Assembly (NCBI GenBank): GCA_947490345.1
Contig: CANLGL010000023.1
Span: 1 to 64,000, forward strand
Length of the DNA: 64,000 nt
Direction: 5' to 3'
Source of the DNA: Deltaproteobacteria bacterium
GTDB lineage: Bacteria; Myxococcota_A; UBA796; SXON01
Shown: one piece after another, positions 1 through 64,000 of the stretch
Numbering within the stretch: position 1 is the stretch's first letter
Layout: each line of letters opens with the position of its first letter
The notes under the pieces: generated by a model
Databases searched by the model: none
Told to the model about the DNA's origin: nothing
The model's input: only the letters and a program-made list of their open reading frames with translations
Translations under genes and position numbers: made by a program

Positions 1-3000
1 CACGATCAACGTCCGCGCCGCGGTGGTCGGTCGTCGTCTCACCAAAGGCGTTCCAGGATACCGGGGCGCCGTCCACGCTCGCGAGGCGGTTGCCGTAGTC
101 GTAGGTGTAGGCCCGGGTGGACGAGCCGGCACTTGTCGTCTCCACCCGCGACAGCCGGTTGCCCGCGTCGTCGTGGGTGTAGTTCACGGTCGTGGTCTCG
201 GTCGGCTTGACGTGGCTCTCCTGGGTGAGCCAGCCGGGCTCCGCGTACACGAAGCTGTCCGTCGAGGACCAGCCCGTCGAGTCGTCGGTGACGACGCCCT
301 CCACCCGACCCCGGTGGTCGTAGGCGTAATCCTTCAGCCGCCAGTCCCCCATGGGCCGGGTCACCTGCCGCCAGTCGACTCGCCCCAGCAAGTCGAACTC
401 CTGCTCGATGGTCGTGCCGCCCAACAGGTCAAGCGAAGTCGCCCGCCCCAGGTCGTCCCGCGTGTTGACCGACGCGTACGTCGTGCCGGTGGTGAGGTCG
501 GCAACAGCCGACAAGCTGCCTTCCGCGCCGCCGCGGATGTACTGGAGGCCCGACCAGGCACCGGTGTTCCACCGTGACTTCATCGTCGAGAGCGCACCGG
601 TCGCCGTGTGCGAGTAGACCGCCTGACCAGTGCGCGTGGGCGTCGTCAGTGAGAGGCTGTTGAGCCGGCCCATCACGTCGGTCGTCATCGACGAGGTCGA
701 TTCCGTCACCCCGTTGATGGCGCGGGTACGCGCGCGCGCCTGACCGTACAGGTCACGGTCGGACCAGCTCTGCGACACCCATTCCACACCGTCGTCGGTG
801 TCCGCCGTGCTCACGCGGCCAAGGTCGTCGTAGCCGTAGTCGGTGACCCGCCAGTCGGCGCCGGCGCCGACGGCGCGACTGCTCAGCCGCGGGACGTCCG
901 TCGCGTAGGCCAGCACCGTCTCGGAGACGCCCGCGACCTCTTCGGAGGTGGTGACGCCGTCCTCATAGGCCCACGTCGTCAGGTCGTTCGGTCCCGCTCG
1001 GCTCTGGAGCCGACCGGCCTCGGTGTAGGTGTACGCGAAGGCGTAGTCACCGGCGGCTGGATCGGGCGCCGACGTTCCGGTGCAGCTCCCGTCGTCGATG
1101 GGGCCGCACCGTACCTCGAGGCGGCCGGCGCTGTCGTAGGTCCACCCTTCCTCCGCAAGCATGGCGCCACCAGCGTCGGCGTAGGTGAGGCTGCGCATCT
1201 GACTGCCGACGTAGGTCCACGTCTGCTGGTCGCCGTAGGCGTCCTCGGTCCACACGGGCCGACCGACGAAGTCGGCCAGGGTCGTGAAGCTGCCCCCATC
1301 GGGCTCTTCGCGCTCCACCTGGGTGCCGTAGTGGCCCGCCGGCGTCGCGACGCCGTGCGTGTAGTTCCACATGCGCGCGCCTTGCCGCGGCAGGTCCTCC
1401 TCGATCGTCCGCCCGAAGTCGTCGTACACCCACTGGCTGATCCAGCCGGACTCGTCCTCGGCCGCGGCGACGTGCCCCGAGCGATAGTACGTCCATTCGC
1501 GGTCGAAGCCGTTGGGGTACTCGACACTCCGGACGTTGCCCAGGTCGTCGTACTCCATGGTGGTGGTCGCGGTGGTCGTGCCGTCAGCGAGCTCGCTGCC
1601 GATGACGCGGTCGGCCGAATCGTAGGCGAGCGTCGTCCAGCGCAAGGCCGCACTCGCGGTGCTCCCCCCCTCGGCAATGGTCGCGACCCGACGCAGCGCG
1701 TCATAACCGTACCAGGTGTTCACGCCGGCCTCGGTCGCGCGGGACAACAAGCCATCGTCTTCGTACGCATACTCGGACACCGTCCAGGCCGCGCCGCTGG
1801 CGCGCAGCCGGTACGACGCGGCGAGTTGCCCGTTGCGCTGGTAGTCGAACTCGGTGGTGACCCCGTCCCGGTCGGTGACGCTCACCGCCTGACCGACCGC
1901 ATCGTAGACAAAACTCGGGGAGCCCACGAGGCCGTCACGGTACTCCTCGGTGAGTCGGCCCAGGCCGTCGTATCCGAAGGTGGTGACCAGCCCATCCACG
2001 TCGGTGGTGCTGGCCGGGAAGCCGCGGCTGTCCCACTGCGTCCACCACGTCGAGCCGTCGGGCGCGGTCGCGCCGAACGTGCGGCCGAGGGCGTCCGCGA
2101 AGGTGTAGGAGACGTTGCCATCGATGTCGCGATGCCAGCCGAGCGTGATGGCCGCACCGGCGGTGGTCGAGTCGACATACACGCTCTGCGACACCGTCAC
2201 CGGCGCGCTGGTCGGGCCGTCCACCACGGTTGACGTGCGCCGGCCGGCGCCGTCGTAGGTGAAGCGTGATTCGACGCCGGACGCGTCGCTCGTCTCTTCC
2301 AGCCGCCCACCGTCGCTCCAGGTGTAGGCCGCGTACGGCGCGATCGCCCCGTCCGCGAACGACACTGACGAATCCAGCTCACGCCGGGCCAGTCGTCCGA
2401 AGGCGTCGTACTCCATCGTGGTCGCGACGCCATCCGGCGCGGTGGTGCTGACGGTACGTCCCCAGGCGTCCCGGGTAGCGCTACCGCGGCTGGTGCCCGC
2501 GCAGCTCGACGACGTCGCCAGCGTATCGAACTCGGTCACGCAGGTGACGCTGGCGGGGTCGGTCGACCAGCTTTCGCCGGGAATCCACCCGGCCTTGGTC
2601 AGCACATAGTCCTGCGCCATAGACGGCGCCGGCGTCCAGGTTCGCTCCGCCCGCCCGAACTCGTCGCGATAGGTCCACGCCGCGGTGAGCGTGCCGGGGT
2701 CCGCGACATCGGGATCGTAGGGGGACGTCGCGAAGCGCAGCGACCCGTCGGCGGCCCACCCCTGATCGACCCGGCTGGCCGTCCCCGACACACACGCGGG
2801 GAGCACGCCACCGTCCGACTCGCAGCCCACCTCGCTCTGCTGGCGACCCCAGTCGTCCAGCGTCGTGACGCGAAGCGACACCACCCCGTCCCCACCGGCG
2901 CCCCTCGTGGTCATGGCCGTGTTGCCATCCCGGACGGTGGCCTCGACCACCGTGGCGGACGCACCGCCCGGGTCGATCGAGCTGGTCGCGAGCCGACCCA

Positions 3001-6000
3001 GCTCGTCGTAGCTCCAGGACCCACTGCCGCTCAGGTAGCTCCAGCTCTCCTTGCGGCAGGTGGCGTCGTAGGTGAACGTCTCCGGCTGGCGCGGGCCGAC
3101 ATCGCGCGAGGTGACCTCGCCGCACATGGCCCCGAAGCCCGAATAGCCGTAGGTGACGAGCAGGCCGTCGGGATCGGTTTCGCTCGCCAGCTCCCCATTG
3201 GAGTTCCACGTCAGCGACCAGCTCCGTGTAGCGGTCGCCGTCCAGGTGCTGCCGCTGCGGACCTGCGTCGTCGCCACCCGCTCCGCCCAGCCGGCGCCGT
3301 AGGTGTACGACTCGGTCAGCAGGTCCGCGCTCTCGGAGGATGCGAAGCTGCGCCGGGCCAGCAGCTGGGAGCCCTGCACTGCGGTGTCGTAGGTGTCCCA
3401 ATCGTAGCGGGCCGTCGTCTCGTCGCCAGGGACGTCGAGTTGCCCCCGGTTCCGATGCTCCGAGAGGCGATGGTCGATGTCGTACACCCAGCCCTCGGCC
3501 CGCATTGTGCTCACGGTGGCGCCGAACCCCACCCGAGCAGGCGCGGTGGCGCCTGGTTCAACGAGGCCGGCCGGCGCCCCAGTCAGGGTCGTGGCGTACC
3601 CAGACCGGCCGCTGCCGAGCACCAGCTCGAACAGCGACATCGCCCCCAGCGCCGGGGTCCACGACCCGTCGGGAAGGTCGTCGCCGCCGCTCACCGTGTA
3701 GGCGGGGCTTCCGGCGACGTTCCACACGTCGTCGCCGAGGTCCCCAGCAGCAGCGTCGAACTCCGCCTCGCGGCCGACCCAGCCGTAGATGGCGAAGAGC
3801 GCACCCGCGGCAGGACCGTCGCACGGCGGCCCCACCCAGGAGACCGGGCTGCCCCCGAGGTTCTGCTCCAGGTTGTTGTTGAACTCGCCGGGAGGGGGCG
3901 GGCCGGTCGGCGGCGGCGAGCTGCTGCAACTGCTGGTCCCGGAGCTCGACTGGGGGGCCTCGGGGTCCGGCGGCGGGCCCGTCGGCGGCGGAGGTGCGGT
4001 GGGGTCGGGACAGAAGCCGCCCCCCACGGGGCCCGGATTGATAGGCGGTGACCCATTCGTCGCGCCCAGGCTGCACTCACACTCCTCGATGAGTGTCGCG
4101 ACCGAGACGGTTTGAGAGCCCGCGGCGGCCGGGTAGCCCACCCAGGCCTCGCAGCGGCCACCGACGGGGTTGAAGAACGGCGCGTCGAGGTCGAGCGTGG
4201 TCGCGCCCGTGGCGGGGTTGTTCGCCGTGTTGTAGGTGAAGAACTCCAGGCTTCCGTCGCTGCGGTGGTCCGATTGGTACACCGCCCGGCCACCCGCCCA
4301 CGGCGCGACTGCGTACCGCACATGCGTGAGCGCACCGCTGGCACGGTAGGCGACGGCGTCCCGGAAGCCGCTGAACCGGCCGGCCTCCGGCCACCACGCC
4401 CCGCCGTCGAACGCGAACTCGGTGGTCCCCGATTCGTCGGCAACCGACCGAACGACCGCCACCGCCCACGGCAGGTCGACGCTCAGGTCCTCGTCGCTGG
4501 AGAGCCCATAGGTGAGGGCGATTTCGCCGCCCCAGGCGGTTTCGATCGACGTGACCCGATCCTGCGCGATGGTGCGCGTGCCCGGGTACAGCGTGGCGAT
4601 GCCAGCCCCGCCACCGCCGGTGGACGCAAACCATCCGCCGCTTCCCGCCGAGGTCAAGCCGATCTCCACGATGGCCGTCTCGATGTACAGGACATCGTCA
4701 AAGCCGTCGCCGGTCCAGTCGGCAAGAAGCTGGGTGTAGCCGTTCTCGCCGCCGCCACCGCTGACCGGCGACTCGGCGATGTACGGGTATGGGAGGCCGA
4801 CGACCCCAGGCTCCACCACCTCCACGACACCGTCGCGGTCGATGTCACCGTAGGTCCAGGCCGTGTCGTTGGCCCACAGATGTTCAGGAAACGCTGGCGC
4901 GCCGTTGAGCTCCCCCGCCCACTCGACGTACGCCCCCGCGTCCAGGGGGCTCAGCCCCGGATCGTCGCGAAACACGAAGGTCCCGTCGCCCACGCCGAGG
5001 TACACGCCGTCATCGAAGTCGGTCCCCGCGGCGACGCTGGTGGGATCGCTGAAGCTGGGGAGGCCTTGCGAGGCGATGGTCAGATCGACCGCCCCGTCCC
5101 CGTTGACGTCGGCCCAGACCACGCTGCCCTGCAGGCCCGTCGGTTGGGTAGGAACGAACGGCAGTGTCAAGGTCTCGGCGCTGGCCGTCCCGTTCCAATA
5201 CGGCGCCGCGCCCCGGTTCCGGAGCCAGAGCGTGTCGTACCCGTCCCACCACACGAGGTCCGGGAGCCCATCGCCATCAATGTCCGTGAACATCGAAGCG
5301 CTCAGGGTCTCGCCGTCGAGTGCGCCATCGCCGTCGAGGTAGATGTCGGTCGTCGAGCTGTGAACGCCTGAGCCCTCACGACGGTGCAGCGTGGCCGGAG
5401 CGCCGTCGTGCACGGTGATGGCATCGGTCCGACCGTCTCGATCGATGTCGAGGAACAACATGGTCGCCGGCGAGCTGGCCGGATTGGCGGCGCTCATCTC
5501 GTCCAGCGCGGCGGTGAGCACGGCGTCGGTGGCGCCCTCGAAGCGCCCCGCCACGACATCGACTTCCCAGAGGTTCGCCACCACGTCGAAGCTGTCGCAA
5601 CCGGAAACCGTGTAGCTGGGAATCCGGGCCCCGGCATTCGAGACTGACGGGCCGTAGTACGTCGTGACCGACACGTCGCAGATCGGGAACTGCAGCTCGA
5701 GCAGCTCCGAAGCCGGCCCGCCGTCGAAGTTCACCACCTGATGGCCGTAGAACGCCGGGTCCACGAAGTCCCGCGCGCTCGCGTAGGCACTGCCGAAGGT
5801 CACGGTGGGAGTCATCGCGCCTCCAGACACCGTCACGCTCGGCTCGGCCGGGAACGACATCGCTATCGCGTCGGCCGCCGGCCAGGCGTCGGGCTGGTCG
5901 GCGTGGTCCAGGCACCGGAGCTCCTTGACGTCGGCGCTGGTTGGGTCCGCCGCAGTGCGTACCACGCGCGTGAGTGACGTGCCCCCGACTTCAGCGGTAT

Positions 6001-6991
6001 ACGTCGTCGCGACGAGGCCCACCGAGTCGCACGTCGCCGCGGACTCGTCCGCGTAGCCCAGCGCGTAGTCGGAGTAGACCTGCCCGGCTCCAAGCGTGGC
6101 CGCCGTCCGCGTTTCGATTCCCTCCAGGCGACCCGTCAGCAACCGCAGCCTGCCCCCATCGGTGCGAACCGGCCCGTCGGGTCGCGACTCGTACTGAAAC
6201 GACACCCGCATGTCGCGGTTGGCGTAGAGGATGGAGACCAGCGCGTGCTGGTACGCGTAGTCGGCGTCGAGTTGGCCGGGGTCGCGATCGAGCGCGCTGT
6301 TCGACGCCCAGTTGTACACAATCTCGTTGCCCCACGGGTCGGTCACCGACGACAAAAGCCAAGCGGTGGTGTCGTCGAAGTCCGGGGCGTTGATCCGCGC
6401 CTCGCAGGGGTGCGACCAGTTTTCCGTCGTCGTCTCGACCGCGCAGCCGTCCATCGCCGCCTCGCTGTCGTAGCCGCCCCAGACCCACGTCCAACCGTCG
6501 CGACGAGCGGTCCACGTGTTGTCCCCGAGCTGGTAGTCGAAAACGCGCCCGTCATCGGTCTCGGGCGCCCACTCCGACCCCACCATACGCGAGGGCGCGA
6601 ACCCGCCATCCACGGTGTACAACAACTGACCGTCAACGACGAATTCGTCGTTTTCGTCCCACTCACGGGGGACGCCATGTCCCCATGGGCCGCGCCGATC
6701 GATGCGCGACCCCGCCGCAAGCGACCACTGCCGCCCCAAGACGCCGTCCCCCGCTCGGAAATCGAAGGCCAGCGCCACGCTGGGCACCATCCCGGCCGGG
6801 GCGGGCGGGATCTCCAGGGGCACCAGATGCGACCAGCCTCCCGACTGGAGCGAGGGGTTCAGCCCAGCCGGAGCACCCCCGGCAGCAGTCGGGGCCAGGA
6901 GCAGCGCGAACAGAAGTGCGCGTTTGCCGAGATGTTGGTCAACCACCGAAACGGGGAGGGGGGGGTAGACATCGAAATAGTCCCCTTTCAT
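1..6991 (-). CDS. SpvB/FG-GAP/RHS-repeat giant secreted protein (C-terminus outside window)
   Basis: The reading frame is open for at least 2330 codons and runs off the left edge, so the C-terminal tip is missing. The N-terminus carries a signal-like segment (KRALLFALLLAPTAAGG). Next comes an SpvB/TcB-like region with FG-GAP/VCBS calcium-type motifs at about residues 510-800 (LFLDIDRDGRTDAITV, FTDIDGDGLPDLVWWD, VWADVNGDGAVDL, TYGDIDRDGVVEVV). A Pro/Ser/Cys-rich hinge follows near residue 1000, then more than 1000 residues of RHS/YD repeats (YTYDYGNRLASV, FTYDGAGRRTSTVV, TTFGYDGLGRLTEEY). In known RHS/TcB-TcC proteins this forms a cocoon around a variable C-terminal toxin; that part cannot be seen here. 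Start: ATG at 6991 is the only in-frame ATG; GTG at 6946 would give a more usual signal peptide. A run of eight G (6958-6965) lies in the first codons. No T6SS or Tc partner genes are nearby. Confidence 0.9.
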   Translation of the reverse strand, partial: MKGDYFDVYPPLPVSVVDQHLGKRALLFALLLAPTAAGGAPAGLNPSLQSGGWSHLVPLEIPPAPAGMVPSVALAFDFRAGDGVLGRQWSLAAGSRIDRRGPWGHGVPREWDENDEFVVDGQLLYTVDGGFAPSRMVGSEWAPETDDGRVFDYQLGDNTWTARRDGWTWVWGGYDSEAAMDGCAVETTTENWSHPCEARINAPDFDDTTAWLLSSVTDPWGNEIVYNWASNSALDRDPGQLDADYAYQHALVSILYANRDMRVSFQYESRPDGPVRTDGGRLRLLTGRLEGIETRTAATLGAGQVYSDYALGYADESAATCDSVGLVATTYTAEVGGTSLTRVVRTAADPTSADVKELRCLDHADQPDAWPAADAIAMSFPAEPSVTVSGGAMTPTVTFGSAYASARDFVDPAFYGHQVVNFDGGPASELLELQFPICDVSVTTYYGPSVSNAGARIPSYTVSGCDSFDVVANLWEVDVVAGRFEGATDAVLTAALDEMSAANPASSPATMLFLDIDRDGRTDAITVHDGAPATLHRREGSGVHSSTTDIYLDGDGALDGETLSASMFTDIDGDGLPDLVWWDGYDTLWLRNRGAAPYWNGTASAETLTLPFVPTQPTGLQGSVVWADVNGDGAVDLTIASQGLPSFSDPTSVAAGTDFDDGVYLGVGDGTFVFRDDPGLSPLDAGAYVEWAGELNGAPAFPEHLWANDTAWTYGDIDRDGVVEVVEPGVVGLPYPYIAESPVSGGGGENGYTQLLADWTGDGFDDVLYIETAIVEIGLTSAGSGGWFASTGGGGAGIATLYPGTRTIAQDRVTSIETAWGGEIALTYGLSSDEDLSVDLPWAVAVVRSVADESGTTEFAFDGGAWWPEAGRFSGFRDAVAYRASGALTHVRYAVAPWAGGRAVYQSDHRSDGSLEFFTYNTANNPATGATTLDLDAPFFNPVGGRCEAWVGYPAAAGSQTVSVATLIEECECSLGATNGSPPINPGPVGGGFCPDPTAPPPPTGPPPDPEAPQSSSGTSSCSSSPPPTGPPPPGEFNNNLEQNLGGSPVSWVGPPCDGPAAGALFAIYGWVGREAEFDAAAGDLGDDVWNVAGSPAYTVSGGDDLPDGSWTPALGAMSLFELVLGSGRSGYATTLTGAPAGLVEPGATAPARVGFGATVSTMRAEGWVYDIDHRLSEHRNRGQLDVPGDETTARYDWDTYDTAVQGSQLLARRSFASSESADLLTESYTYGAGWAERVATTQVRSGSTWTATATRSWSLTWNSNGELASETDPDGLLVTYGYSGFGAMCGEVTSRDVGPRQPETFTYDATCRKESWSYLSGSGSWSYDELGRLATSSIDPGGASATVVEATVRDGNTAMTTRGAGGDGVVSLRVTTLDDWGRQQSEVGCESDGGVLPACVSGTASRVDQGWAADGSLRFATSPYDPDVADPGTLTAAWTYRDEFGRAERTWTPAPSMAQDYVLTKAGWIPGESWSTDPASVTCVTEFDTLATSSSCAGTSRGSATRDAWGRTVSTTAPDGVATTMEYDAFGRLARRELDSSVSFADGAIAPYAAYTWSDGGRLEETSDASGVESRFTYDGAGRRTSTVVDGPTSAPVTVSQSVYVDSTTAGAAITLGWHRDIDGNVSYTFADALGRTFGATAPDGSTWWTQWDSRGFPASTTDVDGLVTTFGYDGLGRLTEEYRDGLVGSPSFVYDAVGQAVSVTDRDGVTTEFDYQRNGQLAASYRLRASGAAWTVSEYAYEDDGLLSRATEAGVNTWYGYDALRRVATIAEGGSTASAALRWTTLAYDSADRVIGSELADGTTTATTTMEYDDLGNVRSVEYPNGFDREWTYYRSGHVAAAEDESGWISQWVYDDFGRTIEEDLPRQGARMWNYTHGVATPAGHYGTQVEREEPDGGSFTTLADFVGRPVWTEDAYGDQQTWTYVGSQMRSLTYADAGGAMLAEEGWTYDSAGRLEVRCGPIDDGSCTGTSAPDPAAGDYAFAYTYTEAGRLQSRAGPNDLTTWAYEDGVTTSEEVAGVSETVLAYATDVPRLSSRAVGAGADWRVTDYGYDDLGRVSTADTDDGVEWVSQSWSDRDLYGQARARTRAINGVTESTSSMTTDVMGRLNSLSLTTPTRTGQAVYSHTATGALSTMKSRWNTGAWSGLQYIRGGAEGSLSAVADLTTGTTYASVNTRDDLGRATSLDLLGGTTIEQEFDLLGRVDWRQVTRPMGDWRLKDYAYDHRGRVEGVVTDDSTGWSSTDSFVYAEPGWLTQESHVKPTETTTVNYTHDDAGNRLSRVETTSAGSSTRAYTYDYGNRLASVDGAPVSWNAFGETTTDHRGADVDR

Positions 6992-7194
6992 ATATGAATA
7001 CTCACGCCGCATCGGCAGCGATGGTCGCGCGCGAAGTGCGCTCACCGAGAGCTTACAGCATCGTCGCGACATCGCGCAAGCAGTTCGCAATCGTTTTGTG
7101 CGGCAATCGGTCGCGGTCGTGGTCGCATGCGGCGATTGGTCGCAGGAGCCACTTGCGCCCGCTCGCCCCCCCAGCCTTGATAGCCCCCCTGGGC
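6992..7194. promoter_or_regulatory. Divergent intergenic region between the RHS gene and the PHP lipoprotein gene
   Basis: About 200 bp separate two divergently read genes, so both promoters probably lie here. GGTCG/GGTCGC motifs recur in direct orientation around 7108-7145, which could be a regulator site, but I cannot assign -35/-10 boxes with confidence. There is no convincing Shine-Dalgarno sequence before either chosen start. Confidence 0.35.
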
Positions 7195-9846
7195 ATGCAC
7201 CGCCTCGCCCCCCTCGCCGTCCTCGCCCTTGTCGCGTGTCCCGATCCTGAGCCGGCGCCAAACCCGACGGGCGACAGCCTCTTCCTGAACGGCTGCCCCA
7301 TCGCGGGTCAGGCCACCGCCCGCGCGCTGGTTGACCTCGACGAACGCCCGTGGGGTCCCGAGGCGCTCGCCCGTCCGGGAGACGTTCTCCTGATGAACGA
7401 GCACGCCGCGTTCGTCATCCAGGGGGTCGACGCGCCGCGCACCTACTACCACTATGGGGGCGCTCCGATCGACGCAGTAGCGCTCCTTGGCTGCGACCAG
7501 TCCGGACCGGAGCTGTTCGAAGAGCTGGGCTTCATCGTGGGGCAGCTCCAGCTCGCCGATTTCAACGCGTCCACCTTGCACCAGGTCCGCGGCAAGAGCA
7601 TCGAGGTGGTCAACGACGGTGCCGACGGGAAGGATGCGGTCGTCGAGGTCCACGCCACCGACGACCGTTTCTGGCTGGTGGAGATGACCCTGGTCCGCAA
7701 CGTCTGGGAGGCAGGCGGCCGCAAGGAGCTCGGCCCGCTCTTCGGGCTCGACGTGACGTTGCGGTACACGCTCAAGCCCGAGGCCAAGGCGCTTCAGATC
7801 GACGTGCTGCTCGGCGGAAAACCAGTAACCGACGGGTTTTTGGTCGGGGCCCTGGTCTTCCCTTCTGACGAGCTGTCGGTCAACACCTTCTCCACCAGCG
7901 AGCTGGGAGCGGGCGGATTCTCCCTCGATGTCGGCGTCCCGTGGTTGGCAATGGCGGGCACGTCCGGCTCCCAGGCGGTGGCCATGCCCGACTCGACCAT
8001 GGCGTACACCGAGGTCAGCGGCGTGCGCGCGCTCCTGGACCTGAAGCAGGCGGTCGAGCCGCTCTTGGTGACCGGCGCGGCGACCCCGCCGACGACCCGC
8101 TTCCTGCTCGGCGTCGGCGCGACCGACGGTGCCAGCGCCAGCGCGGCGTTGGAGCCGTGGATGGGCACGCTGGCGGAGGACGGCGCCTGGGCCGCAGTCA
8201 GCGGGACGGTGTCGGACGCAACCGGTCCCGTGGCCGGCGCCACCGTGCTGGTAGAGGCGACGACAGCGGCCGGGATTGAAGGCGTCGTCGAGACCCTGGT
8301 GACCGACACCAACGGCCATTTTTCGGGGCGGAGCATCCACTTCGGCACACCGTGGACCCTCACGGCTACCGGCGACGGGCGCGACAACGGTTCAGAAGTT
8401 TCCGCGGCGCCCGGCGCGACGGCCGCCCTCCACATTGGTGCCGCGGGCGGACTGGCGCTCGACGTGGTGGACGGCGACGGCGTCGCGATTCCGGTCCGCG
8501 TGGCGCTGGCCCGAGGCGATGGCGCCCGGCGTGTGCTCTACGCGCTGCCCGGCGAGACGCTGGCGGTGCCCCCCGGCACCTGGGAGGCGACGGTGACGCG
8601 GGGATACGAGTACACGATTGCGCATGAAACCGTCGCGGTCCCTGAGGGCGGCAGCGCCACGCTCTCAGCGATGCTGGAACATATTGTTGACACGACGGGG
8701 TGGGCTTCGGTCGATACCCACGTGCACGCTGAGGCCAGCGCCGACAGCACCACCCGCGCCGCAGACCGCTTTCGCACCTCGGCGGCCTCCGGGCTCGATG
8801 TGACCGTGAGCACCGACCACGAGGCCATCATCGACATGGCTGCCTACGTTGACGGCGAGGGCCTGGCCGACTGGGTCAGCTACGGCTTGGGCAGCGAGAT
8901 CACCGGCTCGATCCCCGAGCACGTCAACGCGTGGCCGTTCCCGCCCGACCACACCGACGTACGCGGCAATCCGGTACGCTGGTACCAGCTTGGTTTTTCG
9001 GGCATCTACGCCGCGGCTCGTGAGCGCGGCGCGCGCGTGGTCCAGCTCAACCATTCCCGCGTAAACGGGGAGTGCGGCATCCTCTGCATCCTCGACTGGG
9101 ACCGGGGCGCCGACGACCCCGCGACCAGCGACCCGGAAGCGCTGGCCCTCCCCACGGGGACCGAAATCTGGTCCTGGGATTTCGACACCTTCGAGCTGAT
9201 CAATGGCCTGCGCTCACCGCTCCTGGACCTGGAGGACCCGCGCCACACCGGGGCTCTGCACGACTGGCTCGCGTTTCTGAACCTCGGCCACCGTGTCACC
9301 GCGACAGCCGTCACCGACGTCCACGGTCTCCAGATTCCTGGCGAGCCGCGTGTCTACGCTCAGGTGACCGACGACTCCCCTGGCGTCGTGACCGCTGACG
9401 ACGTCGCCGATGGTGAACTCGACGGCGCTGCCGTGCTTTCGGCCGGCGCCTTCGCCACGGTCAGCATCGGCGGCGCCGGGCCAGGGGCGCTCGCGAGCGC
9501 GCCGGGTGGCGAGGCCAACCTGGACGTGTCGGTCGTGGCCCTTCCAGAGATCGACGTCGTTACCGTATATGTGCTCGTAAACTGTGATCTGGTCGCCATT
9601 ATCGACACCATAGCGCCTCATGAGCTCCAGAAACTGAGCGCCGCCATTCCCCTCACCCTCGCGGCCGACGCCCATGTGGTCACCCTCGGTTTCGGCGCGG
9701 AGCCCATGCCGGAGGGCCTCGAGGACTACGATCCGCTCAACGTGCCGCGCTTCGTGACCAACGCGATCTACGTCGATGCAGACGGCGACGGCGCCTGGAC
9801 TCCACCCGGGGCCAAGACCTGCGAGACCGGGCGCTTCGTGCAGTGA
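7195..9846 (+). CDS. CehA/McbA-like PHP-domain metallohydrolase lipoprotein
   Basis: This 883-residue protein begins with a lipoprotein signal (MHRLAPLAVLALVAC, lipid Cys15), so it is probably anchored in a membrane facing the periplasm or outside. The first half is beta-rich and unassigned. Around residues 335-390 there is a carboxypeptidase-regulatory-like fold (GTVSDATGPVAGATVLVEA). The second half is a PHP-type metal-dependent hydrolase: DTHVHAE near 507, STDHEAIID near 539, GSEITG, LNHSR near 618 and VTDVHG near 705 supply the usual His/Asp/Glu metal ligands. PHP proteins of the CehA group hydrolyse phosphoester or ester-like substrates; the substrate here is unknown. The open frame extends upstream to 6685, but that stretch would overlap the divergent RHS gene and lacks protein-like composition, so I start at the lipobox ATG. 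The tail has a calcium-loop-like DADGDGAW. Confidence 0.82.
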   Translation: MHRLAPLAVLALVACPDPEPAPNPTGDSLFLNGCPIAGQATARALVDLDERPWGPEALARPGDVLLMNEHAAFVIQGVDAPRTYYHYGGAPIDAVALLGCDQSGPELFEELGFIVGQLQLADFNASTLHQVRGKSIEVVNDGADGKDAVVEVHATDDRFWLVEMTLVRNVWEAGGRKELGPLFGLDVTLRYTLKPEAKALQIDVLLGGKPVTDGFLVGALVFPSDELSVNTFSTSELGAGGFSLDVGVPWLAMAGTSGSQAVAMPDSTMAYTEVSGVRALLDLKQAVEPLLVTGAATPPTTRFLLGVGATDGASASAALEPWMGTLAEDGAWAAVSGTVSDATGPVAGATVLVEATTAAGIEGVVETLVTDTNGHFSGRSIHFGTPWTLTATGDGRDNGSEVSAAPGATAALHIGAAGGLALDVVDGDGVAIPVRVALARGDGARRVLYALPGETLAVPPGTWEATVTRGYEYTIAHETVAVPEGGSATLSAMLEHIVDTTGWASVDTHVHAEASADSTTRAADRFRTSAASGLDVTVSTDHEAIIDMAAYVDGEGLADWVSYGLGSEITGSIPEHVNAWPFPPDHTDVRGNPVRWYQLGFSGIYAAARERGARVVQLNHSRVNGECGILCILDWDRGADDPATSDPEALALPTGTEIWSWDFDTFELINGLRSPLLDLEDPRHTGALHDWLAFLNLGHRVTATAVTDVHGLQIPGEPRVYAQVTDDSPGVVTADDVADGELDGAAVLSAGAFATVSIGGAGPGALASAPGGEANLDVSVVALPEIDVVTVYVLVNCDLVAIIDTIAPHELQKLSAAIPLTLAADAHVVTLGFGAEPMPEGLEDYDPLNVPRFVTNAIYVDADGDGAWTPPGAKTCETGRFVQ

Positions 9847-9855
9847 AATGAGGCC

Positions 9856-11199
9856 TTACAAACGGTAGTGCATGGTGTAGGCGGCCAGCAGGCCCTCTTG
9901 ATCGGCGCGAATCGCCCGAATCTCAAGTCCGGTGTGGTCGCGGACCGCCGCCAAGGCCTTGGTGTTGAGCGGGTCCTGGAGGGCCACCACCAAGACCTCG
10001 CCCTCACGCCGCACCGGGACCACGAGGTACTGCCGGACGAGCCAGGTTGGAAGCAGGTCCAGCACCTTGGGGTCGAGCCGGGTGCGCTCCAGATCGATGT
10101 CGGGAGGCGGAGGCGCTGGCTCCTCGTCGGGGAGCGCGTCGCCAGCACCGTCGAAGACCGAGCCGGCCGGAATCTCGGGCTCCGCGGCGAGGGCGGTTCC
10201 CGGGCCGGGCACCGACGCCGGGGGGGGCGCGAGCGCGGTCTGGCGCGCCGCCGACGGCACGGCCGGGGAGGCTGCCGCGGGGGCGGCTGCCGCGGGGGCG
10301 GCTGCCGCGGGGGCGGCGCTCACGCGTGGCGGCTTCACCGGCCGTGGCGGCAACTGCGGACCCAGATCGACGGTGGGCGCATCCGCGAGCTCCGCCGCGG
10401 GCCCCGGCACCGGCCGCCCGCTGAAAACCGCCGCCCGCTTGCCCAGAAACGCGGTGAGTCCCTCCTTGGCGTCTGCCGACGTGAACAACCGCTGTTGGAG
10501 CTCGCGCTCCAGCGCGAGGCCACTCTCCAGCGGCAGGTCGCTGCCGGCAACCACGGCCCGCTTGATCAAGCCGACCGCACCCGCAGCGCGGGTGGGCGCA
10601 CAGAAACTCTTGGCGTACTTCAGGACTTCCTGCCACCAGTCGTCCGCAGGGAGCACGTGATGGACCAGGCCCAGAGCGGCCGCCTCTTCTACCGGGAGGT
10701 TGCGTCCCTCCACCATCAACTGCATCGCCCGGGCGCGGCCCACGATCCTTGACAAACGCTGCGTTCCTCCGGTGCCCGGCAAGACGCCGAGCGCCACCTC
10801 AGGGAGCCCGACCAGGTTCGCCTTCGCGCCCGACTCCTTTCCGATGCGCAGATCGCACGCCAACGCGATCTCCAACCCGCCGCCCACGCAGTGCCCGTTG
10901 AGGGCGGCGATCACCAACTTTGGCGTGTTCTCCAGGCGAAGCAGGGTTTCGTTCGCGTAAAGGCAGAAGTAGTACTTCTCCTCGGGCTCCAGCCGTTGAA
11001 GGTAGCCGATGTCGGCGCCGGCGCAGAAGAACCGATCCCCCGCCCCGCGAATGACGATGACATCGATCCCGACGTCCATGCGGAGGTCACAGACATGCGC
11101 ATCCAGCTCACGATGCATTGCGTAGCTGTAGCCGTTGGCAGGCGGGTTGTTGAGGGTGAGCACGGCGACGCGATCGACGTCCTGGCGGTGTACGAGCAT
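9856..11199 (-). CDS. Enoyl-CoA hydratase/isomerase fused to a GspE N-terminal (T2SSE_N/MshEN-like) domain
   Basis: Residues 1-265 of 447 are a crotonase-fold enoyl-CoA hydratase. The oxyanion-hole segment (GDRFFCAGADIGYLQ) and both catalytic glutamates (GGGLEIALACDL and GLPEVALGVLPGTGGTQRL) are present, so it should hydrate or isomerise acyl-CoAs. A roughly 90-residue Ala/Pro-rich linker follows. The last 75 residues (DLLPTWLVRQYLVVPV, EVLVVALQDPLNTKAL, AAYTMHY) match the second half of the N-terminal domain of type II secretion/type IV pilus ATPases. In ATPases of the MshE type that domain binds c-di-GMP, but the long RLG...Q binding motifs are not obvious here. ATG at 11199 is preceded by AGAGG at good spacing. 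The gene is divergent from aconitase with a gap of about 60 bp. Confidence 0.88.
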   Translation of the reverse strand: MLVHRQDVDRVAVLTLNNPPANGYSYAMHRELDAHVCDLRMDVGIDVIVIRGAGDRFFCAGADIGYLQRLEPEEKYYFCLYANETLLRLENTPKLVIAALNGHCVGGGLEIALACDLRIGKESGAKANLVGLPEVALGVLPGTGGTQRLSRIVGRARAMQLMVEGRNLPVEEAAALGLVHHVLPADDWWQEVLKYAKSFCAPTRAAGAVGLIKRAVVAGSDLPLESGLALERELQQRLFTSADAKEGLTAFLGKRAAVFSGRPVPGPAAELADAPTVDLGPQLPPRPVKPPRVSAAPAAAAPAAAAPAAASPAVPSAARQTALAPPPASVPGPGTALAAEPEIPAGSVFDGAGDALPDEEPAPPPPDIDLERTRLDPKVLDLLPTWLVRQYLVVPVRREGEVLVVALQDPLNTKALAAVRDHTGLEIRAIRADQEGLLAAYTMHYRL

Positions 11200-11258
11200 G
11201 CAGACCTCTGACGCCAGAGGACTATCCCACGGGGCGCTTTGGCAGGGTACGAAGGCAG

Positions 11259-13499
11259 ATGTCCCTCGACGCACTCTACGCCGCCATGCCCCACCGCCAC
11301 GCCATCGGCCGCCGCCGCCTCGGGCGTGGGCTGACCCTGGCCGAGAAGGTGCTCTTCTCGCATCTTGCCACCCCGGAGATCGCGCCGTTCCATCGCGGTC
11401 GGAGTTTTCTGGACCTGCACCCCGACCGCGTCGCGATGCAGGACGCTACGGCGCAGATGGCGCTCTTGCAGTTCATGCTGGCTGGCAAGGACACAACCGC
11501 CGTCCCCACCACGGTTCATTGCGACCACCTGATCCGAGCCCGACGCGGGGCCACCGACGACATGGCCGTCGCCACCACCGAGAACGCCGAGGTGTACGAG
11601 TTCCTCCGCAGCGCGAGCCAGCGGTACGGCATCGGCTTCTGGAAGCCGGGCGGCGGCATCATCCACCAGGTGGTGCTCGAAAACTACGCGGCGCCGGGGA
11701 CCCTGCTCATCGGCACCGACAGCCACACACCGAACGCCGGTGGTCTCGGGATGCTCGCCGTCGGCGTCGGTGGTGCGGACGCCGTCGACGCCATGGTCGG
11801 CTTGCCCTGGGAAGTGCTCTGCCCCACCATCATCGGCGTCAGACTTACCGGGGCGCTGTCCGGTTGGACCTCGGCCAAGGACGTGATCCTGAAACTGGCG
11901 GGACTCTTGACCGTCAAGGGCGGCACCAACGCGATCATCGAATACTTCGGGCCGGGCTGCGAGAACCTCTCCGCGACCGGGAAGGCGACCATCTGCAACA
12001 TGGGCGCGGAGCTCGGTGCCACCTGCTCGATCTTCCCCTACGACTGGCGCATGGGCGACTATCTCCGCGCGACCGCACGAGCCTCGCTCGCGACGAAGTG
12101 CGACGGGATCCGGGGCGCCCTCGTCGCCGATCCCGAGGTCGAGGCCAGTCCGGCGGCGTACTTCGATCGCGTGGTTGAGATCGACCTGACGACGTTGGAG
12201 CCGCATCTGGTCGGACCGCACACGCCCGACCTGGCGAGGCCGCTCTCGGCGATCAAGGAGGCGATCGTGACGGAAGGCTACCCCCGCCAGCTCAAGGTCG
12301 CGCTCCTGGGTAGCTGCACCAACTCCTCCTACGAGGACATCGAGCGCGCCGCGCACATCGCGCGGCAGGCCTCCGCCAAGGGATTCCGCGCCCGGGTGCC
12401 TTTTCTGGTCACTCCCGGGAGCGACCAGATTCATGCAACAATCACTCGCGATGGACAGCTCCGCGACCTCGAAGCCATCGGTGCAGTCGTGCTCGCGAAT
12501 GCGTGCGGACCGTGCATCGGGCAGTGGAAACGCGACGACATCAAGCCTGGCGAGCGCAACAGCATCGTGACCAGCTTCAACCGAAACTTCCCGGCCCGGA
12601 ACGACGGTAACCTCGAGACGCTCGCCTTCATCGGCAGCCCCGAGACGGTCGTCGCCATGGCGCTGTCGGGTGACCTCGGCTTCGACCCGGCGCGCGACAG
12701 CCTCGAGCAGGACGGGGTGACGTTGACCCTGGAGCCACCTCGCGGTGAGGAGCTGCCCCCCGCGGGTTTCGTGCCCGACTTCGTGAGCTTCATCAAGCCG
12801 GATCCCGCCAACCGCGGCACAGAGGTGGTGATTCGGCAGGGCAGCGATCGTCTGGAACGGCTGAGCCCCTTTCCGGCCTGGGACGGGCAGGACCTCTCGG
12901 GACTGGTCGTGCTCCTCAAGGCGAAGGGCAAGTGCACGACCGACCACATCTCTGCCGCAGGACCGTGGCTGAAGTACCGTGGGCACCTGACCAACATCTG
13001 CGGCAACCTCTTTTCGACCGTCCACAACGCGTTCACGGGGGTGATCGGCCGCGGTCGCGACGTGCTCGCCGACGAAGCCGCCGTGGCCTTCCCCGACCTC
13101 GCCAAGCGGTACCGGGCGGCCGGACAAGGCTGGGTTGCCATCGGCGACGACAACTACGGCGAAGGCTCCAGCCGGGAGCACGCCGCGATGGAGCCCCGGC
13201 TGATGGGCTGCCGCGCGGTGATCGCCAGGAGCTTCGCGCGCATCCACGAAACCAACCTCAAGAAGCAGGGCGTGCTCCCCCTCACCTTCGCCGCGCCGAC
13301 CGACTACGAAAAAGTCAGGGAAGACGACCGGATTGGACTGGAGGGTGTCGCGGGACTGCGCGGCGGCAAGGCGCCGACCCTCGTTCTGCACCACGCCGAC
13401 GGCACCGTCGACCGCATCCCCACCCGAGCCTCACACACGCCTGAGCAGTTCGGGTGGTTTGTGGCGGGGAGCGCGCTCAACGTGATTGCGGGTGGCTGA
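11259..13499 (+). CDS. acn: Aconitate hydratase, mitochondrial-type
   Basis: This TCA-cycle enzyme (citrate to isocitrate via cis-aconitate) is 746 residues long, matching mature mitochondrial-type aconitase rather than the roughly 900-residue AcnA or AcnB. The three [4Fe-4S] ligands are visible: Cys353 in GSCTNSSYEDIERAA, and Cys416 and Cys419 in NACGPCIGQW. Other family hallmarks are IGTDSHTPNAGGLGMLAVGVGG, KGKCTTDHISAAGPW and IGDDNYGEGSSREHAAMEPR. ATG at 11259 has an AAGG just upstream. The stop codon lies inside the start region of the following ATPase gene, so a downstream defence or repair-like module may be co-expressed with this core metabolic gene. Confidence 0.95.
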   Translation: MSLDALYAAMPHRHAIGRRRLGRGLTLAEKVLFSHLATPEIAPFHRGRSFLDLHPDRVAMQDATAQMALLQFMLAGKDTTAVPTTVHCDHLIRARRGATDDMAVATTENAEVYEFLRSASQRYGIGFWKPGGGIIHQVVLENYAAPGTLLIGTDSHTPNAGGLGMLAVGVGGADAVDAMVGLPWEVLCPTIIGVRLTGALSGWTSAKDVILKLAGLLTVKGGTNAIIEYFGPGCENLSATGKATICNMGAELGATCSIFPYDWRMGDYLRATARASLATKCDGIRGALVADPEVEASPAAYFDRVVEIDLTTLEPHLVGPHTPDLARPLSAIKEAIVTEGYPRQLKVALLGSCTNSSYEDIERAAHIARQASAKGFRARVPFLVTPGSDQIHATITRDGQLRDLEAIGAVVLANACGPCIGQWKRDDIKPGERNSIVTSFNRNFPARNDGNLETLAFIGSPETVVAMALSGDLGFDPARDSLEQDGVTLTLEPPRGEELPPAGFVPDFVSFIKPDPANRGTEVVIRQGSDRLERLSPFPAWDGQDLSGLVVLLKAKGKCTTDHISAAGPWLKYRGHLTNICGNLFSTVHNAFTGVIGRGRDVLADEAAVAFPDLAKRYRAAGQGWVAIGDDNYGEGSSREHAAMEPRLMGCRAVIARSFARIHETNLKKQGVLPLTFAAPTDYEKVREDDRIGLEGVAGLRGGKAPTLVLHHADGTVDRIPTRASHTPEQFGWFVAGSALNVIAGG

Positions 13500-15852
13500 T
13501 TCCCCGCTCTTCTGGAGCGTCTACGATCGGCTGGTGGAGGCCAGCGCTCCGCCGGCGCTCGCCAACCTCGTCGAGGCGGCCTTCCAAGGCGACGCCGCCG
13601 TCCTTTCAGCGCTGACAGGCTCCGACGGCGCCACGCGAGCAGCACGCCCGCTGGTCCGGCCACGCCCTCGCCCCTGCTACCTCACGCGGGTGGAGGTGAC
13701 CTCCTTTCGAGGGGTCGGACCCAAGGCCACCCTCGATCTGGCGCCGGGTCCCGGCCTGACGCTGGTCACCGGGCGCAACGGCACCGGTAAGTCGAGCTTC
13801 GCCGAAGGGCTCGAGGTGCTCCTGACCGGCAGCGCCAGGCGCCTGGACGGCAAGGCGAAGGATTGGAAGGAGGGGTGGCGGTGCCTGCACGCGGTAGACG
13901 CCCCCCAGGTGCGCGCGACCTTCACCGTGGAGGAACAGGCGCCAACGACCATCGTGCGCCGTTGGGCAGCCGGCGCCGAGCTCGCCGACAGCACGGTCGA
14001 GGGGCTCGCGCCGTTGGGCTGGTCCGACGCGATCCAGACGCACCGCCCGTTTCTGGCCTACGCCGAGCTGGGAAACCTGCTCGAAGCGGGACCGACACGG
14101 GCGTACGACTCGCTCAAGCCAATCCTCGGCTTGGAAGAACTCAGCGCGGCCGTCCAGCGGCTGTCGGACGCGCGGCTGGCACGGGAAAAGGCGATGAAGG
14201 AGGCGAAAGCGGCCCTCCAGCCGATTCTCGCCCGTCTGGGGGCCTCCGCCGACCCGCGCGCGGCCGTGTGCACGACGGCCCTGGGAAAGAAGTGGAACCT
14301 CGACGCCATCGAGCCCACCTTGACCGGGGAAGCAGACAACCCGGTTCCGGAGGCCCTGCGTCGCCTCGTCAATGTACGCGCCCCGACGCTGGACCCGGAG
14401 CCGCTTCGCCGCGCGGTTGGCGATCTCGCCGCGATCGCTGCCGGGGACTCGGCGAGGCAACTTTCCGCGGCGGAGCTGCTGCTCAGAGCCTTGCGGTGGC
14501 ATGACGCGTCTCGCGACGCCGCCTGTCTCTGCCCGGTGTGCCACATCGGCACCCTCGACGCGGCGTGGCACAAAGCCGCCACGGCCGAGGCGGCGGAGCT
14601 GGAGAAGGGCGCCCGAGCCGCACAGGACGCGACGGCGCTGCTGAAGCGTGCCCACGAGGCCCTACGCCCGCCCGCACCCCCGCTCGACCTGAACCACCCG
14701 CTCGCCGCGGACGCGCTCGCGGCCTGGACGGCCCTCCATCGGGCGCCGGAGGACGCCCTCGCGCTCGTCGCCCACGTCGAGGCGCACGCGCCCACGGTGG
14801 CCAGCGCTGTCCAAACCATGGTGGCCGAGGCGCAACGTCAAATCGCTGTGCTCGAGGACGCCTGGCGCCCCTTGCGGCTCGAGCTGCTCCTCTGGCTTGG
14901 GAAGGCCAAGGCAGCCATGGCGATGGCCGTTCAGCTCGAAAGGATCGCCGCCGCCGAGACCTGGCTCAAAGACGCAGAGACCGAGCTACAGACGGAACGC
15001 TTCGCACCGATCGCCGAGCGCGCGGCGGCGACGTGGCTGGCGCTGCGCCAGCAGAGCAGCGTGGGCCTCCGCGGCATCAGTCTGCAGGGGGGCGGCACCC
15101 GCCGCCGCTTGGACCTTGCCCTGGAGGTGGATGGCGCCGAAGCCCCGCTCGGGGTGATGAGCCAGGGGGAGGTCAATGCGCTCGCCCTGAGCCTGTTCAT
15201 TCCCCGTCTGGTACACGACGACAGCCCCTTTCACTTCGTCATCATCGACGATCCGGTCCAGTCGATGGACCCGTTCAAGGTGGACGGGCTCGCCCAGGTG
15301 CTCCACGACGCGGCGACGACACGGCAGGTGATCGTCTTCACCCATGACGACCGACTGACGGATGCGGTCCGTCGCATGCAGCTGCCCGCGACCATCCTCG
15401 GCGTGACGCGCCGGGCCCGCTCCGACGTGGATGTGCGCGTCCTGATGGACCCCGCCGATCAGATGCTCTCCGATGCTCGCGCCGTCACCAAGGATGCCGA
15501 GCGCGCCGGGCGGAAGGTGCTCCAGCGCGTGGTTCCTGGACTGTGTCGAACCGCAGTGGAGTTTGTGCTCCAGAGCGCAACGCGACGCACCCTGCTCCGG
15601 AAGGGCGGTCGCAACGAGGAGGTGGAGTCGCGCCTTCGGGAAGCGACCACGCTGCAAGAGATCGCCGCCCTGGCGTTTTTCGACGACCACCAACGCGGCG
15701 CTGACGTCTTCGGGTGGCTCAATCAGCTCGGACCCGACGCGGTCGACCTGTTCAAGGAGCTGAAGCAGGCCACACACTCCGGCGAGGCCGACCAGCGGCT
15801 GGTCGCGAGGACCGAAGCGCTGGTGAAGAGCTTGCGGCAGAAGCTCTCGTGA
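13492..15852 (+). CDS. SMC/Rad50-like AAA ATPase with zinc-hook CxxC and HEPN-like C-terminus
   Basis: This 786-residue protein has the split ABC/SMC ATPase layout: Walker A (TGRNGTGKSSF, about residue 93), coiled or helical arms broken by a CxxC hook (CLCPVCHIG; Cys347 and Cys350), a signature-like MSQGEVNALAL near 555, Walker B (FVIIDDPVQSMD, about 581) and an H-loop (IVFTHDDRL). After the ATPase, the last 150 or so residues are all-helical (GLCRTAVEFVLQ, ELKQATHSGE) and resemble a HEPN/DUF4145-type module with a weak R/K-x-x-x-x-H motif. The likely role is DNA end or nucleic-acid sensing coupled to an effector, as in Rad50, RecF or RloC-like ATPases. GTG at 13492 overlaps the aconitase stop by 8 bp; TTG at 13486 is also possible. 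The next gene overlaps by 4 bp. Confidence 0.85.
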   Translation: MADSPLFWSVYDRLVEASAPPALANLVEAAFQGDAAVLSALTGSDGATRAARPLVRPRPRPCYLTRVEVTSFRGVGPKATLDLAPGPGLTLVTGRNGTGKSSFAEGLEVLLTGSARRLDGKAKDWKEGWRCLHAVDAPQVRATFTVEEQAPTTIVRRWAAGAELADSTVEGLAPLGWSDAIQTHRPFLAYAELGNLLEAGPTRAYDSLKPILGLEELSAAVQRLSDARLAREKAMKEAKAALQPILARLGASADPRAAVCTTALGKKWNLDAIEPTLTGEADNPVPEALRRLVNVRAPTLDPEPLRRAVGDLAAIAAGDSARQLSAAELLLRALRWHDASRDAACLCPVCHIGTLDAAWHKAATAEAAELEKGARAAQDATALLKRAHEALRPPAPPLDLNHPLAADALAAWTALHRAPEDALALVAHVEAHAPTVASAVQTMVAEAQRQIAVLEDAWRPLRLELLLWLGKAKAAMAMAVQLERIAAAETWLKDAETELQTERFAPIAERAAATWLALRQQSSVGLRGISLQGGGTRRRLDLALEVDGAEAPLGVMSQGEVNALALSLFIPRLVHDDSPFHFVIIDDPVQSMDPFKVDGLAQVLHDAATTRQVIVFTHDDRLTDAVRRMQLPATILGVTRRARSDVDVRVLMDPADQMLSDARAVTKDAERAGRKVLQRVVPGLCRTAVEFVLQSATRRTLLRKGGRNEEVESRLREATTLQEIAALAFFDDHQRGADVFGWLNQLGPDAVDLFKELKQATHSGEADQRLVARTEALVKSLRQKLS

Positions 15853-16217
15853 GCGCGACGCCAGCCGAGCTCTTGACCGAGGCCTCGACGCTCCTCGCAG
15901 AGGACGACCCGGCCACGCGCGGCCGGTGGGGGCGAATCGCAACGCACCTGACGCGCCAGGCGCTGGAGACCAGTCTCCGCGCCTACTGGGGCGAGCGCCA
16001 CGCGGGTCTGGCGAGCGCCAACTTCCGCACCCAGTTCATCTGCCTGGCGGAGTATCACCCCGACCGCGCCCTGGTCCGCCGGGTGGCATGGGCCTGGGAG
16101 GCGCTCAGCGACGCGGGGCATGCGCGGGGTGCCCTGCCCGGCCAGGCCGACCTCGAGGATTGGATCAGGACCGTCGCGGCGTTCGGCGCCACCGTGCCCA
16201 CGCGCCCCGCTACTTGA
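15849..16217 (+). CDS. Small helical HEPN-like partner of the SMC-like ATPase
   Basis: This 122-residue, all-helical protein starts at a GTG that shares four bases (GTGA) with the stop of the ATPase gene, so the two are almost certainly translated as a pair. Segments such as THLTRQALETSLRAYW and WAWEALSDAGHARGAL resemble HEPN/DUF4145 proteins, in which an R-x4-6-H motif can form an RNase site. Here the motif position holds SDAGHAR, with His but not a clear preceding Arg-Asn. From memory, similar ATPase plus small helical protein pairs occur in actinobacteria with ...CHHH... at this position; that comparison is unverified. The 3' end overlaps the convergent lipoprotein gene by 8 bp. Possible roles are toxin or antitoxin subunit, or ATPase adaptor. 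Confidence 0.75.
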   Translation: MSATPAELLTEASTLLAEDDPATRGRWGRIATHLTRQALETSLRAYWGERHAGLASANFRTQFICLAEYHPDRALVRRVAWAWEALSDAGHARGALPGQADLEDWIRTVAAFGATVPTRPAT

Positions 16218-16782
16218 CGGGCGCCTTCCCTCGATCCTCGATCGGCCGAAGCGGCGCACATTCCACCGAAAGCTCGAACGGCCCGACCGCGCCCTCCTTC
16301 CCGTCCACGACGATGAGGTACTGGCGTTCGTGGAAAGCCTGCATCATGACCGACCCACCCGGACCGGGGCGCACGTCGCCCTCGCATTCGGTGATCGGGT
16401 GCTTCACCGTCGGGCAGCGGCCGTCGTAGTCCCACGCGACCGCCGCGAGATCGAGGTCCACACACGTGCTCGTCATCCGGACCGTGACCTGGGTGTCCTT
16501 CGGCGCGGTCAGCGTGTAGACCCGCTCGGCGCCTGAGTGGTGCTGGCCGGCCGGGAAGCAGAAGGCGGTCGCGTAGAAGTCGTCATCCCACGCCGAATCT
16601 CCACCGAGCGTCGTCCCCGACAGGCGGCTGCCGCACGCCAAGGCGCCGCTGAGGCACCCCCGGGCCGCGGGGGCCTCGCCTTCGGTGGCGCAGCTTGGCA
16701 GCACGGGGGCCGCCGACGCACCAGGGGCGACCTTTCGCGCAAGATCGCCCATTTCTGCGCAGCCAAGGACCAGAAGAATCAT
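16210..16782 (-). CDS. Putative secreted lipoprotein, hypothetical
   Basis: This 190-residue protein has a very short lipoprotein-like N-terminus (MILLVLGCAEMGDL; lipid Cys8), then a Cys-containing beta-rich domain (DDDFYATAFCFPAGQ, ERVYTLTAPKDTQVTVRM, STCVDLDLAAVAWD). The pattern is like pre-peptidase C-terminal/PPC-type beta-sandwiches that accompany secreted proteins, but this is a weak resemblance and I assign no function. ATG at 16782 overlaps the stop of the acetyltransferase gene (ATGA), placing it third in a rhodanese-GNAT-lipoprotein operon. The frame is open further upstream, but that would bury it in the acetyltransferase gene. Confidence 0.75.
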   Translation of the reverse strand: MILLVLGCAEMGDLARKVAPGASAAPVLPSCATEGEAPAARGCLSGALACGSRLSGTTLGGDSAWDDDFYATAFCFPAGQHHSGAERVYTLTAPKDTQVTVRMTSTCVDLDLAAVAWDYDGRCPTVKHPITECEGDVRPGPGGSVMMQAFHERQYLIVVDGKEGAVGPFELSVECAPLRPIEDRGKAPVK

Positions 16783-17339
16783 GAGGACGCCGCCGCGGCC
16801 GGCAGGCGCTCGTCGCGGAGGAGCCCGAAGAGCAGGCAATCTCCGCCGCTCGCGCCGCGGCGCAGGGTGCCCTCCTGTTGGAAACCGAGCCCCTCGAGCA
16901 TCCGCACGCCCGCTCGATCATCAGCCGCGACACGGGCCTCGACGCGCAGGAGCTCGTCGGAGCTGGAGTAGAGGTGCTCGACCAATGCGGATACCGCTTC
17001 TGTCGCGACTCCGCGGCCCGCGGCCTGCGGATGCAGCACCCAGCCCACCTCGACCTGAGGCGGCGCGACCCAGACCTGCCGCCAGCCGACGCCGCCGATA
17101 AGCCGCCCTTCCAGGGTGACCGCGAGGTCTGCACGGGGCGGACGCCCGTACCGCGACACCGTGTCGGCGATGTAGCGGGCCGCCTCGCTCGGGTCGTCGC
17201 CGCCGAGCCAGCTGCCATATTGCGTGGGCGGCCAGTCCTTGGCGTAGGCGTGCACCGCTTCCAGGTCGTCCACGCGGAACGGGCGGATGATCAGCCGCCG
17301 GGTACGCAGGACGGGCGGCGCCCAGGCATCCGCGTTCAC
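16779..17339 (-). CDS. GNAT family N-acetyltransferase (RimJ/RimL-like)
   Basis: This 186-residue protein has the GNAT fold of the RimJ/RimL type: an N-terminal RTRRLIIRPFRVDDLEAVHA, a central GGVGWRQVWVAPPQVEVGWVL and the acetyl-CoA pyrophosphate loop (PQAAGRGVATEAVSALVEHL), ending with RMLEGLGFQQEGTLRRG. It would transfer acetyl groups from acetyl-CoA to an N-terminus or amine; the substrate is unknown. The start is GTG at 17339, overlapping the rhodanese stop by GTGA, and the stop overlaps the lipoprotein start by ATGA, so all three are coupled. Confidence 0.9.
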   Translation of the reverse strand: MNADAWAPPVLRTRRLIIRPFRVDDLEAVHAYAKDWPPTQYGSWLGGDDPSEAARYIADTVSRYGRPPRADLAVTLEGRLIGGVGWRQVWVAPPQVEVGWVLHPQAAGRGVATEAVSALVEHLYSSSDELLRVEARVAADDRAGVRMLEGLGFQQEGTLRRGASGGDCLLFGLLRDERLPAAAASS

Positions 17340-17824
17340 GAGACGACCTCGCCCCCCGACTCGCGCCAGGCCCCAAGCCCCCCCAAGAGCGCAAACGTGT
17401 CCTCCATGCCCCGCTCTCGGAAGAACGCCACGGCCTGCGCGGATTGCACCCCGTCATCACAATAGGTCACGACGAACTGGTCCCAGGGCAACTCGCTGAC
17501 CCGCACGTTGATCTCGGCCATGGGGATGTGTAACGCCCCCCGGACGTGACCCGCACCCCACGCGGAGGCGCTCCGCACGTCGACCCACGCGACCGGCTTC
17601 TTCCCCGCCATGTCCCGCACCCCGGCCGCGGTGATGGAAAGCACCGCCGCGTCGACCTTCACCGAGGTGACATCGGGCGACGTGGCCTGGCCACCGACCG
17701 GCACCGTTCCCGGGTCGTGGGCAGTCCCATACTTTTCGCGAGCGCGGGCGTCGTCGCGGTCCTGGAAGGCCTTCGCCGCCCGGCTGGCCACGGTCAAGGG
17801 GAGGTTCATCAAGCGGCGGAACAT
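17336..17824 (-). CDS. Rhodanese-like domain protein
   Basis: This 162-residue protein has an N-terminal helical region rich in Arg and Ala (residues 1-60) and one rhodanese domain in the second half. The domain shows VAWVDVRSASAWGAGHVRGA and HIPMAEI, then the active-site Cys in VVTYCDDGVQSAQAVAFF. A catalytic Cys implies sulfur transfer or persulfide chemistry, although many single-domain rhodaneses act in signalling. The start is ATG at 17824 (MFRRLMNLPLT); the longer open frame upstream overlaps the divergent SRPBCC gene and looks non-coding. It is first gene of a three-gene operon with 4-bp overlaps. Confidence 0.85.
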   Translation of the reverse strand: MFRRLMNLPLTVASRAAKAFQDRDDARAREKYGTAHDPGTVPVGGQATSPDVTSVKVDAAVLSITAAGVRDMAGKKPVAWVDVRSASAWGAGHVRGALHIPMAEINVRVSELPWDQFVVTYCDDGVQSAQAVAFFRERGMEDTFALLGGLGAWRESGGEVVS

Positions 17825-17858
17825 CCGCTCCGCATAGCCTTTCGGATACAGGGCGGCG

Positions 17859-18356
17859 ATGATCCTCCTGCTCGCAGCCGCCCTCGCCGCGAACCCAGCC
17901 ACGCCCAGCGCCGACATCGTCACCGAGGCGATCGTATCCCCGAGCCCCGACGCGCTCGCCGCCGTCCTCACCGACCTCGACCGCTTCAAGGCGGCGCTAC
18001 CCACCGATTGCGTGGGCCGCTTCGAGGTAGGGGCCCTTCGTGCCGGCAAGGGCGCCACGGCGCGGCTGCGCTACGACATGGCGGCGATGCACCGGGCCTT
18101 GACGATGACGATCACGCGCATCGAGGTCCTGCCCGAGCGAACGATCGTCGACTTCGATCACGCCACCGACCGCGGCTTCGTCACCCGATGGGTCATGGAG
18201 CCGGCACCGACCGGCACCCAGGTTCGGATCCGGACCGCGCTCAATGCCCCACCCTGGCCGTTTGCGGCGTACTACTTCAAGGCCGTTCTGCCCGAGTGGA
18301 CGGATTGTCAGGCGCGTTTCTTGTCCGCGGTAACCAAGTCCGCCACTGGCGCGTAA
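17859..18356 (+). CDS. Secreted SRPBCC/polyketide-cyclase-like protein
   Basis: This 165-residue protein has an N-terminal signal peptide (MILLLAAALAANPATPSA) and a START/SRPBCC-type domain (IVSPSPDALAAVLTDLDRFKAALP, ERTIVDFDHAT, MEPAPTGTQVRIRTALNAPP). This fold makes a hydrophobic pocket that binds lipids or other apolar ligands; the ligand is unknown. It is divergent from the rhodanese operon with a 34-bp gap. Two other SRPBCC/START-like proteins occur in this window (around 45.8-46.4 and 56.8-57.5 kb), and this one and the 46-kb one look exported. Confidence 0.78.
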   Translation: MILLLAAALAANPATPSADIVTEAIVSPSPDALAAVLTDLDRFKAALPTDCVGRFEVGALRAGKGATARLRYDMAAMHRALTMTITRIEVLPERTIVDFDHATDRGFVTRWVMEPAPTGTQVRIRTALNAPPWPFAAYYFKAVLPEWTDCQARFLSAVTKSATGA

Positions 18357-18448
18357 ACCTGGGGCGCTACCGAACGCCGCATCGCCCGTGGTACCGTTGA
18401 CAAATATTTCAGCAAAACCGCAAAAAGCCCGATTAGTAGATTGCCCCA
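18357..18448 (+). promoter_or_regulatory. AT-rich leader with a TTGACA box before the six-cysteine protein
   Basis: This short gap is strikingly A/T-rich for the window. It contains a perfect TTGACA (18397-18402), followed by an AAATATTT stretch and runs of A. No good TATAAT-like box sits at the usual 16-18 bp spacing, so a promoter is likely but its -10 is uncertain. Confidence 0.35.
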
Positions 18449-18808
18449 ATGATCCGAATCTCCATCACCGGAATCCTGGTCGTACTCGGTACGGCGCTGC
18501 TTGCGACCGGAATCACCGCGGCCGTTCCAGCGCGTTCGTGGGAGCCCGTGTGTCGGGCCACCAACACCTTCCACGACCCCTGCCAGCGGATGCTGGTCCG
18601 CCTCGAACTGGGCGCCTCCGCGCCCAGCGTGCCCACCGACCGACTGATTGACTGGTGTCGCGACGACGAACTATGCCGAGTGGACGTGCTCAACGGCCGC
18701 CCCGCGGGCGATGCACACGCCGAACGTGCCCTGTGCGAGATGTGGGCGCCGTCGTACCGCCTTGCGTGCGAGCAGGGAATCACCAGCCGGCACGGCGCCG
18801 CGCACTGA
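18449..18808 (+). CDS. Small exported six-cysteine protein, hypothetical
   Basis: This 119-residue protein has an N-terminal signal or membrane helix (ISITGILVVLGTALLATGITAA) and then a short domain with six cysteines (PVCRA, DPCQRM, WCRD, LCRV, LCEM, ACEQ), an even number that would suit three disulfides outside the cytoplasm. I recognise no family. An AT-rich leader with TTGACA precedes it. Its 3' end overlaps the convergent permease gene by about 29 bp. Confidence 0.6.
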   Translation: MIRISITGILVVLGTALLATGITAAVPARSWEPVCRATNTFHDPCQRMLVRLELGASAPSVPTDRLIDWCRDDELCRVDVLNGRPAGDAHAERALCEMWAPSYRLACEQGITSRHGAAH

Positions 18809-19466
18809 CGACGGCGGTCAGGCCGGCCACCAGGACGATGGCCGCTCCCGGCAGCGGGTCACTCCCCCGTCGCAGGACGTCGCCTACAATCCAGGCCGCC
18901 GCGGCGACCAGCACGGTCCAGGGCGTGCGGGAGGAGGCGAACGACGCACCCGTAACGCTGGCCAGAACCAGCAGGAGGGCCGTGCCCGGCCAGTCGGTCG
19001 GCGAGCCCCACGACGCGGTCAGCAGCGCGCCCTGTCCTGGCGGCGCCGCACCAGGGTCCGCAAGCACCGAGCCGTGAACGATCCAGGCGCCCGCGACCCG
19101 CGCGACGTCAACGCGCGGCTGGCAGCCCTGCCCGACGACCATCGCGAGGAGCGCGCATGGCATCGCAACCCACAGTACGCTCATCCGTGCGCGAAGTGGC
19201 GAGACGCCGAGGGTCCCGAGGGCGAGTAGCTCGCCGGAGCGCGAGAGGCGCGCGGAGGTGAGCGCCGCCGCGGCCAACGCCAACGCCGGCGAGAGGAGCG
19301 CCCAGGTGTAGGGCAGCTGGCTGGTCAAGCGTCGAAGCACCTCGGCCGGCGGCTCGTCTGCCGCCTCCGTGGCCACCACAACCGCCAGAAGCCCGACGCC
19401 GCCGAGCTGAAGGAGTAGAAACCCTCGCAGCCAGGCAGCGACCAGCACCCTTCCGAGCGCTGTCAT
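18780..19466 (-). CDS. LptF/LptG-type (YjgP/YjgQ) permease, short form lacking the periplasmic domain
   Basis: This 228-residue protein has about six hydrophobic segments (GFLLLQLGGVGLLAVVVAT, YTWALLSPALALAAAAL, TALLLVLASVTGASF, IVLVAGLTAVVSARRR) and the conserved RLSRSGELLALGTLGVSPLR cytoplasmic loop of LptF/LptG lipopolysaccharide-export permeases. Normal family members have about 360 residues with a beta-jellyroll between TM3 and TM4; here that insert is only about 70 residues (QPRVDVARVAGAWIVHG). It probably pairs with the upstream longer permease, with which it shares a 4-bp overlap (ATGA at 19463-19466). Family assignment is good, subunit identity uncertain. Confidence 0.75.
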   Translation of the reverse strand: MTALGRVLVAAWLRGFLLLQLGGVGLLAVVVATEAADEPPAEVLRRLTSQLPYTWALLSPALALAAAALTSARLSRSGELLALGTLGVSPLRARMSVLWVAMPCALLAMVVGQGCQPRVDVARVAGAWIVHGSVLADPGAAPPGQGALLTASWGSPTDWPGTALLLVLASVTGASFASSRTPWTVLVAAAAWIVGDVLRRGSDPLPGAAIVLVAGLTAVVSARRRAGW

Positions 19467-20437
19467 CGGCGCCAGGCCCACACCGCCACGCCGATGGCGC
19501 CGAACAGCACCAGCGCCGCGCTGCCGAGGAGCCCGGTGACCTGAAGCTGCGTGTCCAGCAGCCGAAAGACCACCCATGTCCCCAAGACCAGCCCTCCGAC
19601 CACGCGGCCCTCGGCCAAACGTCGGCACAATCCCGCCGCCGCGGTGGCCAAAATCGGCAGAATCACAGGAAGGAGCGTACGCTTCCAGAGCGTCCATCGC
19701 TCGTATCGGTCACGACCCAGCGACGCGCTCACCCTGAGGTGGCGCAGGAGGTCAGGGGTGGTGCGCTCGAAGATGTGAACGCGCCCACGCCCGCCGAGCG
19801 CCAGCGGCAAGCTGAGCGCGTCGGCGTGCAGCCGCGCCCCGTCGGCCAGCGCCAGCTCGACGCCGGTGAGCTCCGCGAGCACCCCCCCTTGCCGCGCCGA
19901 CAAAGCCCATCCATCCGCGAGACCGGCGATCCGCCCATCCGTGAATGAAAGTGAACCCGCATCCTCGGCAATCCACCAGGTGCCCACGCGCACGGGCCCG
20001 GCGCTGCCCGGACGAATCGACGTCGCGACATCGACTCGCGTATCCCGCACCAGCGCGCGCGCGACGGGCTCGCCGAAATGGGTGAGCCCGGCCTGGGCGA
20101 CGGCCCAGGGAATCGCGATCAGGCCGCAGAGCAGGGCGAGACGCCACCGGGCGAGTCCGATCGCGGCGAGCGCTGTCAAGGCGCGCTCATCGCGCAGCCG
20201 CGAGACGCCGGCGGCCACCCCAGCCACCACGCCCACCCCGAGCGCGACGGGCAAGACCGAACCCAAAACGCCAACCGTGAGCCGAAACAGCAGCGCCGGT
20301 CCGGGTGCCACGGACAGCACCAGGAGCGCCTGCGCGAGGCTTCCCAACCCGAGGAGCAACACCGCCATCCCGCCGGTCATGAGCGCCGGAGTGACGGTCG
20401 CGCGGACCAAAAGCCGCACCAAGGGGGTTGGGAGCAT
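19463..20437 (-). CDS. LptF/LptG-type permease
   Basis: This 324-residue membrane protein starts with TM helices (MTGGMAVLLLGLGSLAQALLV, LGSVLPVALGVGVVAGVAAG), followed by the LptF/G signature loop (VSRLRDERALTALAAIGLARWR). A periplasmic beta-rich domain covers about residues 130-240 (VRVGTWWIAEDAGSLSFTDG, GVELALADGARLHADALS), and C-terminal TM helices follow. In the Lpt bridge, LptF and LptG with the LptB ATPase extract lipopolysaccharide from the inner membrane; LptB is not in the window. It is the first gene of a two-gene unit and lies 48 bp from the divergent carD. Confidence 0.82.
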   Translation of the reverse strand: MLPTPLVRLLVRATVTPALMTGGMAVLLLGLGSLAQALLVLSVAPGPALLFRLTVGVLGSVLPVALGVGVVAGVAAGVSRLRDERALTALAAIGLARWRLALLCGLIAIPWAVAQAGLTHFGEPVARALVRDTRVDVATSIRPGSAGPVRVGTWWIAEDAGSLSFTDGRIAGLADGWALSARQGGVLAELTGVELALADGARLHADALSLPLALGGRGRVHIFERTTPDLLRHLRVSASLGRDRYERWTLWKRTLLPVILPILATAAAGLCRRLAEGRVVGGLVLGTWVVFRLLDTQLQVTGLLGSAALVLFGAIGVAVWAWRR

Positions 20438-20485
20438 TGAAATCAGGCCATCGACGGGTTAACGGCCGCGGCGTTCGAGGGCAGC

Positions 20486-20989
20486 ATGCAGTTCAATGTG
20501 GGCGACAAAGCGGTCTATCCGGCGCACGGCGTCGGGATCATCCGCGACGTGATCACGATGGAACTGGATGGCGAGAAGCACACCTTCTACGTGCTGAAGA
20601 TCCTCGACAACGGCATGACCATCCGGGTGCCGGTCAACAACGCCCAACAGATCGGCATGCGCACGGTCGTGGGCCTCGGGCAGATCGACAAGGTGTTCGA
20701 CATCCTGCGCGATCGCGATGTCCCGACCGACAACCAGACGTGGAACCGGCGCTACCGCGACTACATGAGCAAGATCAAGACGGGTGACCCGCTGGAAGTG
20801 GCCAAGGTCCTTCGCGATCTCGCCCTGCTGAAGTCCGAAAAGCCGCTGTCCTTCGGCGAGCGCAAGATGTTCGACCAGGCACGAAGCCTGCTCGTCCAGG
20901 AGATCGCCTGCGCGCGCGACCAGAACGAGCAGTCGGTCGGCGCCGAGATCGAGGCCCTGTTCACGACGACCAAGCCCTCAGCGGCGTGA
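20486..20989 (+). CDS. carD: CarD/CdnL-type RNA polymerase-binding transcription regulator
   Basis: This 167-residue protein starts with the CarD/CdnL RNAP-interacting Tudor-like domain (FNVGDKAVYPAHGVGIIRDV, ILDNGMTIRVPVNN, VGLGQI), followed by a helical C-terminal domain (WNRRYRDYMSKIKTGDPLEV, RDLALLKSEKPLSFGERKMF). That is the full layout of CdnL, which stabilises open promoter complexes at rRNA and other primary-sigma promoters by binding the beta subunit. Residues after 160 are a short Ala/Thr tail. ATG at 20486 is preceded by GAGG. cysS and rdgB follow in the same direction, cysS after 24 bp. Confidence 0.92.
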   Translation: MQFNVGDKAVYPAHGVGIIRDVITMELDGEKHTFYVLKILDNGMTIRVPVNNAQQIGMRTVVGLGQIDKVFDILRDRDVPTDNQTWNRRYRDYMSKIKTGDPLEVAKVLRDLALLKSEKPLSFGERKMFDQARSLLVQEIACARDQNEQSVGAEIEALFTTTKPSAA

Positions 20990-21013
20990 TCTGGCCACGT
21001 TGACGGAGCGTCC

Positions 21014-22510
21014 GTGATCCGCATCTACAATACCCTGACCCGCACGACCGAACCCCTCGTCACCAACGAGGCCGGCAAGGTCGGACTCTACGTCTGCGGC
21101 ATGACCGTGTACGACTACTGCCACATCGGCCACGCCCGCGCGATGATGGCGTTCGACGTGGTGGTCCGGCACCTCCGTCGCCGCGGTCAGCAAGTGAACT
21201 TCGTCCGCAACCACACCGACGTCGACGACAAGATCATCAACCGCGCCCGCGAGGCCGACGTCGCTCCGCTGGAGCTGAGCGCCCACTTCATTCGCGAGCT
21301 GGACGCCGATCTCGACTCCGTCGGACTTTTGCGCCCCACCCTGGCGCCGCAGGTCAGTCAGCACATTCCAGAGGTCATCACGATGATCGAGGCGCTCGTC
21401 CGCAAGGGCCACGCCTACAGTGCAGACAACGGTGACGTGTATTTCAGCATCGAGTCGTTTGCCGGATACGGAAAACTCTCGGGCAGGCGCGTCGACGACT
21501 TGCGCGAGGGCGCCCGCGTTGCGGTGGAAGCAAGCAAGCGTCACCCTGGCGACTTCGCCTTGTGGAAGGCCGCGCCGGACGCCGCCGATCTGGGTTGGGA
21601 CGCGCCGTTCGGTCGCGGGCGCCCCGGCTGGCACATCGAGTGCTCGGCGATGGCGGCCCGGCACCTCGGGGACAGCTTCGACATCCATGGCGGCGGCATC
21701 GATCTGGTCTTCCCGCACCACGAAAACGAGATCGCCCAAGCCGAGTGCGCCAGCGGCCACGAGCCCTTCGCGCGCACGTGGATGCACAACGGGCATTTGA
21801 CCCTGGTCGACGCCGGCGGCGATCCGGTCAAGATGTCGAAGTCCCTGGGCAACGTCGTCCAGATCCGCGACATCGTGGCGCGCGTCCCGGCCGAAGCGCT
21901 GCGGTTGATGTACGTCGGAACGCACTACCGCTCGCCGCTGCCGTTTTCGGATGCTGGCCTAGGCGATGCGCTCAGCGTGCTCGACCGGGTGTACCTGGCG
22001 CGGGAAACGCTGGACGACGTCGTCGCCCGCGGGGTCAGCGCGCCGTTGGACGAGTTGCCCGAGACGGCGCGGGAAGCCAACCGGCTGGCGGCAGGCTTCG
22101 TGGAACGCTTCGACCAATCCATGGACGAGGACTTCAACAGCGCTGCCGCCATCGGCCACTTCTTCGAGCTGGTCCGCGCGATCAACCGCTTCGGCAACGA
22201 CAAGAAGGCTCGCGCTCGCGGCGCCGACGCCCTGCGTCCTGCGCTCGCGGCGTTCGATGCGGTGGCGGACGTGTTCGGGATCGCCGCCCTCTCCCCCAAC
22301 GCCTACTTCGACGAAGCCAAGGTCAAGCGCCTGCGCGCGCAGGGTCGCAGCGTCGAGGCCGTGGACACCCTCGTGGCCGAGCGCACCGCGGCGCGCAACG
22401 CCAAGGAGTGGGCCCGGGCAGATGCGCTCCGCGTCGAGCTCGATGCCCAGGGCATCGCGGTGATGGACAGCCCCGGGGGCAGCACCTGGCGCGTACGGGT
22501 GGATGCGTGA
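21014..22510 (+). CDS. cysS: Cysteinyl-tRNA synthetase
   Basis: This class I aminoacyl-tRNA synthetase charges tRNA-Cys with cysteine. It has 498 residues, slightly longer than the E. coli enzyme. The signature elements are present: zinc and active-site Cys in LYVCGMTVYDYCHIGHARA (HIGH motif), the second zinc-site segment (GRPGWHIECSAMAARHLG, DIHGGGIDLVFPHHENEIAQ) and the KMSKS loop (PVKMSKSLGN). The C-terminal DALR domain ends with WARADALRVELDAQGI. The start is GTG at 21014 after a GGAG. The stop overlaps the next start by 4 bp (GTGA), so rdgB is coupled to it. Confidence 0.97.
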   Translation: MIRIYNTLTRTTEPLVTNEAGKVGLYVCGMTVYDYCHIGHARAMMAFDVVVRHLRRRGQQVNFVRNHTDVDDKIINRAREADVAPLELSAHFIRELDADLDSVGLLRPTLAPQVSQHIPEVITMIEALVRKGHAYSADNGDVYFSIESFAGYGKLSGRRVDDLREGARVAVEASKRHPGDFALWKAAPDAADLGWDAPFGRGRPGWHIECSAMAARHLGDSFDIHGGGIDLVFPHHENEIAQAECASGHEPFARTWMHNGHLTLVDAGGDPVKMSKSLGNVVQIRDIVARVPAEALRLMYVGTHYRSPLPFSDAGLGDALSVLDRVYLARETLDDVVARGVSAPLDELPETAREANRLAAGFVERFDQSMDEDFNSAAAIGHFFELVRAINRFGNDKKARARGADALRPALAAFDAVADVFGIAALSPNAYFDEAKVKRLRAQGRSVEAVDTLVAERTAARNAKEWARADALRVELDAQGIAVMDSPGGSTWRVRVDA

Positions 22511-23115
22511 ACGACCGGCCTCCGGTCTCGCTGATCCTCGCTTCCCGCAACGCTCACAAGATCGTCGAGCTCCGACGCATGGTGCCGTGGATCGACTGGC
22601 AGGCGCTCCCCGAGGCGCTCGGCGACCCGCCGGAGACCGGCGACACCTTCGTGCACAACGCGCTTCAGAAGGCCAGGTACGTCTTCGAGAAGACAGGAAG
22701 CTGGGCGCTCGCCGACGACTCCGGGCTCGAGGTCGACGCCCTCGGCGGCCGGCCCGGCGTACACAGCAAACGGTTCAGCGTCGAGGCGAAGGACGAGACC
22801 AACAACTTCCTGCTCCTGCAGAAGATGCGCGGCGTTCGCGACCGGCGTGCGCGTTTTCGCTGTGTGATCGCCGTGGTCGGTCCGGGCGGCGAGGGCTTCG
22901 TGGAGGCCAAGTGCGAGGGGCAGATCGGCAGTGGCCCCCGCGGCTTCAACGGCTTCGGCTACGATCCGCTCTTCTTCCCCTTCCGCACTCCGGGCAAGAG
23001 CATGGGGCAGCTCGACGCGGCCGCCAAGGACGCGAACAGCCACCGCGGCAGGGCGGTGAGGCTGCTGCCGGGACTGCTGGCTACCCTCGGGTTGAGCGCG
23101 ACCGACGGCGGGTGA
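22507..23115 (+). CDS. rdgB: XTP/dITP diphosphatase (RdgB/HAM1 family)
   Basis: This house-cleaning nucleotidase hydrolyses deaminated purine triphosphates (dITP, XTP) to monophosphates. The 202-residue protein shows the family motifs LILASRNAHKIVELR at the N-terminus, TFVHNALQKARY, the signature ALADDSGLEVDALGGRPGVH and GFGYDPLFFP. The start is the GTG overlapping the cysS stop; a longer upstream open frame lies inside cysS and is not protein-like. Residues FVEAKCEG and GQIGSGPRG match the substrate-base pocket region. Confidence 0.95.
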   Translation: MNDRPPVSLILASRNAHKIVELRRMVPWIDWQALPEALGDPPETGDTFVHNALQKARYVFEKTGSWALADDSGLEVDALGGRPGVHSKRFSVEAKDETNNFLLLQKMRGVRDRRARFRCVIAVVGPGGEGFVEAKCEGQIGSGPRGFNGFGYDPLFFPFRTPGKSMGQLDAAAKDANSHRGRAVRLLPGLLATLGLSATDGG

Positions 23116-23192
23116 GTCCGGGGCGATGTGGCTCACTCCGGGCGTCGCTGCCGGGGCAGCGGCTCCACCACATCGCGGCGCGGTCAGCCCAA
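23116..23192. terminator. Nested inverted repeats between convergent rdgB and protease genes
   Basis: A perfect 9-bp inverted repeat (GCGATGTGG at 23123-23131 with CCACATCGC at 23168-23176) encloses a second hairpin (CGCTGC and GCAGCG, 23146-23161). Its position between two convergent stops suits a bidirectional transcription terminator, but there is no U-tract, so it is not a classical intrinsic terminator. Confidence 0.5.
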
Positions 23193-24194
23193 CTATCCTC
23201 GGTCTGAGCACCTCCGCCGCCGACCAACCAGCAGCCAACCACCCACGAACCCGCCAACCGCGCTTCCCGGCGCGGCACTGCACCCCACCAGCGTCACGTC
23301 AGAGACGTCCAGCGGAATCGGCGGCGGCGGCGCCGGCAGGATTCCCGGCTCGTCGCACCAGACCCGGCTGTCGTCGTCGCAACGCGCCTCCATCTCCTCG
23401 GCTACCCAGTCGCGATAGAAGTTCACACGAGTCTCAACGGCGCCGGCGGTCATGCAGTCGTTCTCGTCGTAGGTGTGCGACGCGACGCCCAGCTGCCGAT
23501 ATATCTCGGTCGAATCGGTCTCATACGCCCGAAAGGTGGGACCACCCGAGTCACCGTGGCACTTGCGGGTGGAGTCGCCGTCCTCGCCGACCTGGAATTC
23601 GTAGTCCGCGATCTCCGCCACCGCCTCGACACCCTGCTGCTTGAGCCCGTAGGACAACGGGTCGGCGGGATCGGTCATCCCCCACCCGACGATGACCACC
23701 TCGTCGCCCGACTCCATCTCCGCGTCCTCCTCCGGGGAGGCCAGCACCGCGAGCCGGATGTCGGTGAGGGCCTCGTCCAGGAAGACCAGCGCGATGTCGT
23801 GGTTCTCGGCCAGACCGATGCCGAGCGCATCGATCGACCAGTCGGGATGCATGATCCAGTCCGCCGCGACCACCGCATCGGGCGGGGCGTTTGGCTCGGT
23901 GGAGCCGTCGTACCGGCGGAGGTCCGCCTGCCGCGACCAGTAGAGCGCCTCGAACGCGCCGATATACGCCTCGTCAACACAATGCGCCGCGGTGAGGACC
24001 ACATCAGGGGCGATGAGCGTGGAGCTGCACATGATCGCCGGGGCCATCCCGACAACCTGCGGCACGATTGCCCCCGCCTGCGGCCAGTCTTCCACCTCGG
24101 CATCCTCGCCGTTGATGATCGGCTTCGCCTCCGGCCCCGGGCGGGGCGTCGCGAGCTCGTGCAGCTCGGCGGGCTCGGTCGTGAGGGGAAGCAT
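23193..24194 (-). CDS. Trypsin-like serine protease with MYXO-CTERM-like tail
   Basis: This 333-residue S1-family protease has the complete triad: His in VVLTAAHCVDEA, Asp in ENHDIALVFLDE and Ser in KCHGDSGGPTF. IINGEDAEVEDWPQAGAIVP looks like the activation-site N-terminus after a short propeptide. The last 30 residues (LVGCSAAPGSAVGG, then a hydrophobic stretch and RRRRC) look like a MYXO-CTERM sorting signal, which in myxobacteria targets proteins to the cell surface after export. No signal peptide is evident at ATG 24194, nor just upstream in frame. It is divergent from the invasin-like gene with a 59-bp gap. Confidence 0.85.
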   Translation of the reverse strand: MLPLTTEPAELHELATPRPGPEAKPIINGEDAEVEDWPQAGAIVPQVVGMAPAIMCSSTLIAPDVVLTAAHCVDEAYIGAFEALYWSRQADLRRYDGSTEPNAPPDAVVAADWIMHPDWSIDALGIGLAENHDIALVFLDEALTDIRLAVLASPEEDAEMESGDEVVIVGWGMTDPADPLSYGLKQQGVEAVAEIADYEFQVGEDGDSTRKCHGDSGGPTFRAYETDSTEIYRQLGVASHTYDENDCMTAGAVETRVNFYRDWVAEEMEARCDDDSRVWCDEPGILPAPPPPIPLDVSDVTLVGCSAAPGSAVGGFVGGWLLVGRRRRCSDRG

Positions 24195-24253
24195 AGCCCC
24201 CGAGTATGCACTAGTTCCTACGCGCCGACTACGCTCCGGGCTATCGTTTGACC

Positions 24254-26524
24254 GTGTCGTTCTTCGCCGCGATCGTCGTCCTGTGGACCAGCCTTCCGGC
24301 CCTCGCCGGAACCCTGCTGGTCGCCATGCCGCCGCTGACGGGGGACGGGGAGACCGTCGCGACGGTGCAACTCTGGGTCGACAGCGGCGCGCGCGTGCGG
24401 CCCCACGCCGAGGAGGGGAGGATCGGCGCGGTGCGCTACGAGGCCGGTGGGGTCGTGTCCTTCGCGTATACGCCTCCGGCCGTGACCGAACCACGCACGG
24501 TCACGCTCCGCGTCACCGGCGGAGGCGAGAAGACGACGATCGAGCTGGCGCTGGTCCCCCCCTTCGCAGGCGGGTTGGGCCTGAGCCTGGAGGCGGACGC
24601 GCGAGGGCGGCGCCAGCTTCGGATTCGCCCGCTCAGCCAGACGCCGGTGCGACGCGACGCCCGGCGATTCTTCGCTGCGAGCTCGGTGGGAACGATGTCC
24701 TCGCCAGTTCCGGCCGGGGATGGCACGTGGCTGTCGGCCTGGTCTCCCCCGTCCACCGGCACCCCTGCGCAGGTACTTTTCGCGGCCGCCGATGCCGCAG
24801 CGCCGGACCGCATCTGGGGCTGGGCCAGCGCATCGGGAGACGGCGCGCCCGCAGCCCAGTTGCTCTTCGTGCCGATGCCGCCCCGGCTACCCGCAGACGC
24901 TGGACTCACCCTTCCGGTTCGGTTGCTGTCGCTCTCGGCCACCGGCGAGCTCGAGCTGGTCAGGGCGCCAACGCTCACGGCCTCGTCGGGGTCGATCGAT
25001 CCGGCAAACGCCGAGAAGGCAGCGTGGCAAGCACTGGTTCACCCGGCGCCGAGCCCCGGAGAGCTCACCCTGACCGCCGTCGTCGGCGAGGCACGCGCAC
25101 AGGCTCGCGTCACCTTGGTCCCGGCCCTGCCGACCGTGACGCTCGTCGCTGATCCGCCGACGCACGGAAAGAGCACAAAGAGCATCAAGCTCACGGCGCA
25201 GGTGAAGGACCCCTCCGGCGTAGCCCTCCCGGGCCGTGCGCCGGCGTTCGAGGCGCTGGGCGCGTCGACGTCAAGCTCCGCCCGCGATGGCGGGGACGGC
25301 ACGTACAGCGGGAGTTGGCGGCTCGCGAAGGGCGCCACCGAAGCGCGTTTCCTCGCGCGTCCGACCGTCGATCTCTCGGCTTTGTCCGTCGCCCACCTGC
25401 TGGCCTGGACGAGCGACGCTTCGGTCCCCGCGGACGGCAAGTCCACCCTTGACGTCCTCGTCGTCGGGGTGGACGCCTATGGGCTGCCGGTGCCGAACGT
25501 CGATTTGCGTCTCGCGGCCCCGCGTGGCGATGGCGGTGTTGCCCCTGGGGCCCGTACCGACGCGCGCGGCATCGCGAAGGTTCGTTATGGAGCAGGGACC
25601 ACCCCGGGCCTGGGCACGATTCGAATCGAGGGCGCCGGGCTCGTCAGCGAGGTGCCGGTGTGGCAGACCAGCGTAGCGCCCGCGCCCGCGCTCACCAGCC
25701 CCGGTGACCCGGCCTGGAGTCGACTGCTTTCCCGGTGGCGCGCGGCCATGCCCACGTTGCGCGTGGGTCCGGAGCCCGAGGTCGTCGCGGCGGGGCCAGC
25801 CTTCGACCCGCAGCCGACCCGCAGCTTCCGGCGGCCGGCTGGCGTCCCGCCAGCGCGCACCGGCGCGACCGCCAATGCCCGCGCTGCGCTCACGCTCGCG
25901 CTCACGACGGGTCAAGGGGAGCAGGACAGCAACGGCGGCGGCCATCTGCTCGATGACGTCGACATCGCCGAGCACGGTGCCGCCGGGGTGGAACTGGACG
26001 GAACCTGGTACGGTATGAGGGTGGGCTCGGGGCGCGTCGGCGTCGCCGGCGCCCTCCGCCACCTGTTCGACGAAGTCGACACCGAAGCGGTCCAGGGCGC
26101 CGCAGGCCAGACCGATTTCGGGGTCGAGGCCGTCTACCGCCATCCCGTCGTCGGCCCGGTGGACATGCAGGCCGGCCTCGGCCTCCATGTCGCCAACGCC
26201 TGGCTGTTCCGCTATGCCGACACCACCGATGCGGAAGCGGCCCTGCTCGCCTACCCGCTGGCCGGTGTCAGGGTGTCGGTGGCGGGCATCTACGAAGCCG
26301 GCGACGACTGGCTGTCGCTGGAACTCTCGGAGCGCTTTCTGCCGTTTCCCGTCGCCACCGAGGCCGTGCTTGCCTACGACCGTCGCCTTTTTTCGGCGCT
26401 CACCCTCCGGGGCGCGCTGGGGCTGGAGGGGAGGTCGTTGGCCTTCGAGGCGGACGAGGACGGCGAGGCGCGGGTGACGACGGCCCGCACCTGGTTTCGG
26501 CTCGGCGTCGGCGCCGCGTGGTGA
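24254..26524 (+). CDS. Invasin-like outer-membrane protein (Ig-like repeats, C-terminal beta-barrel)
   Basis: This 756-residue exported protein has a signal peptide (FFAAIVVLWTSLPALAG). The middle holds bacterial Ig-like/invasin-type modules (TVTLVADPPTHGKSTKSIKL, WTSDASVPADGKSTLDVLVV, YGLPVPNVDLRL, GARTDARGIAKVRY). From about residue 570 to the end there are alternating hydrophobic strands typical of an outer-membrane barrel (FGVEAVYRHPVVGPVDMQAG, RLFSALTLRGALGLEG), ending in TWFRLGVGAAW with a terminal aromatic residue. This is inverted relative to intimin/invasin, where the barrel is N-terminal. The role may be surface display or adhesion; this is inference. GTG at 24254 is chosen; TTG at 24248 is the alternative. 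Confidence 0.72.
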   Translation: MSFFAAIVVLWTSLPALAGTLLVAMPPLTGDGETVATVQLWVDSGARVRPHAEEGRIGAVRYEAGGVVSFAYTPPAVTEPRTVTLRVTGGGEKTTIELALVPPFAGGLGLSLEADARGRRQLRIRPLSQTPVRRDARRFFAASSVGTMSSPVPAGDGTWLSAWSPPSTGTPAQVLFAAADAAAPDRIWGWASASGDGAPAAQLLFVPMPPRLPADAGLTLPVRLLSLSATGELELVRAPTLTASSGSIDPANAEKAAWQALVHPAPSPGELTLTAVVGEARAQARVTLVPALPTVTLVADPPTHGKSTKSIKLTAQVKDPSGVALPGRAPAFEALGASTSSSARDGGDGTYSGSWRLAKGATEARFLARPTVDLSALSVAHLLAWTSDASVPADGKSTLDVLVVGVDAYGLPVPNVDLRLAAPRGDGGVAPGARTDARGIAKVRYGAGTTPGLGTIRIEGAGLVSEVPVWQTSVAPAPALTSPGDPAWSRLLSRWRAAMPTLRVGPEPEVVAAGPAFDPQPTRSFRRPAGVPPARTGATANARAALTLALTTGQGEQDSNGGGHLLDDVDIAEHGAAGVELDGTWYGMRVGSGRVGVAGALRHLFDEVDTEAVQGAAGQTDFGVEAVYRHPVVGPVDMQAGLGLHVANAWLFRYADTTDAEAALLAYPLAGVRVSVAGIYEAGDDWLSLELSERFLPFPVATEAVLAYDRRLFSALTLRGALGLEGRSLAFEADEDGEARVTTARTWFRLGVGAAW

Positions 26525-26527
26525 GGC

Positions 26528-27010
26528 TCAGGCCCCCCCGTCCCCACAAGCGTCCAACCCCCAGGCGATGGTCTCGCGGACGCGCTCGTTGGTCCGCCGC
26601 ACCTTCACGGCCATATCGGTCAAGAGCACGCGCGCGACATGGGCGAAGAGCGGCCGATCGCTGACGAGCATGCGCCGGAAGCGGTCGGCGGCGAGCTCGA
26701 TCACCACGCCGTCTTCCTCGGCGATCACCGTGGCCGTGGCGGTTTGTCCGTCCACGAGATCGATCTCGCCGAGGTGGTCACCGGGGCCGACACGCGCCAC
26801 CAGCGCCTCGGTCACGCCGACGACACCCTTGCACACCACCACGCGGCCGCTGGCAACGACGTAGAGCCGCGCGCTCTCCTCGTCCTCGCGCAAGAGCACC
26901 TCGCCCGCGGTCGTCGGGCGCAGCACGAACCACTCCGCGAGCTGCGCCAGGACTGGCTGCGGGAGCGTTCCAAACAGGACACTGGCGCGCAGCGCGGCAA
27001 CGACAGTCAT
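26528..27010 (-). CDS. Cyclic nucleotide-binding domain protein
   Basis: This 160-residue protein is a single cNMP-binding (CAP_ED) fold: AEWFVLRPTTAGEVLLREDEE, ARLYVVASGRVVVC, then the phosphate-binding-cassette-like GDHLGEIDLVDGQTATATVIA and a closing helical part (HVARVLLTDMAVKVRRTNER). The cassette lacks the usual R-A-A-S, having GQTATAT, so cAMP binding is uncertain. No DNA-binding domain follows. It overlaps the stop of its upstream neighbour by one base (TGATG), so the two paralogues are translated together, and both lie 3' of a degenerate signalling kinase. Confidence 0.85.
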   Translation of the reverse strand: MTVVAALRASVLFGTLPQPVLAQLAEWFVLRPTTAGEVLLREDEESARLYVVASGRVVVCKGVVGVTEALVARVGPGDHLGEIDLVDGQTATATVIAEEDGVVIELAADRFRRMLVSDRPLFAHVARVLLTDMAVKVRRTNERVRETIAWGLDACGDGGA

Positions 27011-27438
27011 CAGCTCTCTCCGGGGTCGACGGCGGCGGACTCCAACGACCAGCGCACCGCCTCGACGAGGCGTGCGTTGGCCATGCGCACCTTGCCGGCC
27101 ATCGCCCGGAGCAGTGCCCATGCGACGTCGGGCTCACCGACCAGTCCCTGGATGCCCCGACGCTCGACGCGCCACACGACCGCCCGCTCTTCGGCGGTGA
27201 CGGTGGCCGCCGCGGGCGCGGGGTCGAAGACCGAGAGCTCTCCGAATGACGCGCCGGGCCCGAGCTCAGCCAGCACCGACTCAAGCTCGCCTCGGACCGC
27301 CTGCGACACCGACAGTTTGCCGTGCAGGACGATGTAGAGCGCGTCCTGCGGCTGGCCCTGCCAGACGACCACCTGGCCGCGAGCATAGTTGAGCACCGTG
27401 GCGTGGGGCTCGATGGCGTCGAGAAGAGAAGCGTCCAT
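27010..27438 (-). CDS. Cyclic nucleotide-binding domain protein (paralogue of neighbour)
   Basis: This 142-residue protein is a second stand-alone cNMP-binding fold (HATVLNYARGQVVVWQGQPQ, ALYIVLHGKLSVSQ, GASFGELSVFDPAPAAATVTA, AMAGKVRMANARLVEAVRWS). Its sequence order and C-terminal helix parallel the downstream gene, pointing to tandem duplication. The cassette reads FGELSVFDPAPAAAT, again without the canonical Arg for cyclic phosphate. There is no output domain, so it may act as a sensor or adaptor. ATG at 27438 begins 49 bp after the kinase stop; upstream open sequence overlaps the kinase gene and is rejected. Confidence 0.83.
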   Translation of the reverse strand: MDASLLDAIEPHATVLNYARGQVVVWQGQPQDALYIVLHGKLSVSQAVRGELESVLAELGPGASFGELSVFDPAPAAATVTAEERAVVWRVERRGIQGLVGEPDVAWALLRAMAGKVRMANARLVEAVRWSLESAAVDPGES

Positions 27439-27487
27439 CACCAGGGGGATCGGATCGATGCCACCGCGGCCTGAGGGCTGTGGAAGC

Positions 27488-29878
27488 CTACCCCTCTTCC
27501 GGTTCGTCCGGGCCCACCTCGGACAGCTCCTCGCCGATGGCGACGATCTCGCCGGGGACGAGGCGATCGCAGATGCTGCGCAGCGTCGTGAAGTCCACCG
27601 GACGCTGGAGAACGATGGCGCCGAGGGCGACCAGGCGCTCGCGGGTGGCCGCTTTGATCCCCGGCGGCACGACCACGAGGCAGTTCCGGCCAAGCTCCGG
27701 GGCGGTCTCAGTCAGCTTCATGTATAGGCGGAGCCCGAAGCTCTCCGGGCGCGGGAGGCTCATGACGACGACGTCGACGTGAGTGCCGGGGAGGCCGGCG
27801 ATGGCGTCGGCGACGCTGTCGACCGCGTGGACCTCGAAGATCTCGCCCAGATGGCGCTGCATGGCGCGTCGGAGGAGGGCGTCTTCTTCGATGAGGAGGA
27901 CGCGGCCGCGGCGGGCGGCTTCGGGGCGTGCGGCCTCGATGGGACGGACGAGGCCCGGCTGGTCGGCGCTGGGGAAGGTCACCTTGAGCCGGGCGCCGGT
28001 GCCGATGGCGCTCCCGAGCTCCAGGCTGCCACCGGCCGCGCGCATGGCCTCCCTGGCCATGCCGAGAAACAAGGGCGCAAAGCCGGACTGTGCCGAGAGG
28101 AAGTCCAGATCGGCGATGCGAGACTGGACCTCCGAGCTGTACCCAGCGCCGTTGTCACGAACCTCCAAGACCACAAAGCCGCCCACGACCTTGCCGTCGA
28201 CGTGCAGCCGGCCGGTCTGGTCGGGAGGGAAGCTCTCGGCGGCCGCCAGCAAGAGCAGGCAGAGGCCACGCAAAAGCGGCCCTCGGCCGGCGCGCGCCGC
28301 GGGAAGGTCCTCGACCAGGAATTCGGTTTCGATCCGGTTCTCGAACGCGTGCCCCACCAGATCGCGCGCTGCCTCGAGCTCCCGCGAAAGGCGCACCGGC
28401 GAGGGCGCTTCCGGGTCGAACTGGGAGAAGCGCACCACATCCTGCGCCAGCGTCCGCAAGCGAGACATCCCCTCGCCGAACTGGTCCATCACGGTGTCGA
28501 GCTGGCGCTCCAGATCGTCCGGACGTACCCGCCGAAGCACCTGATCGAACTCCCGCATCGGGGCGCCGGCGCCGACGAGGCGGGCCAGCGTTCGAAGCTC
28601 GGCGAGGCGGGCCAGCACCACGCGATGGTCAGGCTCGAACTGCGCGAATCCGTCGAGCATGCGCCGAACCAGCCCCTGGACGAAAACGCTGTCCAGCGCC
28701 CGCTCCTTGGTGGCGCGAGACTCGGCGATCACGGCGTCGGTCTCCGCGCGGTCGACAAAGAGGAGGAGGACCGTGTCGATGGCGCCGTCGGGCGCTTTGA
28801 GCGCGACCGCATCGAGCTCAGCGCGGGTGCGGGTGCCATTGGCGCGGACCACCTCGACCTGCATGGCGAGCTTCCCGCGGACGGCGAGCCGGGTCAACAA
28901 ACCATCCCACCCTAGCTCCGGCACCAGCATCACCTCGTCGAGGACACGGCGACCGCGGGCCCTGGCTGCCCCGATGGCCGCCAGCCGTTCCGCCCCTCGG
29001 CTCCATGCACGCACGGTCCCGTCCGGAGCAGCAACCACCGCCGGGACGGCGATCAGCGCCGATACGGCTCGATCCAGCTCGCGAACCCCCTCGCTCGGCT
29101 CTGCCCGCGGCGGGACGACGACCGGCGCGACCACCGCCTGCGCGATGAGCGCGAGGGCCACCATCTTCCCGCGTTCGTTCTGCACCCGGGCAACGTGAAC
29201 CTGGCATTCCACGCTGTCGCCCCGCTCGCGCCGCAGGACATGCACCAGCTCGAACTGCCCCTCCTGCCGCGCCCGATCCACCCACTCCAGAAGGCGCTGT
29301 CGGCTGTCCTCACCGCCGATGACGTTGGACAGGGGCCGCTCCAGCGCGCTGCGGGGGCTGTAGCCGAAAAGGCGTTCGGCCCCCGCCGACCAGTGCAGGA
29401 TTCGCCCCTCGGGATCGGCGAGGATCACCGCCTCCGGAACCTGCTCAATCAGCGCATTCTGGAGCCGAACCCAGTGCTCTAGCTTCCGACGGTCGGTGAC
29501 ATCTTCCCCCAGGGCGATGCAGAGCCGATCCGCGCCCTGGCCGACGCCGCTGAGCTGCCAGCGCACCTGCCGCGTGTCCCCGGTCCGAGACACCCAGGTC
29601 CACTCCACCTCGCGTGCCTTGCCCCCCGTCGTCACCGCGCCCACCGCCGTGACCACCGCCTCTCGCGCCGATGGCTCGGCGCTGACGACGCGCAAAAGGG
29701 CACGCAGGTCGGGAAGTTCCATCCCGTCCAGATCGAGCCGCTCGCTCATGGCGCGGTTGACCGAGCGGAGCGCCAGCGCGGCATCGACGACGAAGATCAG
29801 CGCGCCCGACCGGTCGAGCAACGCCTCCAGTGTCCCGGCCGGAAGGGCCGGCAATGTGCGCGGCGGCGCCTTGGCCAT
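27488..29878 (-). CDS. Multi-PAS degenerate histidine kinase with pseudo-receiver domain
   Basis: This 796-residue protein has three PAS-like sensor domains (about residues 15-130, 135-250 and 265-385: LIFVVDAALALRSVNRAM, VILADPEGRILHWSAGAERL, VVAAPDGTVRAWSRGAERL). A dimerisation/HATPase core follows at about 390-630 and a receiver fold at about 655-775. Key residues are lost. The H-box position reads QGLVRRMLDGF (Arg where His is expected), the N-box lacks its Asn (GLCLLLLAAAESF), and only the G1 box is good (LEVRDNGAGYSS). The receiver has IEED for the acidic pocket but Ser at the phospho-Asp position (VDVVVMSLPRP) and Arg for the conserved Lys (LQRPVDF). It is probably a signalling scaffold rather than a phosphorelay enzyme. 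The kinase operon continues into two cNMP-binding proteins. Confidence 0.82.
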   Translation of the reverse strand: MAKAPPRTLPALPAGTLEALLDRSGALIFVVDAALALRSVNRAMSERLDLDGMELPDLRALLRVVSAEPSAREAVVTAVGAVTTGGKAREVEWTWVSRTGDTRQVRWQLSGVGQGADRLCIALGEDVTDRRKLEHWVRLQNALIEQVPEAVILADPEGRILHWSAGAERLFGYSPRSALERPLSNVIGGEDSRQRLLEWVDRARQEGQFELVHVLRRERGDSVECQVHVARVQNERGKMVALALIAQAVVAPVVVPPRAEPSEGVRELDRAVSALIAVPAVVAAPDGTVRAWSRGAERLAAIGAARARGRRVLDEVMLVPELGWDGLLTRLAVRGKLAMQVEVVRANGTRTRAELDAVALKAPDGAIDTVLLLFVDRAETDAVIAESRATKERALDSVFVQGLVRRMLDGFAQFEPDHRVVLARLAELRTLARLVGAGAPMREFDQVLRRVRPDDLERQLDTVMDQFGEGMSRLRTLAQDVVRFSQFDPEAPSPVRLSRELEAARDLVGHAFENRIETEFLVEDLPAARAGRGPLLRGLCLLLLAAAESFPPDQTGRLHVDGKVVGGFVVLEVRDNGAGYSSEVQSRIADLDFLSAQSGFAPLFLGMAREAMRAAGGSLELGSAIGTGARLKVTFPSADQPGLVRPIEAARPEAARRGRVLLIEEDALLRRAMQRHLGEIFEVHAVDSVADAIAGLPGTHVDVVVMSLPRPESFGLRLYMKLTETAPELGRNCLVVVPPGIKAATRERLVALGAIVLQRPVDFTTLRSICDRLVPGEIVAIGEELSEVGPDEPEEG

Positions 29879-29912
29879 TCCGTCCTGCTAACGCGCGGGC
29901 TACTGTGGGGGC

Positions 29913-32288
29913 GTGCCCAGACTGCTCTTCCCCCTTCCCGTGCTCGCTCTCCACGGTTGCTGCCAGGCGCCGCCCGAGTGGACCGAAATCGACCCGCTCA
30001 CGGTGGGTTTTGGGGTCGACGTTCCACTGACGCTGAGCGACTATGGCTCGGGCGATCACCTCACCTTCACCGCGGAGGCCGACCCAGGCGTCACCCTCAG
30101 CCAGGTGGGTGACGTGCTTCACGTGACCGGCGAAGCGGGCTTCGACGGCTACACGACCATCCGAATCGTCGCCCTCGACCAGTGCGGACAACGAGCCGAG
30201 ACCAGCGTTTCGGTGCGCGTCAGCGACCGGGAGCGCTCCAACGGGTGCGTGGTGTCGGTCAACACGCGCAGCACAGCGGCGAGCGTGATGATCGCCGGAG
30301 ACTTCAATAGTTGGTCAGCCAGCAGCACCCCGATGGAGAAACAGGCCGACGGTAGCTTCGCAGTCGACCTGACGCTGGCCCCCGGGGCCTACGCCTACAA
30401 GTTCGTGGAGGGGGGCGCTTGGCGGTGCGACGCCGAACAACCGATGGTCCAGTGCAAGGATGCACAGGAGTGGACGGGCGACTGTCCGTCGGGTGGCAAC
30501 AGTTGCAACTCACTCCTTGTCGTCCGCGACTGTGACAAGACCGAGGTGAGCGTCACCCTGGTCGACATCGATCGCGACAATCATTCGGTCACCGTTTCCG
30601 GACGAGCCGATCGCCCTGTCACCGAGGGCTGGGCCACATTGGACGGCGAAACGATCACCGGGTGGACCGACGACGAGTTCCAATACACCGGGAGCGGGCT
30701 CGCGCCTGGACGCCATACGCTTCGCTTTGGCGCGGACGGCTCCGAGGCGGCCTACGTGCCCTTTTGGCTGGACGAGCGTGACTGGAGCACGGGGCTGCTG
30801 TACTTCGCCTTCGTGGACCGATTTGCCAATGGCGACGAGAGCCTTGATGGCAGCGAGCTGGCCGACGTGGACTACGAAGGCGGCGACTGGAAGGGGCTCC
30901 GGGAGCGCCTCCCGTATCTCGACGAGCTCGGTGTCACCGCGCTGTGGTTGACCGCACCCGTCGACAACGCCGAAGGGGCCTTCACCGGGTCGTGTGACAC
31001 GACCTATTCCGGCTACCATGGTTATTGGCCCGACAGCGCCGGGCTCGAAGAGCACTTCGGGGACCAGGCCGAATTCCAGGCCTTGGTCGACGCCGCCCAT
31101 GACTTGAACATGCGCGTGCTCGTGGACTGGGTCGCGAACCACGTGCACGAGGACCACGATGACTGGCAGACTCACCCCGAGTGGTTCAACGACCGGCTGA
31201 TCTGCAGCGCGGACGAAGACGGCGATGGCCAACTCAACTGGGATCAGCGACCTGAGACGTGCTGGTTCACCAGCTACCTCCCGGACTACGACTACACCCA
31301 GATCGAGCCGCTGACGGCGTCGGTCGACGCAGCGATCGACCTCGCCAAAACATACGACCTCGACGGCTTTCGCATCGACGCCGTGAAACACATGCCGCAC
31401 AGCGTATTCGTGAACAGCCAGGCGCGAATCCGTGCCGAAATCGAACACGCCGACGTCGGCGGAACCGAAGATTTTCGCACCATCGGGGAGACCTTCGATG
31501 GGGCCGAGCGGATCGCTGCTTACCTTGGTCCCAAAGAACTGGACGCCCAGTTCGACTTTCCGTTGTATTGGTCGGTGCTGGCCACCTTCGCGCGAGACGA
31601 GGCGGGCCTGTCCGACGGTGCCGGCTCGCTGCAAGCAAGCGTCGCTGCATCGAGCGCCGCGTACGGCGGAGCGGTGATGTCGACCTTCCTCGGAAATCAC
31701 GACGTCTCCCGCTTCATCGCCCACGCCTCAGGCGAGGTCGCCAGCTTCGGCGGCGACAGCGCGTGTGACGACGGAGGCGGATTGCGCGTGCCGGACGAGG
31801 CGCCGACCGGGAGTGACCCCTACGCGCGGCTACGCCTCGCCTGGACCTTCCTGCTCACTTCGCCCGGGCTACCCCTCATCTACTACGGCGACGAATACGG
31901 ACAGCCTGGCTATTCCGACCCCGACAACCGGCAGTTCATGCGCTTCGATTCGGAATTGAGTGCAGACGAGAGTGCCACCCTGGCGCACGTGCAAGCGCTC
32001 GGGCAGGCTCGACGGACGCATCCGGCGTTCGCGCTGGGTGAGACCATCGCCTGGTGGGAGGGGGAAGCCGACCTGTGGGCTTATGCCCGGGTCCACGAGG
32101 AGGACGAAGTGCTGGTGCTACTGAACCGTGCCGACAGCGAGCGCGCCTTGACCAACGGGCTCGCGTTCGCAGGACTACCAGGAGGCGTCTGGCAGGACGT
32201 GCTGACCGGCGACACGTTCGTGTCGGCGGGCGACAGCCTCAGCGTGACGATTCCCGCCCGCGGCGCGCGGGTGCTGGTGCAACCATGA
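29913..32288 (+). CDS. GH13 alpha-amylase-family lipoprotein with CBM48/AMPK-type glycogen-binding module
   Basis: This 791-residue enzyme should cleave or transfer alpha-glucan chains at the cell surface. The N-terminus is a lipoprotein signal (LLFPLPVLALHGC). Residues 30-105 form an Ig-like fold, and 115-190 a CBM48/AMPK-type module (SVMIAGDFNSWSASSTPMEK). The GH13 TIM barrel follows with all hallmarks: LVDWVANHVHEDH, nucleophile Asp in DGFRIDAVKHM, acid/base Glu in TIGETFDGA and the transition-state Asp in FLGNHDVSRF. A C-terminal beta domain closes the protein. A calcium-loop-like DEDGDGQLNWD is inserted in domain B. The start is GTG at 29913; the stop overlaps the glucoamylase start (ATGA). 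It is divergent from the pseudo-kinase with a 34-bp gap. Confidence 0.93.
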   Translation: MPRLLFPLPVLALHGCCQAPPEWTEIDPLTVGFGVDVPLTLSDYGSGDHLTFTAEADPGVTLSQVGDVLHVTGEAGFDGYTTIRIVALDQCGQRAETSVSVRVSDRERSNGCVVSVNTRSTAASVMIAGDFNSWSASSTPMEKQADGSFAVDLTLAPGAYAYKFVEGGAWRCDAEQPMVQCKDAQEWTGDCPSGGNSCNSLLVVRDCDKTEVSVTLVDIDRDNHSVTVSGRADRPVTEGWATLDGETITGWTDDEFQYTGSGLAPGRHTLRFGADGSEAAYVPFWLDERDWSTGLLYFAFVDRFANGDESLDGSELADVDYEGGDWKGLRERLPYLDELGVTALWLTAPVDNAEGAFTGSCDTTYSGYHGYWPDSAGLEEHFGDQAEFQALVDAAHDLNMRVLVDWVANHVHEDHDDWQTHPEWFNDRLICSADEDGDGQLNWDQRPETCWFTSYLPDYDYTQIEPLTASVDAAIDLAKTYDLDGFRIDAVKHMPHSVFVNSQARIRAEIEHADVGGTEDFRTIGETFDGAERIAAYLGPKELDAQFDFPLYWSVLATFARDEAGLSDGAGSLQASVAASSAAYGGAVMSTFLGNHDVSRFIAHASGEVASFGGDSACDDGGGLRVPDEAPTGSDPYARLRLAWTFLLTSPGLPLIYYGDEYGQPGYSDPDNRQFMRFDSELSADESATLAHVQALGQARRTHPAFALGETIAWWEGEADLWAYARVHEEDEVLVLLNRADSERALTNGLAFAGLPGGVWQDVLTGDTFVSAGDSLSVTIPARGARVLVQP

Positions 32289-34402
32289 TGGGCCTATTGA
32301 TCGCGTGCGCTTCGGCTCCCGCCGTCGAGCCGTTCTCGTCGTCGCAGACCCACTTGAGCGCCAACGGCTACGGCGTGTTGGTCTACGACGGCGACCGCCT
32401 TTCCCACGGCTGGAATCACGTCTACCAGAAACTCAACTCCAGCGCGACCTCCCTCGACATCCTGTATGACACCTACTTTGGCTACACCGACCTCGACGGC
32501 TCCGGAGCGTGGCTGCTCCAGCCGGAATCGGTGGGAACGCTAGGGGGCACCGGAATTATCGTCTCGGCAGAAACACGCGGCGACTTGGAATTCACCCAGT
32601 ACGCGTTTATGCCAATGACCCTCGATGCTTGGGGTGTGGTCCAGGTCACCCGCGTGCGCAACACGAGCTCCACCGACAACGCCCCGCGCTTCCAACTCAC
32701 CTCTTTGCACAACTGGAAGCCCGGCTCTGGCGAGACGGTGGCGACCTACGCCAGCGACGAAGTCGTGGAGCGCGGGTCGTCCATCGCGCTCTGGTACCGG
32801 GCGCCCGACGCCGACGAAAATAGCTGTGAGCAGGTCTACACCACCGTTTTGGAAGGGCGGCGAATCGCCGGCGAGTGTGCCGGCTACTCCTCCGACAACG
32901 TGCCCGGATTCGGTTGGAGCATTCCGGCCCTCGGTCCCGGCGCCGAGTCCTGGCACGGCGTCTTCATCAGCCAGGACGCCAGCCCCGACTACCGAGTCTA
33001 CGCCGACGGTCCGCAAGCATGGCTCACCGAGGAGTTGGCGTGGTGGGGAGCATTCCACGAACGGGCGGTGGTTCCCGACGGACTGAACACCGATGAGACA
33101 TCGGTGTATCAACACCAGCTCGCGCTCCTGGCGATGTCGCAGGTCCGCGAGGTGGGTGCTCCCTACGGCCAGATCCCCGCGTCGTTCCCTGTGGCGGCGC
33201 CGGATGTGGAGTTTCCCCACACCTGGAACATCACCTGGGTGCGCGACTCGTCCTATGCGACCGTCGCGCTCGCCAACGCCGGCTACGTGGCCGAAGCCGA
33301 AGCATCGGTGCGATTCCTCTTTCAGGAGGGCAAGGCTGGGAAGTACAAGTCATGGCTCAGCAATACCAACTACGGTGTATCAGTGTGTCGCTTGTACGGC
33401 GACGGCTCCGAATGGTCGGATGAAGACGCAACCGGTCCCAACATCGAGCTCGACAACTGGGGCCTGTACCTCTGGGCGCTGGCCGAAACTGTCGCCGCTG
33501 CTGGCACAGATAGCAGCTTGCTCACCGAGCTTGGGCTCCGTGCGCTCGACGAGGTGGCGGACCCGCTGGTGGCAATGGTCATTCCCGGCACCAACCTCAT
33601 CCGGGCCGACAGCTCGATCTGGGAGCGGCACTGGTACGGGAACGAGAAGTCCTTCACCTACACCAGCGTGATGGCCGTGGCGGGATTGCGCGCCGCTGCG
33701 GAGTTGGCCACCCTGCTCGCCGACCCCCGTGCGCAGGGCTACCTCGATACGGCAGACGCGATCGCGCTGGCGATCAGCACCCACCTCGTCGATGACGACG
33801 GGGTCGTGGCCGGAAACCTGACCGAGCTCAATGCCGGTTCGGGCTACCTCGACATCGCCGCCGCAGAGGCATGGAACTTCGACGTCTTGGACGCGCGCGG
33901 CGAGACCTTCGCGCCCACGATCGCCATGTGGGACACCTGGCTCGGGTCACCGGCCAGCGTCGGGTACCGACGCAACGATGACGGCAGCGCCTATGACGAG
34001 CAGGAGTGGGCCTTCGCCGACCTGCGGGTGTCCACGGCCATGCGTCGCGCCTGTGAGGTCGATCGCGCCCGGCTGATCGAAGATTGGGTCACCGACCAGG
34101 CGCTGGTCAACGGGCGCCAGATTCCGGAGTTGTACGACCCGGAGACCGGCAGCTACGAGGGCCCAACGCCGATGCTCGGCTTTGGTGCGGGCCTGTACCT
34201 GTTGGCGATGCAGGAACGGGCGTTGGTGAGCGAGGGGTGCCCGGCAGAGTCCATCCCTCCGGATCCTGTCGACACCAGCGGGGACACCTCCGAGCCGCCC
34301 GACGATACATGCCAATGTGTCAGTGGGGGCGCCTCGGCGGCGTGGCCGGCGTTAGCGGCGATGTGGTGGGTCCGCCGGCGGGTCAGCTCCAAGAAACGGT
34401 GA
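32285..34402 (+). CDS. GH15 glucoamylase-like lipoprotein with MYXO-CTERM-like tail
   Basis: This 705-residue exo-acting alpha-glucan hydrolase is expected to release glucose from chain ends. It begins with a very short lipoprotein-like signal (MMGLLIACAS). An N-terminal super-beta-sandwich is followed by the (alpha/alpha)6 barrel: TWVRDSSYATVALANAGYVA, PNIELDNWGLYLWALAE, the probable acid in DSSIWERHWYG and the probable base region IPELYDPETGSYEGPTPML. The C-terminus has a Thr/Pro/Asp linker (DTSGDTSEPPDDT), then CQCVSGG, a hydrophobic segment and WVRRRVSSKKR, like MYXO-CTERM. Start: ATG at 32285 overlapping the amylase stop; ATG at 32288 also possible. It converges with the next GH13 gene (20-bp overlap). 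Confidence 0.9.
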   Translation: MMGLLIACASAPAVEPFSSSQTHLSANGYGVLVYDGDRLSHGWNHVYQKLNSSATSLDILYDTYFGYTDLDGSGAWLLQPESVGTLGGTGIIVSAETRGDLEFTQYAFMPMTLDAWGVVQVTRVRNTSSTDNAPRFQLTSLHNWKPGSGETVATYASDEVVERGSSIALWYRAPDADENSCEQVYTTVLEGRRIAGECAGYSSDNVPGFGWSIPALGPGAESWHGVFISQDASPDYRVYADGPQAWLTEELAWWGAFHERAVVPDGLNTDETSVYQHQLALLAMSQVREVGAPYGQIPASFPVAAPDVEFPHTWNITWVRDSSYATVALANAGYVAEAEASVRFLFQEGKAGKYKSWLSNTNYGVSVCRLYGDGSEWSDEDATGPNIELDNWGLYLWALAETVAAAGTDSSLLTELGLRALDEVADPLVAMVIPGTNLIRADSSIWERHWYGNEKSFTYTSVMAVAGLRAAAELATLLADPRAQGYLDTADAIALAISTHLVDDDGVVAGNLTELNAGSGYLDIAAAEAWNFDVLDARGETFAPTIAMWDTWLGSPASVGYRRNDDGSAYDEQEWAFADLRVSTAMRRACEVDRARLIEDWVTDQALVNGRQIPELYDPETGSYEGPTPMLGFGAGLYLLAMQERALVSEGCPAESIPPDPVDTSGDTSEPPDDTCQCVSGGASAAWPALAAMWWVRRRVSSKKR

Positions 34403-35933
34403 GGGTGCCCCCGCCCCCGAGCTTCCACTGGTTGGCCCCGGGCGCCCACGTCACGCTACCGTCCGCGTGCACGATGACCAACTTGAAGGTCTTGGCGGTG
34501 GCGTCGAGCTCCACCCGGCCGGGGACAACCACGCCCGCCTCGGGGCGCCAGTCGCCGAGGGCCTCGCACCCACCCACCAAGCGCACCTGGTCGTTCGGCT
34601 TGAGGGCGGGCAGCGCCGCCGCACGAAGCATCGTCCAACCCCTGGGGACCGGCTTCGCGCGCAACCGCAGTTTGTTGGCGTCGAAGACACGGACCGACCC
34701 CGGCGGGACCGGATCCGGCCAGGACCCCGGAAGGGCCGCGACGCTCCCGTTGTACACGACCCAGCGCCGGTCACCGGTGGACTCACGTTCGATGACGAAC
34801 CAGTCGGTCCCGAGCGCGATCGTGCGCGAGGAGCCCTCCCGGAGCGCGGCGGACGCCTTCCGACTCGCCGCCAAGGCCGTGAGCCGGCTCACACGCTGAA
34901 GGTGCGCGATGTGCTCCACCGGACTGTCCCACGCCCACTTCATGTCGGCGCGATTCTCCGGCTCACTGGCCCCGCGCGCACCCCATTCGGTGCCCCAGGT
35001 GATCATCGGCCGACCACGGAGCGCAAAGAGAAGGTCGAGCGCTGAATCAACGCGCCCCGAATCGTCGCGACACACGGTAGTGATACGCGGTGTATCATGG
35101 TTGTCGAGGAAGGTGATCCACGCGTTGTCCGGCGCGGCAGCGGTCCGGTCGAGCACCGCCGGAATCGCAGCCGCAAGCCCACCGTCGCACACGACGTCGC
35201 GCATCGCGTAGTGGAGCGGGAAGTCGAAGACCGCGTCGAGCCCCGCATCGGTGCGACTGTCCAAAACCGTGCGGACGTTTCCGTCGAAGACTTCGCCCCA
35301 GAGCTCGAGCTTGGGTGCCGTCGCCCGCAACTCTTCGCCGATGCGCCGCAAGAATGCCGGATCCATGTGCCGCACGGCGTCGAGGCGAAGGCCCACGGGG
35401 CGGGCGGCAGATAGCCACCAGCGGGTGGACTGCAGGAGCCAATCGTAGACCTCCGCGTTCTCCTGTGCCAGGTCGGGGAGTCCGTGCACCCGGTGGGTGA
35501 CGACCTCGACCGGATCCTCCCAGCGCCGAATCGTCCCAGTGTCGTGAAACCACGCCGGCCGCTCCGTCACCCAGGCGTGATCGGGAGCCACGTGATTGTA
35601 CACGATGTCAAGAACCAGCCCGATGCCAGAGGACTCGGCGACGGCGGCCAACGCCGCGAGGTCGGCGGCCGTGCCGAAGCGGGGCTCCAAATCGGCAAGG
35701 TTCTCCGTCCAATAGCCGTGAAAGGCACCGTGCCCATGGAAGGGCTCGTCCCGCATCCTGGCGATCGGGCCGAGCCAGACGGTGTCCACGCCCATCCGAC
35801 GCAGCTCGGGAAGGCGCTGGACCACCCCCGCAAGGTCACCCCCATGGAAGGCCTGCGGGTCGGCAAGGTCGACGGCGCCATCATTGCCCAGGTCCCCGTT
35901 GGCGAACCGGTCGACGAGCAGGAAGTAGATCAA
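34383..35933 (-). CDS. GH13 alpha-amylase-family enzyme with C-terminal CBM20
   Basis: This 516-residue protein begins directly at the first barrel strand (IYFLLVDRFANGD). The catalytic residues are in place: LVLDIVYNHVAPDH, nucleophile Asp in GLRLDAVRHM, acid/base Glu in LWGEVFDG and the third Asp in FLDNHDTPR. The last 100 residues are a starch-binding CBM20 (QVRLVGGCEALGDWRPEAGV, GSVTWAPGANQWKLGGG). The start must be TTG at 35933, because the preceding codon is the stop of the upstream gene; there is no room for a signal peptide, so the enzyme looks cytoplasmic or periplasmic by another route. AGGCGG precedes the TTG. It is the last gene of the isoamylase-porin-lipoprotein operon. Confidence 0.9.
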   Translation of the reverse strand: MIYFLLVDRFANGDLGNDGAVDLADPQAFHGGDLAGVVQRLPELRRMGVDTVWLGPIARMRDEPFHGHGAFHGYWTENLADLEPRFGTAADLAALAAVAESSGIGLVLDIVYNHVAPDHAWVTERPAWFHDTGTIRRWEDPVEVVTHRVHGLPDLAQENAEVYDWLLQSTRWWLSAARPVGLRLDAVRHMDPAFLRRIGEELRATAPKLELWGEVFDGNVRTVLDSRTDAGLDAVFDFPLHYAMRDVVCDGGLAAAIPAVLDRTAAAPDNAWITFLDNHDTPRITTVCRDDSGRVDSALDLLFALRGRPMITWGTEWGARGASEPENRADMKWAWDSPVEHIAHLQRVSRLTALAASRKASAALREGSSRTIALGTDWFVIERESTGDRRWVVYNGSVAALPGSWPDPVPPGSVRVFDANKLRLRAKPVPRGWTMLRAAALPALKPNDQVRLVGGCEALGDWRPEAGVVVPGRVELDATAKTFKLVIVHADGSVTWAPGANQWKLGGGGTLTVSWS

Positions 35934-36467
35934 TCAGCCGCCTGACCGGAGCCAGTCGTCCACCAACTCCGCCACTCGCCGCGCCACCACTCCGCTGGCG
36001 GCATCCACCGCTTCCGCCTCCCGCTGGTGGTGGTACCGCAAGAAGACCGGCACATCGAAGACGACTTGTTGGTTTGGCCGGCTGGCGCCCGAACTCAGCG
36101 TGAGGGTCACACCGACCACCCACCGATACTGCCCATTCATCTCGGCGTAGAAGCCAGGGCGCGTTTCGACGAGCAGCATCGCGTCGACAAACTCCCCTTG
36201 CAGGCGCCGCACGCGCAAGGATGACTCTCGCGCTGAGCTGAGCGCAGCGAGGGTGTCCTGGCCCTGCACCAGCTCCGGCGACAGGCCCCGCGCCGACAGG
36301 GCCGCGAGCACTGCCGAATCGAAGCGCTCGGGCGTGTCGACCGTCGCGGCCACCCCGGCACCGTCCGCCACCGAAACGACCGTGATTGTTCGGCCGGCCT
36401 CTGCAGTGGCGGGGGGCGTCGGCTTGATGCAGGCGAACAGCGTCAGAAGCGGGAGGACTAGAACCAT
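35934..36467 (-). CDS. Small lipoprotein of the alpha-glucan operon
   Basis: This 177-residue protein has a lipoprotein signal (MVLVLPLLTLFAC) and a mixed alpha/beta domain (RTITVVSVADGAGVAATVD, FDSAVLAALSARGLSPELVQ, EMNGQYRWVVGVTLTL, VFDVPVFLRYHHQ). I recognise no family. The start overlaps the porin stop by 10 bp, and the GH13 start codon follows its stop immediately. By position it may be a periplasmic or outer-membrane partner of the porin, perhaps in glycan binding or barrel assembly; this is inference only. Confidence 0.8.
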   Translation of the reverse strand: MVLVLPLLTLFACIKPTPPATAEAGRTITVVSVADGAGVAATVDTPERFDSAVLAALSARGLSPELVQGQDTLAALSSARESSLRVRRLQGEFVDAMLLVETRPGFYAEMNGQYRWVVGVTLTLSSGASRPNQQVVFDVPVFLRYHHQREAEAVDAASGVVARRVAELVDDWLRSGG

Positions 36468-37897
36468 GCCTCGGCCTCCAGCGCGACCACGTTGTGCCAG
36501 TGCCGCTCGACGTTGCCGAAATCGTTGTATTCGTCGATGGACTCGACAAAACTATTCCCGAAGGCATTGTTCTGGGTGCTGTATTGGACACCGTAGAGGA
36601 CACGCAGACTGGGCCGAGTGTAGATGCCGGGCCCCAACGGATTGAGCACGATGCCCGCCTTCCCCTGCCACGTCACCCTCTCGGCTGCGTCACCGTACTC
36701 CAGGCCTTGGGTGTCAGAGGCCCCGTCGCGGCTGGAGAAGATGGAGTCCTTGTGATTTCGCCACTGGTTTCCGTTGTGGGACGTCTCGTTGGCCAGGCTG
36801 GACTCGGCGAGCAGATGGACCGTCGGGGACAGGTACACCTGCATCCGTAGGACAACCGAAGCGAACGTGCGGTCGTCATCGCTTGGGGCGATGTCGTTGT
36901 CGCCGTCGCGATAGTCGCCGTACAGGCCCGCCAACGCGACGTCCCACCGGTCCTCGACGACGCTCAGTTGCAGCTCGTCCCCGATGCTGAACTGGGTCCG
37001 TTCGTCGGTGAGATCGTGAGCGTAGATGTCGACCGATTCCCCTTCCCAGGTCTCGGTGACATGACCGCGGGGATGGAGCAAGGTGTAGTGCACGTACAGG
37101 GCGTTCCACTTCAGCGGGCCGAAGCCACCGAAGCCAAGGTAGCCGACCGCCTTCCAACTGCGGGCGTCGGTCGCTACCGGATCGGGGAAGTTGATCATCT
37201 CGCCCGGATTGTCCCGGAGAAAAGTCTCCACGACCTCGCCGCGGACGTAGTCCTCGTACTCGACACCGGGTGTGCTGTGGGGCGCATACCGGTTGCCCAC
37301 CACCATCGGCTCATAGTAGCCCTGTCCGCCCACGCCGAGCTCCAGGTGGTCGAGGATGTTGACCCGGGCCGTGACCCCGCCGCTCACGACGGTGTTGTAT
37401 TCGGCACCCTTGAGCGGGAATCCGGCATCGCCGAGGCCCGCAGTCAGCTCCAGCGCGGGCGTCTCCAACCGAGCCTGGCCGCCCACGGTGTCGCTCAGGA
37501 CCTGGGCGAGACGCATGTCGTAGAGGCCCAGGTCGCCAAAGTTCGACTCCAACGTCCCCATCCGCCACGTTACCCCCGACAGGCCGATGTTTCCTGCCTG
37601 AGCATAGAGTTGGGAGAGGCGCAAAAAAGCGAGCGAGCCGTTCTGGGCGTCGGCGCCCTGCACCGTTCCGCCTTCGATACGCACATGGACATCGGTCCAC
37701 GGTGCCAAAGAGCCCGGCTTCCGCTCGAGGATGCTCTGTCGCAGCTCTAGCGCCGCGTAAGGACCTTCGTTCAGGAGGCGGCCGTACAAGTTCCAGTAGC
37801 CGAGACGGCCATCGCCGCCCTCGAGATCGGGCCGCGTCATGATCCGCACGTAGCCGGCGACATCGGCGGCGAGCGCGGCGGCAACCAGCAGGATCAT
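36458..37897 (-). CDS. LamB-like outer-membrane carbohydrate porin
   Basis: This 479-residue protein has a short signal peptide (MILLVAAALAADV) and then alternating amphipathic strands typical of a large beta-barrel (RIMTRPDLEGGDGRLGYWNL, ITARVNILDHLELGVGGQG-like strands, YTRPSLRVLYGVQYS). It ends in VVALEAEAWF with the terminal Phe used for barrel insertion. The C-terminal pattern (PSLRVLYGVQYS...WHNVVALEAEAWF) recalls maltoporin LamB. In this locus it would admit maltodextrins released by the surface amylases. The start overlaps the stop of the isoamylase gene by 4 bp, giving a coupled enzyme-porin pair. Confidence 0.82.
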   Translation of the reverse strand: MILLVAAALAADVAGYVRIMTRPDLEGGDGRLGYWNLYGRLLNEGPYAALELRQSILERKPGSLAPWTDVHVRIEGGTVQGADAQNGSLAFLRLSQLYAQAGNIGLSGVTWRMGTLESNFGDLGLYDMRLAQVLSDTVGGQARLETPALELTAGLGDAGFPLKGAEYNTVVSGGVTARVNILDHLELGVGGQGYYEPMVVGNRYAPHSTPGVEYEDYVRGEVVETFLRDNPGEMINFPDPVATDARSWKAVGYLGFGGFGPLKWNALYVHYTLLHPRGHVTETWEGESVDIYAHDLTDERTQFSIGDELQLSVVEDRWDVALAGLYGDYRDGDNDIAPSDDDRTFASVVLRMQVYLSPTVHLLAESSLANETSHNGNQWRNHKDSIFSSRDGASDTQGLEYGDAAERVTWQGKAGIVLNPLGPGIYTRPSLRVLYGVQYSTQNNAFGNSFVESIDEYNDFGNVERHWHNVVALEAEAWF

Positions 37898-40296
37898 TCC
37901 GCTTCTTCCAGGATGACGATGGTCGACCCCGGGACGGTGTAGCTGCCGGAAACCAACAGCGGCGCCGCACGCGTCACGTTCGCGGACGCGCGAAGCTCGA
38001 GCCCTTCGGCCAACAGGTACTCGTCGCCGTCGAAATACTGCTGGGTGTCAACAACCCGGCCCCAGCTGCGACCGCCCGGCAGCGAGTACGTGACCTCATC
38101 GCGGTCCATGTTGAGCAACACCACCAACTCACGCTGGCCCGAATAGGGCAGGCCGGCCGCGCCGTCGTCATACCAATGGATGAGCAGGCTGCGGGAGCTC
38201 CAATCGGGATCGCCGCTGTTGGTTGGGTCCTTCCACGCCAGCGGCATCGCCCCCCCGTACTCTTTGGGCGAGAATGCGTAGGTGTGCTCCCTCCGGAAGC
38301 GCACGATCTGCCCGACGAAGTCCTGCATGCGCCAACGTTCGGAGGCCGCTGTCCACTCCCCCCAGCGAAACCAGTTCCATTCATTGTCGGCGGCGGTGCT
38401 GTAGGCGTTGTTGTTGCCATACTGGGTCCGGAGCCACTCATCGCCGCCGTAGAGCATCGGCGTGCCCTGCGAGATCATCATGCCCACGTAGAGGTTGCGC
38501 ATGAGTTGGCGCTTGAACGGCTCTGCGCCTTGCCCCCAGTCTCGGGAGCGATTGTTGTCTTCCCCACTGTCGGTGTCACACCACGGCGAGGCGGGCGCGC
38601 TGCAGCAGGTCGGATTCAATGGCCCACAGAAGTTCTCCTTTTCGTCGTAGGAGAGCAGGTCATACATCGTGAACCCGTCATGACAGGTCACGAAGTTGAC
38701 CGAGTGGTACGGCGACCGACCATTGGCGCCATATCGAGCCTGAGTGCCCGTAAGCACCCCGCCGCCGTCGATGCCGCTCTCCGCCGAGTTGAGCGCCCAC
38801 TCGTCATTGTTGACCATGGCGCGCCACCAGTCCCGGAAGCTTGCATTCCATTCGCCCCAGCCAGTGCCGGGTTTGTTGGACGAGGCGGGGAAGTTGCCAA
38901 TCGACGTGTAAGAACCCCCCGCGGTCCACGGCTCGGCGATGATCCGTACGTTGTTCGCTTGCAGGACCGGATCGTCGATGATGTCCTGCAGCACCGTGTT
39001 GGCCGGATCGTCCCAATTGTTGTAGTCGCCGTCCCGTTCGCCGAGGATGCCGGCGAGGTCAAAGCGAAAGCCGTCGATGTGAAGCTCTTCCACCATGTAG
39101 TGCAGCGAGTCGAGGATGAGCCGACGCCCTGGGGTGAAGTTCGGGCGGGTCTCGTTGCCGACGCCAGTGTTGTTCCAGTACCCACTCTTGTCCGCGGACA
39201 GCGCGTACCAGGCGTCGTTGTCCAGGCCGCGCAGGTTGTAGACGGTGGCCGCCTCGACGGTGTCGAGGTTGTAGGCATCGGACGCGCCCAAAACGTCGTC
39301 GGTGAATATCCGGTCCCGCCAAAGCCCCCCTTCGCCGGTGTGATTGTAGACCACGTCCACGATCACCTCGACGCCCTGTTGGTGGAGCGCATCGACCATG
39401 AACTTGAATTCGTCGATCACCGCGGCAGGGTCGCCTCCCAGCTCATAGTCGGCGCTGTAGCTGAGCTCAGGAGCGAAGAAGTTGATGTTGTTGTAGCCCC
39501 AATATCCACCGTCCAGGGGCTTTTCGTGGACGGGCAGCAGCTCAACACCGGTGACGCCCAACTCGGCCAGATACCCAGAGCCCTCTGCGAACCCGCGCCA
39601 GGTTCCGGGGTGGTCCACGCCGGGTTGCCCATTGGCCGTGAACCCCTTGGGATGGACCTCGTAGAGGACAAGCTCGTTCCAGTCGTGACCGGCCATGCTG
39701 TTGTCAGCGCGCTGCCGCCGCCACTCGGCTTCCGCCGCGCTCCACGCGTAAGCGCTCTGCACGACGACACTCTTGGCTGAGGCTCCCCAGGTGCACGATT
39801 CGCGACGACTCTCGCCGGTGCCGGCGGAGCCCGCATCCCAGTCGTGGTCACGGGTAAGGGCACGCGACCAGGGGTCGGTCAGTAGCTTGTTGGGATTGTA
39901 GCGATTGCCCAGCGCATCGACATCGGACACAAACGCCGTCTGTTGTCCACACGTCCAGGCCGGATCGTACGGCCAGTTCGGCCCCCACGCAACGTAGCCG
40001 TACAGTTGTCCGGTCCCCACACCCTCGACGTATAGATTCCACACATCCCCGAACCGGTCCAACTCGAAGCGTTGCACCGGCCGCTCGTCGTTTGCATCAG
40101 CGAAGAGCAACAACTCTACGCGCTCGGCGTTGCGAGCATAGACGCCGAAGTTGACACCGCGGTCGCTCAAGGTCGAGCCCAGGTGTTCCAGCGCGGCAAC
40201 CGCGTCCTCCTCCAGGCTCGGCGCCACCGATTCGGTGTGGTACAGCCGCGTGTATTCGCCCAGATCGCAGCCGATGAGGAGGATGAGGGCGAGCAT
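37894..40296 (-). CDS. Isoamylase/pullulanase-type GH13 debranching lipoprotein with CBM48
   Basis: This 800-residue protein should hydrolyse alpha-1,6 branch points in glycogen or starch. It starts with a lipobox (MLALILLIGC), then an N-terminal CBM48 (RGVNFGVYARNAERVELLLF, LYGYVAWGPNWPYDP). The barrel is of the isoamylase/GlgX type: VIVDVVYNHTGEG, nucleophile Asp in DGFRFDLAGILGE, acid/base Glu in RIIAEPWTAGG and NFVTCHDGFTMYDLLSY. A C-terminal beta domain ends with PGSTIVILEEAE. The usual GlgX is cytoplasmic, so a lipoprotein form fits surface glycan use. ATG at 40296 is chosen at the lipobox. It is first gene of the operon, 35 bp from the divergent EEP-family gene. Confidence 0.93.
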   Translation of the reverse strand: MLALILLIGCDLGEYTRLYHTESVAPSLEEDAVAALEHLGSTLSDRGVNFGVYARNAERVELLLFADANDERPVQRFELDRFGDVWNLYVEGVGTGQLYGYVAWGPNWPYDPAWTCGQQTAFVSDVDALGNRYNPNKLLTDPWSRALTRDHDWDAGSAGTGESRRESCTWGASAKSVVVQSAYAWSAAEAEWRRQRADNSMAGHDWNELVLYEVHPKGFTANGQPGVDHPGTWRGFAEGSGYLAELGVTGVELLPVHEKPLDGGYWGYNNINFFAPELSYSADYELGGDPAAVIDEFKFMVDALHQQGVEVIVDVVYNHTGEGGLWRDRIFTDDVLGASDAYNLDTVEAATVYNLRGLDNDAWYALSADKSGYWNNTGVGNETRPNFTPGRRLILDSLHYMVEELHIDGFRFDLAGILGERDGDYNNWDDPANTVLQDIIDDPVLQANNVRIIAEPWTAGGSYTSIGNFPASSNKPGTGWGEWNASFRDWWRAMVNNDEWALNSAESGIDGGGVLTGTQARYGANGRSPYHSVNFVTCHDGFTMYDLLSYDEKENFCGPLNPTCCSAPASPWCDTDSGEDNNRSRDWGQGAEPFKRQLMRNLYVGMMISQGTPMLYGGDEWLRTQYGNNNAYSTAADNEWNWFRWGEWTAASERWRMQDFVGQIVRFRREHTYAFSPKEYGGAMPLAWKDPTNSGDPDWSSRSLLIHWYDDGAAGLPYSGQRELVVLLNMDRDEVTYSLPGGRSWGRVVDTQQYFDGDEYLLAEGLELRASANVTRAAPLLVSGSYTVPGSTIVILEEAE

Positions 40297-40331
40297 CCAG
40301 GCAAGGTAGCCCGATATGCTGGCCCCGGCCG

Positions 40332-41297
40332 ATGTCCGACTCACCCCGACGGTACCGCAGCTTGGAAAACATCGGGCTCCCGTCACGGCAGGCCTTCGCT
40401 CTCGATCGACCCTTGCGAATCGTCTCCTGGAACCTGCAATACTGCGGGGGGCGCCAGGGAGTCTTCTTCTACGACGGCGGCAGGCGGGTCCGGGTGCCCA
40501 GCGCCGATCAAGATCGCGCGTTCGCCGGAATCATCGAGGTGCTCCGCCGGCTCGACGCCGATGTGCTGATCCTCCAGGAGCTTGACCGGTGCTCGGCCCG
40601 CACCGATCGTGTGGACCAGCTCGCCCGCCTGTGTCAGGCCGTCCCCGGCTACGCCGCGGTCAGCACGCCCATCCACCGCAACCACTTCGTGCCCCACCCG
40701 TGGTGGCACCCCTTGGGTCGCGTGGACTTCCACCTGGCCACCCTGGCCCGGGTGCGGCCGGAGACCCCGCGCCGCGTGTCGCTGCCCCTGTTGCGGGAGT
40801 CGCCGCTGGTGCAACACTTCAACTTGCATCGGGCGCTCCTGACCACCGAGCTGCCCCTCGCCGATGGGCGGCGCTTCGCCGTGGGAAACACCCACCTCAG
40901 CGCCTTCAGCGGAGGCGACGATACACTGTCGCGACAGATGGTCGAGGTTCAGCGGTGGTACGAGGACGCTGGCCCGCTCGCACTCCTCGCCGGCGATCTG
41001 AATCTGCTCCCGCCTGGTGACGACCCGGCGCGGCTGGGCAAGGATGGCGGGGACCACCCGCGCGAGCGCCCCGAGATCGACGCCTTCTTCGCCCGACACC
41101 AAAGCGCGCTCGATCCCACGGCTCAACGGGCCCCGCTGGCAGGAACATACCTGCCCCCTGGGTCGGATCGACCCGACCGCACGCTCGACTGGGTCTTTTC
41201 CGGCATCGGGTGGGAGGTTTCCGCAGCGTGGGTCGAGCCCGTAGACCCGCTGGTGAGCGACCACTGGCCGATTGTCGCGGAGCTGAAGCTGCGCTGA
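40332..41297 (+). CDS. Endonuclease/exonuclease/phosphatase (EEP) family protein
   Basis: This 321-residue protein is a cytoplasmic-looking member of the DNase I/EEP fold. Visible motifs are LRIVSWNLQYCGG (first strand and metal site), DVLILQELDRC (metal-binding Glu), NTHLSAFSGGDD, the catalytic LLAGDLNLLPPG (Asp-x-Asn), and a C-terminal LVSDHWPIVAELKLR (Ser-Asp-His). All catalytic residues of the metal-dependent phosphodiesterase are present. The substrate may be nucleic acid or a phosphoinositide-like or sphingolipid phosphodiester; it cannot be told from sequence. It is divergent from the isoamylase operon. Confidence 0.88.
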   Translation: MSDSPRRYRSLENIGLPSRQAFALDRPLRIVSWNLQYCGGRQGVFFYDGGRRVRVPSADQDRAFAGIIEVLRRLDADVLILQELDRCSARTDRVDQLARLCQAVPGYAAVSTPIHRNHFVPHPWWHPLGRVDFHLATLARVRPETPRRVSLPLLRESPLVQHFNLHRALLTTELPLADGRRFAVGNTHLSAFSGGDDTLSRQMVEVQRWYEDAGPLALLAGDLNLLPPGDDPARLGKDGGDHPRERPEIDAFFARHQSALDPTAQRAPLAGTYLPPGSDRPDRTLDWVFSGIGWEVSAAWVEPVDPLVSDHWPIVAELKLR

Positions 41298-41348
41298 GCG
41301 GGCCGCCTCGCGGTGCCAGGGGCGAATCGTCGAGCGAGCCGGTCCATT

Positions 41349-41480
41349 CTATGCCAACAGGCCAAGAGGGTGCCCCCGCGGCGGGTCGGAGGTCAGACAC
41401 ACCGCGCAGCACGCGAGGGCCAGCAGCAGGGCCGCGGCCAGCAGCGTGAACCGCCACCTACGTGATGATGATCGGTCCAC
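41349..41480 (-). CDS. Possible 43-residue membrane peptide
   Basis: This short frame starts at GTG 41480: a basic N-terminus (SSSRRWRF), a strongly hydrophobic segment (TLLAAALLLALACCAVCL) and a short polar tail. Such layout suits a single-span or lipoprotein-like peptide. It is divergent from the TPR gene 36 bp away. There is no clear Shine-Dalgarno sequence, so it may be chance in a GC-rich gap. Confidence 0.3.
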   Translation of the reverse strand: MDRSSSRRWRFTLLAAALLLALACCAVCLTSDPPRGHPLGLLA

Positions 41481-41516
41481 GCGGGCCCTCAGGTCCGGGG
41501 GGAGTATACTCGACGC

Positions 41517-42137
41517 ATGCGGTGGGTCGCCATCCTCCTCGTCGTCGCCCTGCTGTGCGCGGGCACCGCCACGCTGCTGGTGTACGGCGGGTACGAATAC
41601 AACCGCGTCGCGGACGCGGCGCTCCCCGAACCCAGTGTCGCGACACCGATGGGCGAGCCCATCGTGGACGCGCCGGCCGCGGCCGGGCAGTCGTGCGCCG
41701 ACGGGAAGGCGGCCTTCTTGGCGAAGGACTACGAGAGGACGACCACGCTTTTGGCGGTCTGCCTCGACGCCAACCCCGCCGATGTCGACGCCCGACTCCA
41801 ACTCGGCCGGGCCTACGCCGCATCCGGGCGCTACGAGCGCGCCGACGCCGAGTTGGCAGCGGCCCTGGCCGCGCGACCGGAAGACGCCGCCGCGTGGCAA
41901 GCCTTGGCCTACGCGCGCACCCAATCCGGAAACGACCGCAGCGCCGAGAGCGCCCTGGACAAGTGGATTGCCTGGGACCCGTCGGCCCCCGTGGCGTGGC
42001 GCATGCGCGCCGAGGCGCGCTACCGAGTGGGCGACAGCGAAGGAGCCGGCCGAGATGCGGCACAAGCCTGCGCGCTGGGCGACGAGGACGGCTGCACGCT
42101 CCAGAAGCGGATGAAAGACGTCAGCCGGCGCCGGTGA
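41517..42137 (+). CDS. Membrane-anchored TPR protein
   Basis: This 206-residue protein has an N-terminal membrane anchor (WVAILLVVALLCAGTATLLVYGG) and then TPR-type helical pairs between about residues 60 and 190 (KAAFLAKDYERTTTLLAVCL, ARLQLGRAYAASGRYERADA, AWQALAYARTQSGNDRSAES, AWRMRAEARYRVGDSEGAGR). TPRs mediate protein contacts; the partner is unknown. The TPR domain probably faces the periplasm, given the N-terminal anchor. An ExbD-like gene follows after 52 bp. Confidence 0.8.
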   Translation: MRWVAILLVVALLCAGTATLLVYGGYEYNRVADAALPEPSVATPMGEPIVDAPAAAGQSCADGKAAFLAKDYERTTTLLAVCLDANPADVDARLQLGRAYAASGRYERADAELAAALAARPEDAAAWQALAYARTQSGNDRSAESALDKWIAWDPSAPVAWRMRAEARYRVGDSEGAGRDAAQACALGDEDGCTLQKRMKDVSRRR

Positions 42138-42189
42138 CCGGGAACCCCGATGCTGCGGTGCTGTCCGAGCGTGGACCCCGGAGGCTCCA

Positions 42190-42663
42190 ATGGCTGGAAG
42201 CGGCAGCGCTCAAGAACTGAACCTCGTCCCCTACCTCGACGTCGTCACCACCTTGATCATCGGCATGATGGTGCTCGCCACCGCCGCCTCCGATGCCTTG
42301 AACCTACGAAGCCCCGAGGTGGAGGTGCCGACCTACGTCCCGTCGGACACCCCCGGCTCCTCCGGGAACAACCTGCTGTCGGTCCACATCAGCCGCGAGT
42401 CCTTTGTCATCCAAGGGACCGGCGGCACGATGCAGCTCGACGCCCCGCCCAACCAACCTCTTCCATATGCGGTGCTCGCGACCGCACTACGCACGGCGCA
42501 CGACACGGGCGGCGCCACGGTGAGGGTCAGCCTTTCCGCCAATGCCGACGTACCGTATTCGACTGTCGTACATACGCTCGATACGATGCGGAGTGACGAA
42601 CTTGGCGACCTCTATCCGCGTGTGGCGTTGGCTGTCGCGACCAACATCGCAACCGCTAACTAG
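42190..42663 (+). CDS. ExbD/TolR-like protein
   Basis: This 157-residue protein has the ExbD/TolR hallmark LNLVPYLDVVTTLIIGMMVLA: a single TM helix containing the conserved Asp needed for proton-driven motor function. A periplasmic domain follows (NLLSVHISRESFVIQG, LPYAVLATALRTAHDTGGATVR). ExbD normally works with ExbB/TolQ, which is absent from this window, so the partner must be elsewhere. A strong GGAGG precedes ATG 42190. Confidence 0.83.
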   Translation: MAGSGSAQELNLVPYLDVVTTLIIGMMVLATAASDALNLRSPEVEVPTYVPSDTPGSSGNNLLSVHISRESFVIQGTGGTMQLDAPPNQPLPYAVLATALRTAHDTGGATVRVSLSANADVPYSTVVHTLDTMRSDELGDLYPRVALAVATNIATAN

Positions 42664-42686
42664 CGGCGAGCGTCCTCCCCCTCTTT

Positions 42687-43646
42687 TCATGACAGTCGCT
42701 CGGCCAACCACCAGGCGCCGGCCAGCGCGACTCCGACAGATCCCGCTGGCACCGCGACGCGATCCCACCACCCAAACCGGCGCAGGAAGAGCATGACCGG
42801 CAGCGCTACCGCTACGACGGCGGCCTGACCGACCTCGACGCCCGCGTTGAACGAAACCAGCGCCAGGGTCAGCGCGTCGCGAGGCAGACCCAGTTCACCC
42901 AGAAGCCCGGCAAAGCCAAACCCATGCACCAAGCCGAGTAGGAACGTCACCGCGACCCGCCGGGCCGGCCGCGGGCGCCAGAAGTTCTCGATACCGACGT
43001 AGACAATCGACAACGCGATCGCCGGCTCGACCAGCGCGGGGCTCAGGTGCACCAGACCGAGCGCGGCCATCGTGAGCGTGATGGAGTGGGCGACGGTGAA
43101 CCCGGTGACGATGGCCAGCATCGGGCGCAATCCCGGTGCCGCGAGCAGAAGCGCCAGGAGGAAGGTCAGGTGGTCGTACCCGGTCAGGATGTGCTCCACG
43201 CCGAGCTTTCCGAAGCGCGCCACCACCTCGCCGCGATCGGATGTGCCGGTGAACGTCGCGGTCAGATTCGCCGCGTCGAGCACCGCGACGGGCTGACCGA
43301 AGGCCTCCACATAATGCCGATGACCGGGCCCGAGACCCGGCAGGAACGACGCGGTATAGACCCCCTCCCCGCCGCCAGGACAGTCGAGTTCCACGCTCAG
43401 TTCGATGCCATCGCCTTCCACCGCGCGCACCACTGGCTCGCTCGCGCCGCAGGGCCCGCCGATCTCCACCGCCGTCTGGTCGATGGTCAGTTCGGCCAAA
43501 AGCACCCGGGCCGCCGATAGATCGTCCAACGGAATCCGCGTCGCAAGTTCGGGACGTGCGATCGTCACCGTGAGCGAGTCGGCATCAATTCGGGCGTACG
43601 ACAGGCCCGGTCGGTGGGCCAGCGCGACCCCGAATAGCCACAACAC
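42687..43646 (-). CDS. HupE/UreJ-family membrane protein
   Basis: This 319-residue protein has a short signal-like N-terminus (LWLFGVALAHRPGLSYA), a roughly 130-residue exported beta domain (SLTVTIARPELATRIP, GEGVYTASFLPGLGPGHRHY), then six TM helices with the HupE/UreJ motifs (LTGYDHLTFLLALLLAA, TGFTVAHSITLTMAALGL, GLVHGFGFAGLLGELGL). Family members are proposed secondary Ni/Co or related transporters, but this ectodomain subgroup is uncharacterised. The start is GTG at 43646 with GGTGA upstream; in-frame sequence further upstream is low-complexity. Confidence 0.83.
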   Translation of the reverse strand: MLWLFGVALAHRPGLSYARIDADSLTVTIARPELATRIPLDDLSAARVLLAELTIDQTAVEIGGPCGASEPVVRAVEGDGIELSVELDCPGGGEGVYTASFLPGLGPGHRHYVEAFGQPVAVLDAANLTATFTGTSDRGEVVARFGKLGVEHILTGYDHLTFLLALLLAAPGLRPMLAIVTGFTVAHSITLTMAALGLVHLSPALVEPAIALSIVYVGIENFWRPRPARRVAVTFLLGLVHGFGFAGLLGELGLPRDALTLALVSFNAGVEVGQAAVVAVALPVMLFLRRFGWWDRVAVPAGSVGVALAGAWWLAERLS

Positions 43647-43804
43647 GCAGTCACCGCCTCGGCGTGGATGTAACCAATCCCCAATCCAGTTGGACGGACG
43701 CGGCAGGGACCGAGCAGAGGGCCGGTCGCCGGCCCGTCGCGAGGCCCCGGCGACCGGGTTCCCGGGCCACGGGCCCGGCCCGGGCGGCCGCCCACCCGGA
43801 TACC
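43647..43804. other. GC-rich intergenic stretch with strong self-complementarity
   Basis: This 158-bp gap lies between two minus-strand genes. Around 43745-43800 it is almost entirely G and C, with nested CCCGGG/GGGCCC palindromes that would fold strongly and may terminate the upstream ferritin/ATP-grasp transcript. I see no gene or clear promoter. Confidence 0.4.
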
Positions 43805-45778
43805 TCAGCCCCCCGCCGCCTCCAGGTGCAGGACAGTGAGGAGGGAGTTCGCCGTAGCCGGGTCGTTGGTGGCCAAGACGCCGTCGGCCAGGAGCCCGTC
43901 GCGGAGCGTCAGCGGACGCGCGGCCTGCAGCTCCGAAAACCATGCCGCAGGCGGGGCACCCAACCGTGAGACCGCATGGAAGCGCCACCTGGCACGCGAG
44001 GATGGGTGAATCCGAGGATCGAGCGCCAGGGACAGCCGGCCCATCGTGAGCCGGGCGTTGACCTCGCAGAGCGGGTCGAGCTTGAGCGCGGCGCCGTCCC
44101 GGTAAACGAAGGCGTCGACGCCGACCGCACCCCGAATGCCAAGGGTGTGGAGCCGGGGCCCCACCAGCGCAGTGATCCGCTCACCCAGCGTGCGCAGCCG
44201 ACGGGAATCCTTGCCGTCCCCGTTGAGGAACCGCGCGACGTCCCGGTCGAGGGTCTCGGCCCATCGGCCGGGCCGCGTCCCCACGAATTGCCCGCCGGGC
44301 GCGGTGTCAAAGCAACACACGCCGACAAAACGACAGCGAACGCCGACGTCGAACTGGAAGCTGAGATCGAGGACACGGTCGCGCCAGGGCTCGACGCGGA
44401 CGCTCCCATGCTGGGCCAAAACTCCATCCAACCAGCGGCGGTCCGACGGAGCGAAGGGCCCACGGCGACGATCGCGGCCCGCAGTGGAAAACGGCGCCTT
44501 CACGATCCAGCCGCGCTCAGCCGCCAGAATCACCTCTTCGGCGGTGTCGAGCACCGCTCCCGTTGGTTCCGTCAGCCAGTCTGCATCGAGTTCGCGCACC
44601 AACTCCGTACGCCAGGTGAAGGCGATGCGCTTGTCGAAGGCGGACCGCTGGCTGTCGCTCCAAATCACGTCGCGCCCCGGCAGCGGGTCGAAGCGTCGAT
44701 CCACCACCGGGCTCGGCCCCCAAGGCACGAGCTCCCCCACCTGCCGATCGGCGATCTCCACCGGCGAGCTCACGAATTCGGGCTGCCCCAGACCCGCCTG
44801 CAGCCACGCCCGACACCACCCCGCGGTGGGCAAGCGCGGGGTGATCACGACGTCGTCGCGCGAAGCGACGAGGGCCAGGAGCGGCGCGAGGTCCTGGGCG
44901 ACCGCCACCGCGGCGGCGCTCGGCTGGCGGTGAGGATGGGCGATCTCCTCTTCACAACCCGGGTTGAAGGCGAATACTCTCGGCGGCCGACCCCGAGACC
45001 GTGCGTAGATCTCGAGGCGGTCGATCCACGCGGGGGTGAACCCAGCCTTCAGCCGGGCGTCTCGATCCACCGCAGCGCCACGGGCGCGGGCGGGGCTGAG
45101 TGGCATGTGGAGGCCAGCCTCGAAGGCGGCCCACTCGCTCAGATCGGGGTCCTTCCACTGTCGAAACAGCACGAGGCCGCCGCGAACATGCCCGATCTCG
45201 TCCTGGTAGACTTCGTCCAGAAGCGCCGCCGTCTCCACGTCACCCACCGCTGCGAAGCGCTCCCGCCAGTGCCCGGTGAAGTCCAGGTTGGCCTGCTCGA
45301 AGGTGAGCGCCATGCGGAGGATGTAGTCCATCGGCCCGGTCATGGACTCGCACGCGCGCCAGAAAAAGTCGTTCACAGGCACCGCGCCGGGCTCCACCCC
45401 CAACGCCGACATCCGCGCGAGGTAGCCGGCAAGGTGTCGCTGCTCTTCCACCATGGTGCGACCGAGCCCGAGACGAAAACCGGCCGGTGCATCTGGGAAG
45501 CGTAGGAGCGTGCTGGCCATGATCTCCAGCGCGAGCAGCTCGTGATTCGCGAAGCGGTGGAGGAGCTTGCCCCGTTCAGTGGGGTCGTCGAGTGTGGACG
45601 GCGACGGAAGAGTGTCGCGAACTCGGGCGTTTGGAAAGGCCAACTCCGGCGGGCGCCGCGGTCGCTCCGTTGGCGCGGGGGCGCCGGGTGAGAGATCCGA
45701 AAACGAACTTGGTCCGGCCAACTTCTCGGGAAGCGTGCCGCCGTGCAGCACCCGCTCGGCGTAGGCCCGCAACTCCAT
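43805..45778 (-). CDS. Ferritin-like DUF455 protein fused to an ATP-grasp domain
   Basis: In this 657-residue protein the first 270 residues are a DUF455-type diiron ferritin-like domain. Its ligands are all visible: ANHELLALEIMAS (Glu), VEEQRHLAGYLARM (Glu-x-x-His), LTFEQANLDFTG (Glu) and QDEIGHVRGG (Glu-x-x-His), plus VPVNDFFWRAC. The C-terminal 370 residues resemble ATP-grasp ligases: GWIVKAPFSTAGRDRRRGPF (nucleotide-binding Lys region), RVEPWRDRVLDLSFQF, GAVGVDAFVYRDG and LCEVNARLTMGRLSLAL (metal-binding Glu/Asn). The fusion suggests an oxidative or hydroxylation step coupled to ATP-driven amide or ester bond formation; the substrate is unknown. The start is ATG at 45778, 3 bp after the upstream gene stop. 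Confidence 0.85.
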   Translation of the reverse strand: MELRAYAERVLHGGTLPEKLAGPSSFSDLSPGAPAPTERPRRPPELAFPNARVRDTLPSPSTLDDPTERGKLLHRFANHELLALEIMASTLLRFPDAPAGFRLGLGRTMVEEQRHLAGYLARMSALGVEPGAVPVNDFFWRACESMTGPMDYILRMALTFEQANLDFTGHWRERFAAVGDVETAALLDEVYQDEIGHVRGGLVLFRQWKDPDLSEWAAFEAGLHMPLSPARARGAAVDRDARLKAGFTPAWIDRLEIYARSRGRPPRVFAFNPGCEEEIAHPHRQPSAAAVAVAQDLAPLLALVASRDDVVITPRLPTAGWCRAWLQAGLGQPEFVSSPVEIADRQVGELVPWGPSPVVDRRFDPLPGRDVIWSDSQRSAFDKRIAFTWRTELVRELDADWLTEPTGAVLDTAEEVILAAERGWIVKAPFSTAGRDRRRGPFAPSDRRWLDGVLAQHGSVRVEPWRDRVLDLSFQFDVGVRCRFVGVCCFDTAPGGQFVGTRPGRWAETLDRDVARFLNGDGKDSRRLRTLGERITALVGPRLHTLGIRGAVGVDAFVYRDGAALKLDPLCEVNARLTMGRLSLALDPRIHPSSRARWRFHAVSRLGAPPAAWFSELQAARPLTLRDGLLADGVLATNDPATANSLLTVLHLEAAGG

Positions 45779-45781
45779 CCG

Positions 45782-46387
45782 CTATCCGCCCCCTGCCTTG
45801 CGCTCCGTTCGTTCCTTCAGCTTCTGCACGATGTTCACCATCTGGTCCTTGGCCAGCCAGTTGCGGACCCAGCCTGGCGCCCAGATCTCGCTGACGAACT
45901 CGGAATGGAAGACGATGGCCGAACCTATCGGTTCGGGACGCACGATCAGGAAGCCGACCTCGCCGGTGACATCGCTGTCCCGGGTTGGGTCCTGAATCCA
46001 GGTGCAGCTCATCGTCGCGGGCGTGCAGGTCCAGTGGTCGTGGATGACGACGCGGATACCGAACACGCTGAGCTCGAAGCGGACGAACCAATCGTCAGGC
46101 GAGGTGCGCCCGTACTCCTCCATCTGCTTGAGGGTCGGGTTTTCGCCCCGCTTGGCCTCAAAGTCTAGGGCTTCCTGCCAGAGGAGGGCGGCGGGCGCGG
46201 CGACCCGGGAGATGCCGCTGGACGTGGTGAGCGGCGTCGACGTGTCGGCGCGAAGGACGAGATCGCCCCGATCGAAGCGCGCCTGCTCGTCGGCGGTGAA
46301 CACCGGCCACGAGGGTGCGGCAAGGGCGAGCGTGGTCCAGAGAATCACGGCCCGAGCTAACCCGCGGCCAGGGCAGCGCCGTCCCAT
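45782..46387 (-). CDS. Secreted SRPBCC/START-like protein
   Basis: This 201-residue protein has a signal peptide (RAVILWTTLALAAPSW) and a START-like lipid-pocket fold (ISRVAAPAALLWQEALDFEA, WFVRFELSVFGIRVVIHDHW, FLIVRPEPIGSAIVFHSEF, APGWVRNWLAKDQMVNIVQK). It is related in layout to the 17.9-kb protein. Start choice: ATG 46387 has GAGG 10 nt upstream but overlaps the cyclo-ligase 3' end by 31 bp; GTG 46348 avoids the overlap but lacks a ribosome site. Confidence 0.75.
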   Translation of the reverse strand: MGRRCPGRGLARAVILWTTLALAAPSWPVFTADEQARFDRGDLVLRADTSTPLTTSSGISRVAAPAALLWQEALDFEAKRGENPTLKQMEEYGRTSPDDWFVRFELSVFGIRVVIHDHWTCTPATMSCTWIQDPTRDSDVTGEVGFLIVRPEPIGSAIVFHSEFVSEIWAPGWVRNWLAKDQMVNIVQKLKERTERKAGGG

Positions 46388-46935
46388 ACGGGCACTACCT
46401 CGTCGACGCGCATGTCGTGGGCGTCAAGCGGGAGTGACTCGACGATCTGGCAGGCGTAGCAGACGCCGATCCGGCGCGTCGTCGCCGGAAGCGCGGCCAG
46501 CAGGCGATCGTAGAAGCCCTTGCCCCTGCCGAGTCGCGCCCCGGTGCGCGTGAAGGCGAGCCCGGGCACCAAGGCGACATCCACCAGCGTGGGCGACACC
46601 TCGGCCGACCCGGGACCCGGCTCCTGCAACCGAAACGGACCCGCCCGCAGGCTGGTCAGGTGCGGTACGCGGTGAAGCGTCAACGCTGAGCCGTCCACCC
46701 GGGGCAGGGCGAGCTGGCCGCGGGCGGCGATGGCCTCCAACAGCGGCCAAAGTCCGATCTCGTCGGGCAGCGGCGCGAACGCCAGGATCAGGCCGGCGCC
46801 CAGGCGAGGCCGCAACCATCGGCACACTGTACTCGACTCCACGGATTGCTCTAGTCGCGACATTGAACGGACGCGTTCGCGACTCGCGATCCGCGCCTGG
46901 GACTTCTCGGCGGCAACGTCGGTCAACCCACTCAT
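46357..46935 (-). CDS. 5-formyltetrahydrofolate cyclo-ligase
   Basis: This enzyme converts 5-formyl-THF to 5,10-methenyl-THF with ATP, salvaging folate. The 192-residue length is normal. N-terminal ARIASRERVRSMS fits the family start, and the ATP-binding signature GARLGRGKGFYDRLLA is clear, preceded by VDVALVPGLAFTR and followed by VCYACQIVESLPLDAHDMRV. ATG at 46935 is preceded by intergenic sequence shared with the divergent LysR gene; the longer upstream frame crosses that gene and is rejected. Confidence 0.92.
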   Translation of the reverse strand: MSGLTDVAAEKSQARIASRERVRSMSRLEQSVESSTVCRWLRPRLGAGLILAFAPLPDEIGLWPLLEAIAARGQLALPRVDGSALTLHRVPHLTSLRAGPFRLQEPGPGSAEVSPTLVDVALVPGLAFTRTGARLGRGKGFYDRLLAALPATTRRIGVCYACQIVESLPLDAHDMRVDEVVPVWDGAALAAG

Positions 46936-47043
46936 GAAAGGCGAAAATTCCACAAGCTGGCGACGGAGTGTTGCGAATTGGCGCCGAACCGTCGCATGCG
47001 GCAGCTTGTCGCATACGATAGCCTGCTCCGACATGAAGGCGAC
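46936..47043. promoter_or_regulatory. Divergent promoter region with GTCGCAT direct repeats
   Basis: This 108-bp gap separates the cyclo-ligase and LysR genes. It holds two near-identical 10-mers, GTCGCATGCG (46991-47000) and GTCGCATACG (47008-47017), spaced 17 bp start to start, about 30 bp before the LysR start codon. They are candidates for a regulator operator, possibly autoregulation by LysR. Confidence 0.4.
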
Positions 47044-47958
47044 ATGAAGCAATTGACCGATCTGGACGTGTTTGTAAGGGTAGTCGAGGCCGCCAGCTAT
47101 GCGACTGCGGCCAAGGCCCTGGGGATATCCAGATCGCACGCCAGCCGCATGGTCACCGCGTTGGAGGGCCGGCTTGGTGTTCGCCTGCTTCATCGCACCA
47201 CCCGCCGCGTTTCCACCACCCAGACGGGCCAGACCCTCTACGAGTCCTGCGCCCCCTTGCTCGACGCGCTCACGACCGCAGAATCTCGCGCCGCGTCGGA
47301 ACGGGATGACGTCGTCGGCACGCTCCGCGTCTCCGCGCCCGCCCAGTTCGGTTTGCGCTACCTCGCCGAGCCGATCGTCCGGTTCCAAAAACAACACCCC
47401 GGCCTGGACACGATCCTCGACTTCACCGACCGCAAGGTGGACCTCGTGGCGGAGGGCGTGGACGTGGCCATCCGCGGCGGCACCGTCGACAATCCATCGC
47501 TCGTGGCCAAGCGGCTGTGGCCCATCCAGATCGCCTGCTACGCGTCGCCTGAGTACGTCGCCCAACATCCCCCGCCGACCACGCCCGCAGGCCTGGTGGG
47601 ACACCGTGCGCTGCTCTTCGGTCAAAGTGCGCTGCCGCGCCAATGGCGACTCCAGCGCGACGGCGACGAGGCGGTGGTCACGGTCAACGGGCCGCTGATG
47701 TCGACGTCCAGCGAGGCGATCGTCATCGCGGCGAAGGCTGGGCTGGGGATCGCCTACCTGCCCGACTCAGTCCTGTCCGACGCCGTCTTGCGCGGAGAGC
47801 TTGTCCGGGTGCTCCCGGACTGGGCCGCGCCGACCATGCACTATTGGGCCGTGCGCCCACACCGCACCCACCTTCCGGCCCGCGTACGCCTGTTCATGGA
47901 GTTCCTGTCGGGCCTCTACCCCAATCCGCCCTGGTCACAGGTCCCCGCCGCCGCCTGA
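47044..47958 (+). CDS. LysR-family transcriptional regulator
   Basis: This 304-residue protein has an N-terminal winged HTH (LTDLDVFVRVVEAASYATAA, LGISRSHASRMVTALEGRLG, LLHRTTRRVSTTQTG) and a C-terminal periplasmic-binding-fold effector domain (VGTLRVSAPAQFGLRYLAEP, LVAEGVDVAIRGGTV, AAKAGLGIAYLPDSVL). It resembles the subgroup with DLVAEGVDVAIR that controls small metabolic or efflux operons. The effector is unknown. The divergent neighbour is the folate cyclo-ligase. ATG at 47044 is chosen because the HTH starts a few residues later. Confidence 0.92.
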   Translation: MKQLTDLDVFVRVVEAASYATAAKALGISRSHASRMVTALEGRLGVRLLHRTTRRVSTTQTGQTLYESCAPLLDALTTAESRAASERDDVVGTLRVSAPAQFGLRYLAEPIVRFQKQHPGLDTILDFTDRKVDLVAEGVDVAIRGGTVDNPSLVAKRLWPIQIACYASPEYVAQHPPPTTPAGLVGHRALLFGQSALPRQWRLQRDGDEAVVTVNGPLMSTSSEAIVIAAKAGLGIAYLPDSVLSDAVLRGELVRVLPDWAAPTMHYWAVRPHRTHLPARVRLFMEFLSGLYPNPPWSQVPAAA

Positions 47959-47985
47959 TCGACGCCCGGCGCGATAGATGCGCGC

Positions 47986-49287
47986 GTGCGTCAACTGACC
48001 TTCCAGCGGGTGATCGGCTCGGGAGCCTTCGGGACCGTGTACCTGGCCGAGCTGGTCGGCGCCCGGGGCTTTCGCCGGAGCGTTGCCGTCAAGGTGCTCC
48101 TTGCGGGCTCGGACGAGCAGGAGATGTTCCTGTCGCGTGTCCGCGACGAGGCCCGCCTCTTGGGACTGCTCCACGACGAGCACATCCTCCGCGTCCTCGA
48201 GCTTGTCCGGATCGGCGAACGGGACGGCGTGGTGATGGAATACGTCGAGGGCGTCGACCTGAGCGCCCTGATCGCCGCGGGGGACCGGCCTCCACCGCGC
48301 GCCCTCGCCGAGCTGGGCGCCGCGATCGCCGGCGCGCTTCACGCCGCCCACACGGCGCGGCACCCAAGTAGCGGCGAGCCACTGAACGTGGTCCACCGCG
48401 ACGTCAAGCCCGCCAACGTGATGTTGAGCGACCGGGGCAGCGTCAAGCTCCTCGATTTCGGGATCGCACAAGCACGATTCGCGGCCAGGGAAAGTCGGAC
48501 CGGTCAGTTCGTTCTCGGGACGCTGAACTACATGGCGCCTGAATACATCATCACCGGCGACGTCAGCCCGGCCGCCGACGTGTACGGATTGGCCTTGACC
48601 CTCTGGGAGGCCGCCGTCGGCGAGGTCTTCGGGCAGCCGAAGCTGAAGCAGGAGTCCCACGCCCGGCGCGTAGAGGAGCGGCTGATGCGCCTCGCCGCCA
48701 CGCACGCCGAGCTGACCCCCGTCTTGCGGCCGATGCTGAGCTGGGACCCGCACGGCCGCCCCTCCGCAAGCGAGGTCGAACGGCAACTCGTGGGGGCGGC
48801 CGATCGGTTCGCCGGTACCGGCGTACGCAGCTGGGCCGCGTTGCACGTGCCACCGGCGCTACAGCAGGTTCGTACCAGCGCTCGGGATGCGGTGGGGCTG
48901 GCCGGGAAAACGGTCACGATTGCCGATGAATCGCCGGAGTCGGTGATCGCCCCCACCCCGACGGAAGCGCCGCCGAACCCGGCCGCCACTCCAGCACCGA
49001 CCCCGACCTTGGCGCCAGCGGCCGGCGCGCCAGCGCCACCAGGAGCGGAGGAGCACACCCTCTTCCGGGTCGAGCGCCCGGCTTTTTTGAACGAGCCTCC
49101 GCGCCCGGCAACGCCGCCTGCCGCGCCCCGGCCCGCGCCCCGGCCCGCCCGCCCAGCCAAACAAAGCCGCCAGGGCACCTCGGCGCTATGGGTCGTCGCA
49201 CAGGGGCTCCTGGCCGGCGGCTTCGTCGGTCTGGCACTGGTTGCCGCCGTCGGTGTCTACCTGCTGTTCAACCGAGGAGGACCGTGA
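47986..49287 (+). CDS. Transmembrane Ser/Thr protein kinase
   Basis: In this 433-residue Hanks-type kinase the catalytic domain (residues 1-270) is complete: P-loop GSGAFGTVYLAE, Lys in RSVAVKVLLA, HRD loop VVHRDVKPANVML, DFG in LLDFGIAQ and the GTLNYMAPEY activation segment. A Pro/Ala-rich linker of about 130 residues and one TM helix (WVVAQGLLAGGFVGLALVAAV) follow, leaving almost no outside domain. Such kinases phosphorylate proteins on Ser/Thr and are abundant in myxobacteria. The stop overlaps the start of the MepM-like peptidase (GTGA), so envelope or cell-wall control is plausible. Confidence 0.93.
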   Translation: MRQLTFQRVIGSGAFGTVYLAELVGARGFRRSVAVKVLLAGSDEQEMFLSRVRDEARLLGLLHDEHILRVLELVRIGERDGVVMEYVEGVDLSALIAAGDRPPPRALAELGAAIAGALHAAHTARHPSSGEPLNVVHRDVKPANVMLSDRGSVKLLDFGIAQARFAARESRTGQFVLGTLNYMAPEYIITGDVSPAADVYGLALTLWEAAVGEVFGQPKLKQESHARRVEERLMRLAATHAELTPVLRPMLSWDPHGRPSASEVERQLVGAADRFAGTGVRSWAALHVPPALQQVRTSARDAVGLAGKTVTIADESPESVIAPTPTEAPPNPAATPAPTPTLAPAAGAPAPPGAEEHTLFRVERPAFLNEPPRPATPPAAPRPAPRPARPAKQSRQGTSALWVVAQGLLAGGFVGLALVAAVGVYLLFNRGGP

Positions 49288-50531
49288 GCACGCCCCGCAT
49301 CGTGGTCACGCTCGCCGTCCTCGCGCTCGGCGGCCTCGCTGGCGTCGTCTTCGCGGCGCCCGCCCCGCTGGAGCAGCCAGCGGCAGCCACGCGCGCGGCC
49401 GCACCTGCACCGCCCACGCCCCGGTATCGGACGACCTCGCACGAGGTAGCAGCCGGCGACAACGCTGGCCCGCTGCTCCGTTCCATGGATGCCCCGGCCG
49501 CTGAGCTGCTGGCCGGGGCGGGCAGCGCCCTCAACAACATCTTCCCCGGCGACCAGGTGCACCTCGATTGGCGCGACGGCGACGAGCGCCCGTTTCGCCT
49601 GCGGCTGGTCCACGACGCTGCCACCACGACCGAGCTCGTCTGGACGGGCGTCAAGTACACCGCCCGCAAGATCCCGGTGCCCTACCGGGTGCAGGAACAG
49701 GCCGCCGCGATCACGGTGACGTCGTCGTTGTGGAGCGCGGCAACCGCCGTCGGCTTCTCCGCTGGACAGATCATCGAGCTCGCCAAGATCTTCGAGTACG
49801 ACGTGGACTTCAATACGGAGCTGGTGCAGGGGGCGCGCTTTCGTCTGGTGCTGGATCGCCTCACCGCCGACGACGGCGCTGAGCGCGTCGGCGACATCCG
49901 CGCTGCCATTCTCGACAATGGCAAAAAGCAGTACGTGGCGATTCGGCACCGCACCCCCGACGGCACCGTCGGCTGGTATGGAAAGGACGGCACCTCACGC
50001 CGGAAGTCGTTCCTGCGCTCGCCCATCGAGTTCTCCAGAGTGAGCTCGGGATTCAGCACCGGCAGGTACCACCCCATCCTGCATCGGATGCGCGCCCACC
50101 GAGGCGTGGACCTCGCGGCGCCCACGGGCACGCCCATTCGGGCCGTTGCGAACGGCGTCGTGACCAAAGCGGGTTGGGCCGGCGGGCACGGTAACCACGT
50201 CGAGCTGCGCCACGACAACGGCACGGTCACCGGCTACTCGCACCTCAGCAGCATCGCAGTCAAGCGAGGCGCGCACGTCAGCCAGGGCCAGACGATCGGC
50301 AAGGTCGGGAGCACTGGCCAGTCGACCGGACCCCACCTCCACTACGAGTACCTCGTCAACGGGGTGCACAAAGACCCGATGAAGGCCATCGTTCCGGTCC
50401 TCAAGCCCCTCGACGAGTCTGATCGGGTCGATTTTCTGGCAGCGCGCGACCGGGTGCTTCCGCTCTTGGAAGCAGCAACAGAGCTGGCGGTGACCGAGGG
50501 CGTCGCAGAGAATTCTACCGCGGAGCGCTAA
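49284..50531 (+). CDS. MepM-like M23 peptidoglycan endopeptidase
   Basis: This 415-residue exported protein starts with a signal anchor (IVVTLAVLALGGLAGVVFA). A LysM/OapA-like segment (HEVAAGDNAGPLLRSMDAPA, NIFPGDQVHLDW) and a Csd3/MepM N2-like domain (GWYGKDGTSRRKSFLRSPIE) precede the M23 domain. The zinc ligands are in HRGVDLAAPTGTPI (His, Asp) and GPHLHYEYLV (His), with the catalytic His in GYSHLSSIAV. It would cleave peptide cross-links in peptidoglycan. GTG at 49284 overlaps the kinase stop by 4 bp and is preceded by GAGGAGG; the kinase may therefore control it. Confidence 0.93.
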   Translation: MSTPRIVVTLAVLALGGLAGVVFAAPAPLEQPAAATRAAAPAPPTPRYRTTSHEVAAGDNAGPLLRSMDAPAAELLAGAGSALNNIFPGDQVHLDWRDGDERPFRLRLVHDAATTTELVWTGVKYTARKIPVPYRVQEQAAAITVTSSLWSAATAVGFSAGQIIELAKIFEYDVDFNTELVQGARFRLVLDRLTADDGAERVGDIRAAILDNGKKQYVAIRHRTPDGTVGWYGKDGTSRRKSFLRSPIEFSRVSSGFSTGRYHPILHRMRAHRGVDLAAPTGTPIRAVANGVVTKAGWAGGHGNHVELRHDNGTVTGYSHLSSIAVKRGAHVSQGQTIGKVGSTGQSTGPHLHYEYLVNGVHKDPMKAIVPVLKPLDESDRVDFLAARDRVLPLLEAATELAVTEGVAENSTAER

Positions 50532-50663
50532 ACTCACGGCCCGAGTGACCGAGGCGAGTTTACGGCGAGATACCAATAATATTCCCTCAAGCGCCGTGGC
50601 TGTGGGTCGATTTGGCCGAAGTCCACTTCGTCATCACACCTTGCCCGCCAGCGAGGCCTCGCA
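50532..50663 (+). promoter_or_regulatory. Leader of the FliA-type sigma factor gene
   Basis: This 132-bp gap before the sigma factor has an A/T-rich patch with TAATAT (50577-50582) that could serve as a -10 box; no convincing -35 matches at 16-18 bp. The rest shows no clear feature. Confidence 0.3.
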
Positions 50664-51446
50664 ATGCCCTCTACTCAGCCCACGTCCTCCGAAACCGGAG
50701 CCCCAACAACCGTTCTCACCTGGGAAAACCCAATCCGGAAACGGCGGCTCGACCCGCAAGCCCGGACGGAGTTGCTCACCCGTCACATCGGCATGGTCCG
50801 CCGCGTCGCCTTTCGGATGGCGAGCCGCTACCCGAGCTGCGTCGACGTCGAAGACCTCGTCAACATGGGCATGCTGGGCCTGATCGACGCGGTCGACCGC
50901 TTCGAGGAGGACCGCAGCATCAGCTTTACCGCCTACGCCCGCATCCGGGTCAAGGGCGCCATCGTCGACGAGATGCGGCGCACCGATTGGGTGCCGCGCT
51001 CGGTACGCGATCGCGGGGACCGCCTCCGTCAAGCCCGCGAACAGCTCGCGAAGGACCTTGGAAGAACCCCAACGGAGCCTGAGCTCGCCCGCCAACTCGG
51101 CGTCAGCGAGGAGCGCCTCCGGGAGCTCGCGGATCACAGCCTCATCCACAACGTCGTGAGCATGGAGGAGGGCGCCGAGGACGAACACACCCTCGGCGAC
51201 GCCATCCCCGGCGACACCGACGCCCCCGATGTCGAGTTCGAAGCCTCCGACTTCCGGCAGGCCGTGCGCTCGGCCATCGGCAGCCTGCCCGAGCGCGACC
51301 GCATGATCGTCGAGATGTACTACTTTCGCGAGATCGGGTTCAAGGAGATCGGCCAGATGCTCGGCGTGACCGAATCCAGAGTGAGCCAGCTGCACACCCG
51401 AATCATGGAACGGCTCCGACCCAAGCTGGCGGAACTAGCGGCTTAG
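50664..51446 (+). CDS. FliA/WhiG-type RNA polymerase sigma factor
   Basis: This 260-residue sigma-70-family protein of the sigma-28 class has region 2 (HIGMVRRVAFRMASRYPSCV, DLVNMGMLGLIDAVDRFEED, SFTAYARIRVKGAIVDEMRR), region 3 (LGRTPTEPELARQLGVSEER) and region 4 (SLPERDRMIVEMYYFREIGF, EIGQMLGVTESRVSQLHTRI). It should direct RNA polymerase to a sigma-28-type regulon. No flagellar genes are nearby, so motility or development targets are both possible. It ends sharing bases with the convergent DUF507 gene (TTAG). Confidence 0.92.
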   Translation: MPSTQPTSSETGAPTTVLTWENPIRKRRLDPQARTELLTRHIGMVRRVAFRMASRYPSCVDVEDLVNMGMLGLIDAVDRFEEDRSISFTAYARIRVKGAIVDEMRRTDWVPRSVRDRGDRLRQAREQLAKDLGRTPTEPELARQLGVSEERLRELADHSLIHNVVSMEEGAEDEHTLGDAIPGDTDAPDVEFEASDFRQAVRSAIGSLPERDRMIVEMYYFREIGFKEIGQMLGVTESRVSQLHTRIMERLRPKLAELAA

Positions 51447-51961
51447 GTCAGTCCGTGGCGCTTGCGCACTTCGCGCAAGGCCCGGTTGAGCGCATCCTGT
51501 CGTTCTACCGACCCTTCCTTCACGTTCTTGATGCGCTCTTCGGCTTCGGCGCGAAGGGCGCGTTCGTCAACGTCGAAGCTGGCGACCACGTCGAGGATCT
51601 TCTTGAACAGCTCGCGATCGTCGGTGTAGACCTCACCGACGAAGTTCGAGATCATGAAATTCTCGATGAACTGGCGGGCCAGGAACCGATCGACCTCGTC
51701 CCCGGTCGGATGACCCCAGCCCTCCGCGATCGCCCCCTTGACCTTGCCATAGTGGTCGTAGGGAATGTTCTTCCGCTCCATCTCGTCGCGCACCGCCTCA
51801 CGCAGATCGTTGTCGCGATGGAGGTAGGACTCGAGGATGGCGACGAGATCGCTTGCGGCTTCCTCGCGGTCGGGGCCGGCCACCTCGATATCGCCGTCGT
51901 TGGTGAGACGTTCGATCACGGCGTGGGCGATTTGCGGGACGCGGGCGCGGTAGAGCTTCAT
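51443..51961 (-). CDS. DUF507 family protein
   Basis: This 172-residue protein is soluble and highly helical, with two similar halves (RVPQIAHAVIERLTNDGDIEV, and VDRFLARQFIENFMISNFVG) and charged ends (EDRELFKKILDVVASF-like, ALNRALREVRKRHGLT). It matches DUF507 proteins common in deltaproteobacterial lineages; no biochemical role is known to me. ATG at 51961 is chosen over a longer frame that overlaps the upstream gene. Confidence 0.85.
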   Translation of the reverse strand: MKLYRARVPQIAHAVIERLTNDGDIEVAGPDREEAASDLVAILESYLHRDNDLREAVRDEMERKNIPYDHYGKVKGAIAEGWGHPTGDEVDRFLARQFIENFMISNFVGEVYTDDRELFKKILDVVASFDVDERALRAEAEERIKNVKEGSVERQDALNRALREVRKRHGLT

Positions 51962-52020
51962 GGTCGCACCAAAGGCGCGGGCGTATACCCCAAGCGCAGC
52001 CTCCCCGCTACCGGACGCGC

Positions 52021-54609
52021 TCAGGTGAGCGCGCGCCACGCGACGCCGAGCCGCTCCAGATCCAACGGCATCACTGTCACCGTACGAGGAAGCTCGCCGC
52101 TGAGTTCGGTCTGCGGCACAAAGCCTTCGCGAATCTTTGCCTGCACGAAGGCGAGGTATGCGCGGTCCAAGTTGCCATCGGCGTCGAAGGCATGCATATC
52201 CACCAGCCGAGTGCCGTAGGGGCGGCCGAAGACAACCCGATCTCGCTCGACGTAGCAGGCATATCCGGCGAGGAGGAAGTTGAAGTCGACGACCGGGGCG
52301 CGTTTCGGCTTTCGTTCGACCAAGGCGGCCGACACCGGCGAAGGCTCGCCCGAAAACTCCGGCAACGCAAAGGCGGCGCCGGGCTCCTCGGGCGGGGAGG
52401 CTTCGGTGACGATATCGAAACCGGCCACCCCCTCAAAGTACGCCGGCGGCGGGGCGGCCGGAGGCGGCGCCTTTTGGTCGCCCACTGGGATTCCGAACGC
52501 GTCGTCAAACGGGTTGGACGAGCTCACGTGCTCGCGCGCGGGGCTCGCCGGCCCGGGGATGCTGGTGGGTTCGGCGTCATCGTTGAACGGATTGCCCGCC
52601 GGCACCGGGGCAGAAGCGGGCACATGCACCGGCTCCATGGGGACCGTTGCCCTGACCGGTGCGCTGACCGGTGCGTCGTCGACGGCGGCGCGTTTGGGCC
52701 GGCGGACTTCGTGGCTGCCCTCGGGCCGCCCCGCCGCGGCCTGAGCCTCAGGCTTGGCCTCCGTGGCCAACGCCTCAGGCCTGGCCTCCGTAGCCGGAGC
52801 CTGGGGCGCGGGCGGCGCCGCAGGAGCGTTGGGCTTCGCCTCCGCCACCTGGGCCGGCTTCGGCCGCGGGCGAGCGGGCGCCGCGCCGGCTCCCGACAGG
52901 GGCGGGGAGGCTGCAGAAGCCAGAACGGTCCAGTCCGCAAACGTCATCTGGACTGCCGCGCTGGCATCGGGAAGCTCGGCGATTGGCACCACCACCAGCA
53001 CGCCGCCATCGAATTCCCAAGCGGCATGGACCCCCGGCGGCACCGCCCCGGGCACCGGCGTCAATGCGGCGGCGCGCAGAAGATCCAACGTTGCACCGTC
53101 CAGCGCAGCGGCGTGTCCAGCAAGTCGGCCACGATCGAGGATAATCTGCTTGTGACCAAGGAAACTCGCCGGCCGACCGGGGAGCGGCAGGTGCGCCAGC
53201 AGGCTGAGCGCGTCCTGAACCGCAGGGCCGGCAAGTCGGAGTACCTCCCCGTCGCTTCCTCCCGAAAGCGGGCCTGTCGCGACTGCGGCGGCAGGCGGGG
53301 GCAGGCCGGTGGGAGACCGCGCCCCAACCGTCGCCGCGAAGCGAACCGCGGCGATGGCGTCTGTGAACACAAACCACGCGATCGGGCCTTCCAAGCTGGA
53401 CACCGCCGCCGCACCGGTGACCTCTTTCCACGCCGCGAAAAGGGAGGTGACCTCCCGGCTGAGCGCCACCTGCTCGCTCGTCGCCGCCGCGATCATCCCC
53501 GTGCTCACGGCGACGACGGTGGCGTGGACGGGCTGGCCACGCGGAAGCAACAGCTGCCGCGATACCGAGGACTCACCGGTCGGGGCAATCGCTGCGAGCA
53601 CGCAGGCGACGACCTGAGCCGCCTGCCAGCCGCGCGCCGCCTGGGCGATCGTGGATGCTACCGCAACCGCGACGTCGACGCGCAACAGCTCGGAGGCCGC
53701 CGCCGCCGGCACCCCCGCCCGAACCAAACCCGCGTCATCGACCCAACCCGAGAGTTGGGGCAGGACGACCGTCCATGCGTCAGGTTCGCCGCGGAGCCGG
53801 GCCAACGCGTCTCGTGTGCCACTGGCCTGGAGCGCGGGAAGGCAGAAACGAAGGGAAAGTGACGCATCGCGCGCGTCAAGGGTCCGGTCGGCAACGCGGG
53901 CGAGGACTCCGCTGACGACATGATCGAATGCCACCGAGGCCGCGGACATCAACGCGTCTTCTTCGGAGCTGCCGAGAGCGGCAACGGCGAGATCCAGGTC
54001 GATGGGGAGGGGGGTGCTGTGCGGCAAGACCCATACCAGGGGCGTGTCGGTCAGCATCGTCACCAAGGAGGGGACCCGCAAGCCCACGCCCGCCAGCTCA
54101 GCGCAGGCAACCGCCAGCCGGGCACTCATTGTCGAGGCAACCGCGCGGAGCGCGGCAGCGCGCGCCGGCGGCGGAAGATCGGCCACCCGACGTACACCGT
54201 CGACAAGAAGCGGCGTGGGGGCCGCGAACCGACTTGAACACGCCCGCGCATAGTCCAGCGCCACGAGCGAGCCGGCGCCGGGGGAGAGCCCCAACCCTTC
54301 TTCGAGGAGCCGAGAAAGCGCGCGGGTGAGTGAATCGTCCTGCAGCCGCCGCGCCAGCTCCTCAGCGGGGATCGGACGCATCTCGGCCAGGGCTTCGTCG
54401 ACCGCGGCTCGGAGCGCGCGATCAACCAAGGGAGCGAGGAGCTCGCTCGACGCGACTGGGAACGTGATCGGGCGGTCATTCGGTGGCAGGGGAAGGTCAG
54501 GCAAGCCGTCGCAGAGCGACGGAACGCGCACGAGCGCGGCCGCCGCGAGCGAGCCGCTCAGCGGCTCACAGCGACCTCGCACCATCCGCGCAATCAGCTC
54601 AGGGTTCAC
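52021..54609 (-). CDS. Large uncharacterised protein with possible degenerate nucleotide-cyclase-like domain
   Basis: In this 862-residue protein the N-terminal 340 residues are helical and unassigned. Around residues 370-500 the order VVAVSTGMIAA, WKEVTGAAAVSSLEGPIAWF, DAIAAVRFAATV and VLRLAGPAVQDALSLL resembles class III adenylate/guanylate cyclases, but the metal-binding Asp residues are not evident; this is a tentative reading. A long Ala/Pro linker (about 560-750, with ATEARPEALATEAKPEA-like repeats and two NPF(D/N)D motifs) leads to a conserved-looking C-terminal domain (VVDFNFLLAGYACYVERDRV, VDMHAFDADGNLDRAYLAFV). GTG at 54609 has an excellent GGAGG six bases upstream, so the longer frame is rejected. 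Confidence 0.78.
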   Translation of the reverse strand: MNPELIARMVRGRCEPLSGSLAAAALVRVPSLCDGLPDLPLPPNDRPITFPVASSELLAPLVDRALRAAVDEALAEMRPIPAEELARRLQDDSLTRALSRLLEEGLGLSPGAGSLVALDYARACSSRFAAPTPLLVDGVRRVADLPPPARAAALRAVASTMSARLAVACAELAGVGLRVPSLVTMLTDTPLVWVLPHSTPLPIDLDLAVAALGSSEEDALMSAASVAFDHVVSGVLARVADRTLDARDASLSLRFCLPALQASGTRDALARLRGEPDAWTVVLPQLSGWVDDAGLVRAGVPAAAASELLRVDVAVAVASTIAQAARGWQAAQVVACVLAAIAPTGESSVSRQLLLPRGQPVHATVVAVSTGMIAAATSEQVALSREVTSLFAAWKEVTGAAAVSSLEGPIAWFVFTDAIAAVRFAATVGARSPTGLPPPAAAVATGPLSGGSDGEVLRLAGPAVQDALSLLAHLPLPGRPASFLGHKQIILDRGRLAGHAAALDGATLDLLRAAALTPVPGAVPPGVHAAWEFDGGVLVVVPIAELPDASAAVQMTFADWTVLASAASPPLSGAGAAPARPRPKPAQVAEAKPNAPAAPPAPQAPATEARPEALATEAKPEAQAAAGRPEGSHEVRRPKRAAVDDAPVSAPVRATVPMEPVHVPASAPVPAGNPFNDDAEPTSIPGPASPAREHVSSSNPFDDAFGIPVGDQKAPPPAAPPPAYFEGVAGFDIVTEASPPEEPGAAFALPEFSGEPSPVSAALVERKPKRAPVVDFNFLLAGYACYVERDRVVFGRPYGTRLVDMHAFDADGNLDRAYLAFVQAKIREGFVPQTELSGELPRTVTVMPLDLERLGVAWRALT

Positions 54610-54643
54610 CGCCGTCCTCCACGCGAACTGTAGCCGAGTTGCC

Positions 54644-55369
54644 TCACGGCGTCCCGCCGGCCGCGCCGGCATCGTCGAGGACCGTGCCGTCGGCAAGGCA
54701 AAGGGGGGCGCGGCTCCCCGACTCCCCCCGTTGGGGACAGGGATGCGCGGCTCGAAGCACCGCCGCCGCGGGCGTGGTCCGCAACGCCCCCCGGCTGACC
54801 AGCGGCTGACACGCCCCGCCGGCGCGGCACAGCGTGATCTCCAGCGCCCAGGTGCCCTCTACGACCTCGGTGCCATCCAGCATCACCGTGGCACCGAAGT
54901 GCCCGCTCCCCGTCCAGCCCGTGGCGGACACCACCGCGAGGGTGGGCGACCATCCGAATCGCCGCCCCTCCCGGGCCCATGCCCCCGTGGCGACCAGCCG
55001 CGTCTCGTCGCGACCCGGCCCGCCGATGGGCCAACTGCTGACGAGCCCGCTGGTCAGGTTGACCCGAGCCGAGAGGACCGGCCAAAGCCCGGCCGTCAGT
55101 GCGCGCACGTCCGCGGGCCACGCCGCCATTCCGCGCAAAGCGAGGACCTCACCGGTGTGAAAGGCGCGAAGTTCGGCACAGTGCGCGCCCGCCGCCTCGA
55201 CACATACGATCCAGCCGTTGCTCCCATCCGAAAACGCACGCGCCCACTGGCGAGTCAGCGGGTAGCTTTGGCCGTCGGACTCGAGCAGATAGCTGGTCAC
55301 CAGGTCGGCGGTCCCGGCGCCGAGCGCCCCGTGCGGAAGGCAAGCCGCCAACAGGGCGACCACGATCAT
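54644..55369 (-). CDS. Exported hypothetical protein
   Basis: This 241-residue protein has a signal peptide (MIVVALLAACLPHGALGAG; the Cys could also be lipidated) and a beta-rich secreted part with several cysteines (GWIVCVEAAGAHCAEL, WALEITLCRAGGACQPLV, LRAAHPCPQ, APLCLADG). I recognise no family. The start overlaps the Crp-family stop by 4 bp (ATGA), so it belongs to that operon; the 862-residue protein gene follows after 34 bp. Confidence 0.75.
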   Translation of the reverse strand: MIVVALLAACLPHGALGAGTADLVTSYLLESDGQSYPLTRQWARAFSDGSNGWIVCVEAAGAHCAELRAFHTGEVLALRGMAAWPADVRALTAGLWPVLSARVNLTSGLVSSWPIGGPGRDETRLVATGAWAREGRRFGWSPTLAVVSATGWTGSGHFGATVMLDGTEVVEGTWALEITLCRAGGACQPLVSRGALRTTPAAAVLRAAHPCPQRGESGSRAPLCLADGTVLDDAGAAGGTP

Positions 55370-56058
55370 GCGTCGCGCAGCGCCCGCAGCTTTGTTTCAT
55401 CCAGAAGAATCACCCGCTTTCCCTCGGTCTGGATCAGCTCGTCTTTGCGCAGGTCCAGAATCGCGAAGCTCACGGTCTCGCGGGTGGCGCCGATGAGACT
55501 GGCGATTTCCTTGTGGGTGAGCTTCAGGTTCACGATGCGCCCGCGACTGTCGCGAACGCCGAAGCTGTCTCCCAGGTCCAGAAAGAGCGCCGCCAGCCGG
55601 GAGTGCGCGCTCTTGAACAAGAGGCTCTCGACCCGATTCTCCAGCTTCTGCCGACGCTCGCCCACGAGGCGGATCATGCGCATGGCCAGCGGCGGGTGCC
55701 GCATCATCATCTTGATGAAGTCATCCTTGGGGAGCGCCAGGACCTGGGCATCTTCGTAGGCCTCGCACGTGGTGTCGTGGGGGGTGTCGTTGACGATTCC
55801 CAGTTCCCCAACCAGCTGGTCGCGGGTGTAGAAGCCGAGCGTCAGTTCGCGGCCCTCGTCGTTGGTCTTGCTGACCTTTACGATGCCAGCGCGAAGAATG
55901 TAGATGGTGTTCGCCGGATACCCAGGTTCCCACAATCGGGTACGCCTGCGAAGGTCGAGCGAATCGCTCACCTGGTCCAGGACGTCGAGCTCACGGTCGG
56001 CCATGTCCGCCAGCATCGGCGTCTGTCGAATGAACCAAGCCTTGGTTTTGATGATCAC
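55366..56058 (-). CDS. Crp/Fnr-family transcriptional regulator
   Basis: This 230-residue protein has a cNMP-binding fold (TRLWEPGYPANTIYILRAGI, ELTLGFYTRDQLVGELGIVN, TTCEAYEDAQVLALPKDDFI), a long dimer helix (RMIRLVGERRQKLENRVESL) and a C-terminal winged HTH (LTHKEIASLIGATRETVSFA, DLRKDELIQTEGKRVILLD). The cassette lacks the exact cAMP-contacting R-S/T of Crp, so the ligand is unknown; no Fnr-type Cys cluster is present. GTG 56058 is the likely start; the longer frame upstream overlaps the divergent MobA-like gene. The two start codons are only 17 bp apart. Confidence 0.9.
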   Translation of the reverse strand: MIIKTKAWFIRQTPMLADMADRELDVLDQVSDSLDLRRRTRLWEPGYPANTIYILRAGIVKVSKTNDEGRELTLGFYTRDQLVGELGIVNDTPHDTTCEAYEDAQVLALPKDDFIKMMMRHPPLAMRMIRLVGERRQKLENRVESLLFKSAHSRLAALFLDLGDSFGVRDSRGRIVNLKLTHKEIASLIGATRETVSFAILDLRKDELIQTEGKRVILLDETKLRALRDA

Positions 56059-56075
56059 GGTCGATATATAACCAG
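56059..56075. promoter_or_regulatory. Seventeen-base divergent gap between Crp and MobA-like starts
   Basis: The gap carries TATATA (56064-56069) and nothing else. Any promoters for the two genes must lie largely inside the opposite coding sequence or give leaderless messages. Confidence 0.35.
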
Positions 56076-56618
56076 GTGGCTGAGTCGAAGTCTTCCGTAC
56101 AGGATGCCATCGTGCTCGCCGCCGGCGGATCGTCACGGATGGGGACGAGCAAATCACTGTTAGAGGTCGACGGCACCCCGCTCTTGTTGTTGCACGTGGA
56201 GACCTTTCGGGCGCTTGGGCTTCGGGTCCACGTCGTCCTCGGATGCGACGCCACGCGGATCGCGGCGGCGTTGCCTTCGGAGGTGGTCGTGCATCACAAC
56301 CCCCGTTGGGCCAGCACCGGACCCGCCGAGTCTGCCTCGATCGCCCTCCTTGGGACCGGAGCCACGCTCCTGACACCGGTTGACGTGCCGCCAGCCGCGC
56401 CTGAGGATCTGCGCCGTCTCCTCGACGCCAACGGGCCAGCGGTGCTGACCTACGGGGGGGCCGACGGGCATCCGGTGCGCCTCGACCCGCCGCACCATCC
56501 GGGCCGGCTGGACCATCGCCTGTCGGGCGCGCTCCGCATTCCTGTCGGTGATTCCGGTCGGATATTGAACCTGAACACACCGACTCAGTGGGAGTCCTGG
56601 TTGAATGGACGTCAGTAA
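56076..56618 (+). CDS. MobA/MocA-like nucleotidyltransferase
   Basis: This 180-residue GT-A fold protein has the signature AIVLAAGGSSRMGTSKSLL at the N-terminus (NTP loop and Lys), VHVVLGCDATRIAAAL, then the metal-binding LLTPVDVPPAAPEDL and a C-terminal TYGGADGHPVRLDP loop (GHP motif). These match MobA/MocA-type molybdenum-cofactor cytidylyl- or guanylyltransferases, or nicotine-blue-oxidoreductase-like accessory proteins, rather than sugar nucleotidyltransferases. No molybdoenzyme genes are in the window. GTG at 56076 is the start. Confidence 0.88.
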   Translation: MAESKSSVQDAIVLAAGGSSRMGTSKSLLEVDGTPLLLLHVETFRALGLRVHVVLGCDATRIAAALPSEVVVHHNPRWASTGPAESASIALLGTGATLLTPVDVPPAAPEDLRRLLDANGPAVLTYGGADGHPVRLDPPHHPGRLDHRLSGALRIPVGDSGRILNLNTPTQWESWLNGRQ

Positions 56619-56752
56619 ACAAAGAGAGTGATTCTGCTCAAGCTCGGCCCGGCGTGACCGAACGGAGGAGTGGATGGCGATCGAACCCGAGCGCCGGTCG
56701 AGAGTGGGTGGCGGCCCGCAACGACTGGCAGCCCCGGGCTGAGGATGTCATA

Positions 56753-57466
56753 TCAGCCGTGACAGGCGATTATTTTCCCATCCGGCCCGATTTGGGCGTC
56801 GCACCCTGGCCCGTACCGGGCTCGTACCGCGGCAGCGTGCGCGGCGAGATCGGCGTACAAGTCGCTCAACGACGCGCGCACCCAGGCTTCGACTGCCGCA
56901 GGCGGGATGCTGCCCCCCAGGTCCGTCCAGACCTGGTAGATCGCGAGGGTGTGCCCCGAATCAACGGGCACCAACAGCCAGTTGCCACGGTTGTGCGGCA
57001 AGGTCTCCGAAGCGTCGAACAAGGCGACGTCCGTTTTTTCGCGCACCGAGGCGAGCGCGTCCGCGTCCTGCGTCCACGCCCGCTCCCACACCCCCGTTTG
57101 CTGGGCCAGGACGGTGGTGTTGGCGACGTCGAGAACCCAATGCCGGTCGGCGAACGGCCAGGGAAGATCGAGCCGCTGGTAGATGAGCTTGGGCTGGGTC
57201 CAGGCCCCGCGCAGACGCACCTCCGTCAGCGACTCGACGTCGTCCGCGAGGCGATCGTCGGTCATCGCCAACCAGGCGAGCTCCCGCGGGACGGGCAACA
57301 GCCCCCACGCGCCGACACCCTTACCCGGCAACGACATCCGACCGACGCGACCGGCGGCGGCCTCGGAGAACACCGCCTCCGGGGGGGCGGGCGGCGGCAG
57401 GCGCGCCAGCTCGCCAACCGGTCCAGCGACAGTGGCCCAGAGCGCGGCGAGCGCGGCCGCGTCCAC
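56753..57466 (-). CDS. START/SRPBCC-like domain protein
   Basis: This 237-residue protein without an obvious signal peptide has a START-type pattern (VESLTEVRLRGAWTQPKLIY, QRLDLPWPFADRHWVLDVAN, NRGNWLLVPVDSGHTLAIYQ, AVEAWVRASLSDLYADLAAH). The WPFADRHWVLD segment is characteristic of START proteins acting on lipids. A C-terminal CHG end and GPGCDAQIGPDGKI add two Cys. The start is GTG 57466, three bases after the stop of the AgmX-like gene, so both are in one operon. Confidence 0.75.
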   Translation of the reverse strand: MDAAALAALWATVAGPVGELARLPPPAPPEAVFSEAAAGRVGRMSLPGKGVGAWGLLPVPRELAWLAMTDDRLADDVESLTEVRLRGAWTQPKLIYQRLDLPWPFADRHWVLDVANTTVLAQQTGVWERAWTQDADALASVREKTDVALFDASETLPHNRGNWLLVPVDSGHTLAIYQVWTDLGGSIPPAAVEAWVRASLSDLYADLAAHAAAVRARYGPGCDAQIGPDGKIIACHG

Positions 57467-57469
57467 GTT

Positions 57470-57904
57470 TCAGAAGGCGAAGACGTGGGAGGCCGGGACC
57501 ACTCCGCCGCGTGGCGCGGGGAAGGTCAGGCGCTGCACTGACTTTTGCAGGCACTCCTGCAACGGTGGGTTGCGGATCGACGATTCCTTCACCCGCAGCT
57601 TGTCCACCTTGCCCTCAAGCGTGATTTCCCAGGCGAACTCGACGCGGCCGTCCAAGGCCTTTCCGGACAGGCGCGTGACGCAGTCGGTCACCGCCCAGTC
57701 GTTCTTCTTCAACACATCGCTGACCGCGTTCTTGGGAAGGGTCCCCTCTTCCGCATCGAGATCAACGACCTCTTCCTCCTCGACGGGAGCCGGGGTGGTT
57801 GCGACGGGGGTCGTTTCCCCCGCACGGCCGAGGGCGCTGAAGGCGAAAACCGCGAAAGCCAAAATCATGCCAGACCCGATAGCAGCGCGAGCGTAGCGCG
57901 CCAT
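57470..57904 (-). CDS. AgmX/PglI C-terminal-type exported protein
   Basis: This 144-residue protein has an N-terminal anchor (GMILAFAVFAFSALGRA), a short acidic linker (PAPVEEEEVVDLDAEEG) and a TonB-C-like AgmX/PglI domain (VLKKNDWAVTDCVTRL, GRVEFAWEITLEGKVDKLRV, PLQECLQKSVQRLTFPAPRG). The two Cys (TDC, QEC) are typical of this myxobacterial family, in which AgmX relates to gliding-motility machinery. ATG 57904 has a strong GGGGAGGGG site; ATG 57868 would be a shorter option. Confidence 0.82.
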   Translation of the reverse strand: MARYARAAIGSGMILAFAVFAFSALGRAGETTPVATTPAPVEEEEVVDLDAEEGTLPKNAVSDVLKKNDWAVTDCVTRLSGKALDGRVEFAWEITLEGKVDKLRVKESSIRNPPLQECLQKSVQRLTFPAPRGGVVPASHVFAF

Positions 57905-58643
57905 GCCCCTCCCCGTCAGCCCCTCCGATCCCTACCGCAGCATCGTTGCGGCCTACGACGCTGAGTTCGACGGGGCAAACGCGGATACTGCAGGCTACGC
58001 CTCGCGCGCGGTCGGTGGATCGCTCCTGGTGCTCGGCTGCGGGACGGGTCGGGTTTGTCGTGGCCTCGCGTCCACCCGGCCGGTCACCGGGCTCGACCGG
58101 AGCACGGCGATGATCGAGGGCGCGCGCCAGCGCGGGCCGGAAGGGGTCCGCTGGGTGGTCGGCGACATGACGGACTTCGACCTCGGCCCCTTCGGCGAGA
58201 TCATCATCCCCAACGCCTCGTTCGCGTTCCTACCCGACCGGCGCGCACGCGCGGCCTGCCTCGCTCGGTGCTTGCGCGCGCTGGCCGGGAGCGGTCCGCT
58301 CACCATCGACCTGCCCGCGCCCGACGCCGCGCTCTCGGCCGACGCCCACACCCCTGAGCGTCTGGCCTGGGAGGGCCAGGTGGACGGCGCCCGCGTGCGC
58401 CGGACCCGCGAAGTCTTCCGGTCGCCGCGGATGGGCAACCTGCGGCTCATCGATCGCTACTACATCGATGGTGCCGCGCCGATCGAGAGTGTCCTCGCCC
58501 TGCACCTCTTCACACCCGACGAGCTGGAATGGATGCTGGAGGCCAACGGATTCTACGTCGAGCAAGCGTGGGGCGACCACGTGGGCGGGCTGGTTCGGGA
58601 AGGATGCGATCGGCTTTTGGTTCGGGCGTTGCCGGTGGGGTGA
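57903..58643 (+). CDS. Class I SAM-dependent methyltransferase
   Basis: This 246-residue protein has the Rossmann-fold methyltransferase motifs: SLLVLGCGTGRVCRGLA (motif I), PVTGLDRSTAMIEGARQRG (motif post I), VRWVVGDMTDFDLG and the IIIPNASFAFLPDRRAR catalytic region. The last third (RYYIDGAAPIESVLALHLFT, LEWMLEANGFYVEQAWGDH) resembles small-molecule methyltransferases. The substrate is unknown. ATG 57903 overlaps by two bases the start codon of the divergent AgmX-like gene, so no intergenic promoter exists between them. Confidence 0.9.
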   Translation: MPLPVSPSDPYRSIVAAYDAEFDGANADTAGYASRAVGGSLLVLGCGTGRVCRGLASTRPVTGLDRSTAMIEGARQRGPEGVRWVVGDMTDFDLGPFGEIIIPNASFAFLPDRRARAACLARCLRALAGSGPLTIDLPAPDAALSADAHTPERLAWEGQVDGARVRRTREVFRSPRMGNLRLIDRYYIDGAAPIESVLALHLFTPDELEWMLEANGFYVEQAWGDHVGGLVREGCDRLLVRALPVG

Positions 58644-58767
58644 GCAGTCGGTGGCCTACGGCGTTCAAAACTACGTAACGCACACTACCGAACCCGCCCC
58701 ATCGTCGCTCAAGGGCAGCGGCCCCGCGCCGATACACTGCAGTGCACCCTGGACCAAGGATCTGCGG
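58644..58767 (+). other. Short intergenic region before the CotH-like gene
   Basis: This 124-bp gap contains CACTGCAGTGCACCC-type partial palindromes around 58736-58748 but no clear promoter boxes. I see no gene in it. Confidence 0.3.
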
Positions 58768-60397
58768 ATGACGCGTGCGGCCGTTGCCTCGACGTGGCTG
58801 CTCACCAACGCAACCGTGCTCACCTCCTGCCGGGGCTATCCGGCTGAGACTGAGACGCGCGAGAATCCGGACTCCAACTCGGTTGCGGTGCTCCCCGGCG
58901 ACACGGCGGCCGCGGGCGACCCCGCGCCTGAATGCGCGGTCATCTCGGATCTGGCCGACGCGAACTTCCTCGAGGGGGGATGCGGTCCACTTCACCGTCG
59001 CGTGTTCGGGGGCCCTGCCGACGGACGGTGCCAGGTTCACCGCAGACGGACTCCCCGCGGGCGCCGCGTTCGACGCGGACACACGTTCGTTCACCTGGAC
59101 CACGGGCCCTGCGGATGGAGGCAGGATCGACATGTCCTTCTCCGTGCTCCCCGTCGACGGTTCCTCCGACAGGCCCGACCGCGGCACCGTGACCTTCTGG
59201 ATCGCCGACGATCCCAAGCGGGCGGATAACGTCGCCGTCTCGCCGGAGACCTACACCGAGGAGTGGGGCCTGCCGGTGGTCCACGTCGCGACCAGCGCGG
59301 TGTTGAACTCGGCCACGGACTCCGAGGCCACGGTCACCTGGTACGGTCGCGACTACCCCACCGGGATGCAGATCCACGGGAAGACCAGCGCGCTCTATCC
59401 GAAGCTCAGCTACGGGCTGAAGTTCACCGAGGAGGAGCTGCCGATACCCAACTGGGGCGTCACGCGTGATCACCTGCTCCTGATCTCCACCTTCGACGAC
59501 AACAGCTATGTCCGCCAGAAGTTCACCTACGATCTCTGGGCCGCAATCGCCGAGTACTGGGGTCAACCCCGCCTGACGCCGCGGACATTCTTCACCGTGG
59601 TCTACCTCAACGGGAGCTACCTCGGCCTCTATTTGGGCGAGGACCGGCTCGACGACGAGTGGGCGGATCAGCTCGGTTTTGAACGGGACGCGAACCTCTA
59701 CAAGGCGGTGGACCCGGACGCCAACTACGCGCTCACCGACCAGTACGGCGCCGAAAAATCGTCGTTACATCAGGGCTATGAGAAGGCGGAGGGCGCGCCC
59801 GAGGACGACTTCGGCGACCTCGATGCCCTCGTGGAGTTCACCGGAAACAGCTCACTGGAGGCGATCATCTCCGGCTCGCCCGACTGGATCGACCTCAACG
59901 AGTGGATGGACGCGCTGGCGCTCCTGTTCTATGCGAACGGGGAGGACTCCTACGTCAAGAACCTCTACCTGCATCATGCGCCCGGGGAGTTGTTCCGGTA
60001 TGCACCTTGGGACTTCAACGCGTCGTGGGGACAGAGCTGGCGCACCTACCGGATCAGTCCCGACTTCGAGGGCCAGGGCGCGCTCAACAACCGCATCTTT
60101 GCCGCGATCCTCACCGATGCCGGGGCGTCGTCGTGGTTCTGGTCGCGCTTCGACCAGCTTCGCCGAGTCGGCCCGCTCCGTGAGTCGTGGCAAACGGCTA
60201 CGCTTGACGACTACTACGCGACGATCGACCTATCGGCCCAGCGCGACTGGGATCATTGGTCCGACGAGTACCGGGCGTACGACCGGTGGGCGGCAGCCCG
60301 TGACGAGGATGCGGACTGGACGGACTATGAGGGAGAGAAGGCCTATGTCTACGCCTGGGTCGCCGATCGCGCGGCCCACTTCAACGAACCCCAGTAA
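58768..60397 (+). CDS. CotH-like lipoprotein, reading frame broken in a G6 tract
   Basis: The first 70 codons, from ATG 58768, encode a lipoprotein-like start (STWLLTNATVLTSC) and a Thr/Asp/Pro linker, ending at NFLEGG. The protein then continues only in the +1-shifted frame (DAVHFTVACSGALPTDGA). The switch falls in a run of six G (58974-58979); removing one G restores LEGDAVHFTV and one open frame to the stop. Domains: a cadherin/PIG-like fold, then a CotH-type domain (ATVTWYGRDYPTGMQIHGKT, LYPKLSYGLKF, LISTFDDNSYVRQKFTYDLW, FFTVVYLNGSYLGLYLGEDR, APWDFNASWG). CotH kinases phosphorylate spore-coat proteins in Bacillus; in other bacteria the family is uncharacterised. The break may be a sequencing error, a pseudogene or a phase-variable locus. 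Confidence 0.75.
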
Positions 60398-61409
60398 TAT
60401 CCCAGCTCTGGTTGCGGCAGTCGTAGCAACTACCGGCGTACGAAGCGGTGAAGGTCGCGGTGAAGTTGTCGTGATCCGAGAAGGCCCCGACGATGGCGTA
60501 GGTCTCGGTGCAGGTGCCTGAGAGCTGCTTGTCGGCGTCGAAGTCGCCCGTGCCGGTCACGACGCCCACCATCTGCCCCGGCTGGGTGCCGCCGCCGTTG
60601 AACTTGATGATGGGGTTCATGTCGGTGACCACCACCTGATCGAAGCTAAGGTTTACCAAGCCGAACGCACAGCTGTAGCTGACGACCTGGTCGAGGTCCC
60701 AGGTGCCGCCGTAGTCGCAGTCGTTGTCGGGCGTGCCGTCGCAGTCCTGGTCGATGCCGTCATCGCAGGTCTCTTCGTTGCCCGTGAAGCGGAGCGGGTC
60801 GTTGTCGTCGCAATCGTCGCAGAAGTCGTCGCCATCGCCGTCGCCGTCGGGGCGATCGGCGGTGAGCTCGTCGCAATCGTCGTCGATGTCGTTGCAGGTC
60901 GTCTCGACCGTGCCGGGATTGATGCGCGGGGCCAGGTCCGCGCAGTCCTCGCACTCGGTGTACCCGTCGGCGTCCTGGTCCAGCCCGTCGAGCGTGGCGT
61001 CATCGCAATCGTTGTCGAGCAGATCGCACTCGATCTCCGGCTCACCCGGATTGACCGTGGCCTCGTTGTCGTTGCAGTCGTCGTCGCACGCGCTGTAGCC
61101 ATCGTCGTCTTCGTCGGCGTCGTCGATCGTCGCTTCGTTGCAGTCGTCGTCGTCCCCGTTGCAGGTGACCTCCGTCCCGTTGGGATTGACGTCGGCATCC
61201 TTGTCGTCGCAGTCAAGACGATCGGCGTCGTAGGCACCGGCACACTGGTCGGCCTGGTAGAACCCGTCGCCGTCTTCGTCGAAGGGGCTGTCGACGACAT
61301 CGTTTTCCGCAAGCTCCAGCTGGCCATTGCACTTGGCCGTCTGGCTGACGCCAATGTCGCTGGCACAGCTACCAAGTAGCGAGAGAAGTCCCAGTGTCGT
61401 TGCCCGCAT
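60381..61409 (-). CDS. MopE-like metal-binding-motif lipoprotein
   Basis: This 342-residue protein has a lipoprotein signal (LGLLSLLGSC) and residues 30-240 of Asp/Asn-Cys repeats. Five or more units of the type DCDDxDAxVNPxGxExxCNGxDDDC are seen (for example DRLDCDDKDADVNPNGTEV, DCNDNEATVNPGEPE, LDNDCDDATLDGLDQDADG, NDIDDDCDE). These are MopE-type copper/calcium-binding motifs found in Myxococcota surface proteins. A C-terminal beta domain (GTWDLDQVVSYSCAFGLV, FTATFTASYAGSC) holds two Cys near the end (CYDC). The acidic repeat part is low-complexity. The 3' end overlaps the CotH-like gene by 17 bp. Confidence 0.88.
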   Translation of the reverse strand: MRATTLGLLSLLGSCASDIGVSQTAKCNGQLELAENDVVDSPFDEDGDGFYQADQCAGAYDADRLDCDDKDADVNPNGTEVTCNGDDDDCNEATIDDADEDDDGYSACDDDCNDNEATVNPGEPEIECDLLDNDCDDATLDGLDQDADGYTECEDCADLAPRINPGTVETTCNDIDDDCDELTADRPDGDGDGDDFCDDCDDNDPLRFTGNEETCDDGIDQDCDGTPDNDCDYGGTWDLDQVVSYSCAFGLVNLSFDQVVVTDMNPIIKFNGGGTQPGQMVGVVTGTGDFDADKQLSGTCTETYAIVGAFSDHDNFTATFTASYAGSCYDCRNQSWDITGVR

Positions 61410-61457
61410 GCCGCCTCCGTGAATAGTGTAGCCGCGTCAGTAGCGCCGCGCGCGAGG

Positions 61458-61534
61458 GCTCCCGTAGCTCAACTGGACAGAGCACGCGATTTCTAATCGC
61501 GTGGTTGCTGGTTCGAGCCCAGCCGGGAGCACCA
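61458..61534 (+). tRNA. tRNA-Arg (anticodon TCT)
   Basis: A full cloverleaf is visible: acceptor GCTCCCG pairs with CGGGAGC, D-stem GCTC/GAGC, anticodon stem CGCGA/TCGCG around loop TTTCTAA (anticodon TCT at 61492-61494, reading AGA), T-stem GCTGG/CCAGC with loop TTCGAGC, and an encoded CCA end. AGA is a rare codon in this GC-rich genome. The 3' half is a typical integration target; the next gene is fic. Confidence 0.95.
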
Positions 61535-61560
61535 CGTCCGCCAAGCGCGCCGGCCCTGTA

Positions 61561-61587
61561 AGCGCAGGTTATCCTATAACTTGCGCT
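61561..61587 (+). promoter_or_regulatory. Near-perfect palindrome upstream of fic
   Basis: Two 12-base arms (AGCGCAGGTTAT and ATAACTTGCGCT) separated by CCT pair with one G-T mismatch. The palindrome abuts the ribosome site (AGGGAGG) of fic and holds a TATAAC that may be a -10 box. It could be an operator for autoregulation, a hairpin that occludes translation, or a tRNA 3' processing or termination structure; no U-tract follows. Confidence 0.55.
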
Positions 61588-61600
61588 AGGGAGGTCTCCG

Positions 61601-62875
61601 ATGGGCAGGTTCGTGGAGTGCCGATGGGAGCCCGACCTCGCGGCGCCGGGCCCGCGGCGAGCGCGGGCGGCCGGACGGTTCCGAGCCTTCGTTCCGGCCC
61701 CCCTCGCCCAAATCCCGTTTGCCCTCGACCCAAAGGTGGCCGCCGACATCGCCGACGCCGAGCGCGCGATGGTACTGCTGGACGCGGGCGTCGCCCGCGA
61801 GGCTGGCCCCCACCGCCTCGAAGTACTGGCGCGGCTGCTGCTCCGCGCCGAGGCCGTCGGCTCGTCGCAGGTGGAGGGGCTCGTCGTCAGCCCGCGGCGG
61901 CTGGCGCTCGCCGACTACGATCCATCCTTAGACACGACGGGGCGTGCGATGGAGGTGGTGGGCAATATCCGCGCCCTGGAAGACGCGCTCGCGCTAGGGC
62001 GTCGGCCCGGTCGTTTCACCGCAGTCGACCTTTGCAGCATCCACGCCCGTCTTCTCGCCGGCACCCGCGATGAGCACCTCGGCGGCCAGGTCAGGACGGA
62101 ACAGAACTGGATCGGCGGCCACACTCCTCTAGACGCCGTCTTCGTCCCGCCGCCCCCGACCGCCGTGCCCTCGCTGCTGGATGACCTTTGCGCGTACGTC
62201 AGCGGCGACGACCACTCGCCCCTCGTCCAAGCGGCCCTCGCGCATGCCCAATTCGAAACCATCCACCCCTTCGCGGACGGCAACGGCCGCACAGGGCGAG
62301 CGCTCCTCCAACTCGTGCTCCGCCGGCGCGGACTCTGCTCCCGCTTCGTGCCCCCGATCAGCCTGACGCTGGCGACGCGCTCGAAGGCCTATGTGGACGG
62401 CCTGACCGCGTCGCGGACCGACGACGAAACGGCGCACACCACCGCGCTGAACGGGTGGTTGGAGTTCGTCGCCGCGGCCGCCTCGACGGCGTGCGCCCAC
62501 GCCGAGGACTACGATGCCCGCATCGCGGTGCTCACCCAGACCTGGACAGAACGAGTCCGTGCGGTCCACGGCGAGATCCGCGCCGACGCGGCCATCTGGG
62601 CGCTGCTTCCGCGCCTCCCCGCCGCCCCTCTGGTCACCGCGCGTTCGGCGGCCACGCTGACGACGCGCTCGGAGCGAGCGATCGACGCCGCCATCGCGCT
62701 GCTCGTCGCGGCCGGCGTACTGAAACAGGTGGCCGGCGGCCTCCGCTACCGCCTCTACGAGGCCACGGGTGTCTTCGACCTCGTCACCGCAGCCGAGCGG
62801 CGCCTGGCCTCGCCCATCGGCGACACGGCGAGGGCCCCGCCGACCCGAGCCGTCCCGGCGCGACTCCGCCGCTAG
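61601..62875 (+). CDS. Fic-family protein (class II, with inhibitory helix)
   Basis: In this 424-residue protein Fic enzymes would transfer AMP or a related nucleotide moiety to a target hydroxyl. The core motif [12 protein letters not shown] (about residues 221-232) is complete, with catalytic His. An N-terminal inhibitory helix with the S-x-x-x-E-G pattern (SSQVEG, residues 87-92) makes it class II, kept inactive by its own Glu. The C-terminal third ([40 protein letters not shown]) is a winged helix-like domain that could bind DNA and the adjacent palindrome. ATG 61601 has an excellent AGGGAGG. It lies directly behind tRNA-Arg. Confidence 0.93.
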
Positions 62876-63132
62876 TTCAGCCGATCGTAAATGCCGATCC
62901 GTTGGGTCGACGCGGCGGCCCGGCACGCGGAGCTCGAGGCGTTCGCCGACGACGGCGTCCACCCGAGCGTCGCGAACGGTCGGGACCCGAATCGCGACAC
63001 CGTTGGCGCGTGGTCGGCCCGAACGCGTGGAGAAGTGGCGCCGCGAGGGAGCCTGCCCGGGCATGGCCAGGGGCTGGCCGCTCGGCGAGCCGCTCGTCCC
63101 GGAACCATCCACCCCGCGGCACCTGAAGCGGC
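62876..63132. other. 257-bp region without a supported gene
   Basis: It sits between fic and the convergent HEAT-repeat gene. A plus-strand open stretch starting at 62891 (PIRWVDAAARHAELEAF) looks coding for about 40 residues, then degrades and runs into the opposite gene. It may be a decayed short gene; I see no terminator or promoter I would defend. Confidence 0.3.
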
Positions 63133-64000
63133 CTACAGCTTCGCCACCAGCGCATCGATCCGACTGCGCACCGCCGAAGAGCTCTCCTTGGCGCGGCGCT
63201 CCTTGAGCACGTCGCGGGCCTTGTCACGCCGACCGGTGCGGTCGCCGACCTCATAGACCGCCTTGACGGCCGCCAGGCGGATGTCGGGGTCGCCGTCGTC
63301 GATCTGCGCGCCGGCACGCTCGACGTTGCGGCTACGGTCCCCGATCTCGGCGATGGCCTCGGTCCGCGCGTCCTTGGATCCGTTTCCGGCCAGCCAGGCT
63401 GCGGCCGCCTCGTGCTCTGACGCCGTGCCGATCTCCTTCTTCCAGCGCGCCCGGACCACGCGCCAAGCCTTGAAGCGCACGCCCTCGTTTTCGTCGTTCT
63501 TCATCACCCACACGATCGCGGCGGTCAGCTCCGGGTCGCCTTCGTGACGGACCAGCGCCTCCTCCCGGCTGTCGGCCGAACCCGACTTGAGATCGGCCGG
63601 GATGTAGAGCTCAGCACTACCCGGACCCGACGCGCCGAGCAGTCCGGGTCGAGCACCCAGCCGGCGACCCGGCTTCACCTCTGGGATCGCGGCCAGCGCC
63701 GTCTGATCGTCGACCGCGAGCGCTCGGGCCGCCATGGTTGGGGGCAGCTCGTCGACCAGGCGGACTGGGATCAGTCGGGCGCTGTCGGCGGTCACCTCGC
63801 TGACGCGAGCGCTCCCGACCACGGGCTGCGGGCCGCCGGCGGCAGGCGCCGGGCCGACCAGCGCCAGGGTCATGTCGACGATGAGGCCCTGGGTCGAGCC
63901 TGCCTTGACGCTGGCGAAGGCGCGCAGCGGCGCCGGGACCGCGTCTGGGTCGGGCACCACCTCCCACAAGGTGGACACGGGAACCAGCGCCGCGACCGGC
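63133..64000 (-). CDS. HEAT-repeat-like protein (5' end beyond window)
   Basis: At least 288 residues are visible, and the frame stays open to the right edge, so the N-terminus is missing; GTG at 63978 would be an internal possibility. The first visible half is beta-rich (STQGLIVDMTLALVGPA, VDELPPTMAARALAV, GSAELYIPADLKSG). The second half is HEAT/armadillo-like helices (DPELTAAIVWVMKNDENEGV, GSKDARTEAIAEIGDRSRNV, DPDIRLAAVKAVYEVGDRTG, VRSRIDALVAKL). Such proteins are scaffolds; no partner is evident. Confidence 0.72.
   Translation of the reverse strand, partial: PVAALVPVSTLWEVVPDPDAVPAPLRAFASVKAGSTQGLIVDMTLALVGPAPAAGGPQPVVGSARVSEVTADSARLIPVRLVDELPPTMAARALAVDDQTALAAIPEVKPGRRLGARPGLLGASGPGSAELYIPADLKSGSADSREEALVRHEGDPELTAAIVWVMKNDENEGVRFKAWRVVRARWKKEIGTASEHEAAAAWLAGNGSKDARTEAIAEIGDRSRNVERAGAQIDDGDPDIRLAAVKAVYEVGDRTGRRDKARDVLKERRAKESSSAVRSRIDALVAKL

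Follow-up and report, generated by a model that had tools for sequence, protein, structure and literature searches.

Gene layout and the zinc-hook ATPase

The window (the whole stretch of 64,000 nucleotides that was analysed) carries two forward-strand genes at 13492..16217 that share a 4-bp GTGA overlap, as a sequence-only reading of this DNA had proposed, and both the open reading frames and their overlap were confirmed. The larger gene overlaps the stop of an aconitase gene by 8 bp with its 5' end, and the two genes and their surroundings have the following layout:

11259..13499, + strand: aconitase, bounding the insertion site on the left, outside the module
13492..15852, + strand: zinc-hook Rad50/SMC/RloC-like ABC ATPase gene (786 aa, GTG start)
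13771..13797, + strand: Walker A GRNGTGKSS (aa 94-102)
14530..14541, + strand: CPVC zinc hook (aa 347-350), whose two Cys are invariant across the 12 aligned ATPases, including that of the window
15154..15171, + strand: ABC signature VMSQGE (aa 555-560)
15235..15270, + strand: Walker B and D-loop FVIIDDPVQSMD (aa 582-593), containing IIDDPVQSMD
15343..15345, + strand: H-loop His (H618, within FTHD)
15427..15849, + strand: C-terminal HEPN-like/anticodon-nuclease-like tail (aa 646-786), homologous to the small partner
15849..15852, + strand: GTGA overlap of the ATPase and partner genes
15849..16217, + strand: small partner gene (122 aa, GTG start), stand-alone homologue of the ATPase tail
16210..16839, - strand: lipoprotein-like ORF (named by inspection, without a Pfam family), bounding the insertion site on the right, outside the module

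The ATPase is composed of an ABC half, a hook-bearing middle (CPVC), another ABC half and a C-terminal HEPN/nuclease-like domain, and the Walker A and B motifs, central CxxC hook and H-loop noticed earlier could all be located. Its ends match SMC_N, Rad50, and RecF, and a PDB sequence search likewise returned mainly Rad50, SMC, and RecF. RloC, a zinc-responsive anticodon nuclease, belongs to the PrrC/RloC HEPN group (Pfam AAA_13). This family (PF13166) is matched by 12/12 aligned ATPases at E <= 0.5 (best 9.1e-9), with the window's ATPase scoring 30.2 bits, under the cut-off of 36 (26.2 in the genome search). PADLOC LmuB also matches the window's ATPase (5.1e-17, strongest over aa 552-622), and further LmuB models match aa 62-128 or 47-158. 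The alignment comprises ATPases from 12 of the 15 known pairs, leaving out G002 (two contigs), Streptomyces anthocyanicus (two CDS), and G313.

The overlap of the two genes is kept as NTGA in 12 of 14 pairs, the window's included, and measures 1 bp in two Streptomyces pairs; the GTGA overlap suggests that ATPase and partner are translationally coupled. Both genes are under purifying selection, with dN/dS values against a relative (G009) of 0.161 for the ATPase and 0.169 for the partner (aconitase control, 0.089).

The ATPase tail and the small partner

Profile comparisons show the small partner to be homologous to the C-terminal tail of the ATPase itself: the two score 35.7 against each other, compared with a maximum of 18.3 among 200 column shuffles and at most 18.2 for those segments of the ATPase that end before the tail. 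Searched singly, the partner has no significant match in Pfam, PADLOC, or NCBIfam, and a PDB sequence search with it gave chance-level matches only (best E 0.2). One of 14 partners weakly matches ABC-3C CTD2 (E 0.041).

Tail and partner both resemble HEPN domains at the level of profiles: merged into one, they match DUF4145 (PF13643) with 29.7 over 110 columns (0/199 shuffles as high); R-x3-E and one conserved His line up in this match, but the GN-x3-H motif of DUF4145 is lacking. Each alone gives a weak, local match above every shuffle (tail, 19.0; partner, 20.4; the DUF4145 set holds 14 of 16 places, with two under the cut-off omitted), and DUF4145 was absent among the matches listed by hmmscan for ATPases and partners. 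Against 12 RloC-like C-termini, the tail scores 20.9 (0/200 shuffles as high) over only 16 columns around R-x3-E, and the partner's 13.7 is not significant (7/200 shuffles as high). These 12 comprise 7 of 8 distinct AAA_13 places (the partial match L124 omitted) and 5 chosen among the 40 listed of 121 plasmid records; scores were similar against a smaller set of four RloC-like tails, in which L124 was included.

Within these domains, 3 residues stand out:

15547..15561, + strand: Arg686-X3-Glu690 of the tail, invariant in 12/12 aligned tails
15775..15777, + strand: His762 of the tail, invariant in 12/12; Glu-His gap of 70-72 residues in the 12
15954..15968, + strand: Arg36-X3-Glu40 of the partner, invariant in 14/14 aligned partners
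16119..16121, + strand: His91 of the partner, invariant in 14/14; Glu-His gap of 49-57 residues in the 14

The Arg-X3-Glu...His triad is thus present in 26/26 aligned sequences (12 tails and 14 partners) with nearly fixed spacing within each set; the partner of G313, left out of the aligned 14 of 15 pairs, also has R-x3-E and His. This signature is a different one from K-x-x-x-x-H, which had been put forward for the tail on the strength of ELKQATHSGE: that stretch holds K-x3-H, and neither Lys before this His is conserved throughout. In RloC, an excerpt of PMC2610378 gives the motif as Arg-X3-Glu-X36-52-His and reports that Ala at any of the three positions abolishes activity. The Glu-His gap lies inside this range in 12 of the 14 partners and outside it in the tails.

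The proposal of HEPN-like domains in both proteins, which had overlooked their homology to each other, is upheld by the merged profile and not by the HEPN Rx4-6H motif, whose position holds R in 4/12 tails, K in 4 more, and R in 0/14 partners. With this Arg mostly missing, either HEPN-like domain may be non-catalytic, in line with the view in an excerpt of PMC3710099 that HEPN domains without Rx4-6H are non-catalytic binders. A plausible though rather unlikely explanation is a scaffold in which tail and partner bind each other or RNA/DNA, comparable to the middle Lamassu component or to DndE beside its ABC ATPase, and in which any toxicity or cleavage is supplied from outside the pair, such as by a neighbouring restriction enzyme or helicase. 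However, invariance of the triad in all aligned sequences goes beyond the needs of a pure scaffold. The same retention of R, E, and H in 14/14 partners speaks against a toxin-antitoxin-like arrangement, since a pure inhibitor could lose them. Such an arrangement, with the ATPase tail as a toxic RNase that its small homologue inhibits via an inactive heterodimer, would suit the homology, the partner's lack of the Rx4-6H Arg, the gene overlap, and the strict pairing described below, and we consider it unlikely. The gene order, with the large gene first, says little for or against it.

Distribution, insertion site, and neighbours

Among 282 genomes of the phylum, 11 carry the ATPase and those same 11 carry the partner, each time as its neighbour. 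A profile search with the partner only revealed a 12th complete pair (G313), so that the partner is adjacent in 12/12 phylum cases. Actinobacterial pairs, as mentioned in the earlier reading, were seen in Nocardia farcinica and on two Streptomyces plasmids (3/3 records with an adjacent partner). The earlier idea of a conserved two-gene module, exposed to refutation by a lack of co-occurring homologues beside the ATPase, survived, as such homologues do co-occur. Two further partner matches were rejected: that in G288 (E 5.9e-4) has internal stops and no BLAST support and is probably due to chance, and that in G104 covers just a short fragment, beside which the 10 kb inspected showed no ATPase. 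Mirror-tree analysis of 12 pairs gave an r of 0.83 (0/5000 permutations). No relatives were found in phage records or by searching viral contigs with a single protein; the ATPase profile gives partial matches at 21 loci on viral contigs, none covering more than about 200 residues of the protein.

Inside the genus the pair is patchy (3 of 11 genomes), and two genomes of the genus (G007 and G010) have a clean empty site at which the ends of the aconitase and lipoprotein-like genes lie 3 and 13 bp apart. In the window and in G009, the insertion consists of ATPase and partner and nothing else, which argues against a scaffold that borrows its activity from a neighbour. In the tree of 12 ATPases, 2 of 9 inner branches are well supported and 0% of 200 bootstrap trees unite the three f3 genomes, which is compatible with transfer without being proof of it.

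Proximity to defence genes holds for some of the pairs. Three of 12 pairs adjoin or lie near type IV restriction genes, as GmrSD precedes the pair by 37 bp in G055, Mrr is the gene immediately before it in G313, and G140 has both GmrSD and AbiEii within 10 kb of it, whereas no restriction family over the cut-off was detected among the scanned neighbours of the other 9, including the window's pair. An SbcC/RecN-like housekeeping role in DNA repair, with the small protein as an accessory, could be read from the SMC_N, Rad50, and RecF matches of the ATPase ends, an automatically assigned GO term (double-strand break repair) on the Streptomyces ATPases, an adjoining HhH-GPD base-excision repair gene in G229, a nearby TatD DNase gene in G136, and the setting of the window's copy, which overlaps aconitase and is surrounded by ten genes that look like ordinary cellular ones. 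Yet it appears quite improbable given the sparse occurrence in phylum and genus, the empty site in two genomes, the type IV restriction genes in three, and the absence of an Mre11/SbcD-like gene among the neighbours scanned.

Across 15 loci (BLAST E 1e-5), the only neighbours that recur are the shared flanks of the two Streptomyces plasmids, one pair of GmrSD proteins, and a further single match, and this again disfavours the scaffold explanation. The latter could draw on a 1185-aa UvrD-like helicase encoded downstream of the pair in both Streptomyces records, but we rejected this helicase as a core part because it is common only to these two of the 15 loci compared.

Relation to known systems and a possible mechanism

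Of the resemblances to RloC or Lamassu suggested before, the one to RloC turned out closer than thought and the one to Lamassu confined to parts of the ATPase ends. Like RloC, it is a Rad50-like ABC ATPase interrupted by an insert that bears a CX2C hook, with the same order of domains, a DDP Walker B, and a C-terminal domain with Arg-X3-Glu...His, and its 786 aa fall among the 658-897 aa given for RloC in an excerpt of PMC2610378. By contrast, the window's ATPase is under the AAA_13 cut-off, the Glu-His gap of its tail is longer, and RloC is a single-gene system, whereas here a second gene, whose product is homologous to the tail, is always present. An ordinary RloC that happens to be followed by another gene would share domain order, hook, and triad, but it is contradicted by the adjacent partner in every phylum case and actinobacterial record, as well as by the AAA_13 score and the spacing, and is very hard to credit.

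Lamassu/ABC-3C systems (LmuB with LmuA and LmuC) similarly combine a short zinc-hook SMC-like ATPase with a small extra protein, but here there is no LmuA effector or LmuC, the ATPase ends in a HEPN-like tail and is encoded ahead of the partner, and its Walker B has DD where LmuB, in an excerpt of PMC10586767, shows an E-to-Q change. DndD/CxC-ABC with DndE, and Pbe, also join an ABC ATPase (with a zinc hook in the CxC clade) invariably to a small coevolving protein, as described in part of PMC10853773, a known defence layout that would accommodate a scaffold. DndE, however, is a ribbon-helix-helix protein, while the partner here matches the ATPase tail and has no Dnd or Pbe match in Pfam, PADLOC, or NCBIfam.

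The pair looks like an undescribed two-part relative of RloC; the ABC ATPase classification of Krishnan et al. 2020 may describe the family. We give about even chances to the pair being one transferable RloC-like defence module that stops translation and has a second, stand-alone nuclease-like subunit, a reading favoured by the sequence motifs, the homology of tail and partner, the strict pairing, the presence or absence of the unit at one site, and the restriction-gene neighbours in some genomes. DNA sensing, heterodimer formation, RNA cutting, and the defence role are functions that we infer for the pair. The small partner would be a stand-alone duplicate of the tail domain, made beside the ATPase by translational coupling. 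An ATPase dimer joined at the zinc hook would sense abnormal DNA, either broken or invading, and ATP-driven movement of its heads would unite tail and partner as a HEPN-HEPN pair that cuts RNA, most likely tRNA, so that translation stops and the infection aborts. More tentatively, we propose a hitherto undescribed two-subunit RNase defence whose composite HEPN nuclease is divided between the Rad50/RloC-like sensor, which would hold one half, and the duplicated, separately encoded tail homologue, which would hold the other, with both uniting only on DNA sensing.

If true, this would add two-gene systems to the so far one-gene RloC/PrrC class of tRNA-cutting defences, and tail duplication would emerge as a way of splitting a nuclease that is fused to a DNA-sensing ATPase. 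The pair is compact, and its defined residues (R686, E690, H762, R36, E40, H91, and K100) would allow sensing, pairing, and cutting to be told apart. It would also offer a name for a family that is annotated as "AAA family ATPase" and "hypothetical protein" in the Streptomyces records.

Organization and conservation of the gene pair

The two genes of the module lie directly between an aconitase gene and a lipoprotein-like gene:

11259 to 13499: aconitase, left flank; its last 8 bp are overlapped by the ATPase gene
13492 to 15852, + strand: ATPase, open reading frame of 786 amino acids
15849 to 16217, + strand: small partner protein, open reading frame of 122 amino acids
16210 to 16839, - strand: lipoprotein-like gene, right flank

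As the sequence-only reading had described, the end of the ATPase gene and the start of the partner gene share a 4-bp GTGA overlap (15849 to 15852), and the ATPase carries Walker motifs (GRNGTGKSS and IIDDPVQSMD), a central CxxC (CPVC) and an H-loop (FTHD), besides VMSQGE. The ATPase exceeds the Pfam cut-offs of SMC_N, AAA_23 and AAA_21, while LmuB and PDC-S06 of PADLOC match portions of its ends and NCBIfam gives only weak Rad50, RecF and ABC-type matches, all below cut-off. The small protein has no significant match in Pfam, PADLOC or NCBIfam. Compared to a relative (G009), identity is 79.2% for the ATPase and 82.0% for the partner, and dN/dS values of 0.161 and 0.169, respectively (0.089 for aconitase), indicate that both are real, constrained proteins.

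Within the phylum, the ATPase is found in 11 of 282 genomes (E <= 1e-20), and the search for co-occurring partner homologues that had been suggested recovered the small protein (E <= 1e-3) in the same 11, directly downstream of the ATPase every time (the ATPase of G002 being divided between two contigs). These counts include close kin, with three genomes sharing the window's genus, so that not all events are independent. When 377 genomes were searched with a small-protein profile only, 14 matched, 12 of them with pairs; this added a twelfth pair in G313 with the ATPase immediately upstream and an ATGA overlap. The G104 match (L148, 1600 to 3240) covers a short fragment, without an ATPase in the 10 kb examined, and has upstream of it a peptidase gene of IrrE type that resembles PADLOC RmrA. 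The match in G288 is probably due to chance. Similar pairs do exist in actinobacteria, as the sequence-only reading had stated: the ATPase matched 8 records of a plasmid collection, three of which carry the pair (the 2.66-Mb "plasmid 2" of Nocardia farcinica and two Streptomyces plasmids), and the remaining five match a stretch of the ATPase only.

Of 14 pairs, 12 overlap by NTGA and two by 1 bp, which fits coupling without proving it, with start codons that were picked by us. Across 12 pairs, the distances between ATPase cores (without the tail) correlate with those between partners (r = 0.83; 0 of 5000 permutations), as expected of genes inherited together. Some copies are irregular: the ATPase on a Streptomyces anthocyanicus plasmid (L035, 7803 to 10264) is annotated as two overlapping CDS and may be disrupted or mis-sequenced, the one of G229 (L050, 2775 to 5180) is devoid of around 10 residues, among them the ABC signature (SQGE) that all 11 other aligned homologues have, and a 30-residue partner match without annotated gene on a Streptomyces plasmid (H29; NC_021056.1, 16059 to 16148) is perhaps a relic.

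The ATPase tail, its partner and their HEPN-like domains

Profile comparisons indicate a free-standing copy of the ATPase tail (residues 646 to 786) in the partner, a homology that the sequence-only reading had not mentioned. When the full ATPase alignment was compared to that of the partner, only residues 655 to 783 aligned (probability 21%, E 0.001), and the excised tail scored 36.5 and 35.7 against the partner profile in two runs. Controls for the latter run remained far lower, with a maximum of 18.3 for 200 column-shuffled partner profiles (mean 10.7, s.d. 2.0), 10.3 for the reversed partner and at most 18.2 for ATPase windows wholly before the tail.

HEPN-like parts had been proposed for both proteins, and a profile match supports this for the two taken together: a merged tail and partner profile scores 29.7 over 110 columns against a set of 14 DUF4145 (HEPN) domains taken from relatives, with R-x3-E and the His both aligned, and none of 199 shuffles reached this score (maximum 13.7). 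Singly, tail (19.0) and partner (20.4) match only in short, local stretches, above the maxima of 199 shuffles (17.9 and 17.4). Against 12 C-termini of RloC/AAA_13 type (AAA_13 being the Pfam family that holds RloC), gathered in batches of seven and five, the tail scores 20.9, from 16 columns around R-x3-E (0 of 200 shuffles, maximum 16.0), and the merged profile 15.4 (0 of 200, maximum 12.4); the partner's 13.7 is not significant (7 of 200 shuffles as high). We thus regard the HEPN relation of tail and partner as moderately supported by these profile matches.

All 12 tails and all 14 partners agree at four columns: the R and E of R-x3-E, an L and an H. The Glu-His gap is 70 to 72 residues in tails and 49 to 57 in partners, whereas the RloC motif described by Davidov and Kaufmann (PMC2610378) is Arg-X3-Glu-X36-52-His, equated there with Arg320-Glu324-His356 of PrrC; in 12 RloC-like proteins that we collected, the spacing is 37 to 43, with Asp replacing Glu in one. 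The same authors report that Ala at Arg692, Glu696 or His737 of Geobacillus kaustophilus RloC left the protein neither toxic nor active as an anticodon nuclease, and that the zinc hook regulates this activity. For Rx4-6H, described as another HEPN hallmark in PMC3710099, the R is present in 0 of 14 partners and 4 of 12 tails; 4 further tails have K there. Judged by the triad, the putative catalytic residues are kept in both domains; judged by Rx4-6H, the partner does not keep them and the tail does in part. On this basis, RNase activity of the pair appears likely but unproven.

Insertion site and gene neighborhood

In two genomes of the window's genus, G007 and G010, the lipoprotein-like gene directly follows aconitase, with 13 and 3 bp between the stop codons. 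The window and G009 have the module's two genes at precisely this position, overlapping both flanking genes, with no third gene accompanying them. The module therefore comes and goes as a unit, with gain in the window's lineage and loss elsewhere indistinguishable. Three further genomes of the genus whose aconitase flank was read (G001, G003 and G006) have other sequence after aconitase. The G002 copy is on short contigs and in a different setting: a search of these contigs for the window's 11 other flanking genes found none. In all, 3 of 11 genomes of the genus have the module.

For ten genes surrounding the window's pair, a Pfam scan gave names of ordinary cellular genes, or none. Elsewhere, restriction genes are found next to or near the module. 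In G055, a same-strand gene for the type IV restriction enzyme GmrSD ends 37 bp before the pair, and a gene for an RNase H/AAA_12 helicase follows it. In G313, the gene immediately before the pair, also on its strand, is a type IV restriction gene of the Mrr family, with a helicase ahead of it, and G140 has GmrSD and AbiEii genes at most 10 kb upstream. For the other 9 of 12 pairs, no restriction family exceeded its cut-off among the neighbors scanned, with several contigs being short and the G009 result resting on synteny with the window. GmrSD_N exceeds its cut-off at 8 places in the 11 module genomes found first, 2 of them within 10 kb of the module, a post hoc count for a family picked after being noticed there. 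Beside the module of G092, a gene with five stretches of DUF4379 treble-clef fingers (L042, 6401 to 7945) has restriction-endonuclease-like matches just below cut-off and is possibly another defense gene. Both Streptomyces records have a UvrD-like helicase of around 1185 amino acids after the module (by Pfam for one of the two). In Nocardia farcinica (L033, 10286 to 14385), the partner gene ends around 50 bp before a convergent rpoB2, listed as a predicted rifamycin-resistant RNA polymerase subunit. Among neighbor proteins from all frames of at least 80 amino acids at 15 loci, recurrence at E 1e-5 was limited to the flanks that the two Streptomyces plasmids share, GmrSD in G055 and G140, and one further single match.

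Relation to RloC and proposed mechanism

The partner has no family in PADLOC-DB 2.0.0 or NCBIfam 20.0, and we found no description of the pair in the titles, abstract openings and some passages of the literature covered. We place it among ABC-HEPN defense proteins and outside RloC membership, because RloC is a single gene exceeding the AAA_13 cut-off whereas the pair has two genes and the window's ATPase is below that cut-off. Most likely, the pair is an RloC-like two-subunit module; what the analysis shows directly is the pairing, the homology of tail and partner, the conserved motifs, the joint presence or absence of the two genes and, in part, their defense-related neighborhood. By analogy to RloC, the hook-joined ATPase would sense abnormal DNA, and tail and partner would pair up as a HEPN dimer that may cut RNA, probably tRNA, and would thereby abort infection.
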